Shown piece by piece: positions 1-64,000 of a stretch of DNA of 64,000 nt (the stretch's first letter is position 1; each line of letters opens with the position of its first letter). The translations under genes and the position numbers were made by a program. A model generated the notes under the pieces. The model saw nothing but the letters and a program-made list of their open reading frames with translations. It searched no databases and had not been told where the DNA came from. Source of the DNA: Natronosalvus rutilus (GTDB lineage: Archaea; Halobacteriota; Halobacteria; Halobacteriales; Natrialbaceae). The stretch spans positions 1,407,451 to 1,471,450 of the forward strand of contig NZ_CP100355.1 in the NCBI RefSeq assembly GCF_024204665.1. The letters are read 5' to 3'.

Positions 1-98
1 GCGTGCTGACCGGGCGCGGCTACGGCGGTAGGGGCGACGTTCCGTCAGCGCCGGTCGTCGACCGCGAGGACCTCGAGTCGACACTCGAGTCCGCGTGA
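1..98 (+). CDS. C-terminal fragment of an unidentified protein (cut by window edge)
   Basis: An open frame with codons starting at position 3 runs without stops to a TGA at 96-98. Third positions are almost all G or C, as in real genes of this genome. The readable tail contains GRGYGGRGD followed by an acidic end. Too little is present to name the family. Confidence 0.5.
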   Translation, partial: VLTGRGYGGRGDVPSAPVVDREDLESTLESA

Positions 99-234
99 CG
101 CTCGGTCTCGAATCGGTACTCGACCTCGAGTGAGGTCCTGTCGACGACGGTCCCGAGCGGGTAACGGCGCTACGGAGGGCCGCCGTAAGAGAGCGTACAT
201 AATACTCTTATTACCGGACGGTGTACGCCCGGGT

Positions 235-528
235 ATGGCAGACAAACCGACCTCCGGTGAAATTTTCGGAGTCCCGTACAACTTCGAGCGACCGAGTTTC
301 GGCCGAATGCTCTCGTCGTACTGGCAACCCGGTAAAGGAATGCTCGTCGAGAAGCCCTTCGGCGTCGGCTACACGCTCAACCTGGCCAACTGGCGGTCCT
401 GGATCGTCGTCCTCATCACGGGCGCGTTGCTCTGGCAGGAACAGTCGCCGTCGTCGGACTCGGACTCTGATTCGGACTCGGCGATCGATCCGGTCGAAGT
501 GATCGTCGACGACGAGAGCGACGACTGA
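235..528 (+). CDS. DUF5808 family protein
   Basis: A 97-residue protein of unknown function. Residues about 8-55 resemble the DUF5808 domain found in haloarchaea and some bacteria: GVPYNFERPS, then a W-rich segment, then FGVGYTLNLAN. A hydrophobic stretch (WIVVLITGALLW) could be a single membrane segment. The tail is a short Ser-Asp repeat and an acidic end. The ATG at 235 is preferred over an upstream in-frame ATG at 130 because the extra residues are Arg-rich and atypical, and an AT-rich TATA-like stretch lies at 196-205. DUF5808 recognition is from memory of the family consensus. No function is proposed. Confidence 0.75.
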   Translation: MADKPTSGEIFGVPYNFERPSFGRMLSSYWQPGKGMLVEKPFGVGYTLNLANWRSWIVVLITGALLWQEQSPSSDSDSDSDSAIDPVEVIVDDESDD

Positions 529-734
529 GCGGTCTCCAGTAGCACTTTTCGACCGTTTCCGTTCGCCTGAGTTGCGGGTTCGAGCATCAGCCATGACGCT
601 CGAACCTCGACCCTCGGACCTCAACCCTCGAACCGCGCGCTTGGAACCTTAAGTCTCTCTCCCCGGATTTCGAATTCGAATTCGACGACCTCGTGCGCCT
701 GTTCTCTCCTTTCTCTTCCCCGGCGCGCGTCGAC
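529..734. repeat. Intergenic with five tandem heptamers (600-634)
   Basis: Positions 600-634 consist of five back-to-back 7-mers with consensus TCGAACC (TCGAACC, TCGACCC, TCGGACC, TCAACCC, TCGAACC). Further on, 669-683 repeats TTCGAA twice. The gap lies between the ends of the DUF5808 gene and the convergent lipoate ligase gene. No ORF is supported here. Confidence 0.7.
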
Positions 735-1556
735 TCAGGCCTCGAGCGCGCGGTCGCAAACCCAGCCCTCGGCACCGAACTTCCGCTCGGCCAGGTCGGC
801 CGCGGCCTCGAGTTCCCCGTCCCGCCACTCGCCCTCTTCGGCGTCACACCACTCTCCGAGCGCGCTGGCGAGACAGTCGACGGCCTCCTCGCGGTCGATT
901 CCCGCCTGCTCGCGGATGCTCGTGACGCGGTCTGTAAACGTTTGCGGCTCGATGTCCGCGGCAAAGACGCCGACGTGAGTTTCGGGCTCGAGGTCGAAGC
1001 TCAGCGAGCCATGCTGGATGACGACGTCGCGCTGGCGGTACTGGGCGTTGCCACTGATCTTCTTCGTCTCGGACTCGCTCGCAGGGGCCACTACGTCGTG
1101 AGCAGGGTGAATGTCCCGGAGGTAACACGAGGGGCGGTAGATGGCCTCCTGTTTCGCCCCCGCGAAGTCGGCGTCGACGCCCATCCGCGAGAACGCCTCC
1201 AGGATGGGTTCACAGAACATGGCGTAACAGTCCATCAGGTCGCCGGGGACTTCCGCGGCCGGGGCGACGATGGTGTAGGAGATGTCCGCGACGGAATCGT
1301 GGTAGATGCCGCCACCGCCGGTCTGGCGTCGGGTGACGTCAACCCCGTGCTCTTCGCAAAAGTCCCAGTCGACGGTGTCGGGTTCTTGCTGGTAGCCCAG
1401 CGAGAGCGTGCTGGGCTCCCAGTCGTAGACCCGAACGGTGCGCAGGTCGTCCTCGAGCGCCGTCTGCGCGGCGATTTCCTCGAGGGACATCTGGGTCGCT
1501 CCGTCCCTGGGGTCGTCCTTGATCAGGCGCCACTCGCGGTCGGCGAGGTCGGTCAT
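735..1556 (-). CDS. lplA: Lipoate-protein ligase A family protein
   Basis: A 273-residue member of the biotin/lipoate ligase fold. It would attach lipoate to E2 or GcvH domains in the cytoplasm through a lipoyl-AMP intermediate. Residues 76-87 (RRQTGGGGIYHD) match the family's RRxTGGGxxxHD motif, and 166-175 (KISGNAQYRQ) supply the expected adenylate-binding lysine. The start at 1556 gives the usual haloarchaeal N-terminus (MTDLADREWRLI). An in-frame ATG at 1622 is possible, because the shared divergent promoter region with the metal transporter lies just beyond it. Octanoyltransferase or a related ligase specificity cannot be excluded from sequence alone. Confidence 0.85.
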   Translation of the reverse strand: MTDLADREWRLIKDDPRDGATQMSLEEIAAQTALEDDLRTVRVYDWEPSTLSLGYQQEPDTVDWDFCEEHGVDVTRRQTGGGGIYHDSVADISYTIVAPAAEVPGDLMDCYAMFCEPILEAFSRMGVDADFAGAKQEAIYRPSCYLRDIHPAHDVVAPASESETKKISGNAQYRQRDVVIQHGSLSFDLEPETHVGVFAADIEPQTFTDRVTSIREQAGIDREEAVDCLASALGEWCDAEEGEWRDGELEAAADLAERKFGAEGWVCDRALEA

Positions 1557-1648
1557 ACCCGTGTGCTCGTCGGCCACCGAGAAATGGATTCCGACGTGCG
1601 GGCACCGTCGACGGTCGACCATCGACGAATCCTCACACAAGCATCTGA

Positions 1649-1664
1649 TTTAGACTCGTCTAAA
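1649..1664. promoter_or_regulatory. Palindromic operator, DtxR/MntR/SirR-like
   Basis: TTTAGACTCGTCTAAA is a perfect inverted repeat with 7-bp arms and a 2-bp centre. It lies between the divergent lplA and znuA-like genes and about 20 bp upstream of the znuA-like TATA box. TTAG...CTAA palindromes are typical of DtxR-family metalloregulators in archaea, so metal-responsive control of the importer is likely. The identity of the regulator is inferred. Confidence 0.65.
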
Positions 1665-1686
1665 AATAGGGTTCAGTAGTAACTAC

Positions 1687-1692
1687 TTTATA
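1687..1692 (+). promoter_or_regulatory. TATA box of the metal ABC importer operon
   Basis: TTTATA is centred about 27 nt upstream of the ATG at 1717, implying a leaderless transcript. A second palindrome, AGTAGT-A-ACTACT (1675-1687), abuts it where the BRE would lie. Confidence 0.65.
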
Positions 1693-1716
1693 GTTCGTGG
1701 GTGCTACGTCACGACA

Positions 1717-2781
1717 ATGAGCGAGCGATCACGGTCGACAGACGGACGCTCGATATCCCGCCGTCAGGCACTCGCGAGCGGCGCTGGCGTCCTCGTCGCC
1801 GGAAGCGCGGGCTGTCTCGCGGGCGTCAGAGGAAGTCCGTCGGGGAGCGAGGACGGATCGCCGGTCGTCGCGGCGTCGTTTTTCAGCTTCTACGATTTCG
1901 GACGCAAGGTAGCCGAGAACACGCCTGTCCAGCTGACAAACCTGGTTCCGACGGGCCTCCACGGTCACGGCTGGGAGCCCGATGCGAGCATCACGCGCGA
2001 CATCATCGAAGCGGACGCGTTCATCCACGTCGGCGCCAACTTCCAGCCCTGGGCCGACCGGGCGATTCAGACCCTTGAGGACGACGGGGTCGACACGGCC
2101 TTGATCAACGCCCGCGAGGGCGTCGAACTGGTCTCGCTGGCGGCCAGCCTGGACCCGGAAGAGGAGGGCGTCGGCGACGGACGAGGTAAAGATCCACACT
2201 TCTGGCTCGATCCACAGCGTGCGAAGCGCTCCGTCGACAACATCGCCAACGGCCTGATCGAGGTCGCGCCCGACCACGAAGAGACTCTTCGCGAGAACGC
2301 CGAGGCGTACAAGGCGGACGTCCTGGACCGGATCGACGCGGATTACGAACGAATCTTCGAGACGGCCTCGCAGGACGTGGTCCAGCTCGCGGCTCACAAC
2401 GCCTTTCAGTACGTCGGCGTTCGCTACGGCGTCGAGATGCGCCCGCTGGTCACGAACCTCGCCGCGAGCGGGAACGTGGCGCCGAGCGACATCGTCGCGG
2501 CCAAGGAGACCATCGAGGAGAACGACATCGAGTACATCGGCGCCGCGGTCTTCGAGACGCGCAAGCCGGCCGAACAGTTGCTCGCAGAGACGCCCGTCGA
2601 GGCCTACTTCCCCGTGACGCCGTACGCCGGCGTCTACGAGGAGTGGGTCGATGCGGGCTGGGGCTACGAGGAGATCGCGTACAACATCAACATGCCCACG
2701 TTCAGCGTCGTCCTCGGCAACGAATCGCCGGACGAGGCCGGACCGGACGGCTGGGCTGACGAATGGCGAAACTTCGAGTGA
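1717..2781 (+). CDS. znuA: Zinc/manganese ABC transporter substrate-binding lipoprotein
   Basis: A 354-residue TroA/ZnuA-fold protein that captures Zn2+ or Mn2+ outside the membrane. The N-terminus has a twin-arginine motif (SRRQAL, 14-19) and a lipobox ending at Cys33 (SAGC), so it is probably Tat-exported and lipid-anchored. Expected metal ligands are visible: His in GLHGHGWEPD (about 80-89), His161 in DPHFWLDPQ, His in AHNAFQYVG, and acidic residues in the C-terminal lobe. It heads a three-gene operon with the ATPase and permease. The promoter carries a metal-type palindrome. Zn versus Mn cannot be decided from sequence. Confidence 0.92.
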   Translation: MSERSRSTDGRSISRRQALASGAGVLVAGSAGCLAGVRGSPSGSEDGSPVVAASFFSFYDFGRKVAENTPVQLTNLVPTGLHGHGWEPDASITRDIIEADAFIHVGANFQPWADRAIQTLEDDGVDTALINAREGVELVSLAASLDPEEEGVGDGRGKDPHFWLDPQRAKRSVDNIANGLIEVAPDHEETLRENAEAYKADVLDRIDADYERIFETASQDVVQLAAHNAFQYVGVRYGVEMRPLVTNLAASGNVAPSDIVAAKETIEENDIEYIGAAVFETRKPAEQLLAETPVEAYFPVTPYAGVYEEWVDAGWGYEEIAYNINMPTFSVVLGNESPDEAGPDGWADEWRNFE

Positions 2782-2786
2782 GACAC

Positions 2787-3572
2787 ATGCGAACTACAGC
2801 TAATCAGGAGGCGCAGACGAACTCCGCCGACCCAAGTACGCCCGTCATCGAACTGTCCGAGGTCGACTTCGGGTACACGTCCACCCCGGTCGTCGAGGAC
2901 GTCTCGCTTCGTGTCGACCCCGGCGAGTACGTCGCCGTCGTCGGCCCGAACGGCTCCGGAAAGTCGACGCTCATGCGACTCGCACTCGGCTTGCTCCGAC
3001 CGGACCGGGGCACCGCACGGCTGTTCGACCAACCCGCCCACCGATTCGACGACGGCGCTCGAGTCGGCTACGTCGCCCAGCGGGCGAGCGCCTCGACGGA
3101 GATGCCGATCACGGTTCGCGAGGTCGTGAAGATGGGCCGGTTTCCGCACGTTCGCTTCGGCCGACTCGACGAGGCGGACTGGGCAATCGTCGACCGTGCC
3201 CTCGAGACGGTCGGGATGCACGCGTTCGCCGGCCGGCGGATCACGAACCTCTCCGGGGGTCAGCGTCAGCGGGCGTTCATCGCGCGGGCGCTCGCGGGCG
3301 AAGCGGACCTGCTCGTCCTGGACGAGCCGACCGTCGGCGTTGACGCCGAATCGGTCGAGGCGTTCTACGAACTGCTCGAGTCGCTCAACGACTCGGGAAT
3401 CACCGTCCTCCTGATCGAACACGACCTGGGCGCGGTGACCGCTCACGCCGATCGGATCGTCTGTCTCAACCGCGAGGTGTACTTCGACGGGACGGCGGAC
3501 GCGTTCGTCGAGAGCGACGCGCTCGGCCGAGCGTTCGGGGCGGCAGCGGCCATCGTGGGTGACCGCCGATGA
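2787..3572 (+). CDS. znuC: Zinc/manganese ABC transporter ATP-binding protein
   Basis: A 261-residue ABC ATPase that powers metal import. It shows Walker A (GPNGSGKST, 53-61), the Q-loop region, the signature LSGGQRQR, Walker B LLVLDEP and the switch His in LLIEHD. The ATG at 2787 was chosen because it lies 5 nt after the znuA stop. An in-frame ATG at 2763 would overlap znuA and add eight non-conserved residues. It is followed by the permease with a 4-nt ATGA overlap, indicating translational coupling. Confidence 0.92.
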   Translation: MRTTANQEAQTNSADPSTPVIELSEVDFGYTSTPVVEDVSLRVDPGEYVAVVGPNGSGKSTLMRLALGLLRPDRGTARLFDQPAHRFDDGARVGYVAQRASASTEMPITVREVVKMGRFPHVRFGRLDEADWAIVDRALETVGMHAFAGRRITNLSGGQRQRAFIARALAGEADLLVLDEPTVGVDAESVEAFYELLESLNDSGITVLLIEHDLGAVTAHADRIVCLNREVYFDGTADAFVESDALGRAFGAAAAIVGDRR

Positions 3573-4606
3573 GCCGGTCGCTCGTCGGCCTGCTTGGGTC
3601 GAGCCCTCTCGACCCGCTGCAATCGGGGCCCGTCGACGTCGCCCTCGAGCCGCTGTACTGGCTGCTCGAGGCGTGGTACTGGCTCCTGTCCCAGCTGTAC
3701 TACGTGACGCGTCTCGAGATGATCCACCCCGAGTACGCGTTCATGCACCGGGCGATCCTGGTGGGGCTCTGCATCGGCGTGATGGCCCCGCTCATCGGCA
3801 CCTTCCTGGTCCACCGCCAGCTCGCGCTCATCGGCGACGCCCTCGCACACACTGCGTTTGCGGGCGTCGCGGTCGGGCTGTTCATCAACGCGACCCTGTC
3901 ATTCTCGGTGTCGCCGTACCTGACGGCAATCGTCATCGCGGTGATCGCCGCGTTGCTGATCGAACTCATCTCGGAGTACACCGACGCCTACAACGACGTC
4001 TCGATGGCGATCGTCCTCTCGACGGGGTTCGCCCTCGGGACGGTGCTCATCAGCCTCAACGCGGGTGGGCTCACCGTGTCGATCGACCAGTACCTCTTCG
4101 GGAACCTCTCGACGGTGTCGGCCGAAAACACGGTCTTGCTGCTGGTGCTGTTCGCCGTCGTCGTCGGTACGGTCGCGCTCACCCGCAATCAACTGTTGTA
4201 CGTCACCTTCGACGAAGTGGCCGCCGAGGTCGCGGGGATTCCCGTGCGTTGGTACAATCGGGTGATGGTGATGCTCACTGCGCTGGTCGTCGTTGGCGCG
4301 ATGCAAATCATGGGCGTCATCCTCGTGGCAGCGATGCTGGTCGTCCCCGTCGCCGGCGCCTCGCAGGTCGCGCGAAGTTTTTCACAGGCGCTACTGACGT
4401 CGGTCGTCCTCGCCGAACTCGCCGTCGTCGTCGGCGTCGGGGTCGCGTATTACGCCGAGGCGACCGCCGGCGGCGTCGTTGTGCTGGTCGCCGTCGCCAT
4501 CTACGTCGGTTGCGTCGGCCTCGGCAAGTTCTTCGCCGGAAGCCACCGTGAGGAGTCGGCGCCAGACGTCGACGCGATCGACGGCGACGGGACTCCCCTC
4601 GAGTGA
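3569..4606 (+). CDS. znuB: Zinc/manganese ABC transporter permease
   Basis: A 345-residue polytopic membrane protein of the ZnuB/TroC family (ABC-3). Hydrophobic segments fill residues about 60-320, with conserved features such as the loop LALIGDALAHTAFAG and the helix pair around IMGVILVAAMLVVPVAGA. About 60 N-terminal residues precede the first core helix, including amphipathic YWLLEAWYWLLSQLYY, which is longer than in bacterial homologues. The tail is short and acidic. It overlaps the ATPase gene by 4 nt and completes the importer operon. Confidence 0.9.
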   Translation: MSRSLVGLLGSSPLDPLQSGPVDVALEPLYWLLEAWYWLLSQLYYVTRLEMIHPEYAFMHRAILVGLCIGVMAPLIGTFLVHRQLALIGDALAHTAFAGVAVGLFINATLSFSVSPYLTAIVIAVIAALLIELISEYTDAYNDVSMAIVLSTGFALGTVLISLNAGGLTVSIDQYLFGNLSTVSAENTVLLLVLFAVVVGTVALTRNQLLYVTFDEVAAEVAGIPVRWYNRVMVMLTALVVVGAMQIMGVILVAAMLVVPVAGASQVARSFSQALLTSVVLAELAVVVGVGVAYYAEATAGGVVVLVAVAIYVGCVGLGKFFAGSHREESAPDVDAIDGDGTPLE

Positions 4607-4684
4607 CGACTCGATCGCTGAACCTCGAACGCTCCCAGGTGGGCCACCCCGAACGGTTTCGCCCGGTCGCTCGACCACTATAGG

Positions 4685-4691
4685 TTTATAC
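4685..4691 (+). promoter_or_regulatory. TATA box of the HTH-PAS histidine kinase
   Basis: TTTATAC is centred 27 nt upstream of the ATG at 4715, which predicts a leaderless mRNA. Confidence 0.6.
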
Positions 4692-4714
4692 ACCTGGCTC
4701 TAGGTCTTGGCGTA

Positions 4715-7561
4715 ATGGAATCGCCAGGTTCGGCTCCGAACTGCACTCGAGCGGACGTCCAACGCGTGTTCTCGAAACTCGAGGACCCTTCGACGCCGAT
4801 TTCGGCCGCCGAAGTCGCCGACGAGCTGGAGTGCTCCCTGGAGTCTGCCCGTCGAACCCTGTCGAAACTCGTCGAACGAGGCACGCTCCGGACGAAGCAA
4901 ATCAACGAGTCGGCTCGCGTCTGGTGGCGCTCGAGCGACGCTGAGCGTCCCGATGGGCGAACGGATCGAGAGGAGTTCAGCGCTTTCGTCACCGCCGTCG
5001 AGGATTACGCCATCTTCATGCTCGACCCCGACGGCACCGTCGCCAGCTGGAACGACGGGGCGGAACGGATCAAGGGCTACGACGAAGCCGACATCGTCGG
5101 CGAGCACTTCTCCACGTTCTACACCGACGACGACACTGCCGCCGGCGTTCCCGAGCGAAATCTCGAGCGGGCGGCCGCCGCGGGCCGCGTCGAGGACGAG
5201 GGCTGGCGCGTTCGCGAGGACGGCTCCCTCTTCTGGGCCAACGTGACTATTACGGCACTCCACGACGACGAGGGGACGTTTCGTGGATTCACCAAGGTCA
5301 CTCGCGACATGACCGAGCGTCGGGAATACGAACAGCAACTCCGCCGGGAACGGGACTTCACCGCCCAGGTGCTCGAGACCGTCCCGGTCGGGATTCTCGT
5401 AAGCACGCCCGACGGCGACCTCACTCGGGCGAACAGACGAGTCCTGGACTGGCTTGGCGCCGAGGCGTCGTCGTTCACCGACCACGACCACGACCGCGAG
5501 ACGTGGGACGTCTACGATGCCGACGGCGAGCAGATCCCGTTCGAGGACTGGCCATTGATGCAGGTCGTCGAAACCGGCGAGCCAGTTTTCGGCTACCAGT
5601 GCCAGATCGACTCGCCGGCACGCGGTCGGCAGTGGGTCTCGATCAACGCCGCACCGATCGACGACGACGGCGACGACGAACGAGTCGTCTTCTCTGTCGA
5701 GGACGTCACCGAACAGCACGAACGCCAACAGCAACTCCGTCGCGAATCCGAACAGACCGAGCAACTCCTGCGGACGGCGCCGATCCCCATCGCCGTCTGG
5801 AACGCCGACGGGGAGACGGTGATGGCGAACCGGCGGGCCCAGGAAACCCTCGACGTTTCCGAACAGGAGTTTCTCGAAGATCCCGACGGCGCCGACCAGT
5901 GGGGACTCTACGATCCCAATGGGAACCCGCTCGACTCGAGCGAAACGCCGTCCGCGCGCACTGCGGCGACCGGCGAACCGGTCCGCAACGACGAAGTCGT
6001 CGTCGAAACGCCTGACGGCGATCGCATCCACCTGCACGTGAACGCCGCGCCGGTGCTAGATCCCGACGGAAACGTCGAACGAATCATCGTCGCCAGCGAG
6101 GACATCACCGACCTCAAGGACCGGGAACACCAGCTGGAGCGGCGGAAGTCGGAACTCGAGACCGAACTGAGCGAAATCCTCGGTCGAATCACCGACGCGT
6201 TCTACGCGCTCGACGACGAGTGGCGGTTCACGCACGTCAACGAGCGCGCGGAGGAGTTAATCGACTTCGAGGACCAGGGACTCGTCGGCGAGCACGTCTG
6301 GGAGGTCTTCGACTGGGTCGAGAACACGCAACTCCGCGAGGAGTACGAGCGGGCGATGGAGACGCAGGAACCGACTTCGTTCGAGTTCTACTATCCCGAC
6401 CCGCTGGACGCGTGGCTGGACATACACGTCTACCCGTCGGAAACGGGCCTCTCGGTCTACTTCCGAGACGTCACCGAACGGAAGGAACGCGAGCGCCAGC
6501 TCGAGGAGTCCGAACGGCGCTACCGCACGCTCGTCGAACACTTCCCGAACGGCGCCGTCGCGCTCGTCGACGAGCACCTCCGCTACCAGACGATCGGCGG
6601 CACGCCGCTCGACGGGGCGGACGTCGCGGTCGGGTCCGGATTCGACGAACCGATCCAGGACGTCCTCCCGGCGCCACTCGAGGACGAACTCGTGCCACGA
6701 TACGAGGCCGCGCTCGAGGGGGAGTCCAGCTCGTTCGAAATCGAACTCGGCGAGCAGGTCTACCAGCTCCAGACGGTTCCGATTCGCGACGACAGCGGGG
6801 AGGTCTTCGCCGCCCTCGGTATGTCCCAGGACATCACCGAGCGGCGAACGTACGAGCGAAAACTCGAGGCGTCGAACGAGCGCCTTGAGCAGTTCGCCTA
6901 CGCCGCCAGCCACGACCTCCAGGAACCCCTGCGGATGGTCTCGAGTTACCTGCAGTTGATCGAGCGCCGGTACGGCGACGCTTTCGACGAAGACGGCGAG
7001 GAATTCCTGGAATTCGCCGTCGACGGAGCCGAGCGCATGCGCGAGATGATCGACGGACTCCTCGAGTACTCCCGGGTGGAAACCCAGGGGAACGCGTTCG
7101 AGCCCGTCGACCTCGAGACGGTGCTCTCGGACGCACAGGCCGACCTCCGATTCCCGATCCAGGAAAGTGGGGCCGACGTCACGGCGGACTCACTTCCTCG
7201 CGTCGAGGGAGATCCGACCCAGTTGCGCCAGGTGTTCCAGAACCTGCTGAGCAACGCGATCGAGTACAGCGGCGACGAATCGCCCCGTGTGCACGTGACT
7301 GCCAAGCGAGCCGGTGACGTCTGGGAGGTGTCGGTTCGAGACGAGGGAATCGGTATGGATCCCGACGACACCGACCGGGTCTTCGAGGTGTTCCAGCGCC
7401 TCCACAGTCAGGAGGAACACGCGGGAACGGGGATCGGGCTCGCGCTCTGCCAACGGATCGTCGAGCGCCACGGCGGGACGATCCGGGCCGACTCGGAGCC
7501 GGGCGTCGGGACGACCTTTACCTTTACGCTCCCGGCGGCGGTCGGCGCTGACCAGGACTGA
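4715..7561 (+). CDS. Cytoplasmic multi-PAS sensor histidine kinase with N-terminal winged helix
   Basis: A 948-residue sensor kinase without membrane segments. Order: winged-helix-like segment (about 10-70), five PAS/PAC units (about 80-210, 215-335, 345-465, 480-600 and 605-720), HisKA with His733 in ASHDLQEPLRM, and an HATPase_c domain with its N box (QNLLSNAIEYS), G1 (DEGIGM) and G2 (GTGIGLALC). It probably senses an intracellular cue (redox, light or a small molecule) and autophosphorylates. No response regulator is adjacent. The nearest is at 20822, beside a kinase with a nearly identical H-box. The N-terminal DNA-binding-like domain on a kinase is less usual. Confidence 0.9.
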   Translation: MESPGSAPNCTRADVQRVFSKLEDPSTPISAAEVADELECSLESARRTLSKLVERGTLRTKQINESARVWWRSSDAERPDGRTDREEFSAFVTAVEDYAIFMLDPDGTVASWNDGAERIKGYDEADIVGEHFSTFYTDDDTAAGVPERNLERAAAAGRVEDEGWRVREDGSLFWANVTITALHDDEGTFRGFTKVTRDMTERREYEQQLRRERDFTAQVLETVPVGILVSTPDGDLTRANRRVLDWLGAEASSFTDHDHDRETWDVYDADGEQIPFEDWPLMQVVETGEPVFGYQCQIDSPARGRQWVSINAAPIDDDGDDERVVFSVEDVTEQHERQQQLRRESEQTEQLLRTAPIPIAVWNADGETVMANRRAQETLDVSEQEFLEDPDGADQWGLYDPNGNPLDSSETPSARTAATGEPVRNDEVVVETPDGDRIHLHVNAAPVLDPDGNVERIIVASEDITDLKDREHQLERRKSELETELSEILGRITDAFYALDDEWRFTHVNERAEELIDFEDQGLVGEHVWEVFDWVENTQLREEYERAMETQEPTSFEFYYPDPLDAWLDIHVYPSETGLSVYFRDVTERKERERQLEESERRYRTLVEHFPNGAVALVDEHLRYQTIGGTPLDGADVAVGSGFDEPIQDVLPAPLEDELVPRYEAALEGESSSFEIELGEQVYQLQTVPIRDDSGEVFAALGMSQDITERRTYERKLEASNERLEQFAYAASHDLQEPLRMVSSYLQLIERRYGDAFDEDGEEFLEFAVDGAERMREMIDGLLEYSRVETQGNAFEPVDLETVLSDAQADLRFPIQESGADVTADSLPRVEGDPTQLRQVFQNLLSNAIEYSGDESPRVHVTAKRAGDVWEVSVRDEGIGMDPDDTDRVFEVFQRLHSQEEHAGTGIGLALCQRIVERHGGTIRADSEPGVGTTFTFTLPAAVGADQD

Positions 7562-7903
7562 ACGGGCGTCGTCGCTCTCGCAACGGGGTCTTTTCTCGCA
7601 ACGAGAGTTTTTCTCTCGCGATGAAACCTCTCTCCCGCAACGGAACCTCTTTTCGGCGACGAATCCCGGTGATCAGCCGTTCGATCGAATTGTCGTTCCC
7701 GCTCACTGAGCTACGGCCTTGTCGGTCCACACGGCTCTTGAGCCTCGAGAGCCGGTAACCTGGGCGCTCCTCCGCGAGTCGCTCGACGAGCCACGACTAC
7801 CGAGGATTCGGAATTTCATACAGTTACATACGGTTTATCAGGTGGCACCCGAACCGCTCGAGCGGTTGTGAGCACTTTTACGTCCACGGCGGCTACGGCG
7901 CCC
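7562..7903. repeat. Intergenic with four degenerate T-tract repeats (7577-7653)
   Basis: Four imperfect tandem units of 18-22 nt occupy 7577-7653, beginning CTCGCAACGGGGTCTTTT. Three of the four end in T-runs, which could act as terminators for the kinase gene. Downstream, TTTATC at 7834-7839 is a plausible TATA box for the RIO2 gene. No ORF is supported. Confidence 0.6.
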
Positions 7904-8806
7904 ATGGTGCGGAACGTCGCCGAGCTGTTGGCGGAACTCGAGTCCGAGGACTTCTATCTCCTCTCGGGAATCGAGCAGGGAATGCGCTTCTCGGAGTGGG
8001 TCCAGCGCGAGAAGCTATCGAACTTCTCGGGACTCACCCCTGAAGAGGTGGACTACCGCCTCGAGCGCTGTCTCAAGCGCGGGCTAGTAGAGAAGAAGAC
8101 GATCCAGTACGAGGGGTACACCCTCCAGTTCGAGGGCTACGACGCCCTCGCCCTTCGTGCACTCGTCGAGCGCGATACGATCTCGGAGTTCGGCGCCCCG
8201 CTGGGCGTCGGCAAGGAGAGCGACGTCTACGAGGTCAAATCCTACAAGCCGCTAGCCCTGAAGTACCACCGAGAGGGCTATACCAACTTCCGGGAGGTCA
8301 ACCGCGAGCGCGATTACACCTCGGAAAATCAGCACGTGTCCTGGCTCTACACCGCCCGGAAAGCGGCTGAACGGGAGTTTGACGCCCTCGAGACGCTGTA
8401 CCCCGACGTCTCGGTGCCTCAGCCGATCGACCAGAACCGACACGCCATCGTGATGGAGAAGATGCCAGGGGTGGAACTCTCGCGAACCCGATTCGAGGAC
8501 GACCAGGTGCTGGGAGTGCTGGAGTTACTCTTGCGAGAACTCTCATGCGCGTACGAGGAGGGGTACGTCCACGCGGACATGAGCGAGTACAACGTGTTCG
8601 TCGCCGAGGAGGGGGTGACGATCTTCGACTGGCCGCAGGCGGTGCCGACCGATCACGAACACGCTCGCGAGTTCCTGGATCGCGACCTCACGAATCTGGT
8701 GGGGTACTTCCGGCGGAAATATCCGTCAGTCGTGCCTGAGGACCTCGAGAGCGACGCGATTGCTGCTGAGATCGCCACCGGAGAGTTCGACTCATTGTCG
8801 GCGTAG
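7904..8806 (+). CDS. rio2: RIO2-type serine/threonine protein kinase
   Basis: A 300-residue archaeal RIO2 kinase/ATPase, known to act in maturation of the small ribosomal subunit. An N-terminal winged helix (1-80; EDFYLLSGIEQGMRFSEW) precedes the kinase core, which has GVGKESDVYEV as nucleotide loop, LKYHREG with the ATP lysine, the catalytic loop HADMSEYNVFV and the metal-binding IFDWPQ. The ATG at 7904 matches the family N-terminus (MVRNVAEL). However, a TATA-like TTTATC at 7834-7839 is better spaced for a leaderless in-frame GTG at 7868, which would add 12 residues. The start is therefore uncertain. Confidence 0.9.
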   Translation: MVRNVAELLAELESEDFYLLSGIEQGMRFSEWVQREKLSNFSGLTPEEVDYRLERCLKRGLVEKKTIQYEGYTLQFEGYDALALRALVERDTISEFGAPLGVGKESDVYEVKSYKPLALKYHREGYTNFREVNRERDYTSENQHVSWLYTARKAAEREFDALETLYPDVSVPQPIDQNRHAIVMEKMPGVELSRTRFEDDQVLGVLELLLRELSCAYEEGYVHADMSEYNVFVAEEGVTIFDWPQAVPTDHEHAREFLDRDLTNLVGYFRRKYPSVVPEDLESDAIAAEIATGEFDSLSA

Positions 8807-8913
8807 GATGTGATACACCCTATGGTGCTATAGGTAATCTGCCCATCGCTCGAAGTATCGCCGTCGCAGACGCTGCGTGAATGCTCTTCAACCCCCTTCG
8901 AGTCCGAAACCGC

Positions 8914-10332
8914 CTACTCGAGTTCTGCTGCCGCTTCTCGAAACAGGCCGTCCAGGATCTCAGGCGTGGTCGGATGGTACGCCCGGTCCGGAATCTCTCG
9001 CACGTCGAGGCCCATCTCGACGATCACCTGCATCGTCTTGGCCATCACGTCGGCGTGGAGGTGCAGTCCCTGGTAGCCGAGCACGGTCCCGTCGCGGGCG
9101 CTGACGACCAGCGTGGCGACGCCCTCCGGGTGGTTCTTGGTTTTGAAGACGCCGTCGTCGGACGCCTCCCTCGAGACCACGACTGCGTCCATCGACGAAT
9201 CCGCGGCCGTGTCTGGGGTGTGGCCGACGCGGGCCACCGGGTAGGTGCTCAGGCCCGAGAAGATGACGTGGTGGGGGACGTTCGCGTAGGGCTCGAGGTC
9301 GTCGCCTCGAGCGTGGCGCAGGACGTTCTTTCCGGCGGCGAAGCCCTGTTCCTTGGCGACGTGGAGAATCGGCTCGCGGCCGTTGGCGTCTCCGACGACG
9401 AACGTGCGCTCGTCGTCTGCGGCCTGCATCGTCGGCTCGACCCAGCCCTGCTCCGGTTCCAGGGGTGTGTGCTCGAGCCCGAGGCCGTCGACGTTCGGGC
9501 GGCGGCCGGTGAATACGTAGAGCTGATCGGCCTCCAGGACCTCCCTGGTGCCGTTGCGATCGACCGTGAGCCGAACGCCGCCGTCGGCCGTTGGCTCGAG
9601 GCGCTTCTCGTCAGTGTTTGTCAGAATCTCGACGTCGAACTGCTCCCGGTAGACGTCGAGGATCGTGTCGCCGTAGGCGTCCTCGAACTCCTCCAGCGGG
9701 CGGTCGTCGTGTTCGATCACGGTGAGGTCGACGCCGCCGACCTCGCTGAGGTAGGGGGCAAGCTCGAGGCCGATGTAGCCAAAGCCCATCACGATCCCCG
9801 AGTCTGGGAACGACGTCGCGTCGAGCACGTCCGCGCTCGAGCAGTAGTCGACGTCCTCGATACCGGGCGTATCGGGAACGTTGAGCGTCGAGCCAGTCGC
9901 GATCACGACGTAGTCGGGATCGATCGTGCGGTCGCCGACGGCGAGGGTGCGGTCGTCGACGAACCTGGCACGCTCGTGGAGGAACTCGACGCCGTCGCGG
10001 TCGGCGAGGTCGTGGACGCGATCCCGTCGATGTTCGGCGAATCCGTGGACGTGCTCGTCCTTCTGGGCGACGACCGCCTCGAGATCGACCGCGGGCGTCC
10101 CCTCGAGTCGACCGTCGTGGCGCGCCTGGTAGCGGTGCTGGGCGGCCGAGAGGACGTCCTTCGAGGGCATGCAACCCCGGAGAATGCAGAGGCCGCCGCC
10201 CGGGTCGTCGTCGTCGATCAGGGTCAGTTCGAGGTCGGTTTCCGATTCCGCGGCGCGCTCAAGCAACTCGTCGGTGGCGGCGACACCTGCGCTCCCGTAG
10301 GCGCCGACAATCGCGACGTGGAGACTGTCCAT
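8914..10332 (-). CDS. Dihydrolipoamide dehydrogenase-like FAD/NAD(P) disulfide oxidoreductase
   Basis: A 472-residue flavoprotein of the pyridine nucleotide-disulfide family. The redox pair Cys49/Cys54 lies in GGGLCILRGCMPSK. The NAD-binding fingerprint is GFGYIGLE, the second FAD motif ends in FVVGDANG, and the dimer-domain active-site segment is YHPTTPE. The N-terminal FAD fingerprint reads VGAYGSAG instead of the usual GxGxxG. The start at 10332 places this beta-strand directly at the N-terminus. Substrate could be lipoamide, glutathione-like thiols (gamma-glutamylcysteine in halophiles) or metal ions. No 2-oxoacid dehydrogenase genes are adjacent to decide. Confidence 0.8.
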   Translation of the reverse strand: MDSLHVAIVGAYGSAGVAATDELLERAAESETDLELTLIDDDDPGGGLCILRGCMPSKDVLSAAQHRYQARHDGRLEGTPAVDLEAVVAQKDEHVHGFAEHRRDRVHDLADRDGVEFLHERARFVDDRTLAVGDRTIDPDYVVIATGSTLNVPDTPGIEDVDYCSSADVLDATSFPDSGIVMGFGYIGLELAPYLSEVGGVDLTVIEHDDRPLEEFEDAYGDTILDVYREQFDVEILTNTDEKRLEPTADGGVRLTVDRNGTREVLEADQLYVFTGRRPNVDGLGLEHTPLEPEQGWVEPTMQAADDERTFVVGDANGREPILHVAKEQGFAAGKNVLRHARGDDLEPYANVPHHVIFSGLSTYPVARVGHTPDTAADSSMDAVVVSREASDDGVFKTKNHPEGVATLVVSARDGTVLGYQGLHLHADVMAKTMQVIVEMGLDVREIPDRAYHPTTPEILDGLFREAAAELE

Positions 10333-10435
10333 ATCGGTGAAACGGTGGCTTCCCCAATAGGCGTTGGTGCGGTCGTGCGTGGACAACTCACTGGCGACAG
10401 GAGAAGGCGTTTCGAGAACGAACGTGACGACGAGT

Positions 10436-11605
10436 CTAGCGTCGGAGCCTGGCTGCGACACCGGTCCCGAGGAGTCCGAGCAGCGCGGCGAGAGCCCCGA
10501 ATCCGGGGAGACCGTCGCTTTCGGTGCTCGAGCCAGTGCCGTCGTCGCTACTGCCCTCGTCGGCACCCGAGCCATCGATCGACGCGGTTCGCTCCGAGAA
10601 GTGGTTGAACGCGACGAAGACGGTCGCCTTGGCGTCCGCCTCGGCGTGCTGGCTCACCATGTACGCGGAGCCCTCGCCGCCGATCGCGCTCTCGAGTTCG
10701 GACTGGGAGGACGCCTGGACGGCAGCCTCACCGTCGACGCGAACCTCGAGATCCTCGACCGTACCGACGGTCTCCTCCTCGACCGTCGTCATGACGATTG
10801 TTCCCTCCTTGATGGCGCGGTCGACGGTGACGTCGACGCGGCGTTCGCTCTCCTGTTTGGCCTCGAGGGTCAGATCCTCGGCGTAGGTGACCGAGTCGGT
10901 GACGGTTTCGCCGTCTCGCTGCTCGACGTAGACTTCGGCGGCGGCCGAACCGTCGGCGATGAGTTGCTCCTGGGACTTCGTCTCGTCGGTACGTTCGCCG
11001 TCCTCGTAGGACCGGAAGACGAGCGTCGACTCGCCCTCGAGGCTAGCCGCGACGTTGCCCTCTTCGTTGACGGTGACGTCGCCGTCGCCGATCACGAGGA
11101 AGACGCCGTTGCGGTCGTCGCCCTCGACGACGACGCGTTCGCCGTCGCCTTCGGCGCTGGCCTGGACGTTCTCGCCGAGTTGGGCTTCGACGACCTGGGC
11201 GTCGCCGCCGGCCCGGACGACGAGAATCCCGCGTTCGTTGTCGTGGGCCGACAGCGTCGCACCACTCTCCGATTCGATTCGTGTTTTCGTCTGTGACTCG
11301 GCGCTCACCGAGAGGCCGGCGCCCTCGAGGTTCACGACGGCCCCGAGGTCGATACCGGCGTTGGCACCGGAACTGGCGTCGCTTCGGGAGTCGACGGCGA
11401 CCGAGGAGAACACGGTCTCGCCGCCGACGGCGTAGTTCGTCAGGGCGCTCCCCGAGGTCTCGAACTCGAGGTGGCTTCCCGCGTACGTCTCGCTCTGGGA
11501 GGTCGCGCTCGATTCGACTGAACTCGCACCGGCCCCAGCTGCGGCGACGACACTGACGCCGAGCATTGCTGCGATAAGGACGGCTACGACTGCATTTCGA
11601 TTCAT
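10436..11605 (-). CDS. PGF-CTERM sorted secreted surface protein, unknown function
   Basis: A 389-residue exported protein. Residues 1-27 form a Sec signal peptide (MNRNAVVAVLIAAMLGVSVV). The body is rich in beta-type repeats with acidic and polar residues (for example GVFLVIGDGDVTVNEEGN). The C-terminus is a Ser/Asp/Thr linker, then PGFG, a hydrophobic helix and an RLRR end, which is the PGF-CTERM signal processed by archaeosortase A and replaced by a lipid anchor. A TATA box (11631-11636, minus strand) lies about 27 nt before the start. Function is unknown. Confidence 0.85.
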   Translation of the reverse strand: MNRNAVVAVLIAAMLGVSVVAAAGAGASSVESSATSQSETYAGSHLEFETSGSALTNYAVGGETVFSSVAVDSRSDASSGANAGIDLGAVVNLEGAGLSVSAESQTKTRIESESGATLSAHDNERGILVVRAGGDAQVVEAQLGENVQASAEGDGERVVVEGDDRNGVFLVIGDGDVTVNEEGNVAASLEGESTLVFRSYEDGERTDETKSQEQLIADGSAAAEVYVEQRDGETVTDSVTYAEDLTLEAKQESERRVDVTVDRAIKEGTIVMTTVEEETVGTVEDLEVRVDGEAAVQASSQSELESAIGGEGSAYMVSQHAEADAKATVFVAFNHFSERTASIDGSGADEGSSDDGTGSSTESDGLPGFGALAALLGLLGTGVAARLRR

Positions 11606-11630
11606 TTCATCTGATCCGTTCGCCCGCACT

Positions 11631-11636
11631 ATAAAA
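11631..11636 (-). promoter_or_regulatory. TATA box of the PGF-CTERM surface protein gene
   Basis: Read on the minus strand, CTTTTATAG is centred about 28 nt upstream of the start at 11605. This is a clear leaderless-type promoter. Confidence 0.65.
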
Positions 11637-11761
11637 GGAGTTCTGACAGAGCCGTCCAATCGAACGGGTTCGGAAATCACCTCGAGCACGTCCAGGGGCC
11701 CGGTTCACGACATTCGCCTCTCGATGCACGACGCTCGGCCGGTCCGAGCGGGAGAGGGGGT

Positions 11762-12715
11762 TCAGCGAGAGATTGACTCGGCACTGTCGGCGACGACCGC
11801 GTCGACCTCCGCTTTCGTGACGAGGGCGGCGTCGCCCGGAATCGTCCGCTTGAGGGCGGCCGTCGCGGCGGCGTACTCGAGCGCTCGACCGACGTCGTCG
11901 CCGGAGAGTCGGCGAGCGATGAACGCGCCCGTGAAAGCGTCGCCAGTGCCGATGGGGTCGTGCGTCTCGGTCTCGTAGGCGTCATGGTCGTGGACGACGT
12001 TGTCGTGCCAGGCGAGCGCGCCCTGGTCGCCGCGGGTGACGACGACGGTTCGGAAGTCGAACTGGGAGCCGAGCTTGTGGGCGAGCTGACGGGGGTCGCC
12101 CTCGTAGCCGAGCACGGTACGGGCGTCGCGGGCCGCGATCACGAGCACGTCGATTCCGGGGAACAGTTTCGTCAGGGTGTCTCGAGCCTCCTCGGGCGAC
12201 CAGAGCTTTCGCCGGTAGTTGAGATCGAAGGCGGTGGTCGTGTCGTTCTGTCGCGCTGCCTTCAGGAGCTGTGCCGTGGTCTCCCGGAGGGTCGGCGACA
12301 GCGCAGGGGTGATGCCCGACGTGAAGAAGACGCGAGCGTCCCGGATGAGGTCGATGTCGAACTCCTGTGGTTTGGCGGTCGTGATTGCGGCGTCCGATCG
12401 GTCGTAGACGACGTTCGTCCCGCGGGGTTTGCCCCCGTGTTCGAGGTAGTACGTCCCCTGGCGGCCCTCGTCGCTCCAGACGACATCGGTGTCGATACCA
12501 TACTGCTCGAGTTCGCCGACGACGCGCCGGCCCAGCGGAGAGTCCGGGAGCTTCGAAGTCCAGGTCGAGACGGCGCCGAGTCGCTCGGCGGCGACGGCGA
12601 CGTTGCTCTCGGCGCCCGCCGCGCGGACCTCGAACTCGCTCGCGGTCTCGAGGCGTTCGTGCCCGGGCGGTGAGAGGCGGAGCATCGTCTCGCCGAAGGT
12701 GACGAGGTCGCTCAC
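11762..12715 (-). CDS. kdgK: PfkB-family sugar kinase, probable 2-keto-3-deoxygluconate kinase
   Basis: A 317-residue ribokinase-fold enzyme. The N-terminal [12 protein letters not shown] and [16 protein letters not shown] segments, the substrate region [10 protein letters not shown], and the catalytic [10 protein letters not shown] near the C-terminus match haloarchaeal KDG kinase (KdgK1), which phosphorylates KDG in the semi-phosphorylative Entner-Doudoroff pathway. The start is a GTG at 12715 that overlaps the stop of a 16-codon leader ORF (GTGA). Other PfkB substrates such as fructose are possible but fit the N-terminal motif less well. Confidence 0.85.
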
Positions 12716-12762
12716 GCGTTTCCCTCTCGATTCGGTCGGTCGGTGGTGAATCGCTGGCTCAT
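12712..12762 (-). CDS. 16-residue leader ORF overlapping kdgK start
   Basis: From the ATG at 12762 a short frame encodes [16 protein letters not shown] and ends in TGA at 12714-12712, overlapping the GTG of kdgK (GTGA). A TATA-like CTTATAG (minus strand, about 12784-12790) sits about 25 nt upstream of this ATG, so the predicted leaderless transcript begins at the leader ORF, not at kdgK. It may couple or attenuate kdgK translation. No homologue is recognised. Confidence 0.45.
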
Positions 12763-12813
12763 GGTCGAAAAACGGAGGGGTGTGCTATAAGTTGTGTCGT
12801 TGGTGGCGGTATC

Positions 12814-13926
12814 TCACTCGAGTTCCGTCTCGGCGACCAGAAGGGTCGATCCATCGGCGTTCCCCTGGCGCTCGAACTCGAGGTCGTAGCCGAACGTCTC
12901 GAGTAACCGGCAACTCGTCTCGACGTGGTCGGTCACGGCGGGAATCCGCAGGCGGCCGCCGCCGAGAACGAGGAAGTCCAGGAGTTGGTCGGCGAGGTGG
13001 GCGTCGACGCTCCCGTTCCCCTCGAGGAACGCGACGGCAGCGTCGGCGGCTTCCTCCCCGACGCGTTCGGCCAGTTTTCCGGGTTCGCCGAGGGAGGAAA
13101 AGCCGGCCTGGGGGCTGGGTGTCGACATGGTCTCCGCCGAGTCACCGGCGAACTCGAACTCGAGGCTCAGCACAATTGCCGAACCCGGACAGGCGCTCTC
13201 GGCCGTCGTCTCGACGCGCTCGCGAACCTCGAAATTCGCACCATCCGAACCGATTCGGGTTTGCAACCGTTCGAGGGAACCCTCCGCCTGCCGTTTTGCG
13301 ACGTCGGCGTCGGCCAGCGCGGCGGCTTCGGTCGAGTAGACGCACACGCCCGTGAGGTCGCCCCGGGTCTCGAGGTCCAGCGGATGGAACCGTGAGGGAG
13401 CGAGGTGAAGCCGCAGTCGGCCGGCGCCCGCGGGATAGAAGCCGCGACGGTCGACCTCGAGGGCGGCCTGCAGGCCGTACTGACGGAGGAGTGGGAGCTT
13501 GACGTACCGGAGGTAGTCCACGGGTGGGGACCAGGCGACGTCCGTCCCACCCGAAGCGGTCAGGGTAAGCGGCGACTCGAGGCGGGCGGCGAGGGGAAGG
13601 ACCGCGTCGAAGAGGAGGGTGAGGCTACCGGCGGTGCCGACTTCGACGGTGTATTCCCCGCCCGAGATTTCGACCGCGCCGTCGCCGCCCGTTCCCGTTC
13701 GGGGGTCGAACTCGACCGTCTCGGCCTCGAGTTCGCCACCCGAGACCTCGGCGTCGGTAATCGCCGCCATCGCCTCTAGGACGGCCAGGTGCTGGTTCGC
13801 GAGCCCCGGATTCGGCCGGTCGCCGCGGGCGCGCTCGAGGCGAACGGGCTCGCCGGTGAGCGCCGAGAGGGTGAGCGCTCGCCGGAGGAACTGGCCGCCG
13901 GCGTCGTGCCCGTCGAGGGTGTGCAT
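12814..13926 (-). CDS. rtcA: RNA 3'-terminal phosphate cyclase
   Basis: A 370-residue RtcA-family enzyme that converts RNA 3'-phosphate ends to 2',3'-cyclic phosphate using ATP. The N-terminus (LDGHDAGGQFLRRAL) is a variant of the usual GxxGEGGGQxLR. GDRPNPGLANQHL follows, and the catalytic histidine is in VDAHLADQLLDFLVLGG near residue 307. Length fits archaeal homologues. The EGG-to-DAG change in the first motif is unusual but the catalytic His region is intact. It is convergent with nothing and divergent from the MFS gene. Confidence 0.88.
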   Translation of the reverse strand: MHTLDGHDAGGQFLRRALTLSALTGEPVRLERARGDRPNPGLANQHLAVLEAMAAITDAEVSGGELEAETVEFDPRTGTGGDGAVEISGGEYTVEVGTAGSLTLLFDAVLPLAARLESPLTLTASGGTDVAWSPPVDYLRYVKLPLLRQYGLQAALEVDRRGFYPAGAGRLRLHLAPSRFHPLDLETRGDLTGVCVYSTEAAALADADVAKRQAEGSLERLQTRIGSDGANFEVRERVETTAESACPGSAIVLSLEFEFAGDSAETMSTPSPQAGFSSLGEPGKLAERVGEEAADAAVAFLEGNGSVDAHLADQLLDFLVLGGGRLRIPAVTDHVETSCRLLETFGYDLEFERQGNADGSTLLVAETELE

Positions 13927-14179
13927 ACCTGCGTGGTCGAGTGCGGTGTGGAAAGGTCTTCTCGTGGTGTGTCACGTCGCGGGGTGTGCCACGGCGCATC
14001 CGTGGGGCCCGCTCGTGTGAGACGGACCCGACCGCTCGAGACGAACGCGAAGACTGCGGTCGAATGGACCAACGTACCAGTGAACGCCGGTGGAGCCGCG
14101 AATATCTCTCGAACTCCGTCCGTGATGAACGCTTCCGGAACCTGAACCGTTAGGTCACTCGAGTCGAGAGAGAAGAGGC
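13927..14179. other. Intergenic region, nothing recognised
   Basis: A spacer of about 250 bp between the divergent rtcA and MFS genes. It has no convincing ORF, repeat or clear TATA box. The short frames here are Arg/Ser-rich shadows. Confidence 0.5.
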
Positions 14180-15466
14180 ATGCGAGGCTGGCGCGACCCG
14201 CTCACTCGCCGATGGTTCCTCTGGGGGACCCTCGGCGTCGTCTTCTTGCTCGTGAACGTCTACCGGCTTTCGACGGCCGTCCTCGCCGAAGAGTTGATGG
14301 CCGGCTTCCGAACCACGGGCGCTCAGCTCGGGACCCTCCACGCGATTTTCTTCTGGATCTACGCGCTGATGCAGTTGCCGACGGGGATCCTGGCTGACCG
14401 GATCGGTCCCCGTCGGACGGCCGCTGCGGGCGGGTTCGTGATGAACGTCGGCGCGATCTGGTTCGCGCTGGCCACCAGCTACGCGGGGGCGCTGATTGCC
14501 CGCGGGCTCGTCGGCCTCGGGGCGAGCGTGATCTTCGTCTGCATCCTTCGGTTCTGTGCCAGCTGGTTCCGGGCCGACGAGTTCGCCACCCTCAGTGGCT
14601 TCAGCTTCGCGGTTTCGGGCGTCGGTGGTGTCCTCGCGACCACCCCGCTCGCGATCGCCGCGGAGTCGGCGGGCTGGCGGACGACCGTCGGCGCGCTCGG
14701 GGTCTTCGGCGTCGCATTCAGCGTCGTCGTCTACGCGGTCGTTCGCGACACGCCCGAACAGGCCGGTTTCGACCCGATCGAGGGTGTACCCGGCCAGCCG
14801 ACGCTCTCGACTGCCGACGTCGTCCGTCATGTCCGAACCGTGCTCTCCGACCGGGTCACCTGGGTCGCCAGCGTGATGCTTTTCTGTACCTCCGGGCTCA
14901 ACCTGACGCTGTTCGGCCTCTGGGGCGTCCCGTATGTCGTCCAGACCTACGACGTCTCCGTGACCCACGCGTCTCTCTACACCCTCGCCGGCGGCGTCGG
15001 CATGATCGTCGGCCCGCCGTCTATCGGCTGGCTCTCGGACCGCCTCGAGCGCCGCGTCGAGTTGATGGTCGTCGGCGGCGTTATCTACGTGGCCTCGATC
15101 GGTCTCGTCGCCGCGCTGGGGCGGCCCCCGATCGCCGTCGTCGGCTTCGTCTTCTTCGTCGCGGGCGTCCTGCTCGGCGCGTTCGTCCTCGGGTATCCAC
15201 TGGTGAAAGACCGCCACGACGCGAGCGCGAGTGGCATCTCGACTAGCGTGATCAACGGTGCGGCCTTCTTTGGCGCCGCCGTGCTCCCGACGGCGATGGG
15301 GTTCGCTCTCGACACCTACTGGACGGGCGAACTCGAGGCCGGCGTTCGCGTCTACACCGCGACCGGGTACCGGATGGCGTTCGTGATCGCGACCGTTGCG
15401 GCCGCCGTCGCGCTCGCGTGTACGCTCTGGTTGTATCGGTACGCGGCGGACGGCTCGAGCGTCTGA
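14180..15466 (+). CDS. Major facilitator superfamily transporter
   Basis: A 428-residue membrane protein with about 12 hydrophobic segments. The cytoplasmic loop motif after helix 2 reads GILADRIGPRRT, the canonical MFS signature (GxxxDRxGxRR), and a second copy after helix 8 reads GWLSDRLERRVE. The N-terminal segment FFWIYALMQLPTG resembles anion/sugar-phosphate or nitrate-type MFS members. Substrate is unknown. It stands alone with no cotranscribed enzyme. Confidence 0.85.
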   Translation: MRGWRDPLTRRWFLWGTLGVVFLLVNVYRLSTAVLAEELMAGFRTTGAQLGTLHAIFFWIYALMQLPTGILADRIGPRRTAAAGGFVMNVGAIWFALATSYAGALIARGLVGLGASVIFVCILRFCASWFRADEFATLSGFSFAVSGVGGVLATTPLAIAAESAGWRTTVGALGVFGVAFSVVVYAVVRDTPEQAGFDPIEGVPGQPTLSTADVVRHVRTVLSDRVTWVASVMLFCTSGLNLTLFGLWGVPYVVQTYDVSVTHASLYTLAGGVGMIVGPPSIGWLSDRLERRVELMVVGGVIYVASIGLVAALGRPPIAVVGFVFFVAGVLLGAFVLGYPLVKDRHDASASGISTSVINGAAFFGAAVLPTAMGFALDTYWTGELEAGVRVYTATGYRMAFVIATVAAAVALACTLWLYRYAADGSSV

Positions 15467-15486
15467 CGGCCAGAGCGATTAGTACC

Positions 15487-15493
15487 TTTATAG
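15487..15493 (+). promoter_or_regulatory. TATA box upstream of a 15-codon ORF
   Basis: TTTATAG is centred 28 nt upstream of the ATG at 15518, the standard leaderless spacing. A T-run at about 15573-15577 could end a short transcript. Confidence 0.5.
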
Positions 15494-15517
15494 GCATCGA
15501 CCGATGCGTGAAACCGG

Positions 15518-15565
15518 ATGAACGCTATCAATCTCACCCATCTGTTCGGCCTGGAACGCCACTAG
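15518..15565 (+). CDS. 15-residue mini-ORF with its own promoter
   Basis: ATG at 15518 to TAG at 15563-15565 encodes MNAINLTHLFGLERH. It is perfectly spaced from a TATA box and is followed by a T-run before the GNAT gene at 15604. It may be a leader peptide, a tiny protein or part of a small RNA. It shows no similarity to anything I recognise. Confidence 0.35.
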   Translation: MNAINLTHLFGLERH

Positions 15566-15603
15566 CCGCACACTTTTTCGTCTTTGCCCTCTGACAAGCC
15601 ACC

Positions 15604-16152
15604 GTGACCGACTCGAGCCGCCACCGATCCACTCACTTCGTCCGACCCGCACGCCTCGAAGACGCCCGTGCGATCCGGACCGTCGCCCGCGAGAGCTGGC
15701 ACGCCGCGTATGACGACCTCCTCGGCCCCGACACCGTCGAGATGATGACCGATGAGTGGTACGCCCTCGAGGGACTTCGCGAGTCGATCCAGTCGAGGGA
15801 CAGCCACCTGTTCGTCGCCCCCGAGCCGGACGACGACAAGCCGGATCGAACCGACGAACTCGCCGGCTTCGTCCACGTCGGCCAGTGGCCGGACGAACCT
15901 GCCGTCGGCCACCTCGCTCGGCTCTACGTTCGCTCGGGTCACTGGGGGTGCGGGCTGGGAACGTCGCTCTGTGATCACGGAGAACGAGCCGTCGAGGACG
16001 ACGGCTACGACCGGATTCGTCTCGAGGTGTTCACGACGAACGAGCGCGCGATCGACTTTTACGAGGGCCGAGGGTACGAACCCGTTGCCGAGGTGGTCGA
16101 AGAACTCGAGGGCGAGACGTATCGGGTGTCGTTGCTCGAGCGCTCGCTGTGA
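15604..16152 (+). CDS. GNAT family N-acetyltransferase
   Basis: A 182-residue acyl-CoA-dependent acetyltransferase. Motif A is visible as LYVRSGHWGCGLGTSLCDHGE (RxxGxG/A pyrophosphate loop), followed by LEVFTTNERAIDFYEGRGYE, the typical motif B end. The N-terminus begins at a GTG with an FVRPARLEDARAIRTVA strand. Substrate is unknown. The similarity is to RimI/RimL-like small-molecule or protein acetyltransferases. The TnpB element begins only a few bases after the stop codon. Confidence 0.85.
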   Translation: MTDSSRHRSTHFVRPARLEDARAIRTVARESWHAAYDDLLGPDTVEMMTDEWYALEGLRESIQSRDSHLFVAPEPDDDKPDRTDELAGFVHVGQWPDEPAVGHLARLYVRSGHWGCGLGTSLCDHGERAVEDDGYDRIRLEVFTTNERAIDFYEGRGYEPVAEVVEELEGETYRVSLLERSL

Positions 16153-16167
16153 GTTCTTGACATCCAC

Positions 16168-16185
16168 CCACGACTGAAGTCGTGG
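16168..16185. repeat. Left-end hairpin of the TnpB element
   Basis: A perfect 8-bp stem with a 2-nt loop, located 7 nt after the putative target TTGAC. Such subterminal hairpins are recognised by TnpA of IS200/IS605 elements. Confidence 0.75.
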
Positions 16186-16375
16186 ACTTTCTCCTCGAAT
16201 CTGTGTAACCACGTTTTCCGCAATTCAGCGTAATTCAAGGTGGAGCCTCCGGCCTCAAGGAGCGAACGAAGTAAGCGAGTAGGCCGGAGAGGAACCCGAC
16301 ATGGGACGACACAACCAGCATACTGCGACCGACTGACTCCCGAACGTATACGTACCGCCGAGTCTTCTCTGAAGT

Positions 16376-17632
16376 ATGGGCGTGCGTCGAACCGCCGTCG
16401 TGAAACTCGCCGTTTCCGACGAGCAACGCGACGCACTCCACCGAACCGCCGAGCAGTACCTGTACTGTGCGAACCGAACCGCCGACTACTGTTGGTCGGA
16501 CACCTCGTTCACCGAGTGCAAGATTAACAAACGGCGGGTTCGAGACGCGCTCTACTCCGACCTCCGCGAAGAGACGGACCTACAGGCACAACTCGTCCAG
16601 GCCGCGATACGTCGCGCCGTCGAAGCCATCAAAGGCGTTATCGAACGCTGGAAGAAGGGACAGCGCGTCGCTTGTCCGACGTTCACCGCCGAAACGATGG
16701 ACTACGACATGCGAAGCGCCACCTTCTACCGACGCAAGGTGTCGCTGGCAACTGTTGAGGGCCGGGTCGAACCCTCGTTCGTTCTTCCGGCAGATAGTCC
16801 GACACCCTACGAGCGGTACGTCCTCTCCGAGGGCTACGAGTTCCGCGAGAGTACGCTTCGGTACGACGCGGCTACCGACGAGTTCTACCTCAATATCTCG
16901 ATCCGGCGGTGTGAGGTGGACGGTGACGACGCGGAGGTCTCGGCAGATACTGAGCACCCCAACCAAACGGTCCTCGGCATCGACCTCGGCGTCAACAGTC
17001 TCGCCGTCTCCTCGACCGGCACGTTCTGGCAGGGCGATGAGTACGACCACTGGTGTCGTGAGTTCGAGAAGCGACGTGGAGCGATGCAACAGCGCGGCAC
17101 GCAAGCCGCACACAACGCCTTGCTTCGACTCGGGAAACGCGAAGAAGCGTGGCGCAAGCAGTACATCCACACCGTCGCCAACGAACTCGTTGCGGAAGCC
17201 GTCGAACACGGTTGCGACGTGATCGCGTTCGAGGACTTGACCGACATACGCGAGCGACTTCCACACGCGAAGTGGCACCACGTCTGGGCGTTCCGACGCC
17301 TCTTCGAGTACGTTGAGTACAAAGCGCCTGAACAAGGCGTCTCCGTGGAGCAAGTCGAGCCGAACCACACGTCCCAACGCTGTTCTCGAATGGACTGTGG
17401 ATTCACGCACGAAGCCAACCGCCACGGAGAACGCTTCTGTTGCCAGAAGTGCGGGTACGAGGTGAACGCGGACTACAACGGAGCAAAGAACATCGGGCTC
17501 CGCTACGCCCGAAAGCGGACACACAGACTCTGTTCCTCGCCCACGTCGGGGAGCGGAGACGCAGAAGTAGACCTGCGTGTGAATGGTGGGACGGTGAACG
17601 GCAAGAGCCACCGGCCTATTGCCGGCGACTGA
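16376..17632 (+). CDS. tnpB: RNA-guided endonuclease TnpB (IS1341 type)
   Basis: A 418-residue, apparently intact TnpB. RuvC residues are present: Asp203 in GIDLGVNSLA, Glu286 in IAFEDLTDIRER and Asp366 in VNADYNGAKNIG. A zinc finger uses Cys336, Cys341, Cys356 and Cys359. The N-terminal helical region (RTAVVKLAVSDEQ) is typical. TnpB proteins cut DNA using an omega-RNA derived from the element's right end and favour retention of the transposon. The start at 16376 follows the leader hairpin and a possible TATA (GTATACGTA near 16346). Confidence 0.9.
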   Translation: MGVRRTAVVKLAVSDEQRDALHRTAEQYLYCANRTADYCWSDTSFTECKINKRRVRDALYSDLREETDLQAQLVQAAIRRAVEAIKGVIERWKKGQRVACPTFTAETMDYDMRSATFYRRKVSLATVEGRVEPSFVLPADSPTPYERYVLSEGYEFRESTLRYDAATDEFYLNISIRRCEVDGDDAEVSADTEHPNQTVLGIDLGVNSLAVSSTGTFWQGDEYDHWCREFEKRRGAMQQRGTQAAHNALLRLGKREEAWRKQYIHTVANELVAEAVEHGCDVIAFEDLTDIRERLPHAKWHHVWAFRRLFEYVEYKAPEQGVSVEQVEPNHTSQRCSRMDCGFTHEANRHGERFCCQKCGYEVNADYNGAKNIGLRYARKRTHRLCSSPTSGSGDAEVDLRVNGGTVNGKSHRPIAGD

Positions 17633-17708
17633 TTGCCGGGAGTCCACATCAAAGCCCCACCCTCGAGGACCGAGGCGCGTCTGCGCCGAGGGAGTAGGGT
17701 GGGGTAGT
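17480..17708 (+). ncRNA. Probable omega-RNA (reRNA) of TnpB
   Basis: In characterised TnpB systems the guide RNA overlaps the 3' end of tnpB and extends through the right end, with the guide copied from flanking DNA. Here the 3' end of tnpB plus the structured right end (17655-17704, with inner CCTCG/CGAGG and GGCGC/GCGCC stems) fits that plan. The guide would begin at about 17705 with TAGTTTACAGCG, the 3' edge of the neighbouring RNR gene. The 5' boundary is a guess. Confidence 0.45.
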
Positions 17709-19010
17709 TTACAGCGTATTGTCTGCCTCTTCAGCGTCCTCGACGACCTCGAGTCCGCGGTTGTTCACCGCCATCGGATCGAGACCGACCTCCTGGAGGA
17801 ACTGTTTGTACTCGCGCTCGCAGGTCTCGGCGGCCTTTTGCTTGTCGCTGGCCCGGTCACAGAGGGCGACGAGGTTCTCCGGCACGTCGTTCTGGTAGAC
17901 GATCCAGTGGTTGATCAGGTCCGAGAGGCGGCGGATGGGGCTTGTGAAGTGGCCGTAAATCTCGAAGTTGAGCGCGTGGTGGCCGCCGAATGGGTCGTTC
18001 ATGTACTTCGCGCGGGGCATCACCTTCATCACCGCCCACTGGATTTTGTCGAGTTGGCGACCCGGCGCGGTCTCGAGGGTCGCGTTGACCGCCTTCCGGG
18101 GCTCGTCCCAGGTGTCGCCGGGGATGGAGACTCCGTCGAGGTCCTGGATCTCCTGGAGGGCCTTCGACCACTCGTCGGGTGTCGGCTGGGGGTGGACGCG
18201 GTACATCGCTTCGACGCCGCGAGACCACATGAGTTCGTGCGTGACGGCCTTGTTGGCTTTGAGCATGCACTCCTCGATGATGGTGTGGGCGCGGTCGCGG
18301 CTGGGATTCAGGACGAGGGAGCCGTCTTCCTTGCGGATCTCGTGCATCTCGTTGGCCACCTCGTAGACGAGCTTGTTCTCCTCGTGCAGCGGCGCGTCGG
18401 GGTCCTCGAGGCGCTGTTCGGCCTGGGAGTAGGTGAGCCGTTCGTCGGACTCGATGACGGACTTGTAGATGTCGATGGAGTCGTAGCTCAGGGTCTCCTT
18501 GTCGAGGTGCATCTCGACGGTGTGGGCCAGTCGCTCCTCGTTGGGGACCAGCGAGCAGACCGACTCGGCCAGCACCGGCGGCAGCATGTGGATGGTGTAG
18601 GCGGGCAGGTAGACCGTGTTGCCGCGCTCGACCGCCTCGTTCCACATCTCGGATTCGGGGTGGACGTAGTGGGTCACGTCCGCGATGTGGACCCAGAGGA
18701 CGTACTCGTCCTCGCGCTCTTCGATCGAGAGCGCGTCGTCGAAGTCCTGGGCGTCGATGGGGTCGGTCGTCCACGTCGTCATGTCCCGGAGGTCGCGCCG
18801 ATCCTCGAGTTCCGCGTCGATGTCCGCTTTCGGATCTTCGGTCAATTCCTTGGCCTCTTCGAGAACGCTCGCGGGGAACTCGTCGCGAATCTCGAACTTC
18901 TCGAAGAGGTCCTCGCGCTTGTTCTCGAGGTGGCGGGCCAGGTCCTCGGAGATCTGGACGGGACCTTGCCCCTCGGCCGTGCCGGCTGCGGCCTGTACGT
19001 CATCGCTCAT
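17709..19010 (-). CDS. RNR (RNase II/R) family exoribonuclease, short archaeal form
   Basis: A 433-residue protein containing the RNB catalytic domain. Residues 83-95 (DPIDAQDFDDALS) carry the conserved metal-binding aspartates, followed by LWVHIADVTHYV and, near the C-terminus, FTSPIRRLSDLINH. It is much shorter than bacterial RNase R and lacks cold-shock and S1 domains. It should degrade RNA 3' to 5' in the cytoplasm. The start at 19010 (MSDDVQ) is preferred over an upstream codon at 19037. Its stop codon lies within about 5 bp of the TnpB element's right hairpin. Confidence 0.88.
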   Translation of the reverse strand: MSDDVQAAAGTAEGQGPVQISEDLARHLENKREDLFEKFEIRDEFPASVLEEAKELTEDPKADIDAELEDRRDLRDMTTWTTDPIDAQDFDDALSIEEREDEYVLWVHIADVTHYVHPESEMWNEAVERGNTVYLPAYTIHMLPPVLAESVCSLVPNEERLAHTVEMHLDKETLSYDSIDIYKSVIESDERLTYSQAEQRLEDPDAPLHEENKLVYEVANEMHEIRKEDGSLVLNPSRDRAHTIIEECMLKANKAVTHELMWSRGVEAMYRVHPQPTPDEWSKALQEIQDLDGVSIPGDTWDEPRKAVNATLETAPGRQLDKIQWAVMKVMPRAKYMNDPFGGHHALNFEIYGHFTSPIRRLSDLINHWIVYQNDVPENLVALCDRASDKQKAAETCEREYKQFLQEVGLDPMAVNNRGLEVVEDAEEADNTL

Positions 19011-19271
19011 ACCCTCGGCTACGAACAGGAGTGCCAAAGTCGTGTCGGGACGCGTGCGCGGCGGTTCGCGCCAGCCGTGCGAAGTGGTCGAGGAACTGAA
19101 CGCGTCCTGGAACGACCGGTGCGATCAAAACACGGTCCGCTGCAATTCTCGATTCGCTCCGGGAGCTTCAAGTGGGTGACAAGGCATATTGTGTCGTATG
19201 TTACCACTCTATTGGGAGAAGGCTGGGAACATGCAAAGGCTACTTACCGATAGACGTCGAGGTTCGTGACG

Positions 19272-20759
19272 ATGAGTCAGAAGGCAGATCGAAGCCGTCA
19301 GCAGGAACTGCGGACGGAGAAATCCGCCACCGCCGATTCGCTGACCCTGGAAAGCGGACTGGAGGCGCTTCGGTCGAGCCCGGCGTTTCACGGGACGGTC
19401 GAACCGCTCGACGGACTCGACGACCTCGAAACCTGCGAGCACATCGCGCTGTTCTACCGGTCCCGCGAGGAACGGTTCGCCACCGTCACCCCGTTTATTC
19501 GACAGGGTATCGAGCGCGGCGAGCGGGTCATGTACGTCATCGACGACCTCCCGAAGTCCGCAATCCTCGCGGAACTCCGCGGCGGCGACGTCGACGTCGA
19601 CGCGGCGCTCGAGTCGGGTCAACTGACGTTTCACTCGCTCGAGGAGACCTACCTCCGGTCCGGGCGCTTCGACCCCGACGACATGCTCGAGGTGTACGCC
19701 GACGCGATCGAGGAGGCGAAGGAGGAGTACCCGGCGCTTCGCGTGACCGCGAACACGAACTTCATCCTGGACGAGTACGCGACCCTCGAGGACTTCATGG
19801 CCTACGAGAGCCGCGTCAACGACCTCTTCCGTGGTGAGGATTGCATCGCCCTCTGTCACTACGATTGCGAGCGTATCCCACCCGAGACGCTCGTCGACGT
19901 CATTCGAACGCACCCGCACCTGGTGTACGAAGATACCGTCTGTCACAACTTCTACTACACGCCGCCGGAGGAGTTCTTCGAACCCGACGAACCCACTCGC
20001 GACGTCGAGCGAATGCTGAACACGCTGGTGGACCGCGCCAGAGCACGGTCCGAACTCAACGAGACGGTCGCGGAACTCGAGGAGTCCAACGAGCGACTCA
20101 GGCGGTTCGCCTACGTCGCCTCCCACGACTTACAGGAGCCGCTGCGGATGATCTCGAGCTATCTCCAGTTGCTCGATTCCCGCTACGCGGACGACCTGGA
20201 CGAGGAGGCGCGGGAGTACATCGACTTCGCCGTAGACGGCTCCGACCGGATGCGGGAGATGGTCAACGGGTTGCTCGCGTACTCGCGAATCGACATGGAC
20301 GAGGCGGACTTCGAGCGAGTCGAGTGCGACGACGTCGTCGACGACGTGCTGACCGATCTGCAGGTACAGATCGACGAAACCGATGCTACAGTCGACCTCG
20401 AGCCGTTACCCGCGGTCCGCGGTGAGGCCCACCAGCTCGAGCAACTGTTCTCGAACCTGGTCTCGAACGCAATCAAGTACAGTGGCGACGAGGTGCCCCG
20501 GATCGAGATCACCGGCGAGAAACGGGGTGACCGCTGTGTCTTCTCAGTCGACGACGACGGAATCGGTATCGATCCCGAGTACGTCGACCAGATCTTCGAC
20601 ATCTTCAACCGACTTCACTCGAACGACGAGTTCCAGGGGACCGGTATCGGGCTCTCGCTGTGTCGAAAGATCGTCGACCACCACGGCGGTGACATCTGGG
20701 TCGACTCGGAACCGGACGACGGTACGACGTTTTACTTCACTCTTCCCGCGGCGGCGTAG
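19272..20759 (+). CDS. MEDS-domain sensor histidine kinase
   Basis: A 495-residue soluble kinase. Residues about 45-215 form a MEDS (DcmR-type sensory) domain: CEHIALFYRSREERFATV, IRQGIERGERVMYVIDD and a HYDCERIPPETL end. HisKA follows with His285 in ASHDLQEPLRM, then HATPase_c (SNLVSNAIKYS, DDDGIGI, GTGIGLSLC). The ATG at 19272 is taken rather than a GTG two codons earlier. It is followed after 62 bp by an Rcp1-type response regulator, its likely phosphotransfer partner. The MEDS ligand is unknown; one-carbon or hydrocarbon signals are reported for relatives. Confidence 0.9.
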   Translation: MSQKADRSRQQELRTEKSATADSLTLESGLEALRSSPAFHGTVEPLDGLDDLETCEHIALFYRSREERFATVTPFIRQGIERGERVMYVIDDLPKSAILAELRGGDVDVDAALESGQLTFHSLEETYLRSGRFDPDDMLEVYADAIEEAKEEYPALRVTANTNFILDEYATLEDFMAYESRVNDLFRGEDCIALCHYDCERIPPETLVDVIRTHPHLVYEDTVCHNFYYTPPEEFFEPDEPTRDVERMLNTLVDRARARSELNETVAELEESNERLRRFAYVASHDLQEPLRMISSYLQLLDSRYADDLDEEAREYIDFAVDGSDRMREMVNGLLAYSRIDMDEADFERVECDDVVDDVLTDLQVQIDETDATVDLEPLPAVRGEAHQLEQLFSNLVSNAIKYSGDEVPRIEITGEKRGDRCVFSVDDDGIGIDPEYVDQIFDIFNRLHSNDEFQGTGIGLSLCRKIVDHHGGDIWVDSEPDDGTTFYFTLPAAA

Positions 20760-20762
20760 ATC

Positions 20763-20818
20763 GGTTCACAGGCTCACAGGCTCAGTAGTTCACAGATTCA
20801 CAGGTTCACAGGGTTTCA
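20763..20818. repeat. Seven tandem octamers, consensus GGTTCACA
   Basis: The spacer between kinase and response regulator is almost entirely made of seven 8-bp units: GGTTCACA, GGCTCACA, GGCTCAGT, AGTTCACA, GATTCACA, GGTTCACA and GGGTTTCA. The last unit ends 3 nt before the regulator's ATG. Confidence 0.8.
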
Positions 20819-20821
20819 GCA

Positions 20822-21283
20822 ATGACCGAGGAACCGTTCGACATCCTGGTAATCGAGGACAACCCCGGCGACGTTCGGCTCATCGAGAACGGATTCGACG
20901 AGAGCGACGTCTCCCGTTCGCTGACCGTCGTCACCGACGGGGCGGAAGCGCTCGACTACCTCTATCGACGGAACGGCTTCGAATCCGCGGCGAAGCCGGA
21001 CCTCGTGCTGTTGGATCTGAACGTGCCGAAACTGACCGGCAACGCGGTGCTCGAGCGGATTACCGACGACCCCGACTTTCGTTCGACGCCGATACTCGTT
21101 CTCTCGGGATCCCAGTCCGACGATCACGTTATCGAGACATACCGTCTGGGAGCGGACGGCTACTTTGTCAAGCCGGTGGACCCCCACGAGTTCATCTCAC
21201 TCGTCAAAACGATCGGGGATTCGCTGGCCTCGCCTGGGTCACTCCCTTCGGGAGAATTCGCCGACGTCGATCGGCCCTCGTGA
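20822..21283 (+). CDS. Single-domain response regulator (Rcp1 type)
   Basis: A 153-residue stand-alone receiver. The acidic pair is IEDN (11-14), the phosphoacceptor is Asp65 in LVLLDLNVPK, and the switch lysine is Lys115 in GYFVKPVD. The NPGDVRLI and YLYRR segments are typical of Rcp1-type regulators paired with phytochrome-like kinases. There is no output domain, so it acts through partner proteins or as a phosphorelay intermediate. It is probably cotranscribed with the MEDS kinase and could also serve the related kinase at 4715. Confidence 0.9.
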   Translation: MTEEPFDILVIEDNPGDVRLIENGFDESDVSRSLTVVTDGAEALDYLYRRNGFESAAKPDLVLLDLNVPKLTGNAVLERITDDPDFRSTPILVLSGSQSDDHVIETYRLGADGYFVKPVDPHEFISLVKTIGDSLASPGSLPSGEFADVDRPS

Positions 21284-21677
21284 TCCTAGTCGGGTAGCGC
21301 GGATCCTTGTGGTCCCTCGTTACCCCAGTGCGTAGAGCGGATTTCCGCAGTCCCTCGTGACCACCGGGTAGAACGGGTCTCCGCGGTCCCCCGTAACCCC
21401 CGCCGAGCGAGACGGGAGGCGGGGCTCCGCCCAGGAGCGCCTGGGTGCAAAACGACTGGCTGTAGCAGGATCGCGACCCCGACGAGCGCGAACGTTTCTA
21501 CTGGCCGTTTGTCAGTCGCTCACGCTCGAGCATGGACCACAACCCGCGATTCACTATACTTTTTATAGTAGTGTACCGCCGTCTAGTAACGACCGCGTTC
21601 CGTATCTCTCGAGCCGATCGACCAGTTCGTGAAGAACACGTTGGAAGTTATATGTTTCCAGCAGAGAGTGTGTGGAG
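21284..21677. repeat. Intergenic with three 36-38-bp direct repeats (21291-21401)
   Basis: Three imperfect tandem copies start with GTAG at 21294, 21332 and 21368 and share GGAT/GGGT, CCGCGGTCCC and CTCGTNACC blocks. A partial fourth overlaps the response-regulator stop (21269-21288). Further on, ACTATA-N5-TATAGT (21553-21569) flanks a TATA-like TTTTTATA. A second TATA lies at 21648-21654. No ORF is supported. Confidence 0.6.
21648..21654 (+). promoter_or_regulatory. TATA box of the ABC exporter operon
   Basis: TTATATG is centred 27 nt upstream of the ATG at 21678, so it decides that start over the GTG at 21672. Confidence 0.6.
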
Positions 21678-22661
21678 ATGACGACGATTGCCCTCCACGA
21701 CGTCGCGAAACGCTACGGCGACGTCACCGCACTGGCCGGCATCGACCTCGAGGTTGAGTCCGGCGAGGTCTTCGGCTTTCTGGGCCCGAACGGGGCCGGC
21801 AAGTCGACGACCATCGACATCCTGCTGCGTTACACCTACCCCTCGAGTGGGCGGGTCGAGGTGCTGGGTCACGACGTGACGAGCGACCCCGTCGCCGTCC
21901 GCGAGCGGACCGGCATCCTCCCGGAGGGGTACGCCCCCTTCGAGACGATGACCGGGCGCCAGCACCTCGAGTACGCCATCGCGGCCAACGACGCCGACGA
22001 CGACCCCGACGTCTTGCTCGAGCGCGTGGACGTGGCTCACGCGGCCGACCGCAAGGCCATCGGCTACTCGAAGGGGATGACCCAGCGGCTTGGCCTCGCG
22101 ATGGCTCTCGTCGGCGAACCCGAACTCCTGATCCTCGACGAACCCTCGACCGGGCTCGACCCCCACGGCGTCCGACTGATGCGTCAGATCGTTCGCGAGG
22201 AACGCGACCGGGGCGCGACGGTCTTCTTCTCGAGTCACATCCTGGAGCAGGTCGAAGCGGTCGCTGACCGGGTCGGCATCCTACGGCAGGGCTCGCTGAT
22301 CGCCGTCGACACCATCGACGGGCTCCGGTCGGCCAACGAAGGCGACGGCGAACTCGTCGTCGAACTCGAGACGGCCGACGGGGTTCGTGAACGCGTTGCA
22401 GGCGGCGAGACTGCTGCGGGATCGAACCCACCGGCGGGAGCACAGGTCGGCCTCGAACCGGTCGTCGCGGCCGTCGACTCCCTCGCGGGCGTCTCTGCGG
22501 TGCGCCGGGACGGCGACGCACTCGTGGTCGCCTGCGCGACGGAGGCGAAACTCGACGTGCTGGATACGATTCGTGAGCAAGGGGCAACAATCATCGACTT
22601 TTCGACCGCTGAGACGTCGCTCGAAGAGTTATTTGTCTCCTACACGGAGGGCGGGCGATGA
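21678..22661 (+). CDS. ABC-2 type transporter ATP-binding protein
   Basis: A 327-residue ATPase of the drug/antibiotic exporter class (CcmA/NatA-like). It shows Walker A GPNGAGKST (36-44), signature YSKGMTQRL, Walker B LLILDEPSTGLDPHG and the H-loop in FFSSHILEQVE. A C-terminal extension (about 215-327) resembles the dimerisation domain of such exporters. The permease gene follows with an ATGA overlap. The substrate is unknown. Confidence 0.9.
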   Translation: MTTIALHDVAKRYGDVTALAGIDLEVESGEVFGFLGPNGAGKSTTIDILLRYTYPSSGRVEVLGHDVTSDPVAVRERTGILPEGYAPFETMTGRQHLEYAIAANDADDDPDVLLERVDVAHAADRKAIGYSKGMTQRLGLAMALVGEPELLILDEPSTGLDPHGVRLMRQIVREERDRGATVFFSSHILEQVEAVADRVGILRQGSLIAVDTIDGLRSANEGDGELVVELETADGVRERVAGGETAAGSNPPAGAQVGLEPVVAAVDSLAGVSAVRRDGDALVVACATEAKLDVLDTIREQGATIIDFSTAETSLEELFVSYTEGGR

Positions 22662-23473
22662 ACTGGCGACTGCTCGCGAGCAAGGAGTTCGGCGACGCGA
22701 TTCGCAACTACCAGCTGTACGCGATGGCGGCGCTCTTCGGGCTCGTCTTCGGCGTGTTCGGTTACATTCACGTGCGGAACGTGCGACGCGCTCGCGTTTA
22801 CGACTACCTCTCGGCGCCCGAACCGATCGAGTTCGTCACGATGCTCTCGTTGCTCTGTATCGTGCTGATCCCGGCCACCGGGTTGATGCTCTCGTACGAG
22901 GCCATCGTCAAGCGACGCGACGGCGGCCAGCTCACGCTTATGCTGGGAATGCCCCACGACCGACGCGACGTCGTGATCGGGTCGCTGGTCGGGCGATACC
23001 TGGTGTTCCTCGCACCGCTACTCCTCGGCGTCGTCGTCGCGGTCGCGATCATCTTCGGGTTCGGTTCGACGGTTCCGCTGGCGGCGCTGGCCGGATTTAC
23101 GCTCGCCACTGCCAGTCTGGGACTGGCTTACGTCGCCATCGGCATCGGTCTCTCCGGTTTGCTCCGATCGCCCTCCTGGGCCGCCGTCTGTGCATTCGGC
23201 GTGTTCATGCTGTTCGTCTTCGTCTGGCGGGTGGTCCCCGACGGCGTCGTCTACCTGCTCTCGGGGCTCGAGTTCCCCGACGAACTCCCGTGGTGGCGCC
23301 CCTACGTGGCGACGCTCTCCCCGAGCGTGGCCTACGAACGGGTACTCGACGCCTACGTGTTCAATCGAGCGAGCGAGGACGCCCCGTCGGCGTTCGGCGT
23401 GGCGGTCTTGCTCGCCTGGGTGATACTCGCGCCGCTGGCGGGGTATCTGCAGTTCGACCGGGCGGACCTCTAG
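22658..23473 (+). CDS. ABC-2 type transporter permease
   Basis: A 271-residue protein with about six membrane segments. The N-terminal helix is preceded by a cytoplasmic coupling segment (LLASKEFGDAIRNYQLY), and a loop with KRRDGGQLTLMLGMPHDRRDVV resembles NosY/ABC-2 permeases. It is translationally coupled to the ATPase (4-nt overlap). The pair forms a small exporter or a membrane-protein maturation system of unknown cargo. Confidence 0.85.
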   Translation: MNWRLLASKEFGDAIRNYQLYAMAALFGLVFGVFGYIHVRNVRRARVYDYLSAPEPIEFVTMLSLLCIVLIPATGLMLSYEAIVKRRDGGQLTLMLGMPHDRRDVVIGSLVGRYLVFLAPLLLGVVVAVAIIFGFGSTVPLAALAGFTLATASLGLAYVAIGIGLSGLLRSPSWAAVCAFGVFMLFVFVWRVVPDGVVYLLSGLEFPDELPWWRPYVATLSPSVAYERVLDAYVFNRASEDAPSAFGVAVLLAWVILAPLAGYLQFDRADL

Positions 23474-23516
23474 CGTTCGACGCGCACCGACTTGCGACCG
23501 TCGGCGTGGCCCACGA

Positions 23517-23804
23517 TCACCGCTCCTCGACCCGCCGGCGCTCCTCGAGCGAACACAGATACCGCCGCAAAAACGCCTCCTGGGAGTGCTCGCCGGCCTC
23601 GAGGTCGGTGAGCTGAGCCTCGAGGCCGTCGCGGCCGTATCGACAGAGGTCGCCGTCGCAGGGTTTACAGAAGTACTCGAAGGTCTTGCCCTCGCGTTCC
23701 CAGCGATTGCCGTACTTGTCGTACTCGCGGGCCTCGGATCGCGGGATCGTCTCGCCGCAGGCGATGCAGGTCACGGTCTCCGTTCGCCACCGGGAGAGCC
23801 ACAT
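23517..23804 (-). CDS. Small zinc-binding haloarchaeal protein
   Basis: A 95-residue protein with two CxxC knuckles (CIACGETI near residue 13 and CKPC near 46), which should bind one zinc ion. The remainder is charged with a Glu/Arg-rich helical end (LRRYLCSLEERRRVEER). The family is known to me only as conserved hypothetical proteins of haloarchaea. DNA, RNA or protein binding are all possible. It is convergent with the ABC exporter operon. Confidence 0.75.
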   Translation of the reverse strand: MWLSRWRTETVTCIACGETIPRSEAREYDKYGNRWEREGKTFEYFCKPCDGDLCRYGRDGLEAQLTDLEAGEHSQEAFLRRYLCSLEERRRVEER

Positions 23805-23916
23805 ACGTCGGCTATTGGCGTGCGCCTACTTAGCAATTCTCACGGCGAGCGTGACCGTCACGTATGACGACCGAGACGGGCGGCAACCCCGTGGTCGACC
23901 TGCCCTCGAACGGGCG

Positions 23917-23924
23917 TTTTATAG
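23917..23924 (+). promoter_or_regulatory. TATA box of the PUA-domain gene
   Basis: TTTTATAG is centred 27 nt upstream of the ATG at 23948. This rules out the longer in-frame start at 23864. Confidence 0.65.
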
Positions 23925-23947
23925 CCGACGTGGCCGTGGTAGCGCGT

Positions 23948-24427
23948 ATGCAGGTCAAATCGCGACACCACCTCCGAAGCGACGCCATCTCCGAGATCGA
24001 GACGGCCGTGTCCAACCGTCTCGGCGTTACGCTCGCGGGCGACACCTACGAACGCGTCGAGTTCGAGGACAGTGACTGGGAGGTCGTCCTGGTCGACGGC
24101 GCCCCCGAAATCGCCTACTTCGATGACGAGCCGTTCCTGACCGTCCGCGGGGCGAACGCCTACGATCCCGACTACCGGATCGTGACCGTCGACGCGGGCG
24201 CGGTCTCGTTCGTCTCCGACGGCGCGGACGTGATGCGCCCGGGGATCACCGAGGCCGATTCCGAAATCTCCGACGGTGACCTCGTGTTGATCGCCGAGGA
24301 GTCTCACGGCAAGGTGCTGGCGATCGGGCGCGCTCGCGTCTCGGGGACGGAGATGGTCGGCGAGGAGGGGAAGGTCGTCGACTCGCTGCACCACGTCGGC
24401 GACGACCTCTACTCGTTTTCTGGATAA
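23948..24427 (+). CDS. PUA-domain RNA-binding protein (MCT-1/Tma20-like)
   Basis: A 159-residue protein. The N-terminal MQVKSRHHLRSDAISEIETAV segment is typical of archaeal relatives of eukaryotic MCT-1/Tma20. The C-terminal PUA domain (about 75-155) shows DAGAVSFVSDGADVMRPGI and KVLAIGRARVSGTEM. It probably binds structured RNA in translation or RNA modification. The leaderless promoter fixes the start. Confidence 0.88.
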   Translation: MQVKSRHHLRSDAISEIETAVSNRLGVTLAGDTYERVEFEDSDWEVVLVDGAPEIAYFDDEPFLTVRGANAYDPDYRIVTVDAGAVSFVSDGADVMRPGITEADSEISDGDLVLIAEESHGKVLAIGRARVSGTEMVGEEGKVVDSLHHVGDDLYSFSG

Positions 24428-24531
24428 CGCTCGACCTGTTCACGTTTGCGGGCTGCTTACGTGCTTCCAATCCTCGAGTGATAGTAGTCTAAATTCTCGA
24501 GCGACGGTTCCCCCACTCTTCAAGCGACGAC

Positions 24532-25242
24532 TCACTCCTCGCTCGCGTCGATGTCGTCTTCCTCGTAGGCGTCTTCGTACTTCTCGAGCGCCATCTCGTA
24601 GCCCTCCCGTGCCAGGTCGAAGGTCTCCCGGAGGTCTGCGATCGGCTCGAGGGTCGCGTCGACCCGGAGGTCGTCGTAGAACGGTTCGAGTTCGCGCTCC
24701 TCAGTCGTCGCGACGCGGACGGCCGCGCTCTGGACCCGCAGTTCCTCGCGCTTGTCGCCCCCTTCGGCGTGACCGGCGGCGAGGGCGTCGATCAGGCGTT
24801 CGGCGAGGGGCGTCTCGTCGTCCCTCGAGTCGGCGTAAGCTGTCGCGGTCGCCTCGATCACGGACTCCCCGGTCAGAAGGTTGCCGGCGACCGTGTAGCC
24901 GTCGCCGCTCGTGTGTCCGTACCAGTCCTTGCAGTCTTCCCCCGAAAACGTGAACTCGCCGTCGCGGTCGACGCCGTGGAGCTGGCGGTTCGAGGCCCCC
25001 TCGTCCGCGTTGAGCAGGGCCTCGAGGGCATCCTCGACGGCGAGTCCGTCGTCGACGTACCGGATTCCCCGCCGACCGAGGTCGACGTTCACCAGGCTCT
25101 GGGTGGCGACGGCCCCGTTCTCGCTGACGAACGGGCAGAGGGTGCCGACGCCGGGAAGCCGGGTTGTCACCGCGACGCCGAACCGGTCGTGTTCCTCGCC
25201 GTCGTCCTCGTACGTCTCGTGGACACAGATGCTGAACGTCAT
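24532..25242 (-). CDS. DUF1028 family (Ntn-hydrolase-like) protein
   Basis: A 236-residue member of DUF1028, predicted to have an Ntn-hydrolase fold. It begins MTFSICVHE, followed by DRFGVAVTTRLPGVGTLCPFVSENGAVATQSLVN. GYTVAGNLLTGESV and LAERLIDALAAGHAEGGDKRE are the other family blocks. The tail is acidic. Substrate is unknown; some family members are linked to amidohydrolase loci. The ATG at 25242 is chosen since the ten preceding in-frame residues are not conserved. Confidence 0.85.
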   Translation of the reverse strand: MTFSICVHETYEDDGEEHDRFGVAVTTRLPGVGTLCPFVSENGAVATQSLVNVDLGRRGIRYVDDGLAVEDALEALLNADEGASNRQLHGVDRDGEFTFSGEDCKDWYGHTSGDGYTVAGNLLTGESVIEATATAYADSRDDETPLAERLIDALAAGHAEGGDKREELRVQSAAVRVATTEERELEPFYDDLRVDATLEPIADLRETFDLAREGYEMALEKYEDAYEEDDIDASEE

Positions 25243-25331
25243 GTCGTCCGGGGGCACGAACTCCGCCGGCAAAAAGGGGCGTCTCCCGGCAGTCTGGGAG
25301 CGCTCGAGGGACGATGAACTGGCTCGTCCGC

Positions 25332-26834
25332 TCAGTACGTCTGGCTGTCGCTCGTTTCGTTCCCCGCGGCGTCCGTCACAGTTACCCGGACGCTGTCGGG
25401 ACTGTCGCGGGTTCGCAGGTCGTCCTCGCCCGAGACGCTCGAGCCGCTGACGCTCGTGGTCTGGCTGTCGAGCACGCTGGTGCCCGAGAGGAGTTCCGTC
25501 GTCACGCTCGCGAGGTCGCCGTCGGCGTCCGAGGCGGACCAGGTAACGCTGGCGCGCGACCAGGGGCCGTTCGATTTGGTGGAGGTAGTGAACTGGTCGA
25601 TTGCGGGTGCGGTGTCACCATCACCGCCGTCGCCGCCGTCTCCGCCATCGCCGCCATCGAGTCCGAGCGAGTTCGCGACGTTCAGCCGACCCGCGCCCTG
25701 CTCGTTGCTGGCCAGGCCGACGTCCTCGGCGCCGTCCGTCAGTAACTGGCGGACGTTCGCGGGGTCTTTGCCGGCACCGATCAGGCTCGCGGCCGCGCCG
25801 GCGACGTGCGGGCAGGCCATCGAGGTCCCGGAGAACTGGGCGTAGTCGCTGCGCGGAATCGACGAGAGGGTATCGACACCGGGAGCGGCGATGTCGACTT
25901 CCGGTCCGGTCGAGGAGAAGTCCGCGAGGTCGTCGTTGGAATCGGTCGCGGAGACGGCGATGACCTCGTTGTACGCGGCCGGGTAGCCCACGCAGTCGGA
26001 ACAGGGGCCGTCGTTTCCGGCCGCCGCGACGATGACCTTCCCCTGCTGGTCGGCGTACTGACAGGCGTCGCGGACGACGCTCGAGTCGCTGCCGCCGAGG
26101 CTCATGCTCAACACGTCAATCTGGCTCTGGTCGGCGGCCCACTCGATACCCGCGGCGATACTGTCGTACGAGCCACCGCCCGAACAGTCCAGCACCTTGA
26201 CCGCGTGCAGGGTGGCGTCCGGGGCGACGCCGATGACGCCCAGCCCGTTGTCGGCCGCGGCGGCCGTCCCCGCGCAGTGGCTCCCGTGATCGTTGTCGTC
26301 GTCCCAGACCTCGAGACACTCGCTGATGCCGTTGCCGCCGCCGAAGGGACCGTCGCCACAGCCGGTGTCGCACTCCGCGTCGCCCGCGGCCCAACCCTCG
26401 CCGAGATTTTCCGAGAGCGTCTCGTGCTGGGCGTCGATGCCCGTGTCGATGATCGCGATGTTGGCGCCGGCGCCGGTCTCGCCGTTGTCGACCGCCACGT
26501 CGGCGTCTACCAGGTCGATGCCGTACGGTGTCGTCTGCTCGAGGGCGTGCATCCGGCCGTTTTGCTCGACGTAGCGAACGTTTGGATTGTTCTCGAGGGC
26601 GTCGACCGCCTGCTTGGAGAATCGTCCCGAGAGTGCTTTGCCGACGTCGCCGAACTCGAGTTCGAGCCGGACACTGTTAGCTCGCTCGCTGGCGACCTCG
26701 AATCCGCTGTTGGCTCGTAGTCCGACGACGTACTCGTCGCCCCGTCCGGACGCCTGTCCGGCCAGTGCCGTCGCGGCGACTCCAGCTCCGACTCCGTGCA
26801 GCAGCGTTCGTCGTGAGATGTGTTCCCGTGACAT
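25332..26834 (-). CDS. Halolysin-like secreted subtilase with C-terminal extension
   Basis: A 500-residue extracellular serine protease. A Tat signal (SRRTLLHGVGAGVAATALAG, 7-26) leads to an I9-type propeptide (about 33-97) and a peptidase S8 domain (about 100-390) with Asp130 (IIDTGID), His183 (DHGSHCAGT), Asn274 (AAGND) and Ser338 (GTSMACPH). A GGD-repeat linker (392-408) joins a roughly 100-residue C-terminal beta domain of the kind halolysins use for substrate or surface binding. It has nine cysteines, several in an insertion before His183. A TATA-like TTTATATG (minus strand, 26872-26879) lies about 41 nt upstream. Confidence 0.9.
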   Translation of the reverse strand: MSREHISRRTLLHGVGAGVAATALAGQASGRGDEYVVGLRANSGFEVASERANSVRLELEFGDVGKALSGRFSKQAVDALENNPNVRYVEQNGRMHALEQTTPYGIDLVDADVAVDNGETGAGANIAIIDTGIDAQHETLSENLGEGWAAGDAECDTGCGDGPFGGGNGISECLEVWDDDNDHGSHCAGTAAAADNGLGVIGVAPDATLHAVKVLDCSGGGSYDSIAAGIEWAADQSQIDVLSMSLGGSDSSVVRDACQYADQQGKVIVAAAGNDGPCSDCVGYPAAYNEVIAVSATDSNDDLADFSSTGPEVDIAAPGVDTLSSIPRSDYAQFSGTSMACPHVAGAAASLIGAGKDPANVRQLLTDGAEDVGLASNEQGAGRLNVANSLGLDGGDGGDGGDGGDGDTAPAIDQFTTSTKSNGPWSRASVTWSASDADGDLASVTTELLSGTSVLDSQTTSVSGSSVSGEDDLRTRDSPDSVRVTVTDAAGNETSDSQTY

Positions 26835-27042
26835 GGTATTATCAACCACGACCACACTCTCCATACTTTACCATATAAACGTTCTTATGATACTCCGAAA
26901 AATGAATTCTACTTGACAGGAGAATAACAATTAGGTGGATTGCAACAAGCTGGTATTGCTGTTACTAAATCGGGGAGGACCGTGAGGTCGCGAGACAGCG
27001 TCTGACGTAAGAACTATACTCCAGCGCGGGACCATTGACGCT

Positions 27043-27399
27043 ATGGGATTAATGAGCAAGATCCTCGGCAGCGGGCAGACGCGCACCGCCGACGAGTACG
27101 TCGACCTCAACCTCGACGACGTCACGCCGTCGACCGGGGACGCCGGAATGTCCGTCCACATCGCCGAAATCGGGGGGCAAGTTGACGCCATCGACATCAA
27201 GGACGCCGTCTACGACGGCGACATCGTCATCGCGGACATCACCCGCCTGCGCACCAAGGACAGCACGACCGAACACATCGTCGACGAACTCCGACAGGTC
27301 GCCCGCGAGGTCGACGGCGACATCGTCCAGAAGGGTGACGACCAGCTCATCATCACCCCGACCGGGATTCGGATCGGCCGGGAGAAACTGGGTCGATAA
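27043..27399 (+). CDS. sepF: Cell division protein SepF (archaeal)
   Basis: A 118-residue DUF552 protein. Archaeal SepF tethers FtsZ to the membrane at the division site. The N-terminal MGLMSKILGS is the amphipathic membrane-targeting helix, followed by an acidic linker. The core (about 38-115; MSVHIAEIGG, DGDIVIADITR and GDIVQKGDDQLIITPTG) matches haloarchaeal SepF closely. A TATA-like CTATAC is 27 nt upstream of the ATG. Confidence 0.93.
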   Translation: MGLMSKILGSGQTRTADEYVDLNLDDVTPSTGDAGMSVHIAEIGGQVDAIDIKDAVYDGDIVIADITRLRTKDSTTEHIVDELRQVAREVDGDIVQKGDDQLIITPTGIRIGREKLGR

Positions 27400-27707
27400 G
27401 GTTTCTGGTACGTTTCGCTTCTCGAGCGCTCGAGCATCATCGAGTATGGCATTTGCTACATACTAACTAGCAGCGATGGTGAACACGTTCGGGCGCTTCA
27501 CAGTTCGTTACTGGTAACTCCAATCAACTCAGGACCTGCACCCTTTCGACCGAAGACCCCGAATCTGGAGGTCTCAGCTCTGTTGGTTCCCGCTGAAGCG
27601 TGCGTTACGTTCCTGATCGGGGACCTGTTGTTTGCGGCTGGAATGTGATTGTGACCCTCGTAACCCGACTGTTGCCCGTTTCCTCGGCCACATTCGTAGA
27701 TAAGTCG
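27400..27707. other. Intergenic region, nothing definite
   Basis: About 300 bp downstream of sepF. A 62-codon minus-strand frame at 27574-27762 overlaps the small CxC gene out of frame, has poor composition and no recognisable similarity. It is treated as spurious. Confidence 0.4.
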
Positions 27708-27836
27708 TCAGTCGGATTCTCGTTTCTGTGCTAAATGCTCCCACACTTCGGTACACCCGCACCCATCAGCAACGTCCGCTAAGTGTTGATCGTCTCGTTC
27801 GTCCTCGGCCAGGGTTTCGTCGTCCGTATCTGTCAT
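27708..27836 (-). CDS. 42-residue CGCG-motif small protein
   Basis: From the ATG at 27836 to TGA at 27708 the frame encodes a 42-residue acidic protein with DVADGCGCTEVWEHL in its second half. I recall very similar very small proteins annotated as hypothetical in other haloarchaea, with the DGCGCTE core conserved. The cysteine pair may bind metal as a dimer. It is divergent from the sugar-nucleotide operon, and one of the two TrmB-like operators ends 2 nt before its start codon. Confidence 0.6.
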   Translation of the reverse strand: MTDTDDETLAEDERDDQHLADVADGCGCTEVWEHLAQKRESD

Positions 27837-27838
27837 GG

Positions 27839-27855
27839 TACTCAGTTTCTGAGTA
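27839..27855. promoter_or_regulatory. TrmB-type operator site A
   Basis: TACTCAG-TTT-CTGAGTA is a perfect 17-bp inverted repeat matching TACT-N8-GAGTA. It lies directly before the start of the 42-residue protein gene (minus strand). Confidence 0.6.
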
Positions 27856-27915
27856 ACTCAATTCTCCACGAGGTCTTAGTACTTTCCCTCGGTCTCGCAG
27901 GCGATGGCAGAAGCA

Positions 27916-27923
27916 TTATATGG
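27916..27923 (+). promoter_or_regulatory. TATA box of the sugar-nucleotide operon
   Basis: TTATATGG is centred about 28 nt upstream of the ATG at 27948, predicting a leaderless transcript. Confidence 0.65.
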
Positions 27924-27927
27924 TAGA

Positions 27928-27944
27928 TACTCAAATTATGAGTA
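27928..27944. promoter_or_regulatory. TrmB-type operator site B
   Basis: TACTCA-AATTA-TGAGTA is a 17-bp inverted repeat matching TACT-N8-GAGTA. It fills the space between TATA box and start codon of the 27948 gene, a position expected to block initiation when occupied. Confidence 0.65.
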
Positions 27945-27947
27945 ACT

Positions 27948-29117
27948 ATGTCGATACTGGTTACGGGCGGCGACGGATATCTCGGCTGGCCTACCGCATT
28001 GCGCATCGCATCGCGAACCGACGACCGCGTGGTCCTGGTCGATAACTTCGCGAGGAGAGAGTGGGTAGAGTCCGTCGGGTCGACGACAGCGGTACCGATC
28101 GCGGATATCGATGCGCGACTGGAGGCGGCCGAAGAAGCGCTCGGTCTCGAGAACCTCTCCTTCGTCGAGGGTGATTTGACCGACAGAGCATTCGTCGACC
28201 AGCTGCTCTCGGTTCACGAACCCGAGACGATCGTCCATACCGCCGCACAACCGTCCGCGCCATATTCGCAGATCAACGGTGAGCGGGCAAACTACACGCA
28301 GCACAACAACATGCAGGCGACGCGGAATCTGCTCTGGGGGCTGCACGAAGCCGGGCTTTCGGACACCCACTTCATCGAAACGACGACGACCGGCGTCTAC
28401 GGGGCGCCCAGGTTCCCGATTCCGGAGGGCGGGGCGACGATGGAAAACCAGGGCGAGCGAGACGACGTCCCGTTCCCGGCGATGGCCGGTAGCTGGTACC
28501 ACCTGACGAAATCGCACGACGCAGCCAACATGCGCCTCGCACACAAGCAGTTCGACATTCCAATTTCGGACGTGCGAACGGCGATCACGTACGGTACCGA
28601 AACCAAAGAGACTGCAGCACACCCCGACCTGGCGACCCGGTTCGACTTCGATTACTACTTCGGGGTCGTTACCCACCGATTCTGTGCACAGGCCGTCGCT
28701 GGCTATCCGATGACCGTGTACGGGAAAGGCGAACAGCGAAAGCCGTTCATCGCCCTCGAGGACGCGGCCGAAGGGTTGGCGCGTCTCGCCCTCGAGGAGA
28801 CCAACCACGACGGCCTCGCGGTCTACAATCAGGTAACTCGAGCGATCAGTATCGTCGAGATCGCAGAAACCATCGCCTCCGTCGCCCACGAGTTCGATCT
28901 CGACGTCGACGTCGAACACTTCGAAAACCCGCGCGAGGAGGACGAGACGCACAAAATGGAGATCGAACACGACCGCTACGCGGACCTGATCGACGGCCAG
29001 TCGACGACGTTCGAGGACGGCGTCAGACAGATTCTCGGAACGTTGGTCGATCACGAACGGACGGTCACGTCCCACGAAGATCGGTTCCTCCCCGGCGTCC
29101 TGACGTCTGATGACTGA
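27948..29117 (+). CDS. UDP-sulfoquinovose synthase-like NAD-dependent sugar-nucleotide enzyme (SQD1/Agl3 family)
   Basis: A 389-residue extended SDR enzyme. It shares the diagnostic SQD1/Agl3 signatures: GGDGYLGWPTAL (7-18), VDNFARR (31-37), QPSAPYS (101-107), a Thr-rich strand (145-148) and YHLTK (184-188; catalytic Tyr/Lys). Relatives add sulfite to UDP-glucose to make UDP-sulfoquinovose, used for sulfolipid or, in Sulfolobus, S-layer glycan. It heads an operon with two more SDR genes and should supply a modified sugar donor for surface glycan. The exact product is inferred. Confidence 0.82.
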   Translation: MSILVTGGDGYLGWPTALRIASRTDDRVVLVDNFARREWVESVGSTTAVPIADIDARLEAAEEALGLENLSFVEGDLTDRAFVDQLLSVHEPETIVHTAAQPSAPYSQINGERANYTQHNNMQATRNLLWGLHEAGLSDTHFIETTTTGVYGAPRFPIPEGGATMENQGERDDVPFPAMAGSWYHLTKSHDAANMRLAHKQFDIPISDVRTAITYGTETKETAAHPDLATRFDFDYYFGVVTHRFCAQAVAGYPMTVYGKGEQRKPFIALEDAAEGLARLALEETNHDGLAVYNQVTRAISIVEIAETIASVAHEFDLDVDVEHFENPREEDETHKMEIEHDRYADLIDGQSTTFEDGVRQILGTLVDHERTVTSHEDRFLPGVLTSDD

Positions 29118-30060
29118 TCTGCACGTCCTCGTGACGGGCGGCTGTGGGTACATCGGGAGCGAACTCGTTTCGCTCCTCCTCGAGGAGGAAGCCGTGGGGA
29201 CCGTCAGCGTCCTGGATTCGCTGACGACTGGCTCCCCGTCGAACCTCGCCGGGCGCATCGATGACGTTCAGTTTCGACGCGGCGACGTCCGCGAGTACGG
29301 TGACGTCGAGAACGCGATGCGCGACGTCGATCGCGTAATCCATCTCGCGGCAATTACCGGTGCAGCGTCGACGCACGACCGCCGCGAGGAGACGTTCGCG
29401 GTCAACTACCTCGGAACGGAGAACGTACTCACGGCTGCCGGGAAGTTCGACGTCGAACACGTCGTCTTCGCCTCGTCGTGTAACAACTACGGGCGTACCG
29501 CGAGCACCGACATCGACGAAACGACCGACCAGGACCCGCTCAATCCGTACGCGGAGTCCAAGGTCGAGTCCGAGGCGTTGCTTCGCAAGGCAATCGACGA
29601 GTACGGGTTCGACGGGACGGCACTCCGAATGAGCACGAACTACGGCTGGTCGCCGGGTGTTCGTTTCAACCTGGTCATCAACCACTTCGTGTTCCGAGCG
29701 CTCACCGACCGACCACTTACCGTCTACGGTGACGGGAGTAACTGGCGCCCGTTTATTCACGTGAAAGATGCCGCGAGAGCCTACGCACACGCCGCGCTGG
29801 ACCCGAACTCGTGGCCACAACTGGTCTACAACGTGGGGGCGAACGACCAGAACTACCAGATCGCCACTATCGCGGAGCTCGTTCGAGACGAACTCGATCG
29901 GGAACTCGATATCACGTACCTCGAGGACGAGCACCCGGGGCCGTCGTATCACGTGAGCTTCGACCGGTTATCGGAAACCGGCTTCGAGTCGGAATGGACT
30001 GTACGAGAGGGAATTTCGGATCTGGCGGACCGGCTACAACGATCACATCCGAGGCAATGA
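29110..30060 (+). CDS. NAD-dependent sugar-nucleotide epimerase/dehydratase
   Basis: A 316-residue extended SDR. It has the Rossmann motif GGCGYIG (10-16), the active-site strand VVFASSCNNYG and catalytic NPYAESK. RPFIHVKDAARAYAHA is typical of GalE/RmlB relatives. It overlaps the upstream gene by 8 nt and is 4 nt from the next, so it is cotranscribed. Whether it epimerises, dehydrates or reduces a nucleotide sugar cannot be told. Confidence 0.85.
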   Translation: MTDLHVLVTGGCGYIGSELVSLLLEEEAVGTVSVLDSLTTGSPSNLAGRIDDVQFRRGDVREYGDVENAMRDVDRVIHLAAITGAASTHDRREETFAVNYLGTENVLTAAGKFDVEHVVFASSCNNYGRTASTDIDETTDQDPLNPYAESKVESEALLRKAIDEYGFDGTALRMSTNYGWSPGVRFNLVINHFVFRALTDRPLTVYGDGSNWRPFIHVKDAARAYAHAALDPNSWPQLVYNVGANDQNYQIATIAELVRDELDRELDITYLEDEHPGPSYHVSFDRLSETGFESEWTVREGISDLADRLQRSHPRQ

Positions 30061-30064
30061 TACT

Positions 30065-31072
30065 ATGACGAATCAACGATCATCTATGCGAGACGACACG
30101 AACGAACCACCGACGATTGCCGTCACCGGTGCAGCCGGATTCATCGGCAGCCGCGTCCTTCATCTGCTGGAACAAACACACCCCGAGTGGTCCGTTCACG
30201 CGATCGATAACCAGTACCGGGGCCAGGTTTCTGCAGTCGGCTCGGTCGACATCGAACACGTCGACATTCGAGACCGTCACCGTCTGGAATCGGCACTCGA
30301 CGGAGCGGACATCGTGCTCCACCTAGCTGCGGTCAGTGGGGTCGACGACTGCGATACCAATCGCGACCTCGCCTACGACGTCAACGTCACCGGAACGAAC
30401 GACGTCGCGTGGTTCTGTCGAAAAAACGGAGCCGCGCTCGTCTTCCCGTTTAGCATGGCCGTTCTCGGCGACCCCGACACGTTCCCGATTACGGCGGACG
30501 ACCCACGGAACCCGCTCAACTGGTACGGCCGAACCAAGCTCCTCGGAGAACGCGCGATCGACACGCTGGCCGACGGCGCGTTTCCGGCCCACCTGTTCCT
30601 CAAGTCGAACCTCTATGGCGATCACGTGGTCGACGGCACGGTCGTCTCGAAACCGACGGTGATCAACTTCTTCGTCGACCGAGCCACGTCGAACGAGCCG
30701 TTGACGGTGTACGAACCGGGCACCCAGTCGAGAAACTTCGTTCACGTCAAAGACGTTGCCAGGGCGTACATCCACAGCTGCGAACGACTGCTCGAGCAAC
30801 TTGAGGCGGGCGATACCGGGACCGAGATTTACGAGATAGCCGGTACCGAGGATCCCTCCGTGATGACGGTCGCGGAAACTGTCCAGGCGATCGCCCGGGA
30901 GGAACTGAACGTCGACGTCGACGTCGAACTCGTCGAAAACCCCCGAAGCGGCGAAACGATGGTCGAAAGTTTCACCGTCGACACGTCGAAAGCAGACGAA
31001 CATCTGGGATGGTCACCACGACACACTATCGAAGAATCGGTTCGAGAGCTCCTGCAGCGAGCAGAGCATTGA
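30065..31072 (+). CDS. NAD-dependent sugar-nucleotide epimerase/dehydratase
   Basis: A 335-residue extended SDR, third of the run. It has GAAGFIG (22-28), the active-site serine in FPFSMAVLGDP and Tyr/Lys in NWYGRTK. SRNFVHVKDVARAYIHS follows. Two starts are possible (30065 or 30086). The former is kept because it lies 4 nt after the previous stop. It is distinct in sequence from the two upstream SDRs, so the operon may carry successive steps of one pathway. Confidence 0.83.
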   Translation: MTNQRSSMRDDTNEPPTIAVTGAAGFIGSRVLHLLEQTHPEWSVHAIDNQYRGQVSAVGSVDIEHVDIRDRHRLESALDGADIVLHLAAVSGVDDCDTNRDLAYDVNVTGTNDVAWFCRKNGAALVFPFSMAVLGDPDTFPITADDPRNPLNWYGRTKLLGERAIDTLADGAFPAHLFLKSNLYGDHVVDGTVVSKPTVINFFVDRATSNEPLTVYEPGTQSRNFVHVKDVARAYIHSCERLLEQLEAGDTGTEIYEIAGTEDPSVMTVAETVQAIAREELNVDVDVELVENPRSGETMVESFTVDTSKADEHLGWSPRHTIEESVRELLQRAEH

Positions 31073-31151
31073 GTTGTCGACCCCAGTTCAGAATCGCTCG
31101 AGGATAATACACGGTTTTACGGTTTCACAGTCCAATCGTGGGGTATCTGCT

Positions 31152-32003
31152 ATGGGGACCGAGCCAACCGATTTGCTACAGGAACTAGAATTAAAAGAGT
31201 ACGAGGCGACGGCACTCGAGCATCTCTTGAGCGCCGGGCGGACGACTGCACCGGACATCGCCAAGGCGACGGGCATTCCCAAGGCTCGCGTGTACGGCGT
31301 TCTCGAATCGCTCGCGAATTACGGGTTCATCAAGGTGATTCCTGGCCGGCCGAAGCAGTATCAACCGAAATCCCCAGAAACCGTTCTCGAGCGGGCGAAG
31401 GAGAATCGCCGACAGGAGTACGAAGACTACTGTACCGAGCTCGATTCCATCGAGTCGACGTTTCTGGAGACGTTCGAGCCCCTGTACGAGCAAGCGAACG
31501 AAGACGTAACGCCGACGTCGGAACTCTTTCACGTCGTCGACGTCGGCGACCCGAGCGAGACGGAGACGCGTCAGCTCTACCAGAACGCGGCCGAAACCGT
31601 CTACGTGATTACAAACAGCTTCGCTTACTTCGAGGACATCGAAACGACGGTCGAAACCGCGCTCGAGCGAGGACTCGAGGTTTCGGTGTTGTTCCTCGAT
31701 CCCCGTAAGCTTCCGCCGGAGAAGGCAGCGGTACAGGCGGATATCGTCGAGCGAATTGCCTCCGAGTATCCTGCCATCCGATATCGATTCAGCGAGGAGG
31801 TACTGCCCTGGCGCGGTACCTTCATCGATCCGAGTATGGACTACGATTCGGGCAAGGCGATTTTTCTGGTCGAGGAGACCGACATTCCCAACCACCGGCG
31901 GCAGGCCGCAATTACGGAGAACGGGTCGTTCGTCGCAGGTATGAAGCGGTATTTCGATTTGATCTGGAGCTACGAGAGTCTCGAGTCGCGGCCATCTATT
32001 TGA
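31152..32003 (+). CDS. TrmB-family transcriptional regulator
   Basis: A 283-residue regulator. The N-terminal winged helix (about 5-75) reads LELKEYEATALEHLLSAGRTTAPDIAKATGIPKARVYGVLESL, a classic TrmB-family HTH. A short coiled-coil (about 85-115) follows, then a C-terminal domain with AETVYVITNSF and VSVLFLDPRKLPP, which resembles TrmB/PLD-like effector regions. It starts 79 nt after the SDR operon and may bind the TACT-N8-GAGTA sites at its head. The ATG at 31152 is preferred over a TTG at 31074. The sugar or other ligand is unknown. Confidence 0.88.
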   Translation: MGTEPTDLLQELELKEYEATALEHLLSAGRTTAPDIAKATGIPKARVYGVLESLANYGFIKVIPGRPKQYQPKSPETVLERAKENRRQEYEDYCTELDSIESTFLETFEPLYEQANEDVTPTSELFHVVDVGDPSETETRQLYQNAAETVYVITNSFAYFEDIETTVETALERGLEVSVLFLDPRKLPPEKAAVQADIVERIASEYPAIRYRFSEEVLPWRGTFIDPSMDYDSGKAIFLVEETDIPNHRRQAAITENGSFVAGMKRYFDLIWSYESLESRPSI

Positions 32004-32073
32004 ACGATTACAAATCTTACCCGAAGCCACTGGACCGCGAGATATTTAGCCAAGTCTTCAGCATACTCAAACG

Positions 32074-33198
32074 ATGCGTATCCTCTATCTCACCGAGGAG
32101 CCTATTTCTTTCTCCGATGCGATGGTACGAGGTGGGGCGATACACGTCCGAAATGTCGTTTCAGGACTTCGAAAGGGAGGACACGACGTTTATCTTCTCG
32201 ACTGGAACTCCGAACCGGAACGTTCGTTTCAGGATTCGGTCGATCCTCGGACCCGATTCGTCGAAGGGCCTCTCAGAACGCTCATTCGAGCGATTCGAAT
32301 CGGACGGGGGCGTGCCATCGACGTCATCATCTCGAAGACCCGGAAAACGTATCTTCCGGGACTGCTCGCGGCACGGAATCTCGGCGTACCTCACGTCGTC
32401 CACGTCGGCTCGAGCCTCGATCCGCCGGTGGAGAGCCTCTTCAGACGGCTGGATTTAGCGTCTTTCAAAGTGCGGCTTCGTACACCTCACGATGGATACT
32501 TCGTGGTCTGTGACCACATCGGTTCCCAGCTCCAATCGTACGGTGTCAACGGCGGCCGTATCTTCAATATACGTAACGCAGTCGACGTAGATAGATTCAA
32601 CCCGGAATCAGCGCCGATTCCACTTTCTAGCCGGTTCGAACGCCTGGTTAGCGGTTCTGAAAGCGACCTCCGTTTGGGCTACGTTGGTGGACTCCAGCCG
32701 TACAAAGGCCTCGCTGACCTCGCCACCGCCCTCGAGTCGGCCGATGCCGACTGCGACCTGATCGTTGCCGGTGATGGCCCGGAACGAACACACCTCGAGC
32801 AGATTTTCGGAGAAACGGCCACGTTCCTCGGGTCGGTGCCATACGAGCAGATTCCCTCACTGTATCACGAGTTCGACGCGTTCGTTCTTCCCTCCCATAC
32901 TGAGGGGCTTCCGCGAGTAATCCTCGAGGCGCAGGCGACGGCAACGCCAGTCGTGGCTACTCGAGTTGGCGGGGTCCCGGAAATCGTTCAGGACGGCGAG
33001 ACGGGGCTGCTCTGTGATTCCCATCGACCGGACCAACTGACGACGGCGATTGATCGCCTCGCAACGAACGAACGCGACCGTGAGCGCCTCGGCGAGAACG
33101 GTCGAACGGCCGTCGAAGAGGGGTTCTCCTGGGACGAGTTGTATGATAGATATGAACGTGCTCTTCGACAGGTAATTGGGTGGTCAGATGAGCGATAG
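32074..33198 (+). CDS. GT4-family glycosyltransferase
   Basis: A 374-residue GT-B enzyme. The N-terminal domain carries MVRGGAIHVRNVVSGLRKGGHDV, and the C-terminal domain has LGYVGGLQPYKG, VAGDGPER and the donor-binding EGLPRVILEA. It probably transfers a nucleotide-activated sugar to a lipid-linked glycan on the cytoplasmic face. A TATA-like ATATTTAG sits about 27 nt before the ATG. It overlaps the flippase gene by 11 nt. Confidence 0.88.
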   Translation: MRILYLTEEPISFSDAMVRGGAIHVRNVVSGLRKGGHDVYLLDWNSEPERSFQDSVDPRTRFVEGPLRTLIRAIRIGRGRAIDVIISKTRKTYLPGLLAARNLGVPHVVHVGSSLDPPVESLFRRLDLASFKVRLRTPHDGYFVVCDHIGSQLQSYGVNGGRIFNIRNAVDVDRFNPESAPIPLSSRFERLVSGSESDLRLGYVGGLQPYKGLADLATALESADADCDLIVAGDGPERTHLEQIFGETATFLGSVPYEQIPSLYHEFDAFVLPSHTEGLPRVILEAQATATPVVATRVGGVPEIVQDGETGLLCDSHRPDQLTTAIDRLATNERDRERLGENGRTAVEEGFSWDELYDRYERALRQVIGWSDER

Positions 33199-34711
33199 CG
33201 ACCAGGCAATTCGAGACGTGGTCAAAGGCGCGAGCGTCATCTACGTTGGGCTGTTTCTTGAGTTGGTTATCGCATTTGTAGCGCAGGTGCTGGCTGCGAG
33301 ATACCTCTCGGTTAGTGGATTCGGGGGATTAACGACCGGGACTGCGCTTTTAAACGTAGGCGCAATAATTGGAGGGCTTGGATTAGCCTCCGGTTTGGTA
33401 CGGTACCTCCCCCGCGTAGATGATTCGGAAAAACGCGCGCTTACCCAGTTTGCGTTTAGTGTGGTTGCGATAGCCTCTCTGCCATTAGGCCTACTGGTTT
33501 CACTCAACGCAGAATTCGTCGCAGCGACCATCTTCGACGACCCGACAGTTGAGGCGAGCATTAGAGTCTTTGGGGCAGCAATTCCATTCGCTGCCCTTCT
33601 TAACGTCGCACTAAGCGGTTTACGTGGACAATCTGAGTCAGCTCGACACGCGTTTGTTCAGAACATTCTGCATACCAGCGTCCGGCTAGTGCTTATCATC
33701 ACCGCGGTCACTTTCAGCCTCGGCCAGTTTGGATTTGCCGCTGCATACGCGATACCGTATGCCATCAGTCTCGTTGCCGCAGCCTATTTCCTTTATCGTG
33801 CGCTTCCAGAAGTTTCGGAATCGCTTGACCAGGACAGGAGATCCGACGTGTTTCGATACTCCCTCCCATTCACTATTACCGAACTTTCGAGCTTCATATA
33901 CAGAAGTATTGATATATTCCTCGTACTTCGTTTTTTGGGGAGCGCAGCGGTTGGAGTGTACGGAGTCGCGTACGCAGCTGTAGGTTTTATGCAAATGTTC
34001 TCTACTGCCTTTAATTTTATCGGAACACCGATGGCAAGCCGGCTCGAGGGTGAAGGAGATGTCTCGGGGATGATTAAGGTTTATCGATCGATAACCCGAT
34101 GGCTAGCAATTGCAAGCGTATGTGCCTTTTTCCCCCTCGGTGTGTTCTCTACGGAGTTCATTAGCGTAATTTACGGTGGGGAGTATGCTGAAGGAGGATT
34201 AGTCCTCACGATTCTGGCAATCGGGTACGCCACCAGTAACGTCCTGAACGTCCACGGGTCGCTCCTACGGGCACTTGGAAAGTCGAAGCTTCTCTCTTTC
34301 AACAGTGCCGCTGCGGCTGTCTCGAATGTCGCATTTAACATCGTATTGATTCCTACTCTCGGTATCATGGGTGCTGCCATTGCTACAGTGGTATCGTTTA
34401 TTATCCGTGATGGGATGGCAGCAATACAAATCCACTACTACGCTAATCGAACACCTCTTTCCAGAGCGACGTTAATTCCTGTTTTAATATCACTTCCGTT
34501 TGTTACCCTCGCGGTACTCATGAGGCCTATTATCCCGGTTTCGTTCGTCTTTCTCGTCCTTATTTCTGGAATATTTTCGGTAGCATATGTACTGGTCATT
34601 TTATCGATTACTGGACTCTCCCAGTATGAAATAATGATTCTCAGATCGATTGAGGAGAAGTATGAGATAGATCCCCGGATGCTCGATATATTGATAAACC
34701 GATTCTCATGA
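33188..34711 (+). CDS. Wzx-type lipid-linked oligosaccharide flippase
   Basis: A 507-residue protein of the MATE/Wzx (polysaccharide biosynthesis) superfamily with about 14 membrane segments. It begins RDVVKGASVIYVGLFLELVIAFVAQVLAAR, as haloarchaeal flippases do, and it has LRGQSESARHAFVQNI and LNVHGSLLRALGKSKL loops. It should move lipid-linked glycan across the membrane for AglB or a polymerase. Base composition is visibly more AT-rich than neighbouring genes, suggesting acquisition. The ATG at 33188 overlaps the GT4 gene. Confidence 0.86.
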   Translation: MSDSDQAIRDVVKGASVIYVGLFLELVIAFVAQVLAARYLSVSGFGGLTTGTALLNVGAIIGGLGLASGLVRYLPRVDDSEKRALTQFAFSVVAIASLPLGLLVSLNAEFVAATIFDDPTVEASIRVFGAAIPFAALLNVALSGLRGQSESARHAFVQNILHTSVRLVLIITAVTFSLGQFGFAAAYAIPYAISLVAAAYFLYRALPEVSESLDQDRRSDVFRYSLPFTITELSSFIYRSIDIFLVLRFLGSAAVGVYGVAYAAVGFMQMFSTAFNFIGTPMASRLEGEGDVSGMIKVYRSITRWLAIASVCAFFPLGVFSTEFISVIYGGEYAEGGLVLTILAIGYATSNVLNVHGSLLRALGKSKLLSFNSAAAAVSNVAFNIVLIPTLGIMGAAIATVVSFIIRDGMAAIQIHYYANRTPLSRATLIPVLISLPFVTLAVLMRPIIPVSFVFLVLISGIFSVAYVLVILSITGLSQYEIMILRSIEEKYEIDPRMLDILINRFS

Positions 34712-35305
34712 ATAATTTAGTGATTATTGCCTTTCACTGGTGGTTATATATTCGTCGGACCGAGAACAGGTTATGACCACTGGTGTTCGGCATACAGTCA
34801 CTTTACGAGAACTCCGCTCGGTTGAGGGGCGATGAAACCGCGGCCTCGACCTATATTTTAAACCCATTGGTATAATAAAACACTTTCCATTAGTGTTCTT
34901 ACCAGAGAGTTTTGATGTGGGTGACACTGCCTATCATTCTGGCTTCTAACAGCGTTTCAGTGGTTGTCGCAGCACTACTGATGCTGGCCACACTCCATAA
35001 AAATCGCATTGAAATAATTAATTTTCAATATTTGTCAACCACGATTAAATCCATCAGAGACTATATGATGGTGCTACGGGTCTCGTTACGTCTTCAGCGT
35101 TCTCCCAACTTGAGTTTTTCCTTACATAGGCTGTGCCATGTGTCGTTATCTTCCTCTGTACACACCAGGCAGGGTAGAGTCAGCCGAACTCCGGACGAAT
35201 CGAAACACCTTTAATTGATAATGGTGACGCTCAACTGTACAATCGAGATGTAGTTGATCGGCTAGACTGATACTCCGCTCGTACCGATCATTCGAATCCC
35301 GACTA
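34712..35305. other. AT-rich intergenic region
   Basis: About 590 bp between flippase and sulfatase genes. A TATA-like TATAATAAA (34871-34879) precedes a possible 99-codon frame (34915-35214) with one hydrophobic N-terminal segment (ASNSVSVVVAALLMLA) but a basic, Ser-rich remainder and no similarity. It is not strong enough to call as a gene. Nothing else is recognised. Confidence 0.4.
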
Positions 35306-36757
35306 ATGGCACCGAATATTCTTCTCGTGGTTCTTGACTCCGTACGGGCACGGAACACGTCTCTATATGAGTCCGATGCCGAGACGACTCCGTTTTTAAA
35401 GGAATTCGCTCATAAGGCAACCGTTTACGAGCAAGCGCGTGCCCCAGGAACGGATAGCCTTCAGAGTCATGCAAGCATCTTCACCGGCCTGCACGTCGCT
35501 GAACACCGGATGCGAGATATCGGAGACCGGCTCCGACCCGGCAACACCATTTGGGAGGAACTAGCCGCGGATGGATACGAGACAGGTGTGTTTTCGTACA
35601 ACTCCTATCTAACTCAGGCCCCAGTTGGTCTATCTGATGCGTTCGAAACGGTAGTTTCTGGAGAAAACCACCGTGTACCCTTCCCTGGCGGGTTTGACCC
35701 CTCAAACCTCAATCGAGATGGCTTCAAGCGCTACTTAGAATTCATGCATTGCGTTGCCAGTAGCGGGCGACCGCTACGGTCACTTGCGAACGGATTGGCA
35801 CTCTGGGACGTCACGAGGCCATTGATTCCGTCAAGATTCCAGGGGCTAAATATAGTCCCTGACAGCAAGTTTACCGACGAATTCGAGACCTGGGTGAATA
35901 ACCGTAATGGTTCGTGGGCGGCCTGTGTCAACTATATGTCTGCCCACACACCATATCTCCCTGATCCTGAGTACGACTTATGGGCCGGCCAGACGGAACG
36001 TGAATTAATGTGTGATCTTGAGTCTCACAAATGGGAGTTCATCGCCGGATGCCGGCCCTGGAGCGAACGGGCTGCTCTTGAGCGAGCTTATAATGGATGT
36101 ATACGCCAAGTCGATGCCGAGCTGAAGCGACTGCTTTCAACACTGTCCAGACATGGTGAGCTCAATAACACGCTTGTGGTCATTACCGCTGACCACGGCG
36201 AAGGATTCGGCGAAGAAGGTGCCATTCGCCCCGTTCGGTCGGTTGCACATGGGACAACTGGTGGGCTTGAGGAAGATATCCTCCATGTCCCACTCGTAGT
36301 CAAGTACCCCGACCAAACTGAAGGTACGCGTGTAAAGACTGTCGCATCCCTGACTGAGTTCCCGGCGCTCGTTAGGCGAACGATTGCTGGTGAGCGAGAC
36401 AAATCCGGATTCGTCCCCGATAATGGTCTCGTTCTGGCCTCGGATAGCGGACTGTCCGAACAGAAACGTGATAGCGTGCCGAAATACGTTGAAGATGTTG
36501 AGGTATATGAACACGGTGGTAAGGCTGTATATCGGACGACTCGAGACAATCGAATTCGAAAAGATGTCGAGTGGAACGGCAACACGATGGCGTTTGATTG
36601 CACCTATCCGAGGGAGACAATTAGGCTCGACGATCACGATCAAACGGTACTTCAGGAGGCATTCGCCGGACTCGAGCCTTCGAAGGCCGTCACATCGGAC
36701 GATGTTGTGCCAGCAGACGATGTCAAAGCACGGCTCGAACAACTCGGCTACCGGTGA
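35306..36757 (+). CDS. Sulfatase-like hydrolase (alkaline phosphatase superfamily)
   Basis: A 483-residue cytoplasmic-type sulfatase-fold enzyme. The N-terminal metal site is NILLVVLDSVRARN. The nucleophile region reads APGTDSLQSHASIFTG, with Ser/Thr but no Cys-x-Pro-x-Arg, so it is not a formylglycine sulfatase. The second metal site is VVITADHGEGFGE. Similar genes are common in haloarchaeal glycan loci and may move or remove sulfate, phosphate or phosphoglycerol groups. The C-terminus ends RLEQLGYR. No signal peptide is visible. Confidence 0.83.
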   Translation: MAPNILLVVLDSVRARNTSLYESDAETTPFLKEFAHKATVYEQARAPGTDSLQSHASIFTGLHVAEHRMRDIGDRLRPGNTIWEELAADGYETGVFSYNSYLTQAPVGLSDAFETVVSGENHRVPFPGGFDPSNLNRDGFKRYLEFMHCVASSGRPLRSLANGLALWDVTRPLIPSRFQGLNIVPDSKFTDEFETWVNNRNGSWAACVNYMSAHTPYLPDPEYDLWAGQTERELMCDLESHKWEFIAGCRPWSERAALERAYNGCIRQVDAELKRLLSTLSRHGELNNTLVVITADHGEGFGEEGAIRPVRSVAHGTTGGLEEDILHVPLVVKYPDQTEGTRVKTVASLTEFPALVRRTIAGERDKSGFVPDNGLVLASDSGLSEQKRDSVPKYVEDVEVYEHGGKAVYRTTRDNRIRKDVEWNGNTMAFDCTYPRETIRLDDHDQTVLQEAFAGLEPSKAVTSDDVVPADDVKARLEQLGYR

Positions 36758-36762
36758 CCTAA

Positions 36763-36960
36763 TCAATCAAGGTATCCTAGCTCCCGAAGTCGTTGTTTGA
36801 CTGCTTTGTCTTCCTTTATATCCGAGAGGTCAGTATCGGTCGTCTGCGCCATCTTTAGGTGTTCACTCATGACGTCCGTGAACCGATTGACGACCTCGGG
36901 ATTATCGTCGCTCACGTCTCTTGTTTCGTTGGGATCCGCCACCAGATCATACAGGTCAAA
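36763..36960 (-). pseudogene. C-terminal fragment of a second sulfatase
   Basis: On the minus strand, 66 codons read FDLYDLVADPNETRDVS (the sulfatase C-terminal LYDL-DPxE motif) and end with QRLRELGYLD and a TGA at 36763. The frame hits a stop just upstream at 36961, and no N-terminal part exists. The gene was truncated, probably with the arrival of the nearby insertion element. Confidence 0.75.
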
Positions 36961-37047
36961 CTACCTTTAGCCCGGTCCCAAAGACATTATCAGTTAGGAA
37001 TACGGGTCGTAAGAATGTCACAACCCCCTTTGGACGTACAGATGATC

Positions 37048-37631
37048 GGCAGTGTCTAGTTAGGCTAGTTTGAGGAACGAACAGGTCGTGGAGATAGTTT
37101 GGAACAATGCTCGCAGACCTGCTCAGCGAGCTGTACGCAGCGGAATTTGATGGTTGTTGGGAATGTGAGAGGACGGCGAAGCCCTCGCGGGTTGTTGTTG
37201 ATGAGACTGCTGTCAAGATCAACGGCAATTGGTCTTGAGTGTACGCTGTAATCGATCTTGACTCTCGGTTGCTCCTTGATGTCGCAGCCTTTAGACGATG
37301 AGGCACCGATCCAGCCGCCGCGTTCCTACATCGATTGACCGAGAAACACAGCTTCGGAGAGCTCGTGTTTCCCGTCGATAGCTACGGTTATCTGACTGCT
37401 ATCACTCGATTAGGGGCTGATCGGTCAGCTCAACTACGTCGAGCGAACTCTGTTCGAGAAGTGGTTTCACACGCTAAAAATTCGGGTTGACCGCTTTCAT
37501 ACCTCGTGGGTGAGCGTCGGGCGAGCGTCAAAAAAGTGGCTTGGACATTTCGTACACTACTACGACACACAATGACCGCATCAGTCACTTAACGGACAGA
37601 CGCCGGCAGAGGTGCTAAACTAGACAGTGCT
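37048..37631 (+). mobile_element. Degenerate IS6-family element (ISH14-like)
   Basis: Imperfect 14-bp terminal inverted repeats, GGCAGTGTCTAGTT (37048-37061) and, at the other end, AGCACTGTCTAGTT read on the minus strand (37618-37631), bracket a broken transposase. The length of 584 bp is shorter than an intact element of this type, consistent with decay. The transposase direction is plus. Confidence 0.7.
37066..37620 (+). pseudogene. IS6-family transposase remnant
   Basis: Recognisable DDE-transposase pieces are spread over different frames: VVVDETAVKINGNW, then YAVIDLDSRLLLDV, GTDPAAAFLHRLTEKH, VFPVDSYGYLTAITRLG, and after a frameshift LFEKWFHTLKIRVDRFHTSW and WLGHFVHYYDTQ. Several in-frame stops and at least one frameshift make it non-functional. 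Confidence 0.75.
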
Positions 37632-37673
37632 ATAGAACCAAACTCTATTATGTATTTGATGTTATATCCTGCT

Positions 37674-38216
37674 ATGGAAGCTGTCCGTTTGGATTTAGGT
37701 GGCGGGGCAGACCCCGTAGAAGATCACTTAAATATTGATTTAAGGGTAACTGAATCCGTCGATATCGTTGCATCGGCGGACAATCTTCCGTTTAAAGATG
37801 GAACCGTCAAGAGGATACATGCCAATAGCCTTGTTCCACATCTCCCTGATTTGAATAGAGCCATCGAAGAATGGTCTCGAGCATTAGAGCCGGGTGGAGA
37901 ACTTGAACTTGCTGCGACGCATGCCCACAGCACTGGCATCGTCGCTGATCCGGACCATTCCTTGTGGTCCTGGACATCTCAGACACCCGAATGGTACGAT
38001 GCCGACAGTAAGTGGAACTACTTCCACAACACCGAACTAGAACTGATTGATGTCTCGGTTGTTGGTTGGTTACGTCCGTATCGCTGGTGGCTTCGGCCAT
38101 TTTCATATCTTTACGGTAAATTAATTCACATTTCCAAGCATGATATTGCCGATGAGTTAATGAAATTCCCATTCGCGGGTGGGCGGGTCCGTGCTCGATG
38201 GCGAAAACACAAGTGA
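37674..38216 (+). CDS. SAM-dependent methyltransferase (type 11)
   Basis: A 180-residue class I methyltransferase. Motif I is LDLGGGADP (6-14), the next acidic loop is HLNIDLR, and the post-motif region SADNLPFKDGTVKRIHANSLVPHLPD is typical of Methyltransf_11. A W-rich segment (WLRPYRWWLRPFSYLYG) may contact membranes or a lipid-linked substrate. The ATG at 37674 is 27 nt from a TATA-like TATTATG and starts directly before motif I. It possibly methylates a glycan sugar. AT-rich composition. Confidence 0.78.
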   Translation: MEAVRLDLGGGADPVEDHLNIDLRVTESVDIVASADNLPFKDGTVKRIHANSLVPHLPDLNRAIEEWSRALEPGGELELAATHAHSTGIVADPDHSLWSWTSQTPEWYDADSKWNYFHNTELELIDVSVVGWLRPYRWWLRPFSYLYGKLIHISKHDIADELMKFPFAGGRVRARWRKHK

Positions 38217-38228
38217 CTGAAAGGTTGT

Positions 38229-39032
38229 TTACCGTTTAGTTAGTTTCGTTAGTATATCAGTTGCAACGACAAATCGGTGGTCGGACCAGTCGAAGAGCAG
38301 TTTGATACGATCTCGGAACTCTTGGCCGTTGTTTTCCAAGTCTGAATGGTAGTCAATAGCATCGTATGGGTGCATGTACATCGAAACGACATTGTCATTT
38401 TTCTTGAACAACCACTGCAGTGCACGCAATCCCGAGCACCCTCTTCGGTCGGTTCTTAGCGTGTGCGCCGTGGCAGTAATGTTACCATTAGGGAACGTTC
38501 GAGCCCAGACTCGGGAAGGTTTCGAAGGTTGTGCATAAGTCGTTGGAAGTTCCACGAGATCGCCGTTGTAGATGAACGGTTCTGTACGCACCGTCATTGT
38601 GTCTGGCATATAGTTGCGATACCGGACATTAATCGAGGCGTCAATCTTGAATCCAATGTCCGTCAATATATCAAGCGTTGTTTGACTGGCCTTGTGGCGG
38701 CCAGCACGGAAGGCAGTGAGTGTTTCGGGGGCCACCCCGGCAGCCCCAGCCACTGTCTTTCGGGTTTGAGAGATGAGTTCCCGTTGCCGGTCGCGAGAAA
38801 GTGCGGCGAGATCGTCTGCTTCGTGGCCGAATTCTTGAGGATGAACGTGAACACCAATTTCGTGATCCTCGGAGAGTGATTCAACGACCTCAGGGAGTTC
38901 AGTTGCGATTTGCGAAGTCGTGTATACTGTCCCTCGTGGTATCACCTCGTCAAACCACCGCATTGCATCTCTAATTCCGTCAATTGAACCGTCCTTGTTT
39001 GGTTCGAGGTCGACCGAGAACGCTAACTCCAT
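38229..39032 (-). CDS. Polysaccharide deacetylase (NodB-like) family protein
   Basis: A 267-residue carbohydrate esterase 4-like protein. Expected pieces are SVDLEPN (metal Asp), the HEIGVHVHPQEFGHE block replacing the usual HSxxHP, FRAGRHKAS, and a C-terminal YMHPYDAIDYHS. There is no signal peptide, so it would act in the cytoplasm on sugar nucleotides or lipid-linked glycan. It may deacetylate an N-acetylated sugar. It converges with the methyltransferase gene. Confidence 0.8.
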   Translation of the reverse strand: MELAFSVDLEPNKDGSIDGIRDAMRWFDEVIPRGTVYTTSQIATELPEVVESLSEDHEIGVHVHPQEFGHEADDLAALSRDRQRELISQTRKTVAGAAGVAPETLTAFRAGRHKASQTTLDILTDIGFKIDASINVRYRNYMPDTMTVRTEPFIYNGDLVELPTTYAQPSKPSRVWARTFPNGNITATAHTLRTDRRGCSGLRALQWLFKKNDNVVSMYMHPYDAIDYHSDLENNGQEFRDRIKLLFDWSDHRFVVATDILTKLTKR

Positions 39033-39068
39033 CTGTTTAACTTTCCTATAGCGGGTACAAGACTTTTT

Positions 39069-40163
39069 TTACCAATCGCCGGTAGCCGCCGTCTTAAGAA
39101 GAGCCTCGGAGTATGCGTCTCGAAGGCGTTCAGGATCAAATCGGTCGTTGAGGTCCACCGATTCATAATCCTGTTCGACGAGAATTGGTAGTCGGTCTGA
39201 GTTTTCGTAGGTCATGCTTGCCGCGAGGGCACAGTCCCCCACGTCACGGGCGAGCGTTGGCGTCCCACACGCGGCTGCCTCTAATAGGACGTTTGGGAGT
39301 CCCTCAAAGTGTGACGGACAAACCACGAGGTCTGCTGATTGGTAGTACTGGGGAATCTCTGAATGTGGGACCCGCCCGACAGCAGTGACGTTTGGGAGAG
39401 AGTTTAATCGGTGGCGTAGTGGTCCATCACCGGCAATACACCACGATATTGATGATCCGCGACAGAGAAGAGTCCGAGCGGCCTTCATTAAATCATTTGC
39501 ACCTTTGCGTTGTGAGACCCGTCCAACAGTCAACACTAGTCTCTCCGTTTCAGGTAACCCAAGTTTTGCTCTGATATCAGCGCGGCTTTCCCCCGATGCC
39601 GGCCTGAAACGGTCTCTATTAACTGGTTGTGGAATCTCGTAAGTACGTGTACCGCCGTAGCTTATTATCTGTTTTCGGCCGTACGGCCCAAGGACGATGG
39701 TTGCATCAGAACCTCGTACAGCAACTCGTCCGAGAACGTTATTTAATGCATATGTCCGCAACCTCTTTCCTGGGCTCTCTGAGAGGGTGTGTTCACGAAA
39801 GTTATCGCCTGCGAACCGAGTCAGTACAGGAACGTTGGCACACTGTCCTGCGACTGTTGTAGCGAATCCATGGGCTGGAAATTTTGTTATCTGCCATAGC
39901 AAATCTGGCCTATTGGCTTTCGCGTATCGGGTGAGCGCTTGGGATAGCGACAAAATCATTCCCACAGCTCGGTCTGTTTCGTTGAGACCGGGGTCTATGA
40001 CGCTGTATTGCCATTCATCGGGAGCAGCATCTGCTCGCAGCAAAAGGTCAATTTTGAACTCGACTGGTGACTCAGATAAAATCTCCTGAATATTACCTAA
40101 GAAAGTACGTACATTTCCGGGGAGACGAGTCCCACCGACAATACCCACGTGAACGTCAGTCAC
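39069..40163 (-). CDS. GT4-family glycosyltransferase
   Basis: A 364-residue GT-B enzyme. The C-terminal half has LVLTVGRVSQRKGANDLMKA, CIAGDGPLRHRL and EGLPNVLLEAAACGTP, the retaining GT4 donor site. The N-terminal half (VGGTRLPGNVRTFLGNI) is a typical acceptor domain. It overlaps the upstream deacetylase gene by 8 nt and belongs to a five-gene minus-strand operon (43621 to 39069). Confidence 0.87.
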   Translation of the reverse strand: MTDVHVGIVGGTRLPGNVRTFLGNIQEILSESPVEFKIDLLLRADAAPDEWQYSVIDPGLNETDRAVGMILSLSQALTRYAKANRPDLLWQITKFPAHGFATTVAGQCANVPVLTRFAGDNFREHTLSESPGKRLRTYALNNVLGRVAVRGSDATIVLGPYGRKQIISYGGTRTYEIPQPVNRDRFRPASGESRADIRAKLGLPETERLVLTVGRVSQRKGANDLMKAARTLLCRGSSISWCIAGDGPLRHRLNSLPNVTAVGRVPHSEIPQYYQSADLVVCPSHFEGLPNVLLEAAACGTPTLARDVGDCALAASMTYENSDRLPILVEQDYESVDLNDRFDPERLRDAYSEALLKTAATGDW

Positions 40164-40947
40164 TACTGTCTACCTCTGAAATCGGAACTGTCTCGTACTC
40201 CTCACTAAGGATTGAACAAAGTTTTCTGAATATATTTAATCTATCTGAAAGATCCATGCAACCGGGATGCGCGAGTATCGTCGCTGGCTGTCCCTTCCGA
40301 TGACACACCTCGATCTCTTTCAGTAACCAGTCGTACCATTCTTCAATTGTGAACGACTCATCGCCGAACGGCCCCGAAAATTCGTCCTCTGCGACGAACT
40401 TTGGCGTCCTAAACCCGTGATAGACATGTTCGTGGTCCGGGGGCGTGTTGACAGGCACAATGGTTAAACCGCTTTCACAACGAACCTGTTCGCCCGGGCC
40501 GACGACGTCAGAAAAATGTGTAAAGCCGCGCTCTGCGAGCAGCGGTACGGTGTTGTTGTCGTGGCGGTAAGCGTGGTCGCGCCAAGCTGAAATATCGACA
40601 TGACGTTCGTTGAACGCTGCAATGGTCCGGTCTATTTCCCACGCCTGGAACCTGCGTGGCCCGTTCCACGATCCGAGGAGGCCGCGAAATGCTTTGTGGG
40701 CAAGCGTCTCGAAGGCGTAATAGTTGTGGCCTCCGAGCTCGACAGTCTCCATACCTATGAGACGGTCCACAAGTTCGGGCTCCTCGCGAACAACCTTCCC
40801 GGTCAAAAACAGTGTCACTGGAACGTCAAACTCAGCTGCGATTTCAGCATATTCGACAGCTGCAGCAGCCTCAGACCGACTCATGTACGGCTGTTCACGG
40901 GTTTCAAGAGACATGTGGTGGACGTCGCCGGTGAGACAGACCGTCAT
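40156..40947 (-). CDS. Polysaccharide deacetylase (NodB-like) family protein
   Basis: A 263-residue NodB-fold protein. CLTGDVHHMS supplies the first metal Asp/His, VTLFLTGKVVREEPELVDRL is the canonical CE4 strand-helix, ELGGHNYYAFE replaces the His box and WRDHAYRHDNNT the Arg motif. ILAHPGCMDL near the C-terminus holds the last His. It is unlike the other deacetylase (38229-39032), so it is not a recent duplicate. Lacks a signal peptide. It overlaps both neighbours by a few bases. Confidence 0.82.
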   Translation of the reverse strand: MTVCLTGDVHHMSLETREQPYMSRSEAAAAVEYAEIAAEFDVPVTLFLTGKVVREEPELVDRLIGMETVELGGHNYYAFETLAHKAFRGLLGSWNGPRRFQAWEIDRTIAAFNERHVDISAWRDHAYRHDNNTVPLLAERGFTHFSDVVGPGEQVRCESGLTIVPVNTPPDHEHVYHGFRTPKFVAEDEFSGPFGDESFTIEEWYDWLLKEIEVCHRKGQPATILAHPGCMDLSDRLNIFRKLCSILSEEYETVPISEVDSSD

Positions 40948-42458
40948 TCCAGATACCCGAGGTCTTCAAGTCTGTTCTGAACGCTTTGTCGGCCCGCTGA
41001 ATCCACGCTCTCGAAGGGCAACGGGTCACATTCATCGAAGTCGTCGTCGCCGAACAGGGGGAGTGGCGTTCCATCCATGTCCGTCGGAACTGCACAGCCA
41101 ACGCTGTGGAGGACGGTCGGAGCTACGTCCGTGATCGACACGTCGCGATCAACGGCTGATGCCTCGATATCCGGACCGCTCGCGAGGAAGAGTCCCGTTC
41201 GAACGTTCTCGGCTTCCCACTGTCCGACGTCGTCGAATACCGGGTTCGACCCGATCGCTCCACTCGTGTGAACGCCCGGCCGCTGGTCGAAGACGATGTC
41301 CGGCGCTTCGTCGGTGTACGGTCCGCTATAGGCCTCGTCGCTGCGCATCACCTCTCGAGCAATCGGGTCTCCGTTCTCGTTCGTCAGCGTGGACAGATTG
41401 TCGATTATAGCATCGACCGTCTCGGGACCGTCGTCGATGACGTAGATGAGACCCTGCCCGCTGGCGATGGCCCGTGAACGTTCCCAATCTACCTTCTCGA
41501 GCTTCTGTTCGCGTTTAAATCCTTCCTCGTCTTCCGGGATTGAGTCCGTCAACCGGTCGGGTGCCAGCCGCGTTACGAGATCGTGGACGCCGAGTTTGTG
41601 GGCCAGTTTCGAGATTCGCTTCTTGTTGATACCGTACTCCGTCAGAAGATCTGATGTTTCGCTTTTGGTAACCAGGTATCCTTCGGCCTCGAGCCAGCTA
41701 TTGGCGTAAAACACTGTATCGACGTTCTTGCAACCGTGGTCTGACATCAAGAAAAGGTTGCTGTCCGGATGTTCCTCCCGAAGCCGTCCAATATGCTCGT
41801 CGATGACTTCCCACGCACGACGAGTTGGCTCACCGCGCCAAAAGAAGTGTTGAAGAACGTTGACGTAGAATACTGTGCAGTGTGCGACGTCCGGGTCTTC
41901 CTCGTCGAGAAGGCCGCGAAACGTCTCCAGTCGGCGTTCGATGAGGTCAACGATGTTATCGGCCTCCTCGAGATCACCTTTTGCGGTAACCGGCCGGTCA
42001 GGATGGAGCGTGTATCCCTCGTCATCGAGACGCGTACCCAGATCGGGGGGGTAGGCGTATTCGTTCTGCTCGCTTCCTGGCCCGCCTGCAACGAGAAATC
42101 GATCAACCTCGAACGGCGGGTACGTCATCGGGAGGTTGAGTATACCCGCAGTTCGGCCCTGTTCGTTGAGGTAGTCCCAGTAGTTGGCGCTTTTGAACGA
42201 TCGCGAGTCGGGCGTCGTAAGCGTTCGCCTGTCTGTGTCGATGCGCTCCCACCAGAAAACGCCCAGTTTTCCCGGGTTCTTTCCTGTGGAATAACATCGC
42301 CAATTCGGACACGTGACCGGGGGTAGACAGCTTTTCATATCAGTGAAGACGCCTTCGGATCGGAGCGCCTCGATGTTCGGAAGACGTCCCTCTTCCAGCC
42401 ACGGCTTGAGTAGCGCCCAGTTCGCCCCGTCGAGACCGAGTACGATTGTTTCAGTCAT
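40944..42458 (-). CDS. Alkaline phosphatase superfamily (type I phosphodiesterase/nucleotide pyrophosphatase) protein
   Basis: A 504-residue enzyme. The metal site begins IVLGLDGANW (Asp10), the putative nucleophile is Thr49 in PPVTCPNWRCYSTG, and the second metal site is LFLMSDHGCKNVD. It resembles nucleotide pyrophosphatase/phosphodiesterase members found in glycosylation loci. The C-terminus NRLEDLGYLE repeats a motif seen in the two sulfatase genes nearby. It overlaps adjacent operon genes by 4 and 1 nt. Confidence 0.83.
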   Translation of the reverse strand: MTETIVLGLDGANWALLKPWLEEGRLPNIEALRSEGVFTDMKSCLPPVTCPNWRCYSTGKNPGKLGVFWWERIDTDRRTLTTPDSRSFKSANYWDYLNEQGRTAGILNLPMTYPPFEVDRFLVAGGPGSEQNEYAYPPDLGTRLDDEGYTLHPDRPVTAKGDLEEADNIVDLIERRLETFRGLLDEEDPDVAHCTVFYVNVLQHFFWRGEPTRRAWEVIDEHIGRLREEHPDSNLFLMSDHGCKNVDTVFYANSWLEAEGYLVTKSETSDLLTEYGINKKRISKLAHKLGVHDLVTRLAPDRLTDSIPEDEEGFKREQKLEKVDWERSRAIASGQGLIYVIDDGPETVDAIIDNLSTLTNENGDPIAREVMRSDEAYSGPYTDEAPDIVFDQRPGVHTSGAIGSNPVFDDVGQWEAENVRTGLFLASGPDIEASAVDRDVSITDVAPTVLHSVGCAVPTDMDGTPLPLFGDDDFDECDPLPFESVDSAGRQSVQNRLEDLGYLE

Positions 42459-43621
42459 CAGTGGTTTCCTCTCGCCGCCGTCGCGAATGCCTCGTACCGA
42501 TCGACGACAGCCGATTTCAGTTGCTTCTCGAAGGCAGCGGTTGAGAACGTTTCGACTTTGGACCGAGGATCACCGTCCAACCCGGCCGACTCGAACCGTT
42601 CAACGGAGGCCTGAATACCTGCCGGCGTCCCATCGTGACGGTATCCGTTCTTACCGTCTTCGACGTAGATTCCCGGGAACCCGTCGTTACGCGCCAGAAC
42701 GGCCTTTCCACTAGCATTCGCTTCGATCGGAACGATCCCGAAGTCTTCATTACGGCCATTGAACACGACACCCCGACAGGTCGCCAAGAGATCTCGTTTT
42801 TCGCCTTCCTCGACGAACCCGCGGTACACGAGGTTCTCACTCCGCTTTATTTTCTCGACGACCGTGTCTTCGACGTCGCCACGGCCGCCAGCCAGTACCA
42901 ACTGATGGTCAAGCCTCGCGAACGCTTCGACCACCTCCGGAACGCCCTTCTCCTCGTCGAGACGACCAAGATGAAGATAGAACCCGCCGTCGTCGTCTTC
43001 GCGGTAGGAGTCAACGGCGACGGGCGGATACAGCACCTCCGAATCACGTTTGTAGTATTTTCGTAGGCGCTGCGCGATAATCGGGCTGTTTGCGAAGTAG
43101 CCGTCTACGCGTGGGTCGATCGTGTGATCGCGCATCCGGAGATACCGAATTAACGGTCTGGCGAGTACTCCGGTGGTGGAATCTTTCCGGTCGTGATAGA
43201 GATCGTAAAACCAGCGTGGGGGTGAGTGGCAGTAGTTCAGATGCAAGGTCTCAGCCGGCGTAATGACCGAACGAGTCGTCGCCCCCGACGTGATCAATAC
43301 GTCGGGAGATCCGTACTCACGCCAATCAACGTCTTCCCAGAGAGCGTATTCAAAAGGTCGACCTACGTGCGCCTGAACCTTCCGAAGCAGGCGGGGAGAG
43401 AGGTCCTTCGTCACGTCCACGAACCGTACGTTTCCATACGGATTTGGATCATCTGGTTTGGGTTCTCCGATTGTATATATCCGGTCCACGTTCAGGACAT
43501 CCGCAAGAATCGTTGCAAGGTATTCCGCGCCTCCCCAGGCGTTGATTCCCCAGTGGGCGATAGCGATGTCGAGATCACGGAGGCGCCAGTCTGTGTCCTC
43601 GTCCACTGAAGAGTCACTCAT
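42458..43621 (-). CDS. GT4-family glycosyltransferase
   Basis: A 387-residue GT-B enzyme. It opens IAIAHWGINAWGGAEYLATILADVL, a common GT4 N-terminus, and has a YLHLGRLDEEKGVPEVVEAF strand, VLAGGRGD, and the donor site NGRNEDFGIVPIEANASGKAV. YCHSPPRWFYDLYHD matches GT4 mannosyl-type enzymes. The ATG at 43621 is preferred to one at 43636 as the intervening residues are not conserved. It is cotranscribed with the GT2 and phosphodiesterase genes. Confidence 0.87.
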   Translation of the reverse strand: MSDSSVDEDTDWRLRDLDIAIAHWGINAWGGAEYLATILADVLNVDRIYTIGEPKPDDPNPYGNVRFVDVTKDLSPRLLRKVQAHVGRPFEYALWEDVDWREYGSPDVLITSGATTRSVITPAETLHLNYCHSPPRWFYDLYHDRKDSTTGVLARPLIRYLRMRDHTIDPRVDGYFANSPIIAQRLRKYYKRDSEVLYPPVAVDSYREDDDGGFYLHLGRLDEEKGVPEVVEAFARLDHQLVLAGGRGDVEDTVVEKIKRSENLVYRGFVEEGEKRDLLATCRGVVFNGRNEDFGIVPIEANASGKAVLARNDGFPGIYVEDGKNGYRHDGTPAGIQASVERFESAGLDGDPRSKVETFSTAAFEKQLKSAVVDRYEAFATAARGNH

Positions 43622-43671
43622 ATTTCTACCGAACAAAGTCGGCTGTATAAGCGTATCGGCAAGCGTTCACG

Positions 43672-44592
43672 TCAACGCCATTTCGTCATTCCATATAAGT
43701 AACCAAACCCAACAGCGCCGGTAAAGGCGAACAACATGATGAATTGAACGGCCTTTTCCAAAGAAGGGTTACGAACGAGGTTCCTCGTACGTGCTGGGAC
43801 GAACTTGCGGAAGAGTCGGCCAAGAAAATCGTACTCCTCGCCGGTCGATTCGGGGACCAGTACTTCCATTCCGCGCTTGGAATACCCTTGCCAGAAGGCG
43901 CGGTCGAGCAACCACAGCGGTTTTGTCCGGTAATCGAACACCTTGTGGGCGACCTCCGCTTCGGGGTTGTAGTAGACGCTCTGGTTGTACTCGCTACGAA
44001 GCCGGGCACACAGTTCCGTTTCGCCGCCCTGGAGGTTCTCATCCCCCTGACGACCGCCAATAGTTGTATCGAACCCGCCCAAATCGAGGAAAACTTCGCG
44101 GCGAAAGGAGATATTCGAGCCGAAAGTGTTTCGAACTTCACCCTTTTCATCGGCGAATCCACGTTGGGTAACTCCGACGAGAAAGTAGAACTCCTCAGGG
44201 AGGAATCTCGGCCGTCCAGCCACCCAGAGTGGAATCATTTTTCCGCCCACAGAAAGCGCATCTAAATTCTCATACACTTCGACGAGCTCAGCTACCCATG
44301 CGGGGTCGGCTACGGCATCATCGTCCATGAACGCCACTACGTCTCCGGTCGCCACTCTGGCTCCGTTATTTCGACTTTCGAGAAGCCCGACATTGTTCTT
44401 GTTACAGTGTATTGAAACGCTTTCGTGGTCGTCGTATTCCTCATAGAATTGTTGGCAGACGTCTTCGTTCCCGTCTGCTACCAGTACAAGTTCAATGTCG
44501 TCGTGGCTCTGGGCGAGAATGCTATTGACTGCATCTCGAAGGTCTTGATACCGGTCCAGCGTGTGTTCACAGACGACCACCGAGACGCGCAT
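43672..44592 (-). CDS. GT2-family glycosyltransferase, AglG/AglE/AglI-like
   Basis: A 306-residue GT-A enzyme. It begins MRVSVVVCEHTLDRYQDLRDAVNSILAQS, has ELVLVADGNE, the DXD-type VAFMDDDAVADPAWV, and GGRQGDENLQGGETELCARLR. The C-terminal third includes a hydrophobic segment (FIMLFAFTGAVGFGYLYG), as in the Haloferax Agl glycosyltransferases that add sugars to dolichol phosphate. The start at 44592 sits before the first beta strand. It is divergent from the epimerase at 44727. Confidence 0.87.
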   Translation of the reverse strand: MRVSVVVCEHTLDRYQDLRDAVNSILAQSHDDIELVLVADGNEDVCQQFYEEYDDHESVSIHCNKNNVGLLESRNNGARVATGDVVAFMDDDAVADPAWVAELVEVYENLDALSVGGKMIPLWVAGRPRFLPEEFYFLVGVTQRGFADEKGEVRNTFGSNISFRREVFLDLGGFDTTIGGRQGDENLQGGETELCARLRSEYNQSVYYNPEAEVAHKVFDYRTKPLWLLDRAFWQGYSKRGMEVLVPESTGEEYDFLGRLFRKFVPARTRNLVRNPSLEKAVQFIMLFAFTGAVGFGYLYGMTKWR

Positions 44593-44695
44593 ATACGGGC
44601 CTGCGAAACTGAGAGAGTTAGTTATTTCGGTAAACGGCCTCGGGCGCAGGGTAGCCGTTACTTGGACTGTCGATGGCAACCAACGGAACATCAGG

Positions 44696-44703
44696 TTATT
44701 TAA
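44696..44703 (+). promoter_or_regulatory. TATA box of the 44727 epimerase gene
   Basis: TTATTTAA is centred about 27 nt upstream of the ATG at 44727, which selects that start over longer in-frame options. Confidence 0.55.
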
Positions 44704-44726
44704 TGAAACGAGCAGACCATTGGTGC

Positions 44727-45641
44727 ATGGAAGGAAAACGCGTTCTCATCACGGGCGGTGCTGGGTTTATTGGTTCTAACCTCGCAAACTATCTTGCTTC
44801 TACAAATGAGGTAGTTGTCGTCGACGATCTCTACCTGGGGACCACCGACAATCTTATCGACGAAGTCGAATTCCACGATGTGAGCGTCCTTGATGATGAC
44901 CTCCCGTCCGATGTTGATATCCTGTTCCACCTCGCAGCACTCTCCTCTCGGAATATGCACGAAGATGATCCTCGGCGTGGATGTCGTATCAACGTTGAGG
45001 GCTTCGTCAATGCGGTTGAGCAGGTTCGTAAACAGGGTTGCGAAACCGTCGTTTACGCCTCCACGTCGTCTATCTATGGCAGCCAGACTGATCCATCCGT
45101 TGAAAGCATGGATGTCGAGGCACACACGGGGTACGAGGCGTCGAAACTAGCTCGCGAACGTTACGCTGAATACTATGCCAATCACCATGGACTCTCGATG
45201 GCTGGCCTTCGCCTGTTCTCTGTCTATCAAGGATTCGGAGGTAACGAGGAACACAAAGGTAAGTTCGCAAATACCGTCGCCCAGTTCACGGATCGAATTG
45301 CCGCCGGTGAATCGCCAAAAGTGTTCGGCGATGGTACACAGACTCGGGATTTCACACACGTCGATGATGTCGTGCGCGCGTTCGAACTCGCTGCAGATCA
45401 CGAACTTGGCGGGGTATATAACGTCGGAACGGGCGATGCCTACAGTTTCAACAGGATGATCGAACTGATCAATGATGAACTCGCCACTGATGTCGAGCCA
45501 GAGTACGTTGACTGTCCCTTTGACGATTACGTCGAACACACATGTGCCGACCCATCGAAATTCTCTCGAGCAACGGGTTGGGCCCCTTCGATCGATTTCG
45601 AAGATGGAGTGAAGATGGTGTGCCAGCCCTACCTTGACTAA
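44727..45641 (+). CDS. UDP-glucose 4-epimerase-like SDR enzyme
   Basis: A 304-residue extended SDR. It has GGAGFIGSNLA near the N-terminus, HLAALSSRN, active-site STSSIYGSQ and TGYEASK (Tyr/Lys), then TRDFTHVDDVVRAFELA. Closest in pattern to GalE and related UDP-hexose(uronate) epimerases of haloarchaeal glycosylation loci. It stands alone between the GT2 gene and aglB. Confidence 0.85.
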   Translation: MEGKRVLITGGAGFIGSNLANYLASTNEVVVVDDLYLGTTDNLIDEVEFHDVSVLDDDLPSDVDILFHLAALSSRNMHEDDPRRGCRINVEGFVNAVEQVRKQGCETVVYASTSSIYGSQTDPSVESMDVEAHTGYEASKLARERYAEYYANHHGLSMAGLRLFSVYQGFGGNEEHKGKFANTVAQFTDRIAAGESPKVFGDGTQTRDFTHVDDVVRAFELAADHELGGVYNVGTGDAYSFNRMIELINDELATDVEPEYVDCPFDDYVEHTCADPSKFSRATGWAPSIDFEDGVKMVCQPYLD

Positions 45642-45925
45642 GTCGATAGGTTAGCTTGGAACCTGAGAACTGGTACGGCCTGCTTCTCGACAGCGCTCGA
45701 GAATTCACTAAGCCGCGTTGGATACCAGTGTTCATCACTCGACACGACGTACCCGCCCGCGTTTTTTTGATCTATCGGGTAATCCGCTCTTTGCGATCAC
45801 TGGGACGAATCGCGCTGGATACGGTCAGATTCTCATTCGGTCAACTACACATGAAAACAGTCTCACCAATAGCCCCCAACAGTAGATAACAAAGTTTATT
45901 CGCCATATTGCACTGGTGGGACGTA
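45642..45925. other. Intergenic region with a T-run; aglB promoter
   Basis: A T7 run at about 45767 may terminate the epimerase transcript. TTTATT at 45895-45900 is centred about 28 nt before the aglB ATG. A 77-codon frame at 45656-45889 begins with TTG and has no similarity, so it is not called. Confidence 0.5.
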
Positions 45926-48900
45926 ATGAGTACTGACACTGAACACGTCGACGAGGGAACCGAAACGCCCTCCACCCTCGAGACGTGGCAGGAGTGGTAT
46001 CACCTTCCCCTCCTCGGGCTGGTGATACTATTCATGCTGTGGACTCGCCTCCGGTCCTACGAGAACTTCGTCGCCGACGGCTCGCCGCGTTTGTCCGGCG
46101 TCGACTCGTGGTATCACTGGCGGACGATCCGGTGGACCGCCGAGAATTATCCATTCACGATGCCTTATGAGGTCTATACTGGTTACCCTACAGGGACCTA
46201 CGTCGGCCACTTCGGTACGCTATTCGACCAGCTTATCGTCACGGCGGCGATGATCGTCGGTCTCGGAAATCCTTCCCCTGAAACCCTCTACATGGTTGCT
46301 CTCGTGTCCATCCCGCTGATGGGCGCGCTCACTGCGATTCCCGTCTTCTACATGGGCCGTCGACTCGGCGGGACCATCGGTGGACTCGTCTCGATCGTCC
46401 TCCTCGCGCTCGTGCCTGGCTCGTTCTTCTACCGATCGGCCGTTGGTCAGCTCGACCACCACATTGGCGAAGCGCTGTTCATGGCGATTGCGGTCCTCGC
46501 AATGATGGTTGCTGTCCGGGCCGGCGAACGCGACCGGCCGATCTACGAACTCGTCGTCGACCGCGACTGGGACGCCCTTCATCGCCCGACGATCTACTCG
46601 GTCCTTGCCGGTCTCGCACTCACGCTGTTCATCTGGGTCTGGCCTTCGGCGGTATTGTTGATCGGTATCTTCGGCGTCTTCTTCTGCATCCAGCTCTGTG
46701 TCGACTACATTCGAGGAATTTCCCCCGACCACGTCGCCTTCGTCGGTGCCGTCAGCCTCGGTGTGACGGCAATCGGATCCGTGCTCCTGTTCGAACAGTG
46801 GTCCAGCAGCGTCTCCGACTTCGGCTACCTCCAGCCGACACTCGCGCTGGCTGTCGCATTTGGCTGCGTGTTCATGGCCTGGCTCGCCCGCCAGTGGGAC
46901 GACCTCGAGGTCAACCGCAATTATTACCCGGCTGCGATCGCCGGCCTCCTGATCGTTGGACTCGGCACGATGGCAGTTCTGATACCTGATCTCTACGACA
47001 CCGTGATTAACAACCTCACGAGCCGACTCCTGCCGCTTGACCCCTCGACTGGGGCACTCACCGTTTCGGAGGCCCAGCCCCCGGACGACTTCACGCAATA
47101 CGTGTTCAACGAGTTCGGGGCCGCGTTCTTCACCATGCTCGGCGGACTCGCGTTCCTCCTGCTCCGTCCGCTGTTCGGACGCGAGTGGCGCGCGGAGTAC
47201 ACCCTCGTGATCGTCTGGTCGCTGTTCCTGATCAGCATGGCGTCGACCCAGACCCGATTCTCCTACTACCTCGCGGTCGCGGTCGCGGTCGTCAACGCGG
47301 TCTTCGTCGCTGACATCGCCCGCGTCCTCAGCCTGGATTTCCATCGAACGGCCGACTCGATTCGCGACGTCGAGACCTACCAAGTGATCGCGATCGTCCT
47401 CGTCGTCGTGATGCTGTTCATGCCCCTGCTCCCGCCGATCGCCGCTGACGGCGCGACCACCTGGGAGCGCGGCGAGAACGTCGGCCCGAGTGGCGACGCG
47501 ATGACCTGGGACGAGTCGACCCAGTGGCTCCTCGAGAGCACGCCCGAACCCGGAAACTGGGCGGGCGCGGGCAACCAGAGCGAACTCGAGTACTACGGAA
47601 CCTACGACCGTCCCGCCGACGGCGACTTCGACTATCCGGGCGGTTCCTATGGCGTGATGTCCTGGTGGGACTACGGCCACCTGATCACGACCAATGGCGA
47701 GCGCATCCCGCACTCGAACCCGTTCCAGCAGAACGCCCGATCGTCCTCGTGGTACCTACTGGCCGGGGAGGAGTCTCACGGTGAGGCCATCCTCGACGGT
47801 ATCGCCGCGGGCGTTCCGGTGGTGAATCAGCCAGCAGAGAACATCACCGCAGAAATCGAGAGCGCCGACAGTGCCGACGAGGGTGAGATGCGCTACGTCA
47901 TGATCGACGACGAGATGGCCGGTGGGAAGTTCAGCGCGATTACCCGATGGACTGATCCGGCGTACAGTTCCTATTACGACCAGTCTCAATATCAGATTCG
48001 CGACAGCGAGGAGTCGGTCCCGGTCGCTTCCGATGCCTACTACGACACGATGCTCGCGTCCCTGTACATCGACGATGCGGAGGGAATGGATCACTACCGC
48101 CTGGTTCACGAGAGCGAACGGTACTCGATCGTTGGTGGAATGGCCCTCGGCCAGTCTATCAGACCTCACTACTCGCTTCGCCTCTCCAACCTCGGTCTCC
48201 CAGCCGGCTGGAGCGAGCAGACCGCTCAGTTCGACGCCCAGCTCGCACAGGCGGAAGCTAATAACCAGGTCTTCGGCGGTTTCGGATTCCCGATCTGGGA
48301 TGGGCATATCGTCTCGTCAGTGAAGACCTTCGAGCGCGTCGAGGGGGCGAACATCACCGGCACGGTCGACGGCGAAGTCGCCGACTCCGACCGCGTCTAC
48401 GCGCAGATCGAACTCGAGACGGAGCCGGGACGAACGTTCACTTACACGCAACAGGCCAACGTGAGCGACGACGGCACGTTCGAGTTGACGGTCCCGTACG
48501 CGACGAACGACGAGCTCGGACCGGAAGACGGCTACACCGATAGCGCGGTCGAGGCGGTCGACGAAGAGTACGAAATCTTCGTCGGGACACCCGAAGACGG
48601 CGAGATCGAGCGCCAGTACCTGGGAACCACGGCGGTCCCCGAGACAGCCGTCGTGGAGGGTGAGGACCTTGAGGTGACGCTCGAGGAAGGTGACGGCGAG
48701 ATCGTGCCAGATCCGGATGCGGAGGCACAGCCGTCCGAGGGTGAGGACGAGAACGAGACCGACGACGGTGCGGACGATGACGAGTCCAGCAACGACGGAT
48801 CGGAGAACGTCACGGACGACGGCAACGAGACGGAGACGGGTTCGGACGATGAGAACGAGACGGATGCGGGTTCGGACGCCAACAATGGAACGAACACGGA

Positions 48901-48988
48901 TTCAGACGATGAAAACGCGACGAACGAAACGAACGACACGCCGGACGCTCCTGCCCTGATGGATCCGGTAGCGCCGCGAGCGGACTGA
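45926..48988 (+). CDS. aglB: Oligosaccharyltransferase AglB
   Basis: A 1020-residue STT3-type enzyme (archaeosortase A system-associated class) that moves glycan from dolichol phosphate to Asn of N-X-S/T on exported proteins. The first external loop carries the metal Asp in SGVDSWYHW, and a second acidic loop follows in VGQLDHHIGE. About 12-13 membrane segments run to near residue 510, and WWDYG is at 580-584. The outer domain continues with beta-rich segments. The last ~90 residues are an acidic low-complexity tail with eight N-X-S/T sequons. The leaderless promoter fixes the start at 45926. Confidence 0.95.
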   Translation: MSTDTEHVDEGTETPSTLETWQEWYHLPLLGLVILFMLWTRLRSYENFVADGSPRLSGVDSWYHWRTIRWTAENYPFTMPYEVYTGYPTGTYVGHFGTLFDQLIVTAAMIVGLGNPSPETLYMVALVSIPLMGALTAIPVFYMGRRLGGTIGGLVSIVLLALVPGSFFYRSAVGQLDHHIGEALFMAIAVLAMMVAVRAGERDRPIYELVVDRDWDALHRPTIYSVLAGLALTLFIWVWPSAVLLIGIFGVFFCIQLCVDYIRGISPDHVAFVGAVSLGVTAIGSVLLFEQWSSSVSDFGYLQPTLALAVAFGCVFMAWLARQWDDLEVNRNYYPAAIAGLLIVGLGTMAVLIPDLYDTVINNLTSRLLPLDPSTGALTVSEAQPPDDFTQYVFNEFGAAFFTMLGGLAFLLLRPLFGREWRAEYTLVIVWSLFLISMASTQTRFSYYLAVAVAVVNAVFVADIARVLSLDFHRTADSIRDVETYQVIAIVLVVVMLFMPLLPPIAADGATTWERGENVGPSGDAMTWDESTQWLLESTPEPGNWAGAGNQSELEYYGTYDRPADGDFDYPGGSYGVMSWWDYGHLITTNGERIPHSNPFQQNARSSSWYLLAGEESHGEAILDGIAAGVPVVNQPAENITAEIESADSADEGEMRYVMIDDEMAGGKFSAITRWTDPAYSSYYDQSQYQIRDSEESVPVASDAYYDTMLASLYIDDAEGMDHYRLVHESERYSIVGGMALGQSIRPHYSLRLSNLGLPAGWSEQTAQFDAQLAQAEANNQVFGGFGFPIWDGHIVSSVKTFERVEGANITGTVDGEVADSDRVYAQIELETEPGRTFTYTQQANVSDDGTFELTVPYATNDELGPEDGYTDSAVEAVDEEYEIFVGTPEDGEIERQYLGTTAVPETAVVEGEDLEVTLEEGDGEIVPDPDAEAQPSEGEDENETDDGADDDESSNDGSENVTDDGNETETGSDDENETDAGSDANNGTNTDSDDENATNETNDTPDAPALMDPVAPRAD

Positions 48989-49109
48989 TTCGGGCGCGAT
49001 TCTACTCGAGGAGGCCGCGCTGTCGAGTCGAGACGAACATCCGACTCTGGGCCACTCTTCGTCGACGTCGACCGCCGACGCTTTTGCGACGCGCATCGAG
49101 CAGTCGGGC

Positions 49110-50180
49110 ATGGACGATCACGACCTGCTACGAATGACGCCCGGGCCCACGGAGGTCCCCGAACGCGTCCGTGAGCGTATGGCCGAACCGAGCCAAAACC
49201 CCGACGTTGAACCCGAGTTCGTCGACTTCTATCGCGACCTTACCGAAAAGCTCGAGCCGATCTACGGCGACGGCGACGTCGCCATTCTCGGCGGTGAGGG
49301 CATCCTGGGGCTCGAGGCCGCGGTGGCCTCGCTGGTCGACCCAGGCGACAAGGTGCTGTGTATCGCCAACGGACTCTACGGCGAGGGCTTTGCGGACTTC
49401 GTCGACCTGTACGACGGCGAGGCGACCGTCTGTGGCGGCGACTGGCGGGAACCGATCGACGTCGACGCGGTCGAGCGGGAACTCGAGACCGGCGATTACG
49501 ACGTCGCGACGATGGTTCACTGTGAGACGCCGACGGGCGTGCTCAACGACCTCGAGCCGGTACTCGACCGCCTCACCGAGCACGACGTGATCAGCGTCGT
49601 CGACGCCGTCTCCTCGCTCGGTGGAACTCCGGTGCCGACCGAGCGCATCGACGTCGTCCTCGGAGCGACCCAGAAGTGTTTCAGCGCGCCGCCGGGGCTG
49701 ACCGTCTGTGCGGTGGGCGACCGCGCCTGGGAGCGGATCGAAACCGTCGAGTCGCGCTCGTTCTACGCGAGTCTCGAGCCTTGGAAGACCGTGATCGAGG
49801 ACGAGTGGTTCCCCTACACCCACCTCACGGCCAACCTGCAGGCCCTCGACGCAGCGACCGACCTGCTTCTCGAAGAGGGCCTCGACTCCGTCTATGCGCG
49901 CCACGAGGCGGCCGCCGAGCGGTGTCGCGAGCGGGCCGACGACATGGGCCTCGAGGTGTATCCCAAGAACTCGCTCGCGTCGCCGACGGTGACGGCACTC
50001 GACCTCGAGGGACGCGCGACGGACCTCCAGGCGCAGATCCGCGAGGATCACGGTATCGTCCTCTCGACGGGTCTGGGTGACCTCGAGGACGATATCCTCA
50101 GGATCGGTCACATGGGCCACAACGCCCGGATCGACCGGGTCGAGCGGACGATGGATGCTCTCGAGGCCGCGCTCGAGTGA
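49110..50180 (+). CDS. Class V aminotransferase (alanine/serine-glyoxylate type)
   Basis: A 356-residue PLP enzyme. It starts LLRMTPGPTEVPERV, the standard opening of the alanine-glyoxylate/serine-pyruvate aminotransferase group. VVDAVSSLGG holds the pyridine-binding Asp, and Lys189 in GATQKCFSAPPG is the Schiff-base lysine. The product is probably glycine, serine or alanine from glyoxylate or pyruvate. It is monocistronic, with cstA downstream behind its own promoter region. Confidence 0.88.
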   Translation: MDDHDLLRMTPGPTEVPERVRERMAEPSQNPDVEPEFVDFYRDLTEKLEPIYGDGDVAILGGEGILGLEAAVASLVDPGDKVLCIANGLYGEGFADFVDLYDGEATVCGGDWREPIDVDAVERELETGDYDVATMVHCETPTGVLNDLEPVLDRLTEHDVISVVDAVSSLGGTPVPTERIDVVLGATQKCFSAPPGLTVCAVGDRAWERIETVESRSFYASLEPWKTVIEDEWFPYTHLTANLQALDAATDLLLEEGLDSVYARHEAAAERCRERADDMGLEVYPKNSLASPTVTALDLEGRATDLQAQIREDHGIVLSTGLGDLEDDILRIGHMGHNARIDRVERTMDALEAALE

Positions 50181-50465
50181 GCGCTCGTTGGAGCGCACAT
50201 TTAGTGAGTTCTCTCCCCCGTTCCCGGGGAGATCGCTACTCGACCGACTGACACGAGGAGTTTTTCGTTTCGGGGCCCGTTTCGCGCGGGCCACGCGATG
50301 GAGTACCGATCACCACAGTAAGTATTGGATCGACGCCGTAACCGTCGATTTACTGCCATATTCTCGAATCGAATATCCACCCGGATATAATAACTTCACC
50401 ATCGATGGTGTGAATATAACCAAGTATTAAGAGTATCGGCCACACTCTGTGTGGGTGGGCTTGTC
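50181..50465. promoter_or_regulatory. cstA upstream region with three inverted repeats
   Basis: Palindromes: ATATTC-N7-GAATAT (50358-50376), the perfect 14-mer CACCATCGATGGTG (50397-50410), and CCACAC-TCT-GTGTGG (50440-50454), the last ending 11 nt before the ATG. The surrounding DNA is AT-rich (about 50330-50435), in contrast to both flanking genes. It looks like a regulated promoter. Confidence 0.6.
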
Positions 50466-52325
50466 ATGACACAGGTAATTTGGATCGTTGCCGCGGTACT
50501 GGTAACGTTTACAGTGGGGTACGTGGGGTACTCGAGGTACCTCGTACAGTTCGTCGAACTCGACTCGAGTCGAACCACACCGGCACACAAGTACGAGGAC
50601 GGCCAGGAGTACGTCCCGTCGAAGAAACCGGTATTGTTGGGGCATCACTTCTCGAGCATCGCCGGCGGTGCGCCGATCGTCGGACCGATTACGGCGGGCG
50701 CCATCTGGGGCTGGGCGCCCGCGCTCGCGTGGGTCGCCATCGGGAACCCCCTGATGGGCGCCGTTCACGACTTCATCTCGCTGTCCGGGTCGATGCGACA
50801 CGAGGGGAAGTCGATCGGCTACATCATCGGCGAGTACGTCGGCGAACGGGGCAAAGACATGCTGCTGTGGTTCGCGTTCCTCACCATCATCCTGGTGGTG
50901 GCGGTGTTCGCGCTCGTCGTGGGTATCGTCCTGAACGCGTTTCCGCAGGCGGCTACCGCGAGTCTGGTGTACATCGGGCTCGCGCTGGTGTTCGGCGTGT
51001 ACCTCTACCAGATGAACGCCCCGTTCATTCCCGGGACGATCCTGTTTGTCGCAGGCGTGTTCGCGGGCGTCTGGGTCGGGATCCAGTACCCGCTCGCGAT
51101 CTTCGAGCTGGCGGAGGGTGCCCACCCCGAGGGAACCATCGTCATCTTCGAAGGAATGACTGGGTCGTGGATGCCCGGTGCCGGCACCCCCGCGCTGAAC
51201 GGGAACAGCGCCGCGTGGGTCCCGGTCATCCTCGTATACGCCGCGGTCGCCAGCGCGCTCCCGGTCTGGACGCTGCTCCAGCCGCGTGACTACCTCTCGT
51301 CGTTCCTGCTGTACGCGGGTGTCGGCGGGGCGCTGCTCGCGATCATCGTCGGGACGATCTTCGGGACGTCCTCGGAGCCGCTCGTGGTCGACAGCAGCAT
51401 CGGCGCGTTCGAGGGATTCCTGGGCGTCGACGCCGTCTCCCCGTACCCGCTGTTCCCGCTGTTGTTCATCACGATCGCGTGCGGGACCATCAGTGGCTTC
51501 CACTCGCTCGTTTCTTCGGGAACGACGGCAAAGCAACTCAACAAGGAGAGCGACGCCCGCCTCATCGGGTACGGCGGCATGCTCGGTGAGGGCCTGCTCG
51601 CCGCAACGGCACTGTCGACGCTGGCAGTTGCCGGGCTCGCCTCGGAAGCATCCGGTGGCGGCATCGGTGGCGCGCTCCCGAACTTCGCGACCGGCGGGGG
51701 CGTCATCCTCACGAGTTTCGGCATCGATCCCGCGTTCGGCGCCCCGTTCATGGCGCTCGTGCTCGTGAGCTTCCTGCTCACGTCCACCGACACGGCTGCT
51801 CGCCTCGGCCGATACATGATGGAGGAAATCGTCGGTATGGTCGGGAGCGGCACCGACACCGGCTTCTCCGGCGGCGTCGGCTCGTTCGCTGGCGGTCGAT
51901 ACACGAATCCCGTCATTCAGATCAGCATCGCGTACCTGCTCATCATCTCCGGCCAGTGGACCACACTGTGGGGGCTGTTCGGTGGCGCCAACCAGTTGCT
52001 CGCCGCGCTGGCCCTGCTCACCGGGACCGTCTGGCTCGCCAACTGGGACCGCTCCAAACAGCTCGTCAGCACCGGTGTCCCGATGGCCATCATGGTCGTC
52101 ATCACCACCCTCGGGCTCGCCTGGTTGGCGTTCTACGAGAACCTGTACGTGAACCTGCTACAGGGCGGTGCAGACGGATTCCTCGCGACCGCTTCCGCGT
52201 TCGTCCAGATGGTGCTCGCCCTCGTGCTCATCTACCTGGCGCTCTCGCTGGTGCGCATCGGGTACGGGAACATCTCGAGTGCACGGACCGGCCGCGAACC
52301 AGCAGCAGAACCGGGCGACGACTGA
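50466..52325 (+). CDS. cstA: CstA-family peptide/pyruvate transporter
   Basis: A 619-residue membrane protein of the carbon-starvation CstA family with about 16 hydrophobic segments. Family blocks are PVLLGHHFSSIAGGAPIVGP near residue 60, GNPLMGAVHDF, GTISGFHSLVSSGTTAKQL and LLTSTDTAARLGRYMMEE. CstA proteins import peptides or pyruvate under carbon limitation. Its promoter region has several palindromes, in line with starvation control. The ATG at 50466 is preferred over a GTG at 50451. Confidence 0.92.
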   Translation: MTQVIWIVAAVLVTFTVGYVGYSRYLVQFVELDSSRTTPAHKYEDGQEYVPSKKPVLLGHHFSSIAGGAPIVGPITAGAIWGWAPALAWVAIGNPLMGAVHDFISLSGSMRHEGKSIGYIIGEYVGERGKDMLLWFAFLTIILVVAVFALVVGIVLNAFPQAATASLVYIGLALVFGVYLYQMNAPFIPGTILFVAGVFAGVWVGIQYPLAIFELAEGAHPEGTIVIFEGMTGSWMPGAGTPALNGNSAAWVPVILVYAAVASALPVWTLLQPRDYLSSFLLYAGVGGALLAIIVGTIFGTSSEPLVVDSSIGAFEGFLGVDAVSPYPLFPLLFITIACGTISGFHSLVSSGTTAKQLNKESDARLIGYGGMLGEGLLAATALSTLAVAGLASEASGGGIGGALPNFATGGGVILTSFGIDPAFGAPFMALVLVSFLLTSTDTAARLGRYMMEEIVGMVGSGTDTGFSGGVGSFAGGRYTNPVIQISIAYLLIISGQWTTLWGLFGGANQLLAALALLTGTVWLANWDRSKQLVSTGVPMAIMVVITTLGLAWLAFYENLYVNLLQGGADGFLATASAFVQMVLALVLIYLALSLVRIGYGNISSARTGREPAAEPGDD

Positions 52326-52382
52326 ACCGACCGACGACTACCCTGTGGTCCCCACTTCCTGCCCTCTCGAGAACAGTTACCG

Positions 52383-52422
52383 GTCGGTCCGTTGGTTCGT
52401 CGGTCCGTCGGTCCGTCAGTTT
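52383..52422. repeat. Five tandem octamers, consensus GTCGGTCC
   Basis: Units read GTCGGTCC, GTTGGTTC, GTCGGTCC, GTCGGTCC and GTCAGTTT. They lie between the convergent cstA and 52448 genes. Confidence 0.75.
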
Positions 52423-52447
52423 GTCTCCCTCGCCGAAAATCGCGCTC

Positions 52448-53065
52448 TTACCGCCAGAACCGTTTCGCGAACCTCGAGAGGACGCCCTCCTCGGGTTCGG
52501 TGACATCGTCCCAGAGGGTGAACGCCTCGGCGACGTCGGCAACCTCGCTCGAGACGTGCTCCTCGTCGTCGGGAGCGACGACGGCGAGATTGACGTCGTA
52601 GTGGCCGTAGTAGCCGAACTTCAACAGCGTACGGTCTCGGAAGCCCGAGACGAACTCGGAGACTGCGTCCGGCAACTCGTCTGCGACGAGCACGAAACTC
52701 ACGTCTGTCCCGAAGTGCTCCTCGCTGGCGACGATTCGGTCGTCGGCAATGTCGTGACCCAGGTCGACGAGTCGCTCGAGTTCGGTGACCGTTGGCCGCG
52801 GTTCGCGGCGGGCGAAGAGGTACTCCCTGGCCTCGTGATCGGCGTACTTCAGCGAGGGGTGGAAGAACTGCTTCTGGTTGAGCACGCGCAACTCGCCGTA
52901 GAGGTCCCATCGCTCGCCGGCGGCGTGTCGATCCTTCTCGAGGTCGTAGCTGTACATCAGTCGGTCAGACACCCGGTCGAAGTACTGGTCGTCCCAGTCC
53001 GGGACGGCCTCACGAATCTCGGCCGGGAGCTCCTCGGCCTCGGGGAACTGTTCGCTGTCGCTCAT
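52448..53065 (-). CDS. Conserved haloarchaeal protein of unknown function
   Basis: A 205-residue soluble acidic protein. The first half has WDDQYFDRVSDRLMYSYDLEKDR and an LKYADHEAREYLFARR helix. The second half resembles an alpha/beta domain (DVSFVLVADELPDAV, LLKFGYYGHYDVNLAVVAP). I do not recognise the family; similar proteins are annotated as hypothetical in haloarchaea. It overlaps the upstream cupin gene by 4 nt, so both are probably made together. Confidence 0.75.
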   Translation of the reverse strand: MSDSEQFPEAEELPAEIREAVPDWDDQYFDRVSDRLMYSYDLEKDRHAAGERWDLYGELRVLNQKQFFHPSLKYADHEAREYLFARREPRPTVTELERLVDLGHDIADDRIVASEEHFGTDVSFVLVADELPDAVSEFVSGFRDRTLLKFGYYGHYDVNLAVVAPDDEEHVSSEVADVAEAFTLWDDVTEPEEGVLSRFAKRFWR

Positions 53066-53460
53066 GTGTCCTCAGGTTTGGTTTCGGGTTCAGGATCGTA
53101 GACACGGGCGTCGCCGTCGGCCGCCGGTGCGCCGATCGCCAGGACGGTCACCGGTCCGTCGGCACCGGCCGGATTGTACGCGCGCTGGGGACTCCCCGGA
53201 TCGACGACGAACAGCCGCTCCTCAGGCACCTCGTACGTCTCCTCGGGCGTCTCGACGGACAGCATCCCGTCGAGGACGTAAAAGGCCTCCTGCTGGGTTT
53301 CGTGATAGTGGTACGCCAGCGGCAGTTCCTCGCCTGGCGCAGCGCGAAACCGATTGATCGCCATCGTCTCGAGCCCACCCGGTTCGGACAGCTTTCGACA
53401 CTCGCTCGGTCGGTCGGGCGCCGGGTCGACGGCGTCCGGATCGACGATACGGTATCCCAT
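53062..53460 (-). CDS. Cupin domain protein
   Basis: A 132-residue single cupin. Metal-type motif 1 is LAYHYHETQQEAFYVLDG (HxH and E), followed by ERLFVVDPGSPQRAYN as motif 2. The MGYRIVDPDAVDP start at 53460 is typical of haloarchaeal cupins. It may be a metal-binding regulator or small oxygenase/isomerase. It is the first gene of a coupled pair. Confidence 0.85.
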   Translation of the reverse strand: MGYRIVDPDAVDPAPDRPSECRKLSEPGGLETMAINRFRAAPGEELPLAYHYHETQQEAFYVLDGMLSVETPEETYEVPEERLFVVDPGSPQRAYNPAGADGPVTVLAIGAPAADGDARVYDPEPETKPEDT

Positions 53461-53608
53461 ACCACTTCGTACGAGCGGGGGAGCAAATAGGCGTCGGTGG
53501 TTCTGAGGGGGTCGAAGCTCGAGCTCACATCGAGGCCACCAGTCCACCTACTACTGCGAACGGCGGTACGCTTTAGCCCCTGGAACCGCTACGTTGTGAA
53601 CGAGACAC

Positions 53609-53836
53609 ATGGGAGAGAAACCCACTGAATCCTGTGGCCGGTGCGCCATGTCGACGGTCGTCGATGCAACCGAGGCCGACCGATCCGACGAGGAGCGGGC
53701 CGCTCGCGACCCGTACGCCCGCGGGGCCATCGAGGTCGAGGAGTCGTCGGTTCGTCGCGTTTCGCCAGCCGCCTGGCTCGAGGGGATCTCGATTCGCCTC
53801 GACGACGCTGCGCGGCGGTTTATCTACGGCCGATAG
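53609..53836 (+). CDS. Small conserved protein with CxxC
   Basis: A 75-residue protein with SCGRCAMSTV near the N-terminus and an acidic middle. RFIYGR ends it. The CxxC pair may bind a metal or act in redox chemistry. Composition and codon use are gene-like, but the family is not recognised. Confidence 0.5.
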   Translation: MGEKPTESCGRCAMSTVVDATEADRSDEERAARDPYARGAIEVEESSVRRVSPAAWLEGISIRLDDAARRFIYGR

Positions 53837-53892
53837 CTTGACCGGTCGTTCCCGAAGCACCGAGTCGTCGGCGCAGTCCGCCCAGGTCAGGA

Positions 53893-54138
53893 TCACGTCA
53901 TCGTGACCGCGTAGGTCACCGTAAACAGCAGAATTATCGCCGTCGCGACGTTCACCAGCGTAAACTCGAGGATTCCGGCGAACGCGAGCCCCCAGACGAC
54001 GGTCATGGCGAACAGCGTTGACAGCACGGCGTTCATCGCGAGGAGGACGCGCGGGTCGCCCCGCGAGGAGGACGCGGCCTCGTCGAACCCGTCGGCATCG
54101 CTGTCGGTCCGGCCCTCGACCTCCTCCGGATCAGTCAT
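53893..54138 (-). CDS. Small membrane protein
   Basis: An 81-residue protein with an acidic Ser-rich N-terminus (30 residues) and two membrane segments (AMNAVLSTLFAMTVVWGLAFA and NVATAIILLFTVTYAV). The ATG at 54138 is preferred to one at 54162. It is divergent from the next small membrane protein. Function unknown. Confidence 0.6.
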   Translation of the reverse strand: MTDPEEVEGRTDSDADGFDEAASSSRGDPRVLLAMNAVLSTLFAMTVVWGLAFAGILEFTLVNVATAIILLFTVTYAVTMT

Positions 54139-54195
54139 ACCGAACCACGGATGCTCTGGCACTTAGTTTTTGTCGCTCGAAGGTGTCCGTGCCGT

Positions 54196-54519
54196 ATGCG
54201 ATTCCGCCTTCGAAATCGCGAGGGAACGCCGGTCGACCCCGTCCCGTTTTTCGTCGTCGCGGGCCTCGCCGTCATGCTCGTCCTCTCGTTTGGCCCGCTG
54301 TACGGCCAGGCGATTGGCGTCGGCCTCGAGTATTCGGCCGCCGGTTCTATCGCGCTCTCGTTTGCGTTCACCGTCGGCGCATACTATCGGCAGGTCTGGA
54401 CCGTCCGGCCGGAGTTCGTCGGCGTCGTTCCAGCAGAGGTACGCGTCGAGCGCCTGTATTACCTCATGCTCGTGCTCGCGGTGCTCGTCGTCGGCCTGGC
54501 GATTCCACTGGCCCTCTGA
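54196..54519 (+). CDS. Small membrane protein
   Basis: A 107-residue protein with about three hydrophobic segments (FFVVAGLAVMLVLSFGPLYG, SIALSFAFTVGAYY and YYLMLVLAVLVVGLAIPLAL). It starts MRFRLRNREG. Function unknown. The divergent arrangement with 53893-54138 suggests they may share control. Confidence 0.6.
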   Translation: MRFRLRNREGTPVDPVPFFVVAGLAVMLVLSFGPLYGQAIGVGLEYSAAGSIALSFAFTVGAYYRQVWTVRPEFVGVVPAEVRVERLYYLMLVLAVLVVGLAIPLAL

Positions 54520-54661
54520 ACCGGTTCGAAATACAACGTTCGAACCGCCCGTACCGCTCGAGCCGTCACGTAGGGAGCTGACGACCGTATCGGTGGATGG
54601 TTGTGTGTCACCAATGCACACCCACAACGGACTGGTAGTGCTGGAGCTTGAAGAGTCAAGT

Positions 54662-54865
54662 ATGGGAGTCATCGATTCGGTGAAAGCCGCACTCGCGTCG
54701 TCCGGGCCGAACGACCGCCCCATGGACGGCTCGCAGGGAGCGTACTGGTGTGACGACTGCAACGTTCGCATCAGGGATGTCGACCTCGAGAGCGACCCCG
54801 TCTGTCCGAACTGCGGCGAGGAGATGCGCTTCGAGCGCTCGCACGGCCGTAGTTGTGCGTGTTGA
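54662..54865 (+). CDS. Small zinc-ribbon protein
   Basis: A 67-residue protein with CDDC and CPNC knuckles about 18 residues apart, a classic zinc ribbon. It ends in SCAC. The N-terminal helix MGVIDSVKAALA is typical of short haloarchaeal ribbon proteins of unknown function. An in-frame ATG at 54614 would add 16 residues and cannot be excluded. Confidence 0.7.
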   Translation: MGVIDSVKAALASSGPNDRPMDGSQGAYWCDDCNVRIRDVDLESDPVCPNCGEEMRFERSHGRSCAC

Positions 54866-54890
54866 CCGCGGGTTCGAATCGGAACCGTGC

Positions 54891-56180
54891 TCAGGGCTCT
54901 CGAAGCACGACCTCCTCGCCCTGGACGCTGGGAAACGGTCCCTCGGTCTCGAGACCCTCTTCCCACTCTTCATCTGTCACGAGCGTCTTCGATAGCGCGT
55001 CCCGGAGCGCCGTCTCGCCGTAGTCGGTACCGATGAACACGAGTTCGGTGCGACGGTCGCCGTGGTCGTCGTGCCACTCCAGGTTGGGTCGATTCGACCG
55101 GAGCATGTCGCGCTCGACGGCGGGGAGGCTGGCGATCCAGGGCCCTTGTGCGGTCGCTCTGATCGAGGGGCCGGCCTGGGCGACCGTCACCCGCATCTCG
55201 TTGCCGGTGAGCCAGGCGGTGCCCTTCGAGCGGACGATTTCCGACGGGAGGGTCTCGAGGAACGCGGCGAGCCGCTCGGGGTGGAAGGGGCGGCGGCGGC
55301 GGAAGACGAACGAGGAGACGCCGTAGACTTCGTCGGGGTGGCGGTGGTCGTGGCTGTGGCTGTGTTCGTGACCCTCGTCGTGCTCGTCTTCGTGAGCGTG
55401 CTCGCCATCGCTGTCGTGCGATTCGCTGTGATTATGAGGGGTTTCTCCGTCGTGGGTATCGCCTTCCTCGAGCGCCCGCTTCCAGCCCGGAAGGTCGGCC
55501 AACAGGGTGGGATCGAACAGCCCCCGTCCCAGGAGGCGATCCGGATCCACCGCCGAGAACTCGGTCCGAATCGTCTCCGCGTCGGGCTGGAGCGCTCGGA
55601 CGAGGTCGGCGACGTTCTCAAGTTCGCCCTCGCTACACAGGTCCGCCTTGTTGAGCAAGACCAGGTTCGAGACCTCGACCTGTTCGACCAGCAAGTCTGA
55701 GAGCGGGCGACCGTCCTCGGTGCCCCGGCGCTCCGGCGTTTCCTCGCCCGCGAAGGCCTCGAGGAACGCGGGCGTATCCAGGACGGTCACGAGGGTGTCG
55801 ACCGCGTACAGCGCGGCGACGCGGGACTCGGTGGTGAACAGCCGCGCGACGGGCGCGGGCTCGGAGATGCCTGAGGATTCGACGATCAGGTGGTCGAAGT
55901 CCCGGTCGCGGGCCAGGCGGACGACCGCGGTCTCGAGGTCGTCCTGAAGCTCACAGCAGATACAGCCGTTCGAGAGTTCCGCGACGCCGTCCTCGAGGTC
56001 GAGTTCGGAGCCCTCGGCGATCAGTTCGGCGTCGACGTTGACCTCGCCCATGTCGTTGACCAGCACCGCCAGCGACCGGTCCTCGGCGGTCGTCAGCAGG
56101 TGGTTGAGCAGCGTCGTCTTTCCCGCGCCAAGGCTTCCGGAGAGAATCGTGACCGGAATCTGATCGGTCTGCCCGTTCAT
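54891..56180 (-). CDS. CobW/COG0523 family GTP-dependent metallochaperone
   Basis: A 429-residue G3E GTPase. P-loop GSLGAGKT is at 15-22, the metal-binding CICC at 73-76, [11 protein letters not shown] follows, and NKAD is the guanine motif. A His/Asp/Glu-rich loop (about residues 242-280, more than a dozen His) separates the GTPase from the CobW_C domain ([19 protein letters not shown]). Such proteins deliver zinc or cobalt to client enzymes. It may work with the Zn/Mn importer at 1.7-4.6 kb. Confidence 0.88.
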
Positions 56181-56270
56181 ACCGGCTACTGGGGCCGCGT
56201 TCCCTTGAATCCGATCCTCGAGCGCTCGACGCCGCGATACCTTTTACCCGTCGGCCTCCCACATCAGGGC

Positions 56271-56567
56271 ATGGACCTGGCCGATCGCATCGAACGCTTT
56301 CGAGAAACGCTCGAGGAGTGGCTCCGTGGGCTCTACCACGGGATGATCACGCATCCGGCCTACGAGAAGATCGAGAAGGAAGCCGAGGACATCGAGGACG
56401 TGTTCCTGCTTGCGTGTTTCCCCGACGCGTTCGGCATCCCTTCGCCCGTGTCGTACTACACCGCCGAACTCCTGCCGTACCTCGAGACCGAGTTCGAAGC
56501 CTGGGAGCGCCGACTGTGGGACCGCGACATGCTCATCGAGCGCAAAGGCCAGCAGTATCACTTCTGA
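56271..56567 (+). CDS. Small conserved haloarchaeal protein upstream of arsA
   Basis: A 98-residue protein, mostly helical (MDLADRIERFRETLEEWLRGLYHGM), with FLLACFPDAFGIPSPVSYYTAELLPYL. TTTTAC at 56242-56247 is centred 27 nt before the ATG. The gene ends 7 nt before the ArsA-family ATPase, so they should act together. The family is known to me only as conserved hypothetical. Confidence 0.75.
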   Translation: MDLADRIERFRETLEEWLRGLYHGMITHPAYEKIEKEAEDIEDVFLLACFPDAFGIPSPVSYYTAELLPYLETEFEAWERRLWDRDMLIERKGQQYHF

Positions 56568-56574
56568 TCGACCC

Positions 56575-57549
56575 ATGGAACCCTTCGTCTTCTTCGGCGG
56601 CAAGGGCGGGGTCGGCAAGACCACCGTCTCCTGTGCCTACGGCCTGCGCTGTGCCCACGACGGGCTGCGGACGCTCGTCGTCTCGACCGACCCCGCACAC
56701 TCGGTTACCGACGTGTTCGACCAGCCTTTCGACGACGATCCGACGCCAGTCGAGGGCATCGACGGTCTCGAGGCGATGCAACTCGACCCCGAGGAGGAGG
56801 TCACGCGCCACCTCGACGACATCCGGCGCGACCTCTCCGAGCAGGTCTCGGCGGCGATGGTCAACGAGATCAACCGCCAACTCGAGATGGCTCACGGGAC
56901 GCCAGGTGCCTACGAGTCGGCGCTGTTCGACCGGTTCATCGAGGTCATGCGCAATTCCGAGGGGTACGACCGAGTCGTCTTCGACACCGCTCCCTCCGGA
57001 AGTACGCTCCGCCTGCTCGGCCTGCCGGACCTGCTCGAGGGCTGGATCGACCGTTTGATGTACAAACGTCGGACGAGCATCGACCTGTTCGAGAAGGCCG
57101 CGATCGGGAACCACGAACCGCGCCGCGTGATGGACGGCGACCCCGTCCTCGCCCGTCTCCAGGAACGAAAGGAGTTCTTCCGGTTCGCCGGAGACACCCT
57201 CGGCAACGACGCGGCCTTCTTCCTCGTCTTGAACCCCGACGAACTCTCGCTCAACGAGACCGAGCGCTCGATCGCCGACCTCGAGGAAAAGGACCTCCCC
57301 GTCCGCGGCCTCGTCGCCAACAAACTCACGCCCGAACCTGACGACGACGAGAACGGCCGCGGCGCGCGGTACCTCCGCGAGCGCGTGGAGACCGAGCGCG
57401 CACACCTCGAGACGATTCGGGAGACGTTCGGGCCGCCGCTGGTGGCCGAAATCGGCTGGCGGACCGCGGAGGTCAAAGGGAGCCTCCTGGAGGACGTCGC
57501 CGACGAACTCGACATCGAGACGGCGGTCGAACCGCCGACGCACGTCTGA
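56575..57549 (+). CDS. arsA: ArsA/Get3-family ATPase
   Basis: A 324-residue deviant P-loop ATPase. It has GGKGGVGKTT (8-17), TDPAHSVTDVF, the switch VFDTAPSGSTLRLL, and a long alpha-helical insert rich in Met/Leu. VANKLTP is the nucleotide-base region. The family either delivers tail-anchored membrane proteins (Get3) or powers arsenite export. No arsenite pump gene is nearby, so a Get3-like targeting role is favoured. Cotranscribed with the preceding 98-residue gene. Confidence 0.85.
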   Translation: MEPFVFFGGKGGVGKTTVSCAYGLRCAHDGLRTLVVSTDPAHSVTDVFDQPFDDDPTPVEGIDGLEAMQLDPEEEVTRHLDDIRRDLSEQVSAAMVNEINRQLEMAHGTPGAYESALFDRFIEVMRNSEGYDRVVFDTAPSGSTLRLLGLPDLLEGWIDRLMYKRRTSIDLFEKAAIGNHEPRRVMDGDPVLARLQERKEFFRFAGDTLGNDAAFFLVLNPDELSLNETERSIADLEEKDLPVRGLVANKLTPEPDDDENGRGARYLRERVETERAHLETIRETFGPPLVAEIGWRTAEVKGSLLEDVADELDIETAVEPPTHV

Positions 57550-57822
57550 ACTGTCTGAGCCGTCCGAACCCGTCTGCACTCTCGCTCTGCCCCGTCACTC
57601 TGAATCTCTGTGGCGCGTGCTGACGACGCTCTCGAGCACTGCGAGAGGGCGTCGACGACGCCGCGCGAGGGGCGAGCGAGCGACCTCGGGAGCGAGTGAG
57701 TCGGTTGGGGAGGGAGAGGCGATATGGACTCGAGTTCTCGACTCGAGACCGTGCCATGCCTCCGCAATTCACACGACGACGAGAGCAAAAGCCGTTTAGC
57801 CGGGCCGCGCTCACGACTGGTA
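57550..57822. other. Intergenic with degenerate 9-10-mer repeats
   Basis: Four degenerate 9-10-bp units related to GTCTGAACT start at 57544 and run to 57580, immediately after arsA. TTTAG at 57795-57799 is about 27 nt before the next ATG. No ORF is supported. Confidence 0.45.
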
Positions 57823-59022
57823 ATGACCAGCAGTTACCGGATCGGACTCGTCGGCAAACCCTCCGTCGGCAAGTCCTCCTTCTTCAACGCCGCCACGATG
57901 AACGACGTCCCTGAGGGGGCCTACCCGTTCACCACCATCGACCCCAGCGTCGGCGAGGCCTACGTCCGCGTCGAGTGTGCCGCCCCCGAGTTCGACGAGG
58001 AGTGCACCCCTAACGTCGGCTACTGCGAGCACGGCACCCGCTTCGTCCCCACGAAACTCGTCGACGTCGCCGGCCTCATTCCCGGCGCCCACGAAGGGAA
58101 AGGCCTCGGCAACCAGTTTCTCACGGACCTCAACGAGACCGACGTGCTCGTGCACGTCGTCGACTTCTCCGGGGAAACGAACCTCGAGGGCGAACCCACC
58201 GAGGGTCACGACCCGCGCGAGGACATCGACTTCCTCGAGACCGAACTCGACCAGTGGTACCTCGGTGTGCTCGAGAAAGGAATCAACCGCTATTCGTCGG
58301 GCTACGTTACCGAGGACGACGCCATCGAGGAGGATCTGGCCGAGCAGATGAGCGCGTTCAAGACGAACGAGGACGAACTCAAACTCCTCATTCGGCGCGT
58401 CGATATCGGTTTCGACCCCGAGGAGTGGGACGACGAGGACAAACTCGAGCTGGCCCGCGAGATTCGCAAGGCGACGAAACCGATGGTGATCGCGGCAAAC
58501 AAGATGGACACGCCCGCGGCTCAAGCGAACTACGACGAGATCACGAGCGACCCCGAGTACGAGGACCTGACCATCGTTCCCTGCAGCGCCCACGCCGAGA
58601 AGGCGCTCAAGTCGGCAGACAAAGCAGGCGTCGTCGAGTACCAACCGGGCGACGACGACTTCGAGATTACGGGCGACATCTCCGAGAGCCAGGAAGAAGG
58701 CCTCGAGCAGATTCGCGACTTCCTCCAATCCTACGGTGCCACGGGCGTCCAGGCGGCCCTCGAGACCGCCCTGTTCGACGTCCTCGGCGTGACGCCGGTG
58801 TTCCCCGGCGGCGCCAACGGCCTGGGGAACGAACGCGGCGAGGTGTTGCCCGACTGCTTCCTGATCCCGCCGGAGTCGACCGCGGAGGATTTCGCTTACA
58901 GCCTCCACTCGGACATCGGCGACGGCTTCCTCTACGCCATCGACTGTCGGAGCAACCGCCAGTTAGGCAAGGACTACCCCGTCGAATCTCGCGACGTCAT
59001 CGAGATCGTGACGACGAACTGA
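57823..59022 (+). CDS. YchF/OLA1-related OBG-class GTPase
   Basis: A 399-residue translation-factor-class GTPase. G1 is GLVGKPSVGKSS (8-19), G2/switch region PEGAYPFTTIDP, G3 LVDVAGLIPGAHEGKGLGNQFLTDLNETD, and G4 AANKMD. The intact NKxD favours GTP, unlike bacterial YchF, which has a divergent G4 and binds ATP. A C-terminal TGS domain (FLIPPESTAEDFAYSLHSDIGDGFLYAID) follows. It probably binds ribosomes or translation factors. Leaderless TATA spacing supports the start. Confidence 0.88.
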   Translation: MTSSYRIGLVGKPSVGKSSFFNAATMNDVPEGAYPFTTIDPSVGEAYVRVECAAPEFDEECTPNVGYCEHGTRFVPTKLVDVAGLIPGAHEGKGLGNQFLTDLNETDVLVHVVDFSGETNLEGEPTEGHDPREDIDFLETELDQWYLGVLEKGINRYSSGYVTEDDAIEEDLAEQMSAFKTNEDELKLLIRRVDIGFDPEEWDDEDKLELAREIRKATKPMVIAANKMDTPAAQANYDEITSDPEYEDLTIVPCSAHAEKALKSADKAGVVEYQPGDDDFEITGDISESQEEGLEQIRDFLQSYGATGVQAALETALFDVLGVTPVFPGGANGLGNERGEVLPDCFLIPPESTAEDFAYSLHSDIGDGFLYAIDCRSNRQLGKDYPVESRDVIEIVTTN

Positions 59023-59168
59023 GCATTTACCGTTGCTGTTCGACTGCCTCAGTCGATTGTGAAACAACACTACCGTATTTTTCGTCTGTTGAGGTTCTTA
59101 TTTGGTGATGGGTTCTCGTCGGCTATGCTGAACACGGAGGGTGTATCTCGCAGAACGAGCGACTGGGT

Positions 59169-60485
59169 CTATCCCATCTCGGTGTAATATACCACCACTT
59201 CAGTACGCTGGGACTCGACGAGCGGCCCCGTTGGGAGGCGGATCGCCGATTCGGCATGGATGCTCTCTCGAGATTGCAGCTCTTCGGCGATCTGTGGCGG
59301 GTCGGTGCCGACTGGATAGCCGACTGTGACGACGATGCGTTCCGGCTGGCGGGGCGGGACCGGGTCGGTGTATTCGATCGTCACGTCGATGAGCGTGAGG
59401 TCGGCATATTCGGGCGAATCGAGAACGGCGGCCACGTCGTTGGTGACGTCCTCTTCGTACGTCCCGGTTCGGTAGGTATCGTACGTCACTCCGCCGAGAA
59501 TCGACGAAAGCGCGACGATCATGACGACGAGCACGACAGCGCGTTTTTTGGTGGTAACGCGCGCTTCGTCCTGCTGAAACCAGTTCTCCGGCCGATAGCC
59601 CTTGTACCAGAGAACGGCGAGACTGGTGATATTGATCACCAACATGTTGACCAGAACGAGGACGCCCGCGGCGAGGGCCACGTTTGGGAGACCCCATGCG
59701 ATACCGATACCGACGACGCCCAGTGGTGGAACGAGCGCGGCTGCGATCATGACACCGACGAGGGCGGCGGACGTGCCCGCAGTGAGCGTCCACGCTCCCG
59801 CCACCCCGGCGCCGATCGCGATGACGAGCGAGAGTATATCAGGGCTTAACCGACCCTGAATCTCCGAGATTTCGAAGATTTCGAGCATCGGTGAAACGAG
59901 TCCGGTCGTCCGGGCGGCAAACGCAAAGACGGCGGCGGTGACGATGCCGATGCCGAGCCCGATCGCCTGGAGCTTGATCCCGCGTCGAAACAGCGCGCGA
60001 TCGTTGATGACCGTGCCGACGCTCGCACCGAGTGCGGGTCCGATCAACGGCGCAATCACCATCGACCCGACGACGACCGCCGGCGAATCGAGTAACAGGC
60101 CGGCGGTCGCGACGACCACACTCATAACCGTCATAACGAGATACGTGCTAAACCGGGGAGTGAGGTCCTTTGCCTGGGCTTGGAGCTCCTCACGGGAGAT
60201 GCGCGCGGTGTTCTGAGCGTACCGCTCTTCGAGAGCGTCGTACTTCTCTGAGACGACGGTTTCTGCTTCGATGATCACCGTGTAGGAATCCTCGTCGATC
60301 CCTACGTCCCGAAGTTCGTCGAGGACAGATTCGACCGCGGGTGCCGGCAACGGGAACGTGATGACGACCGAGGGCTCGTCACGACTCCCCTCCTCAACGA
60401 GGGTGAAGGCGATATCTTCGTCCTTGAGCGTCTCCTCGACGGCTTCACGCTTTTGCTTCGGGATCAGAAGCTCCACGAGTCGCAT
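59169..60485 (-). CDS. DUF389 (TIGR00341) membrane protein
   Basis: A 438-residue protein. The N-terminal cytoplasmic domain (1-110) precedes about six membrane segments with SPAVVVGSMVIAPLIGPALG and GTSAALVGVMIAAALVPPLG, the hallmark blocks of DUF389. The C-terminal 110 residues form an external or soluble domain. TTTATCC on the minus strand (60508-60514) is about 25 nt before the start. Function unknown. Confidence 0.88.
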   Translation of the reverse strand: MRLVELLIPKQKREAVEETLKDEDIAFTLVEEGSRDEPSVVITFPLPAPAVESVLDELRDVGIDEDSYTVIIEAETVVSEKYDALEERYAQNTARISREELQAQAKDLTPRFSTYLVMTVMSVVVATAGLLLDSPAVVVGSMVIAPLIGPALGASVGTVINDRALFRRGIKLQAIGLGIGIVTAAVFAFAARTTGLVSPMLEIFEISEIQGRLSPDILSLVIAIGAGVAGAWTLTAGTSAALVGVMIAAALVPPLGVVGIGIAWGLPNVALAAGVLVLVNMLVINITSLAVLWYKGYRPENWFQQDEARVTTKKRAVVLVVMIVALSSILGGVTYDTYRTGTYEEDVTNDVAAVLDSPEYADLTLIDVTIEYTDPVPPRQPERIVVTVGYPVGTDPPQIAEELQSRESIHAESAIRLPTGPLVESQRTEVVVYYTEMG

Positions 60486-60634
60486 GGTGTCACGACCACA
60501 ATGCCGTGGATAAACGTTCGTCCCGACTCTAAGCCGTGTCGACGAAAAGGTTCCGGAGTGACTGGCCCCTGTTCATCCACGTCCCGATTGAGTCACTCAT
60601 TTATTGGTATTGTATATTTTACCTGTTGGTTCGA

Positions 60635-60715
60635 ATGACCACAACGGACACGATCATCGGGAAAACCGCGCCAACAGAAGCTATTTCCCCGCGGCTTCGG
60701 AACCTCGTATCATGA
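60635..60715 (+). CDS. 26-residue leader ORF overlapping the dihydroorotase start
   Basis: ATG at 60635 opens a 26-codon frame (MTTTDTIIGKTAPTEAISPR...) whose TGA at 60713-60715 overlaps the ATG of the dihydroorotase gene (ATGA). An AT-rich promoter-like stretch (60600-60620) lies upstream. It may be a leader peptide coupled to the enzyme gene. No similarity known. Confidence 0.4.
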   Translation: MTTTDTIIGKTAPTEAISPRLRNLVS

Positions 60716-62076
60716 CTGTGGACCTCGTTATTCACAACGGAACCGTCCTGACGCCCGCGGGCCGGAGCCCGAATTCGGGCATCGCCATCGAGGACGGCAC
60801 GATCGTCGCCGTCGGCCGGAGCGACCGGTTGCCCGACGCGGAGCGAACGCTCGATGCCGAAGGGAACGTCATCGCCCCCGGCGTCGTCGACTGTCACATC
60901 CACAACCGGGAACCCGGCCTCGAGTACAAGGAAGACTGGGAGTCGGCCACCCGGGCGGCCGCCGCGGGCGGCGTCACGACCGTCGTCGGCATGCCCAACA
61001 CCGACCCCGTTATCGACCGGCCCGAGCACCTCGAGCTCAAACTCGAGCGCGGCGACGCGAGCGCCCACGTCGACTTCGGGAGCTACGTCGTCGTCACCTC
61101 CGAGAACCTCGAGCACATTCCTGCCCTGGACGAGGCGGGCGCACTGGGGTACAAGATCTTCCTCGGTTCGACCGTCGGGGACGTCCCGCCGCCGAACGAC
61201 GGCGAGATTCTCGAGGCGATGGAGCGCATTCGGGAGACGGGGAAGCGACTCGGCTTCCACGAGGAGAACGGCGAGATCATCGACCACTATACCCGCCAGT
61301 TCCAGGACGCGGGCAAGAACCGACCGATCGACCACGCCCACTCCCGGCCCGTCATCGCCGAGCGGGAGGCCATCGAGCGCATGATCACCTTCGCCGAGGA
61401 AACCGGCGCGAAGATCCACATGTTCCACGTCTCCTCGGGGTCCGGCGCGGAGGCGGTCGCCCGCGGGAAGGAGCGTGGCGTCGACGTGACCGCCGAGACC
61501 TGCCCGCACTACCTCTGGTTCACCGAGTCGGTCCTCGAGGAGAAGGGCAACGTCGCTCGCATTCAGCCGCCGATCCGGGATGCCGACCAGCGCGAGCGAC
61601 TCTGGACGGCCTTCCAGACCGGCGCCATCGACTGCGTCGCCACCGATCACGCACCGCACACGCCCGAGGAGAAACTGGTCGACGACCCCTTCGGGAACAC
61701 CTGGGACGCTATCTCGGGATTCGTCGGCCTCGAGACCGAGGTTCCCGCGCTGCTCTCGTTCGTCGAGCAGGGCCGACTCACGCTCGAGGAGTGGGCCTAT
61801 CATCACGCAGCACGCCCCGCACAGGTCTGGGGGCTATACCCACAGAAGGGGTCGCTCCAGGTCGGAACGGACGCCGATATTACGGTCGTCGACCCCGAAC
61901 TGGAGTGGACGCTCGAAGACCGGGCCGACTTACACTCGAAGAACTGCGTGACGCCGTTCGAGGGCGAGACCTTTACCGGGAAGGCGGTGACGACGGTCGT
62001 CCGCGGCGAGGTCGTCTACGACGATGGCGAGGTCGTCGGGGAGTCGGGGTACGGGGCTCGGGTCGAGCCGAACTGA
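60712..62076 (+). CDS. pyrC: Dihydroorotase-family amidohydrolase
   Basis: A 454-residue cyclic amidohydrolase. His62/His64 in VVDCHIHNREPG bind the first metal, the carboxylated lysine is in GYKIFLGS, and metal His residues follow in FHEENGEI and MFHVSSG. CVATDHAPHTPEEK holds the catalytic Asp. It fits the class I dihydroorotase/allantoinase group. Dihydroorotase of pyrimidine synthesis is the favoured role as no ureide genes are nearby. Its ATG overlaps the stop of an upstream 26-codon ORF. Confidence 0.85.
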   Translation: MTVDLVIHNGTVLTPAGRSPNSGIAIEDGTIVAVGRSDRLPDAERTLDAEGNVIAPGVVDCHIHNREPGLEYKEDWESATRAAAAGGVTTVVGMPNTDPVIDRPEHLELKLERGDASAHVDFGSYVVVTSENLEHIPALDEAGALGYKIFLGSTVGDVPPPNDGEILEAMERIRETGKRLGFHEENGEIIDHYTRQFQDAGKNRPIDHAHSRPVIAEREAIERMITFAEETGAKIHMFHVSSGSGAEAVARGKERGVDVTAETCPHYLWFTESVLEEKGNVARIQPPIRDADQRERLWTAFQTGAIDCVATDHAPHTPEEKLVDDPFGNTWDAISGFVGLETEVPALLSFVEQGRLTLEEWAYHHAARPAQVWGLYPQKGSLQVGTDADITVVDPELEWTLEDRADLHSKNCVTPFEGETFTGKAVTTVVRGEVVYDDGEVVGESGYGARVEPN

Positions 62077-63132
62077 GTCAGTGGACTCGAGAGGTTCACG
62101 CAGAACGCGTACCGATCCGTGGGCGAGGTTCAGTATCAAACGCTTGTTCACCTCACTGCATTCGAGATCATAACCTCCGTAATTGTCCGGAAGGTGAGTG
62201 ACGTGGGGGTTTGAGAACGAAACTAGGAAACAGGAGACTTGCGTGGGCAGTTTTTGCTCGAGAGGGAGCTCAGAGCAACGTCAGGCTTGAATGGGACAAA
62301 GAAGAAAACCCGAAGGGATGTGAAAAGGAGATATAATCATGCTCTCATAGAGTTCATAATCGGTTTCCGTATGGCGCTTTCCGTGTTGAACGACGATCGA
62401 TAGACGATGGACCGAAATGCTGGCTCGAGTCCGTTACTCCGATTTGAATTCGACGGTATGACGGCCTCTCTGCAGGGATTTGATCCACTACCTCAAGTAA
62501 GTAAACTCCTCTCAGGGTATGTTATCCAGAAGTTCATAATCGGATTCCTGCTATCGATTTTGGGCATTTTGTCTGCTTAGATAGGTGTGTAGATACCTCT
62601 TCAATACAAGAAGTGTAAACGACGCTCTCAGAACTCCTCGAGCCGTTATTCAGGGAGATTGCCCCGAGAAAGACATCGAACGGTCGGACGACGACGATAA
62701 CACACACCGTGCTCATATACCGATCTGATTGGCCCTGTTATTCGAACAGATACTCATATATTACATTGAGAGTCCCTCTAACCAACGTTTGTGCAATCGT
62801 GAGCATTCTCGAGCGTGATCTCGATCTTGCAATCCCGGAGCGCGCCTCTTTCTAGATGCCCTCTAAAACACTCTCTACACACATCTTCCGGACGTATAGC
62901 CCAATTATGAACCATCTAAAAACCAGCTAGCACTGTTCTCGAGGCCACTCTGCAGGATTGACAGCATTCATGCTCTACGTGTCGATTCGAAATTACAGGG
63001 GTCAGCGTCGTGACATAGTGTTTCTCGAGGCGCTCCCTCTGAGGGACCGACGAGATTGAGTCGATGTTAGTTAATATATCAATTGGCTCATACTTCCGCG
63101 CGTGGAGACCCCGCTGTCACGGTGAGAGTGTG
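62077..63132. other. ~1 kb region without clear genes
   Basis: Composition is more AT-rich than flanking genes and all frames are short. AGTTCATAATCGGTTTCC (62351-62368) recurs at 62531-62548 with one mismatch, exactly 180 bp apart. A 60-codon minus-strand frame (62534-62716) has no similarity. It may be a decayed gene or mobile-element scar. Confidence 0.5.
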
Positions 63133-64000
63133 TCACTCCTCGTCTTCGCCTCCATCCTCATCTTCGTCGGCCTCTTCGTCCTCACCACCGTCTTCCTCAC
63201 CGTCATCTCCGTCTTCACTCTCGTCTTCATCGCCGCCCTCGCTGCCTTCTTCCTCATCGCTGCCCTCGTCGGTTTCGTCCTCGTCTCCTCCATCATCTTC
63301 ACTTTCGTCTCCACCCTCACTCGAGCCCTCATCAGACTCGGATTCGTCGCTCTCTTCGGTGCCATCGTCGTCTTCGCCGTCCTCGCCGTCGGCCTCGGCT
63401 TCGTCGCCAGTGTCGTCACTGCCGTCGCCACCCTCGGCGCCGTCCGCGTCGGCACCCGATTCCTCGCCGCCGTCGTCTGCGCCACCGGATCCGGGCGCGT
63501 CCGGCGGCGTCTCCACCGTGACCCAGAAGTACGTGTACTCCGTGGCCTCCTCCATCGTGGCCGTTTCGGGGGCATCACCCTCGAAGAGCATCACGGCGAT
63601 GCGAACCGTTTCGCCATCCCCTGCGGCCGGCGCCACGGACCGCTCGGCGGTGATCTGCCCGCCGTCCCCGGACTGGCTGATCGCCGTCACCTCCTGGTGA
63701 GTCACCCGTTCGACGACCTCGCCGTCAGCGACCACCTGCTCTTGCATCACCACGGTGTACTCCATCTCGCGGCCCTCCTCGTTGTGGATCTGGAAGGTGA
63801 TCGGGATCGAGTCCCCGGGGGCGACCGTGTCGGGCATCTCGGCCTCGAGGTCGCCGTCACCCTCGGCCGTGTAGATGGCGAGCTGGGTGAACCCCCCGGC
63901 GGCCATCGGCGCCGTGAACGAGTACAGCAACACGCCGACGGCAGCGATGATCGCGAGTCCGAGCAAGAGCGACGAGGCGCGGGCCGCTCCAGTTTCATTC
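63133..64000 (-). CDS. DUF1616-domain protein, C-terminal part (continues past window edge)
   Basis: The frame is open to the right edge, so the N-terminus is outside. The visible part has one membrane segment (LLLGLAIIAAVGVLLYSFTA), then an extracellular domain (FTQLAIYTAEGDGD, SIPITFQIHNEEGREMEYTVVMQEQVV) matching the end of DUF1616 proteins. A Gly/Asp/Glu/Ser-rich low-complexity tail of about 120 residues closes it. DUF1616 genes often sit near surface-glycan loci. The tail may be a secreted acidic spacer. Confidence 0.8.
   Translation of the reverse strand, partial: NETGAARASSLLLGLAIIAAVGVLLYSFTAPMAAGGFTQLAIYTAEGDGDLEAEMPDTVAPGDSIPITFQIHNEEGREMEYTVVMQEQVVADGEVVERVTHQEVTAISQSGDGGQITAERSVAPAAGDGETVRIAVMLFEGDAPETATMEEATEYTYFWVTVETPPDAPGSGGADDGGEESGADADGAEGGDGSDDTGDEAEADGEDGEDDDGTEESDESESDEGSSEGGDESEDDGGDEDETDEGSDEEEGSEGGDEDESEDGDDGEEDGGEDEEADEDEDGGEDEE

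Follow-up and report, generated by a model that had tools for sequence, protein, structure and literature searches.

Two palindromes located between an SQD1-like operon and a divergent small-protein gene in Natronosalvus rutilus are most probably operators of the TrmBL2-like regulator encoded at 31152-32003, which would act as a local dimeric repressor for the supply of the S-layer N-glycan (probability roughly 0.82, judged from sequence comparison). In the mechanism proposed, a dimer of the regulator bound to GTTACTCA-N5-TGAGTAAC would sit over the transcription start, with the TATA box on one side and the start codon on the other, and block RNA polymerase. Repression would affect two units, namely the SQD1-SDR-SDR operon, probably for a sulfonated nucleotide sugar, and the small gene CxC, followed by aglJ in many relatives. 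Release would be brought about by a ligand of the PLD-like domain of the regulator; whereas TrmB binds a glucose-type sugar, this ligand is probably of another kind. By repressing the SQD1 operon and CxC(-aglJ) until the ligand is bound, the regulator would set the supply of the S-layer N-glycan.

Palindromes at the divergent promoters

The window, i.e. the whole 64,000-nucleotide stretch of DNA that was analysed, includes the following features at and around these promoters:

27708-27836, minus strand: 42-aa 'CxC' microprotein with the conserved core DG-[CA]-GC-x-E-[IV]-WE
27837-27857, minus strand: putative operator 1, 21-bp register GTTACTCAGAAACTGAGTACC on the minus strand; the 17-bp core ends 2 nt before the ATG (27836) of the small-protein gene
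27916-27921, plus strand: TATA-like element TTATAT of the SQD1-like promoter, read directly in the sequence
27926-27946, plus strand: putative operator 2, GATACTCAAATTATGAGTAAC; the core overlaps the site at which transcription of the SQD1-like operon is predicted to begin and ends 3 nt before the ATG (27948)
31152-32003, plus strand: TrmBL2-like regulator, proposed operator binder (PF01978, 72.2 bits, gathering threshold 25.6; AlphaFold model; operator association)
32064-32080, plus strand: possible weak third site with one mismatch, spanning the start codon of a GT4 glycosyltransferase gene

The 17-bp cores of operators 1 and 2 are inverted repeats at 27839-27855 (TACTCAGTTTCTGAGTA) and 27928-27944 (TACTCAAATTATGAGTA), respectively. 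Their sequences and positions, 2-3 nt before two divergent start codons, are exactly those described in the initial annotation, which had also correctly seen that one repeat is flanked by a TATA box and the SQD1-like start codon (TTATAT at 27916-27921, core at 27928-27944, ATG at 27948). The spacing from the TATA-like element to the centre of operator 2 is ~18-20 nt, shorter than the 22-26 nt found in orthologues.

A pattern search of the whole 4,312,161-bp genome for TACTCA-N5-TGAGTA gave exactly two perfect matches, which are the two sites described here and lie 89 bp apart; the random genome-wide occurrence that the scan suggested in the initial annotation might have revealed was not seen. 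With one mismatch allowed in the 17-bp core, four more sites were found in the genome, and with up to two mismatches the window includes 3 matches versus 0.71 expected. The third site at 32064-32080 is doubtful because the sister genome, which reads TATTCAAACAATGCGTA at that place, does not keep it, and its role as a GT4 operator was largely rejected. The remaining one-mismatch sites were rejected as targets, two being located within long ORFs and none at an evident start. A second SQD1-SDR-SDR-TrmB-CxC cluster is present in the same genome (L048, C1:1213710-1230525); its trmB copy has two in-frame TGA stops, and its SQD1 gene has only a variant operator (GTCATTCAAAACTTGAGTAAC).

Conservation of the operators across haloarchaeal genomes

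Footprinting upstream of SQD1 and CxC in orthologous loci gave the extended operator consensus GTTACTCA-N5-TGAGTAAC, and the palindrome recurs at SQD1 and CxC start codons in the loci compared across haloarchaea, regardless of the local gene order. The strict 21-bp operator was found in 114 of 392 genomes of the haloarchaeal order, with 1-3 sites per genome, and its reversed control pattern gave no matches in all 392. When one mismatch was allowed, each of 26 re-scanned genomes showed 2-3 sites, and control matches were almost nil. Perfect palindromes occur in 12 of the 125 genomes of the same family, and the sites inspected are located at SQD1 or CxC starts, with the exception of one in G107. 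The latter is a perfect 17-bp palindrome (L058, contig C37:722-738) ~850 bp from a core CxC gene, in a genome that has neither the regulator nor SQD1, and may be a chance occurrence or a relic.

All 59 distinct SQD1 promoters of trmB-bearing genomes match the operator at 13 or more of 16 positions; the operator ends 1-6 nt 5' of the ATG, and an AT-rich box is found 22-26 nt upstream of the operator centre. At CxC starts, at least 12 positions are matched in 81 of the 82 CxC-bearing trmB loci. Comparison of these promoters strongly supports the palindromes as deeply conserved operators, to which a protein is predicted to bind. No paper reporting the operator sequence was found in a search of the open-licence literature.

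In the window and in the SQD1 promoters, the operator lies downstream of TATA and over the predicted transcription start, which is the geometry of a repressor site. A repressing position had been assigned originally to the site at the SQD1-like gene, and this geometry is found in 59 of 59 SQD1 promoters, repression itself being predicted. An activator or dual regulator would be consistent with the ability of TrmB-family members to act both ways depending on the site position (PMC4158304) and with the surface glycoprotein site of genus g85, which falls within a long leader, 3' of the likely start. Such a role is rather unlikely, since the SQD1 and CxC sites occupy a position, downstream of TATA over the predicted start, that is reported to inhibit polymerase recruitment (PMC10817205).

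Association of the operator with the regulator gene

An orthologue of the window's TrmB-like gene was found in all 114 genomes with the strict operator among the 392 haloarchaeal genomes, and the strict operator in none of the 256 genomes that lack the orthologue. This comparison strongly supports the dedicated TrmB paralogue encoded at 31152, suggested in the initial annotation, as the probable partner of the sites. Fisher's test of co-occurrence gave p = 7e-77 with phylogeny ignored, a value that overstates the evidence because genomes related by descent do not count as independent observations. The orthologue was clearly separated by score from other TrmB paralogues in the 15 genomes checked (>500 bits for intact copies and 350 for a broken copy, as compared with ≤87 for the paralogues). 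Orthologues are present in 19 of the 125 same-family genomes, and 80 named loci with the orthologue come from many haloarchaeal genera.

Among the 75 operator sites listed, 44 are at SQD1 starts, 25 at CxC genes beside the regulator gene, and six elsewhere, namely at three further CxC starts and, in genus g85, 5' of a gene for a surface glycoprotein (three sites). As many as 39 of the 44 SQD1-start sites are >20 kb from the regulator gene or on another contig. In Haloarcula-like and other genera, SQD1 is distant from the regulator gene and the operator is retained; likewise, CxC genes that have moved away from the regulator gene in several genomes still bear it. As judged by these sites, conservation of the operator in trans extends across Halobacteria, a point that goes beyond the initial annotation. 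The targets proposed there, an operon for a surface-glycan precursor and a tiny conserved protein, gain support as putative targets from operator conservation at both.

An SQD1-like gene is present without the regulator in 27 sampled genomes. The best operator scores in 24 SQD1 promoters of regulator-less genomes, G018 and G020 being left out, are 7-12 of 16 and thus random-like, as compared with 13-16 of 16 when the regulator is present; the contrast is also seen inside genera g81, g55, and g54. Of the two exceptions, G018 (99% complete) has a perfect 17-bp operator before SQD1 and no regulator orthologue, which may be due to recent loss or to another binder, and G020 (83% complete) has a near-match at SQD1 and no regulator orthologue.

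Several regulator-less clusters include a GT2 enzyme in the regulator's place. The regulator-less SQD1 promoters of L092 and L095-L098 share another conserved element (GCTATCGTTCGG..CACTA..TAGCATC before the ATG), which is perhaps the site of a different regulator. In three regulator-less loci of genus g54 (L328, L332, and L333), a CxC-like frame appears to run straight into the SQD1 start, an arrangement that suggests that CxC and SQD1 form one operon there.

Predicted product of the SQD1-like operon

The genes downstream of operator 2 and the further gene relevant to glycosylation in the window are:

27948-29117, plus strand: SQD1-like SDR, a relative of UDP-sulfoquinovose synthase, encoded first in the operon (NF041015, 341 bits; PDB 1qrr SQD1, E 5e-71)
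29110-30060, plus strand: SDR2, GalE/RmlB-like epimerase/dehydratase (PF01370, 175.6 bits)
30065-31072, plus strand: SDR3, GalE/RmlD-like (PF01370, 134.9 bits)
32074-33198, plus strand: GT4 glycosyltransferase (PF00534)
33188-34711, plus strand: Wzx-type flippase, polysaccharide biosynthesis protein (PF13440, PF01943)
45926-48988, plus strand: AglB oligosaccharyltransferase (TIGR04154, 849.5 bits, cut-off 450; PF02516, PF22627, PF18079), located ~14 kb 3' of the regulator gene

The gene order is thus the SQD1-like SDR, two SDRs, the TrmB-domain gene, and then GT4 and the flippase; the location of a TrmB-family gene after the three-SDR operon (31152-32003; PF01978, 72 bits) had been recognised from the start. 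A flanking SepF gene is adjacent in this genus only, among the loci compared.

The SQD1-like protein matches the UDP-sulfoquinovose synthase equivalog NF041015 over its full length with 341 bits, which is below the cut-off of 575, and aligns over 345 residues with plant SQD1 (1qrr, E 5e-71). In the alignment with 1qrr, TTTGVYG and YHLTK keep the catalytic Thr, Tyr, and Lys of SQD1, and QPSAPYS keeps its QxSAPYS segment. The SQD1-SDR-SDR operon probably makes a sulfonated nucleotide sugar of the sulfoquinovose/sulfoquinovosamine type.

CxC microprotein and proposed link to S-layer N-glycosylation

The CxC family is present in 115 of the 125 same-family genomes, an extra copy being located at the SQD1/TrmB cluster, and the microprotein showed no Pfam or NCBIfam match. 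As to the tiny CxC protein of the initial annotation, the small conserved gene with its operator stands, but CxC is no feature of the family. A conserved metal-binding pair was rejected, as many orthologues have DGAGC and only a single Cys is conserved. A core CxC paralogue is found beside a DUF7119 gene in several genomes (L105, L106, L110, and L126), and tracing it to this neighbour gave no function.

In 35 loci, aglJ is located ≤400 nt 3' of CxC on the same strand, and in 7 it is further downstream; in the former the two genes may be co-transcribed. AglJ is the enzyme that initiates assembly of the S-layer N-glycan. In the genome studied, aglJ lies at a distance of ~260 kb, and neither a perfect operator nor one with a single mismatch accompanies it; hence the CxC-aglJ link is lineage-dependent.

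The presence of AglB in the window indicates an N-glycosylation region. In G264, the regulator gene lies between aglB and aglJ, with aglB at ~11 kb. In three species of genus g85, the third operator is a perfect one (L266, L267, and L269, positions 8001-8021) located ~320 nt 5' of a gene for an S-layer-type surface glycoprotein, and in the related genomes G208 and G246 an operator (L297, position 8001, and L299, position 179) directly precedes a type I phosphodiesterase/nucleotide pyrophosphatase gene (PF01663). The S-layer N-glycan of Haloarcula hispanica is 6-sulfo-QuiN-[Glc]-Gal, and the genes from aglB to aglJ form one cluster (PMC9943897); its 6-sulfo-quinovosamine is the type of sugar that the SQD1-like enzyme could make. 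Given the aglB/aglJ linkage, the glycoprotein operator in g85, and the Haloarcula sulfo-glycan, we infer that the operon makes a sulfonated sugar and that the regulator sets the N-glycan supply, as these findings suggest. The putative targets point to convergence on S-layer N-glycosylation, which had been missed in the initial annotation.

For a wider reading the balance tips only slightly in favour: the single dedicated regulator and its unique 21-bp operator would constitute a minimal S-layer N-glycan regulon across Halobacteria, including the sulfo-sugar operon, the aglJ step, and, in one genus, a surface glycoprotein; the CxC microprotein would be built into the pathway as a partner, either in feedback or in an accessory role. 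Haloarchaeal S-layer glycans vary with conditions. In the open-licence papers searched, no transcription factor for haloarchaeal N-glycosylation genes and no operator or regulator for the SqdB/GalE operon were found. The comparison yields a candidate gene together with an exact operator and a short list of targets; these are conserved in roughly one third of the haloarchaeal genomes sampled, among them Haloarcula species near the genetically tractable H. hispanica. It also suggests that the orphan SQD1-like operon is connected with 6-sulfo-quinovosamine in the N-glycan of Haloarcula, and it places the tiny uncharacterised CxC protein family in a functional context for the first time.

A role of the operon in sulfolipid synthesis under phosphate limitation, with a regulator sensing phosphate or lipid state, would follow the proposal for Haloquadratum walsbyi, whose SqdB and two GalE operon is so read in the genome paper (PMC1544339), and would suit the resemblance of the PLD-like domain of the regulator to phospholipase D-fold proteins. 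This is improbable, as the aglB/aglJ linkage and the sulfonated Haloarcula N-glycan favour glycoprotein over lipid, and no phosphate-regulation genes were seen among the targets.

The regulator protein

In the AlphaFold model of the putative N-glycan regulator (mean pLDDT 86, pTM 0.56), a winged HTH is combined with a coiled coil and a PLD-like domain; the low pTM makes the arrangement of these domains unreliable. The best profile and fold match is TrmBL2 (PDB 5box); the score of 48.9 bits against the TrmBL2 equivalog NF041141 is below the cut-off of 530, whereas the fold and domain order agree. The sugar-binding domain PF11495 gave no match at E 10 in four regulator orthologues. Alignment to TrmB 2f5t stops at residue 242, where the regulator ends; hence the protein has no counterpart of the ~100 C-terminal residues that bear the TrmB sugar ligands, and N305, G320, and E326 (PMC10817205) lie beyond the end of the alignment. 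The suggestion that a sugar-responsive TrmB ties these promoters to the nutrient state is thus not supported, the protein being TrmBL2-like and lacking PF11495 and the sugar-ligand region. A candidate ligand pocket is the PWRGT/DPSM segment, which is conserved in the PLD-like domain.

Both operator cores read TACT-N8-GAGTA and thus, as had been pointed out initially, formally match the TACT-N7-8-GAGTA motif of Halobacterium TrmB (PMC4158304); a 19-bp motif, palindromic in part, is likewise reported for TrmB of Haloarcula (PMC10817205). It is nonetheless very unlikely that these are sites of the canonical glucose-responsive TrmB of haloarchaea (VNG1451C/HAH_1548 type), in which case the operon would simply be under carbon-source control. 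None of the 15 published H. hispanica TrmB ChIP peaks is annotated as an SQD1-like or aglJ promoter, and this list makes canonical TrmB an unlikely binder. Moreover, its Haloarcula motif occurs 235 times, as compared with 1-3 strict operators per genome, and operator presence tracks the non-canonical orthologue, the score of which against the haloarchaeal TrmB equivalog NF047392 (39.8 bits) is below the cut-off of 500.

An RNA hairpin in the 5' leader that would control translation is hardly credible and was rejected in spite of the position of the repeat directly before the start codon, with the ATG of some CxC genes at positions 11-13 of the 17-bp core, since arm changes are one-sided and among 139 instances compensation is almost nil (six of eight pairs show none), which is what a DNA site would show, no Rfam match was found, and little of the repeat would be transcribed because the predicted start falls within it.

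Comparison with known systems

Agl3 of Sulfolobus is reportedly a UDP-sulfoquinovose synthase of N-glycosylation, an SQD1-type enzyme feeding a sulfonated sugar into the N-glycan. In contrast to Agl3, the SQD1-like protein described here is below the equivalog cut-off, and the haloarchaeal product is predicted. The SqdB and two GalE operon of H. walsbyi has a counterpart in Haloquadratum MAG loci, which have the same genes beside the regulator; the genome paper proposed sulfolipid synthesis and, in its passage on the operon, named no operator or regulator (PMC1544339).

TrmBL2 of Pyrococcus furiosus (5box, 5bpd) shares the winged HTH, coiled coil, and PLD-like domain with the regulator and likewise has no sugar-binding lobe. 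TrmBL2 is reportedly an abundant protein of chromatin, whereas the regulator is associated with a strict palindrome occurring 1-3 times per genome. Haloarchaeal TrmB (VNG1451C, HAH_1548) shares the TrmB DNA-binding domain, and the operator core fits its TACT-N7-8-GAGTA motif; unlike it, the regulator lacks PF11495 and has other predicted targets and a tiny regulon.

TrmB-family repressors with palindromic sites are already known (PMC4158304). The TGM of Thermococcales TrmBL1/Tgr, TATCAC-N5-GTGATA, also consists of two 6-bp arms and a 5-bp spacer, and its location downstream of TATA implies repression, the same geometry as found here (PMC4158304, PMC10817205). TrmBL1/Tgr differs from the system described in the arm sequence, in its glycolysis/gluconeogenesis targets, and in having known sugar ligands.
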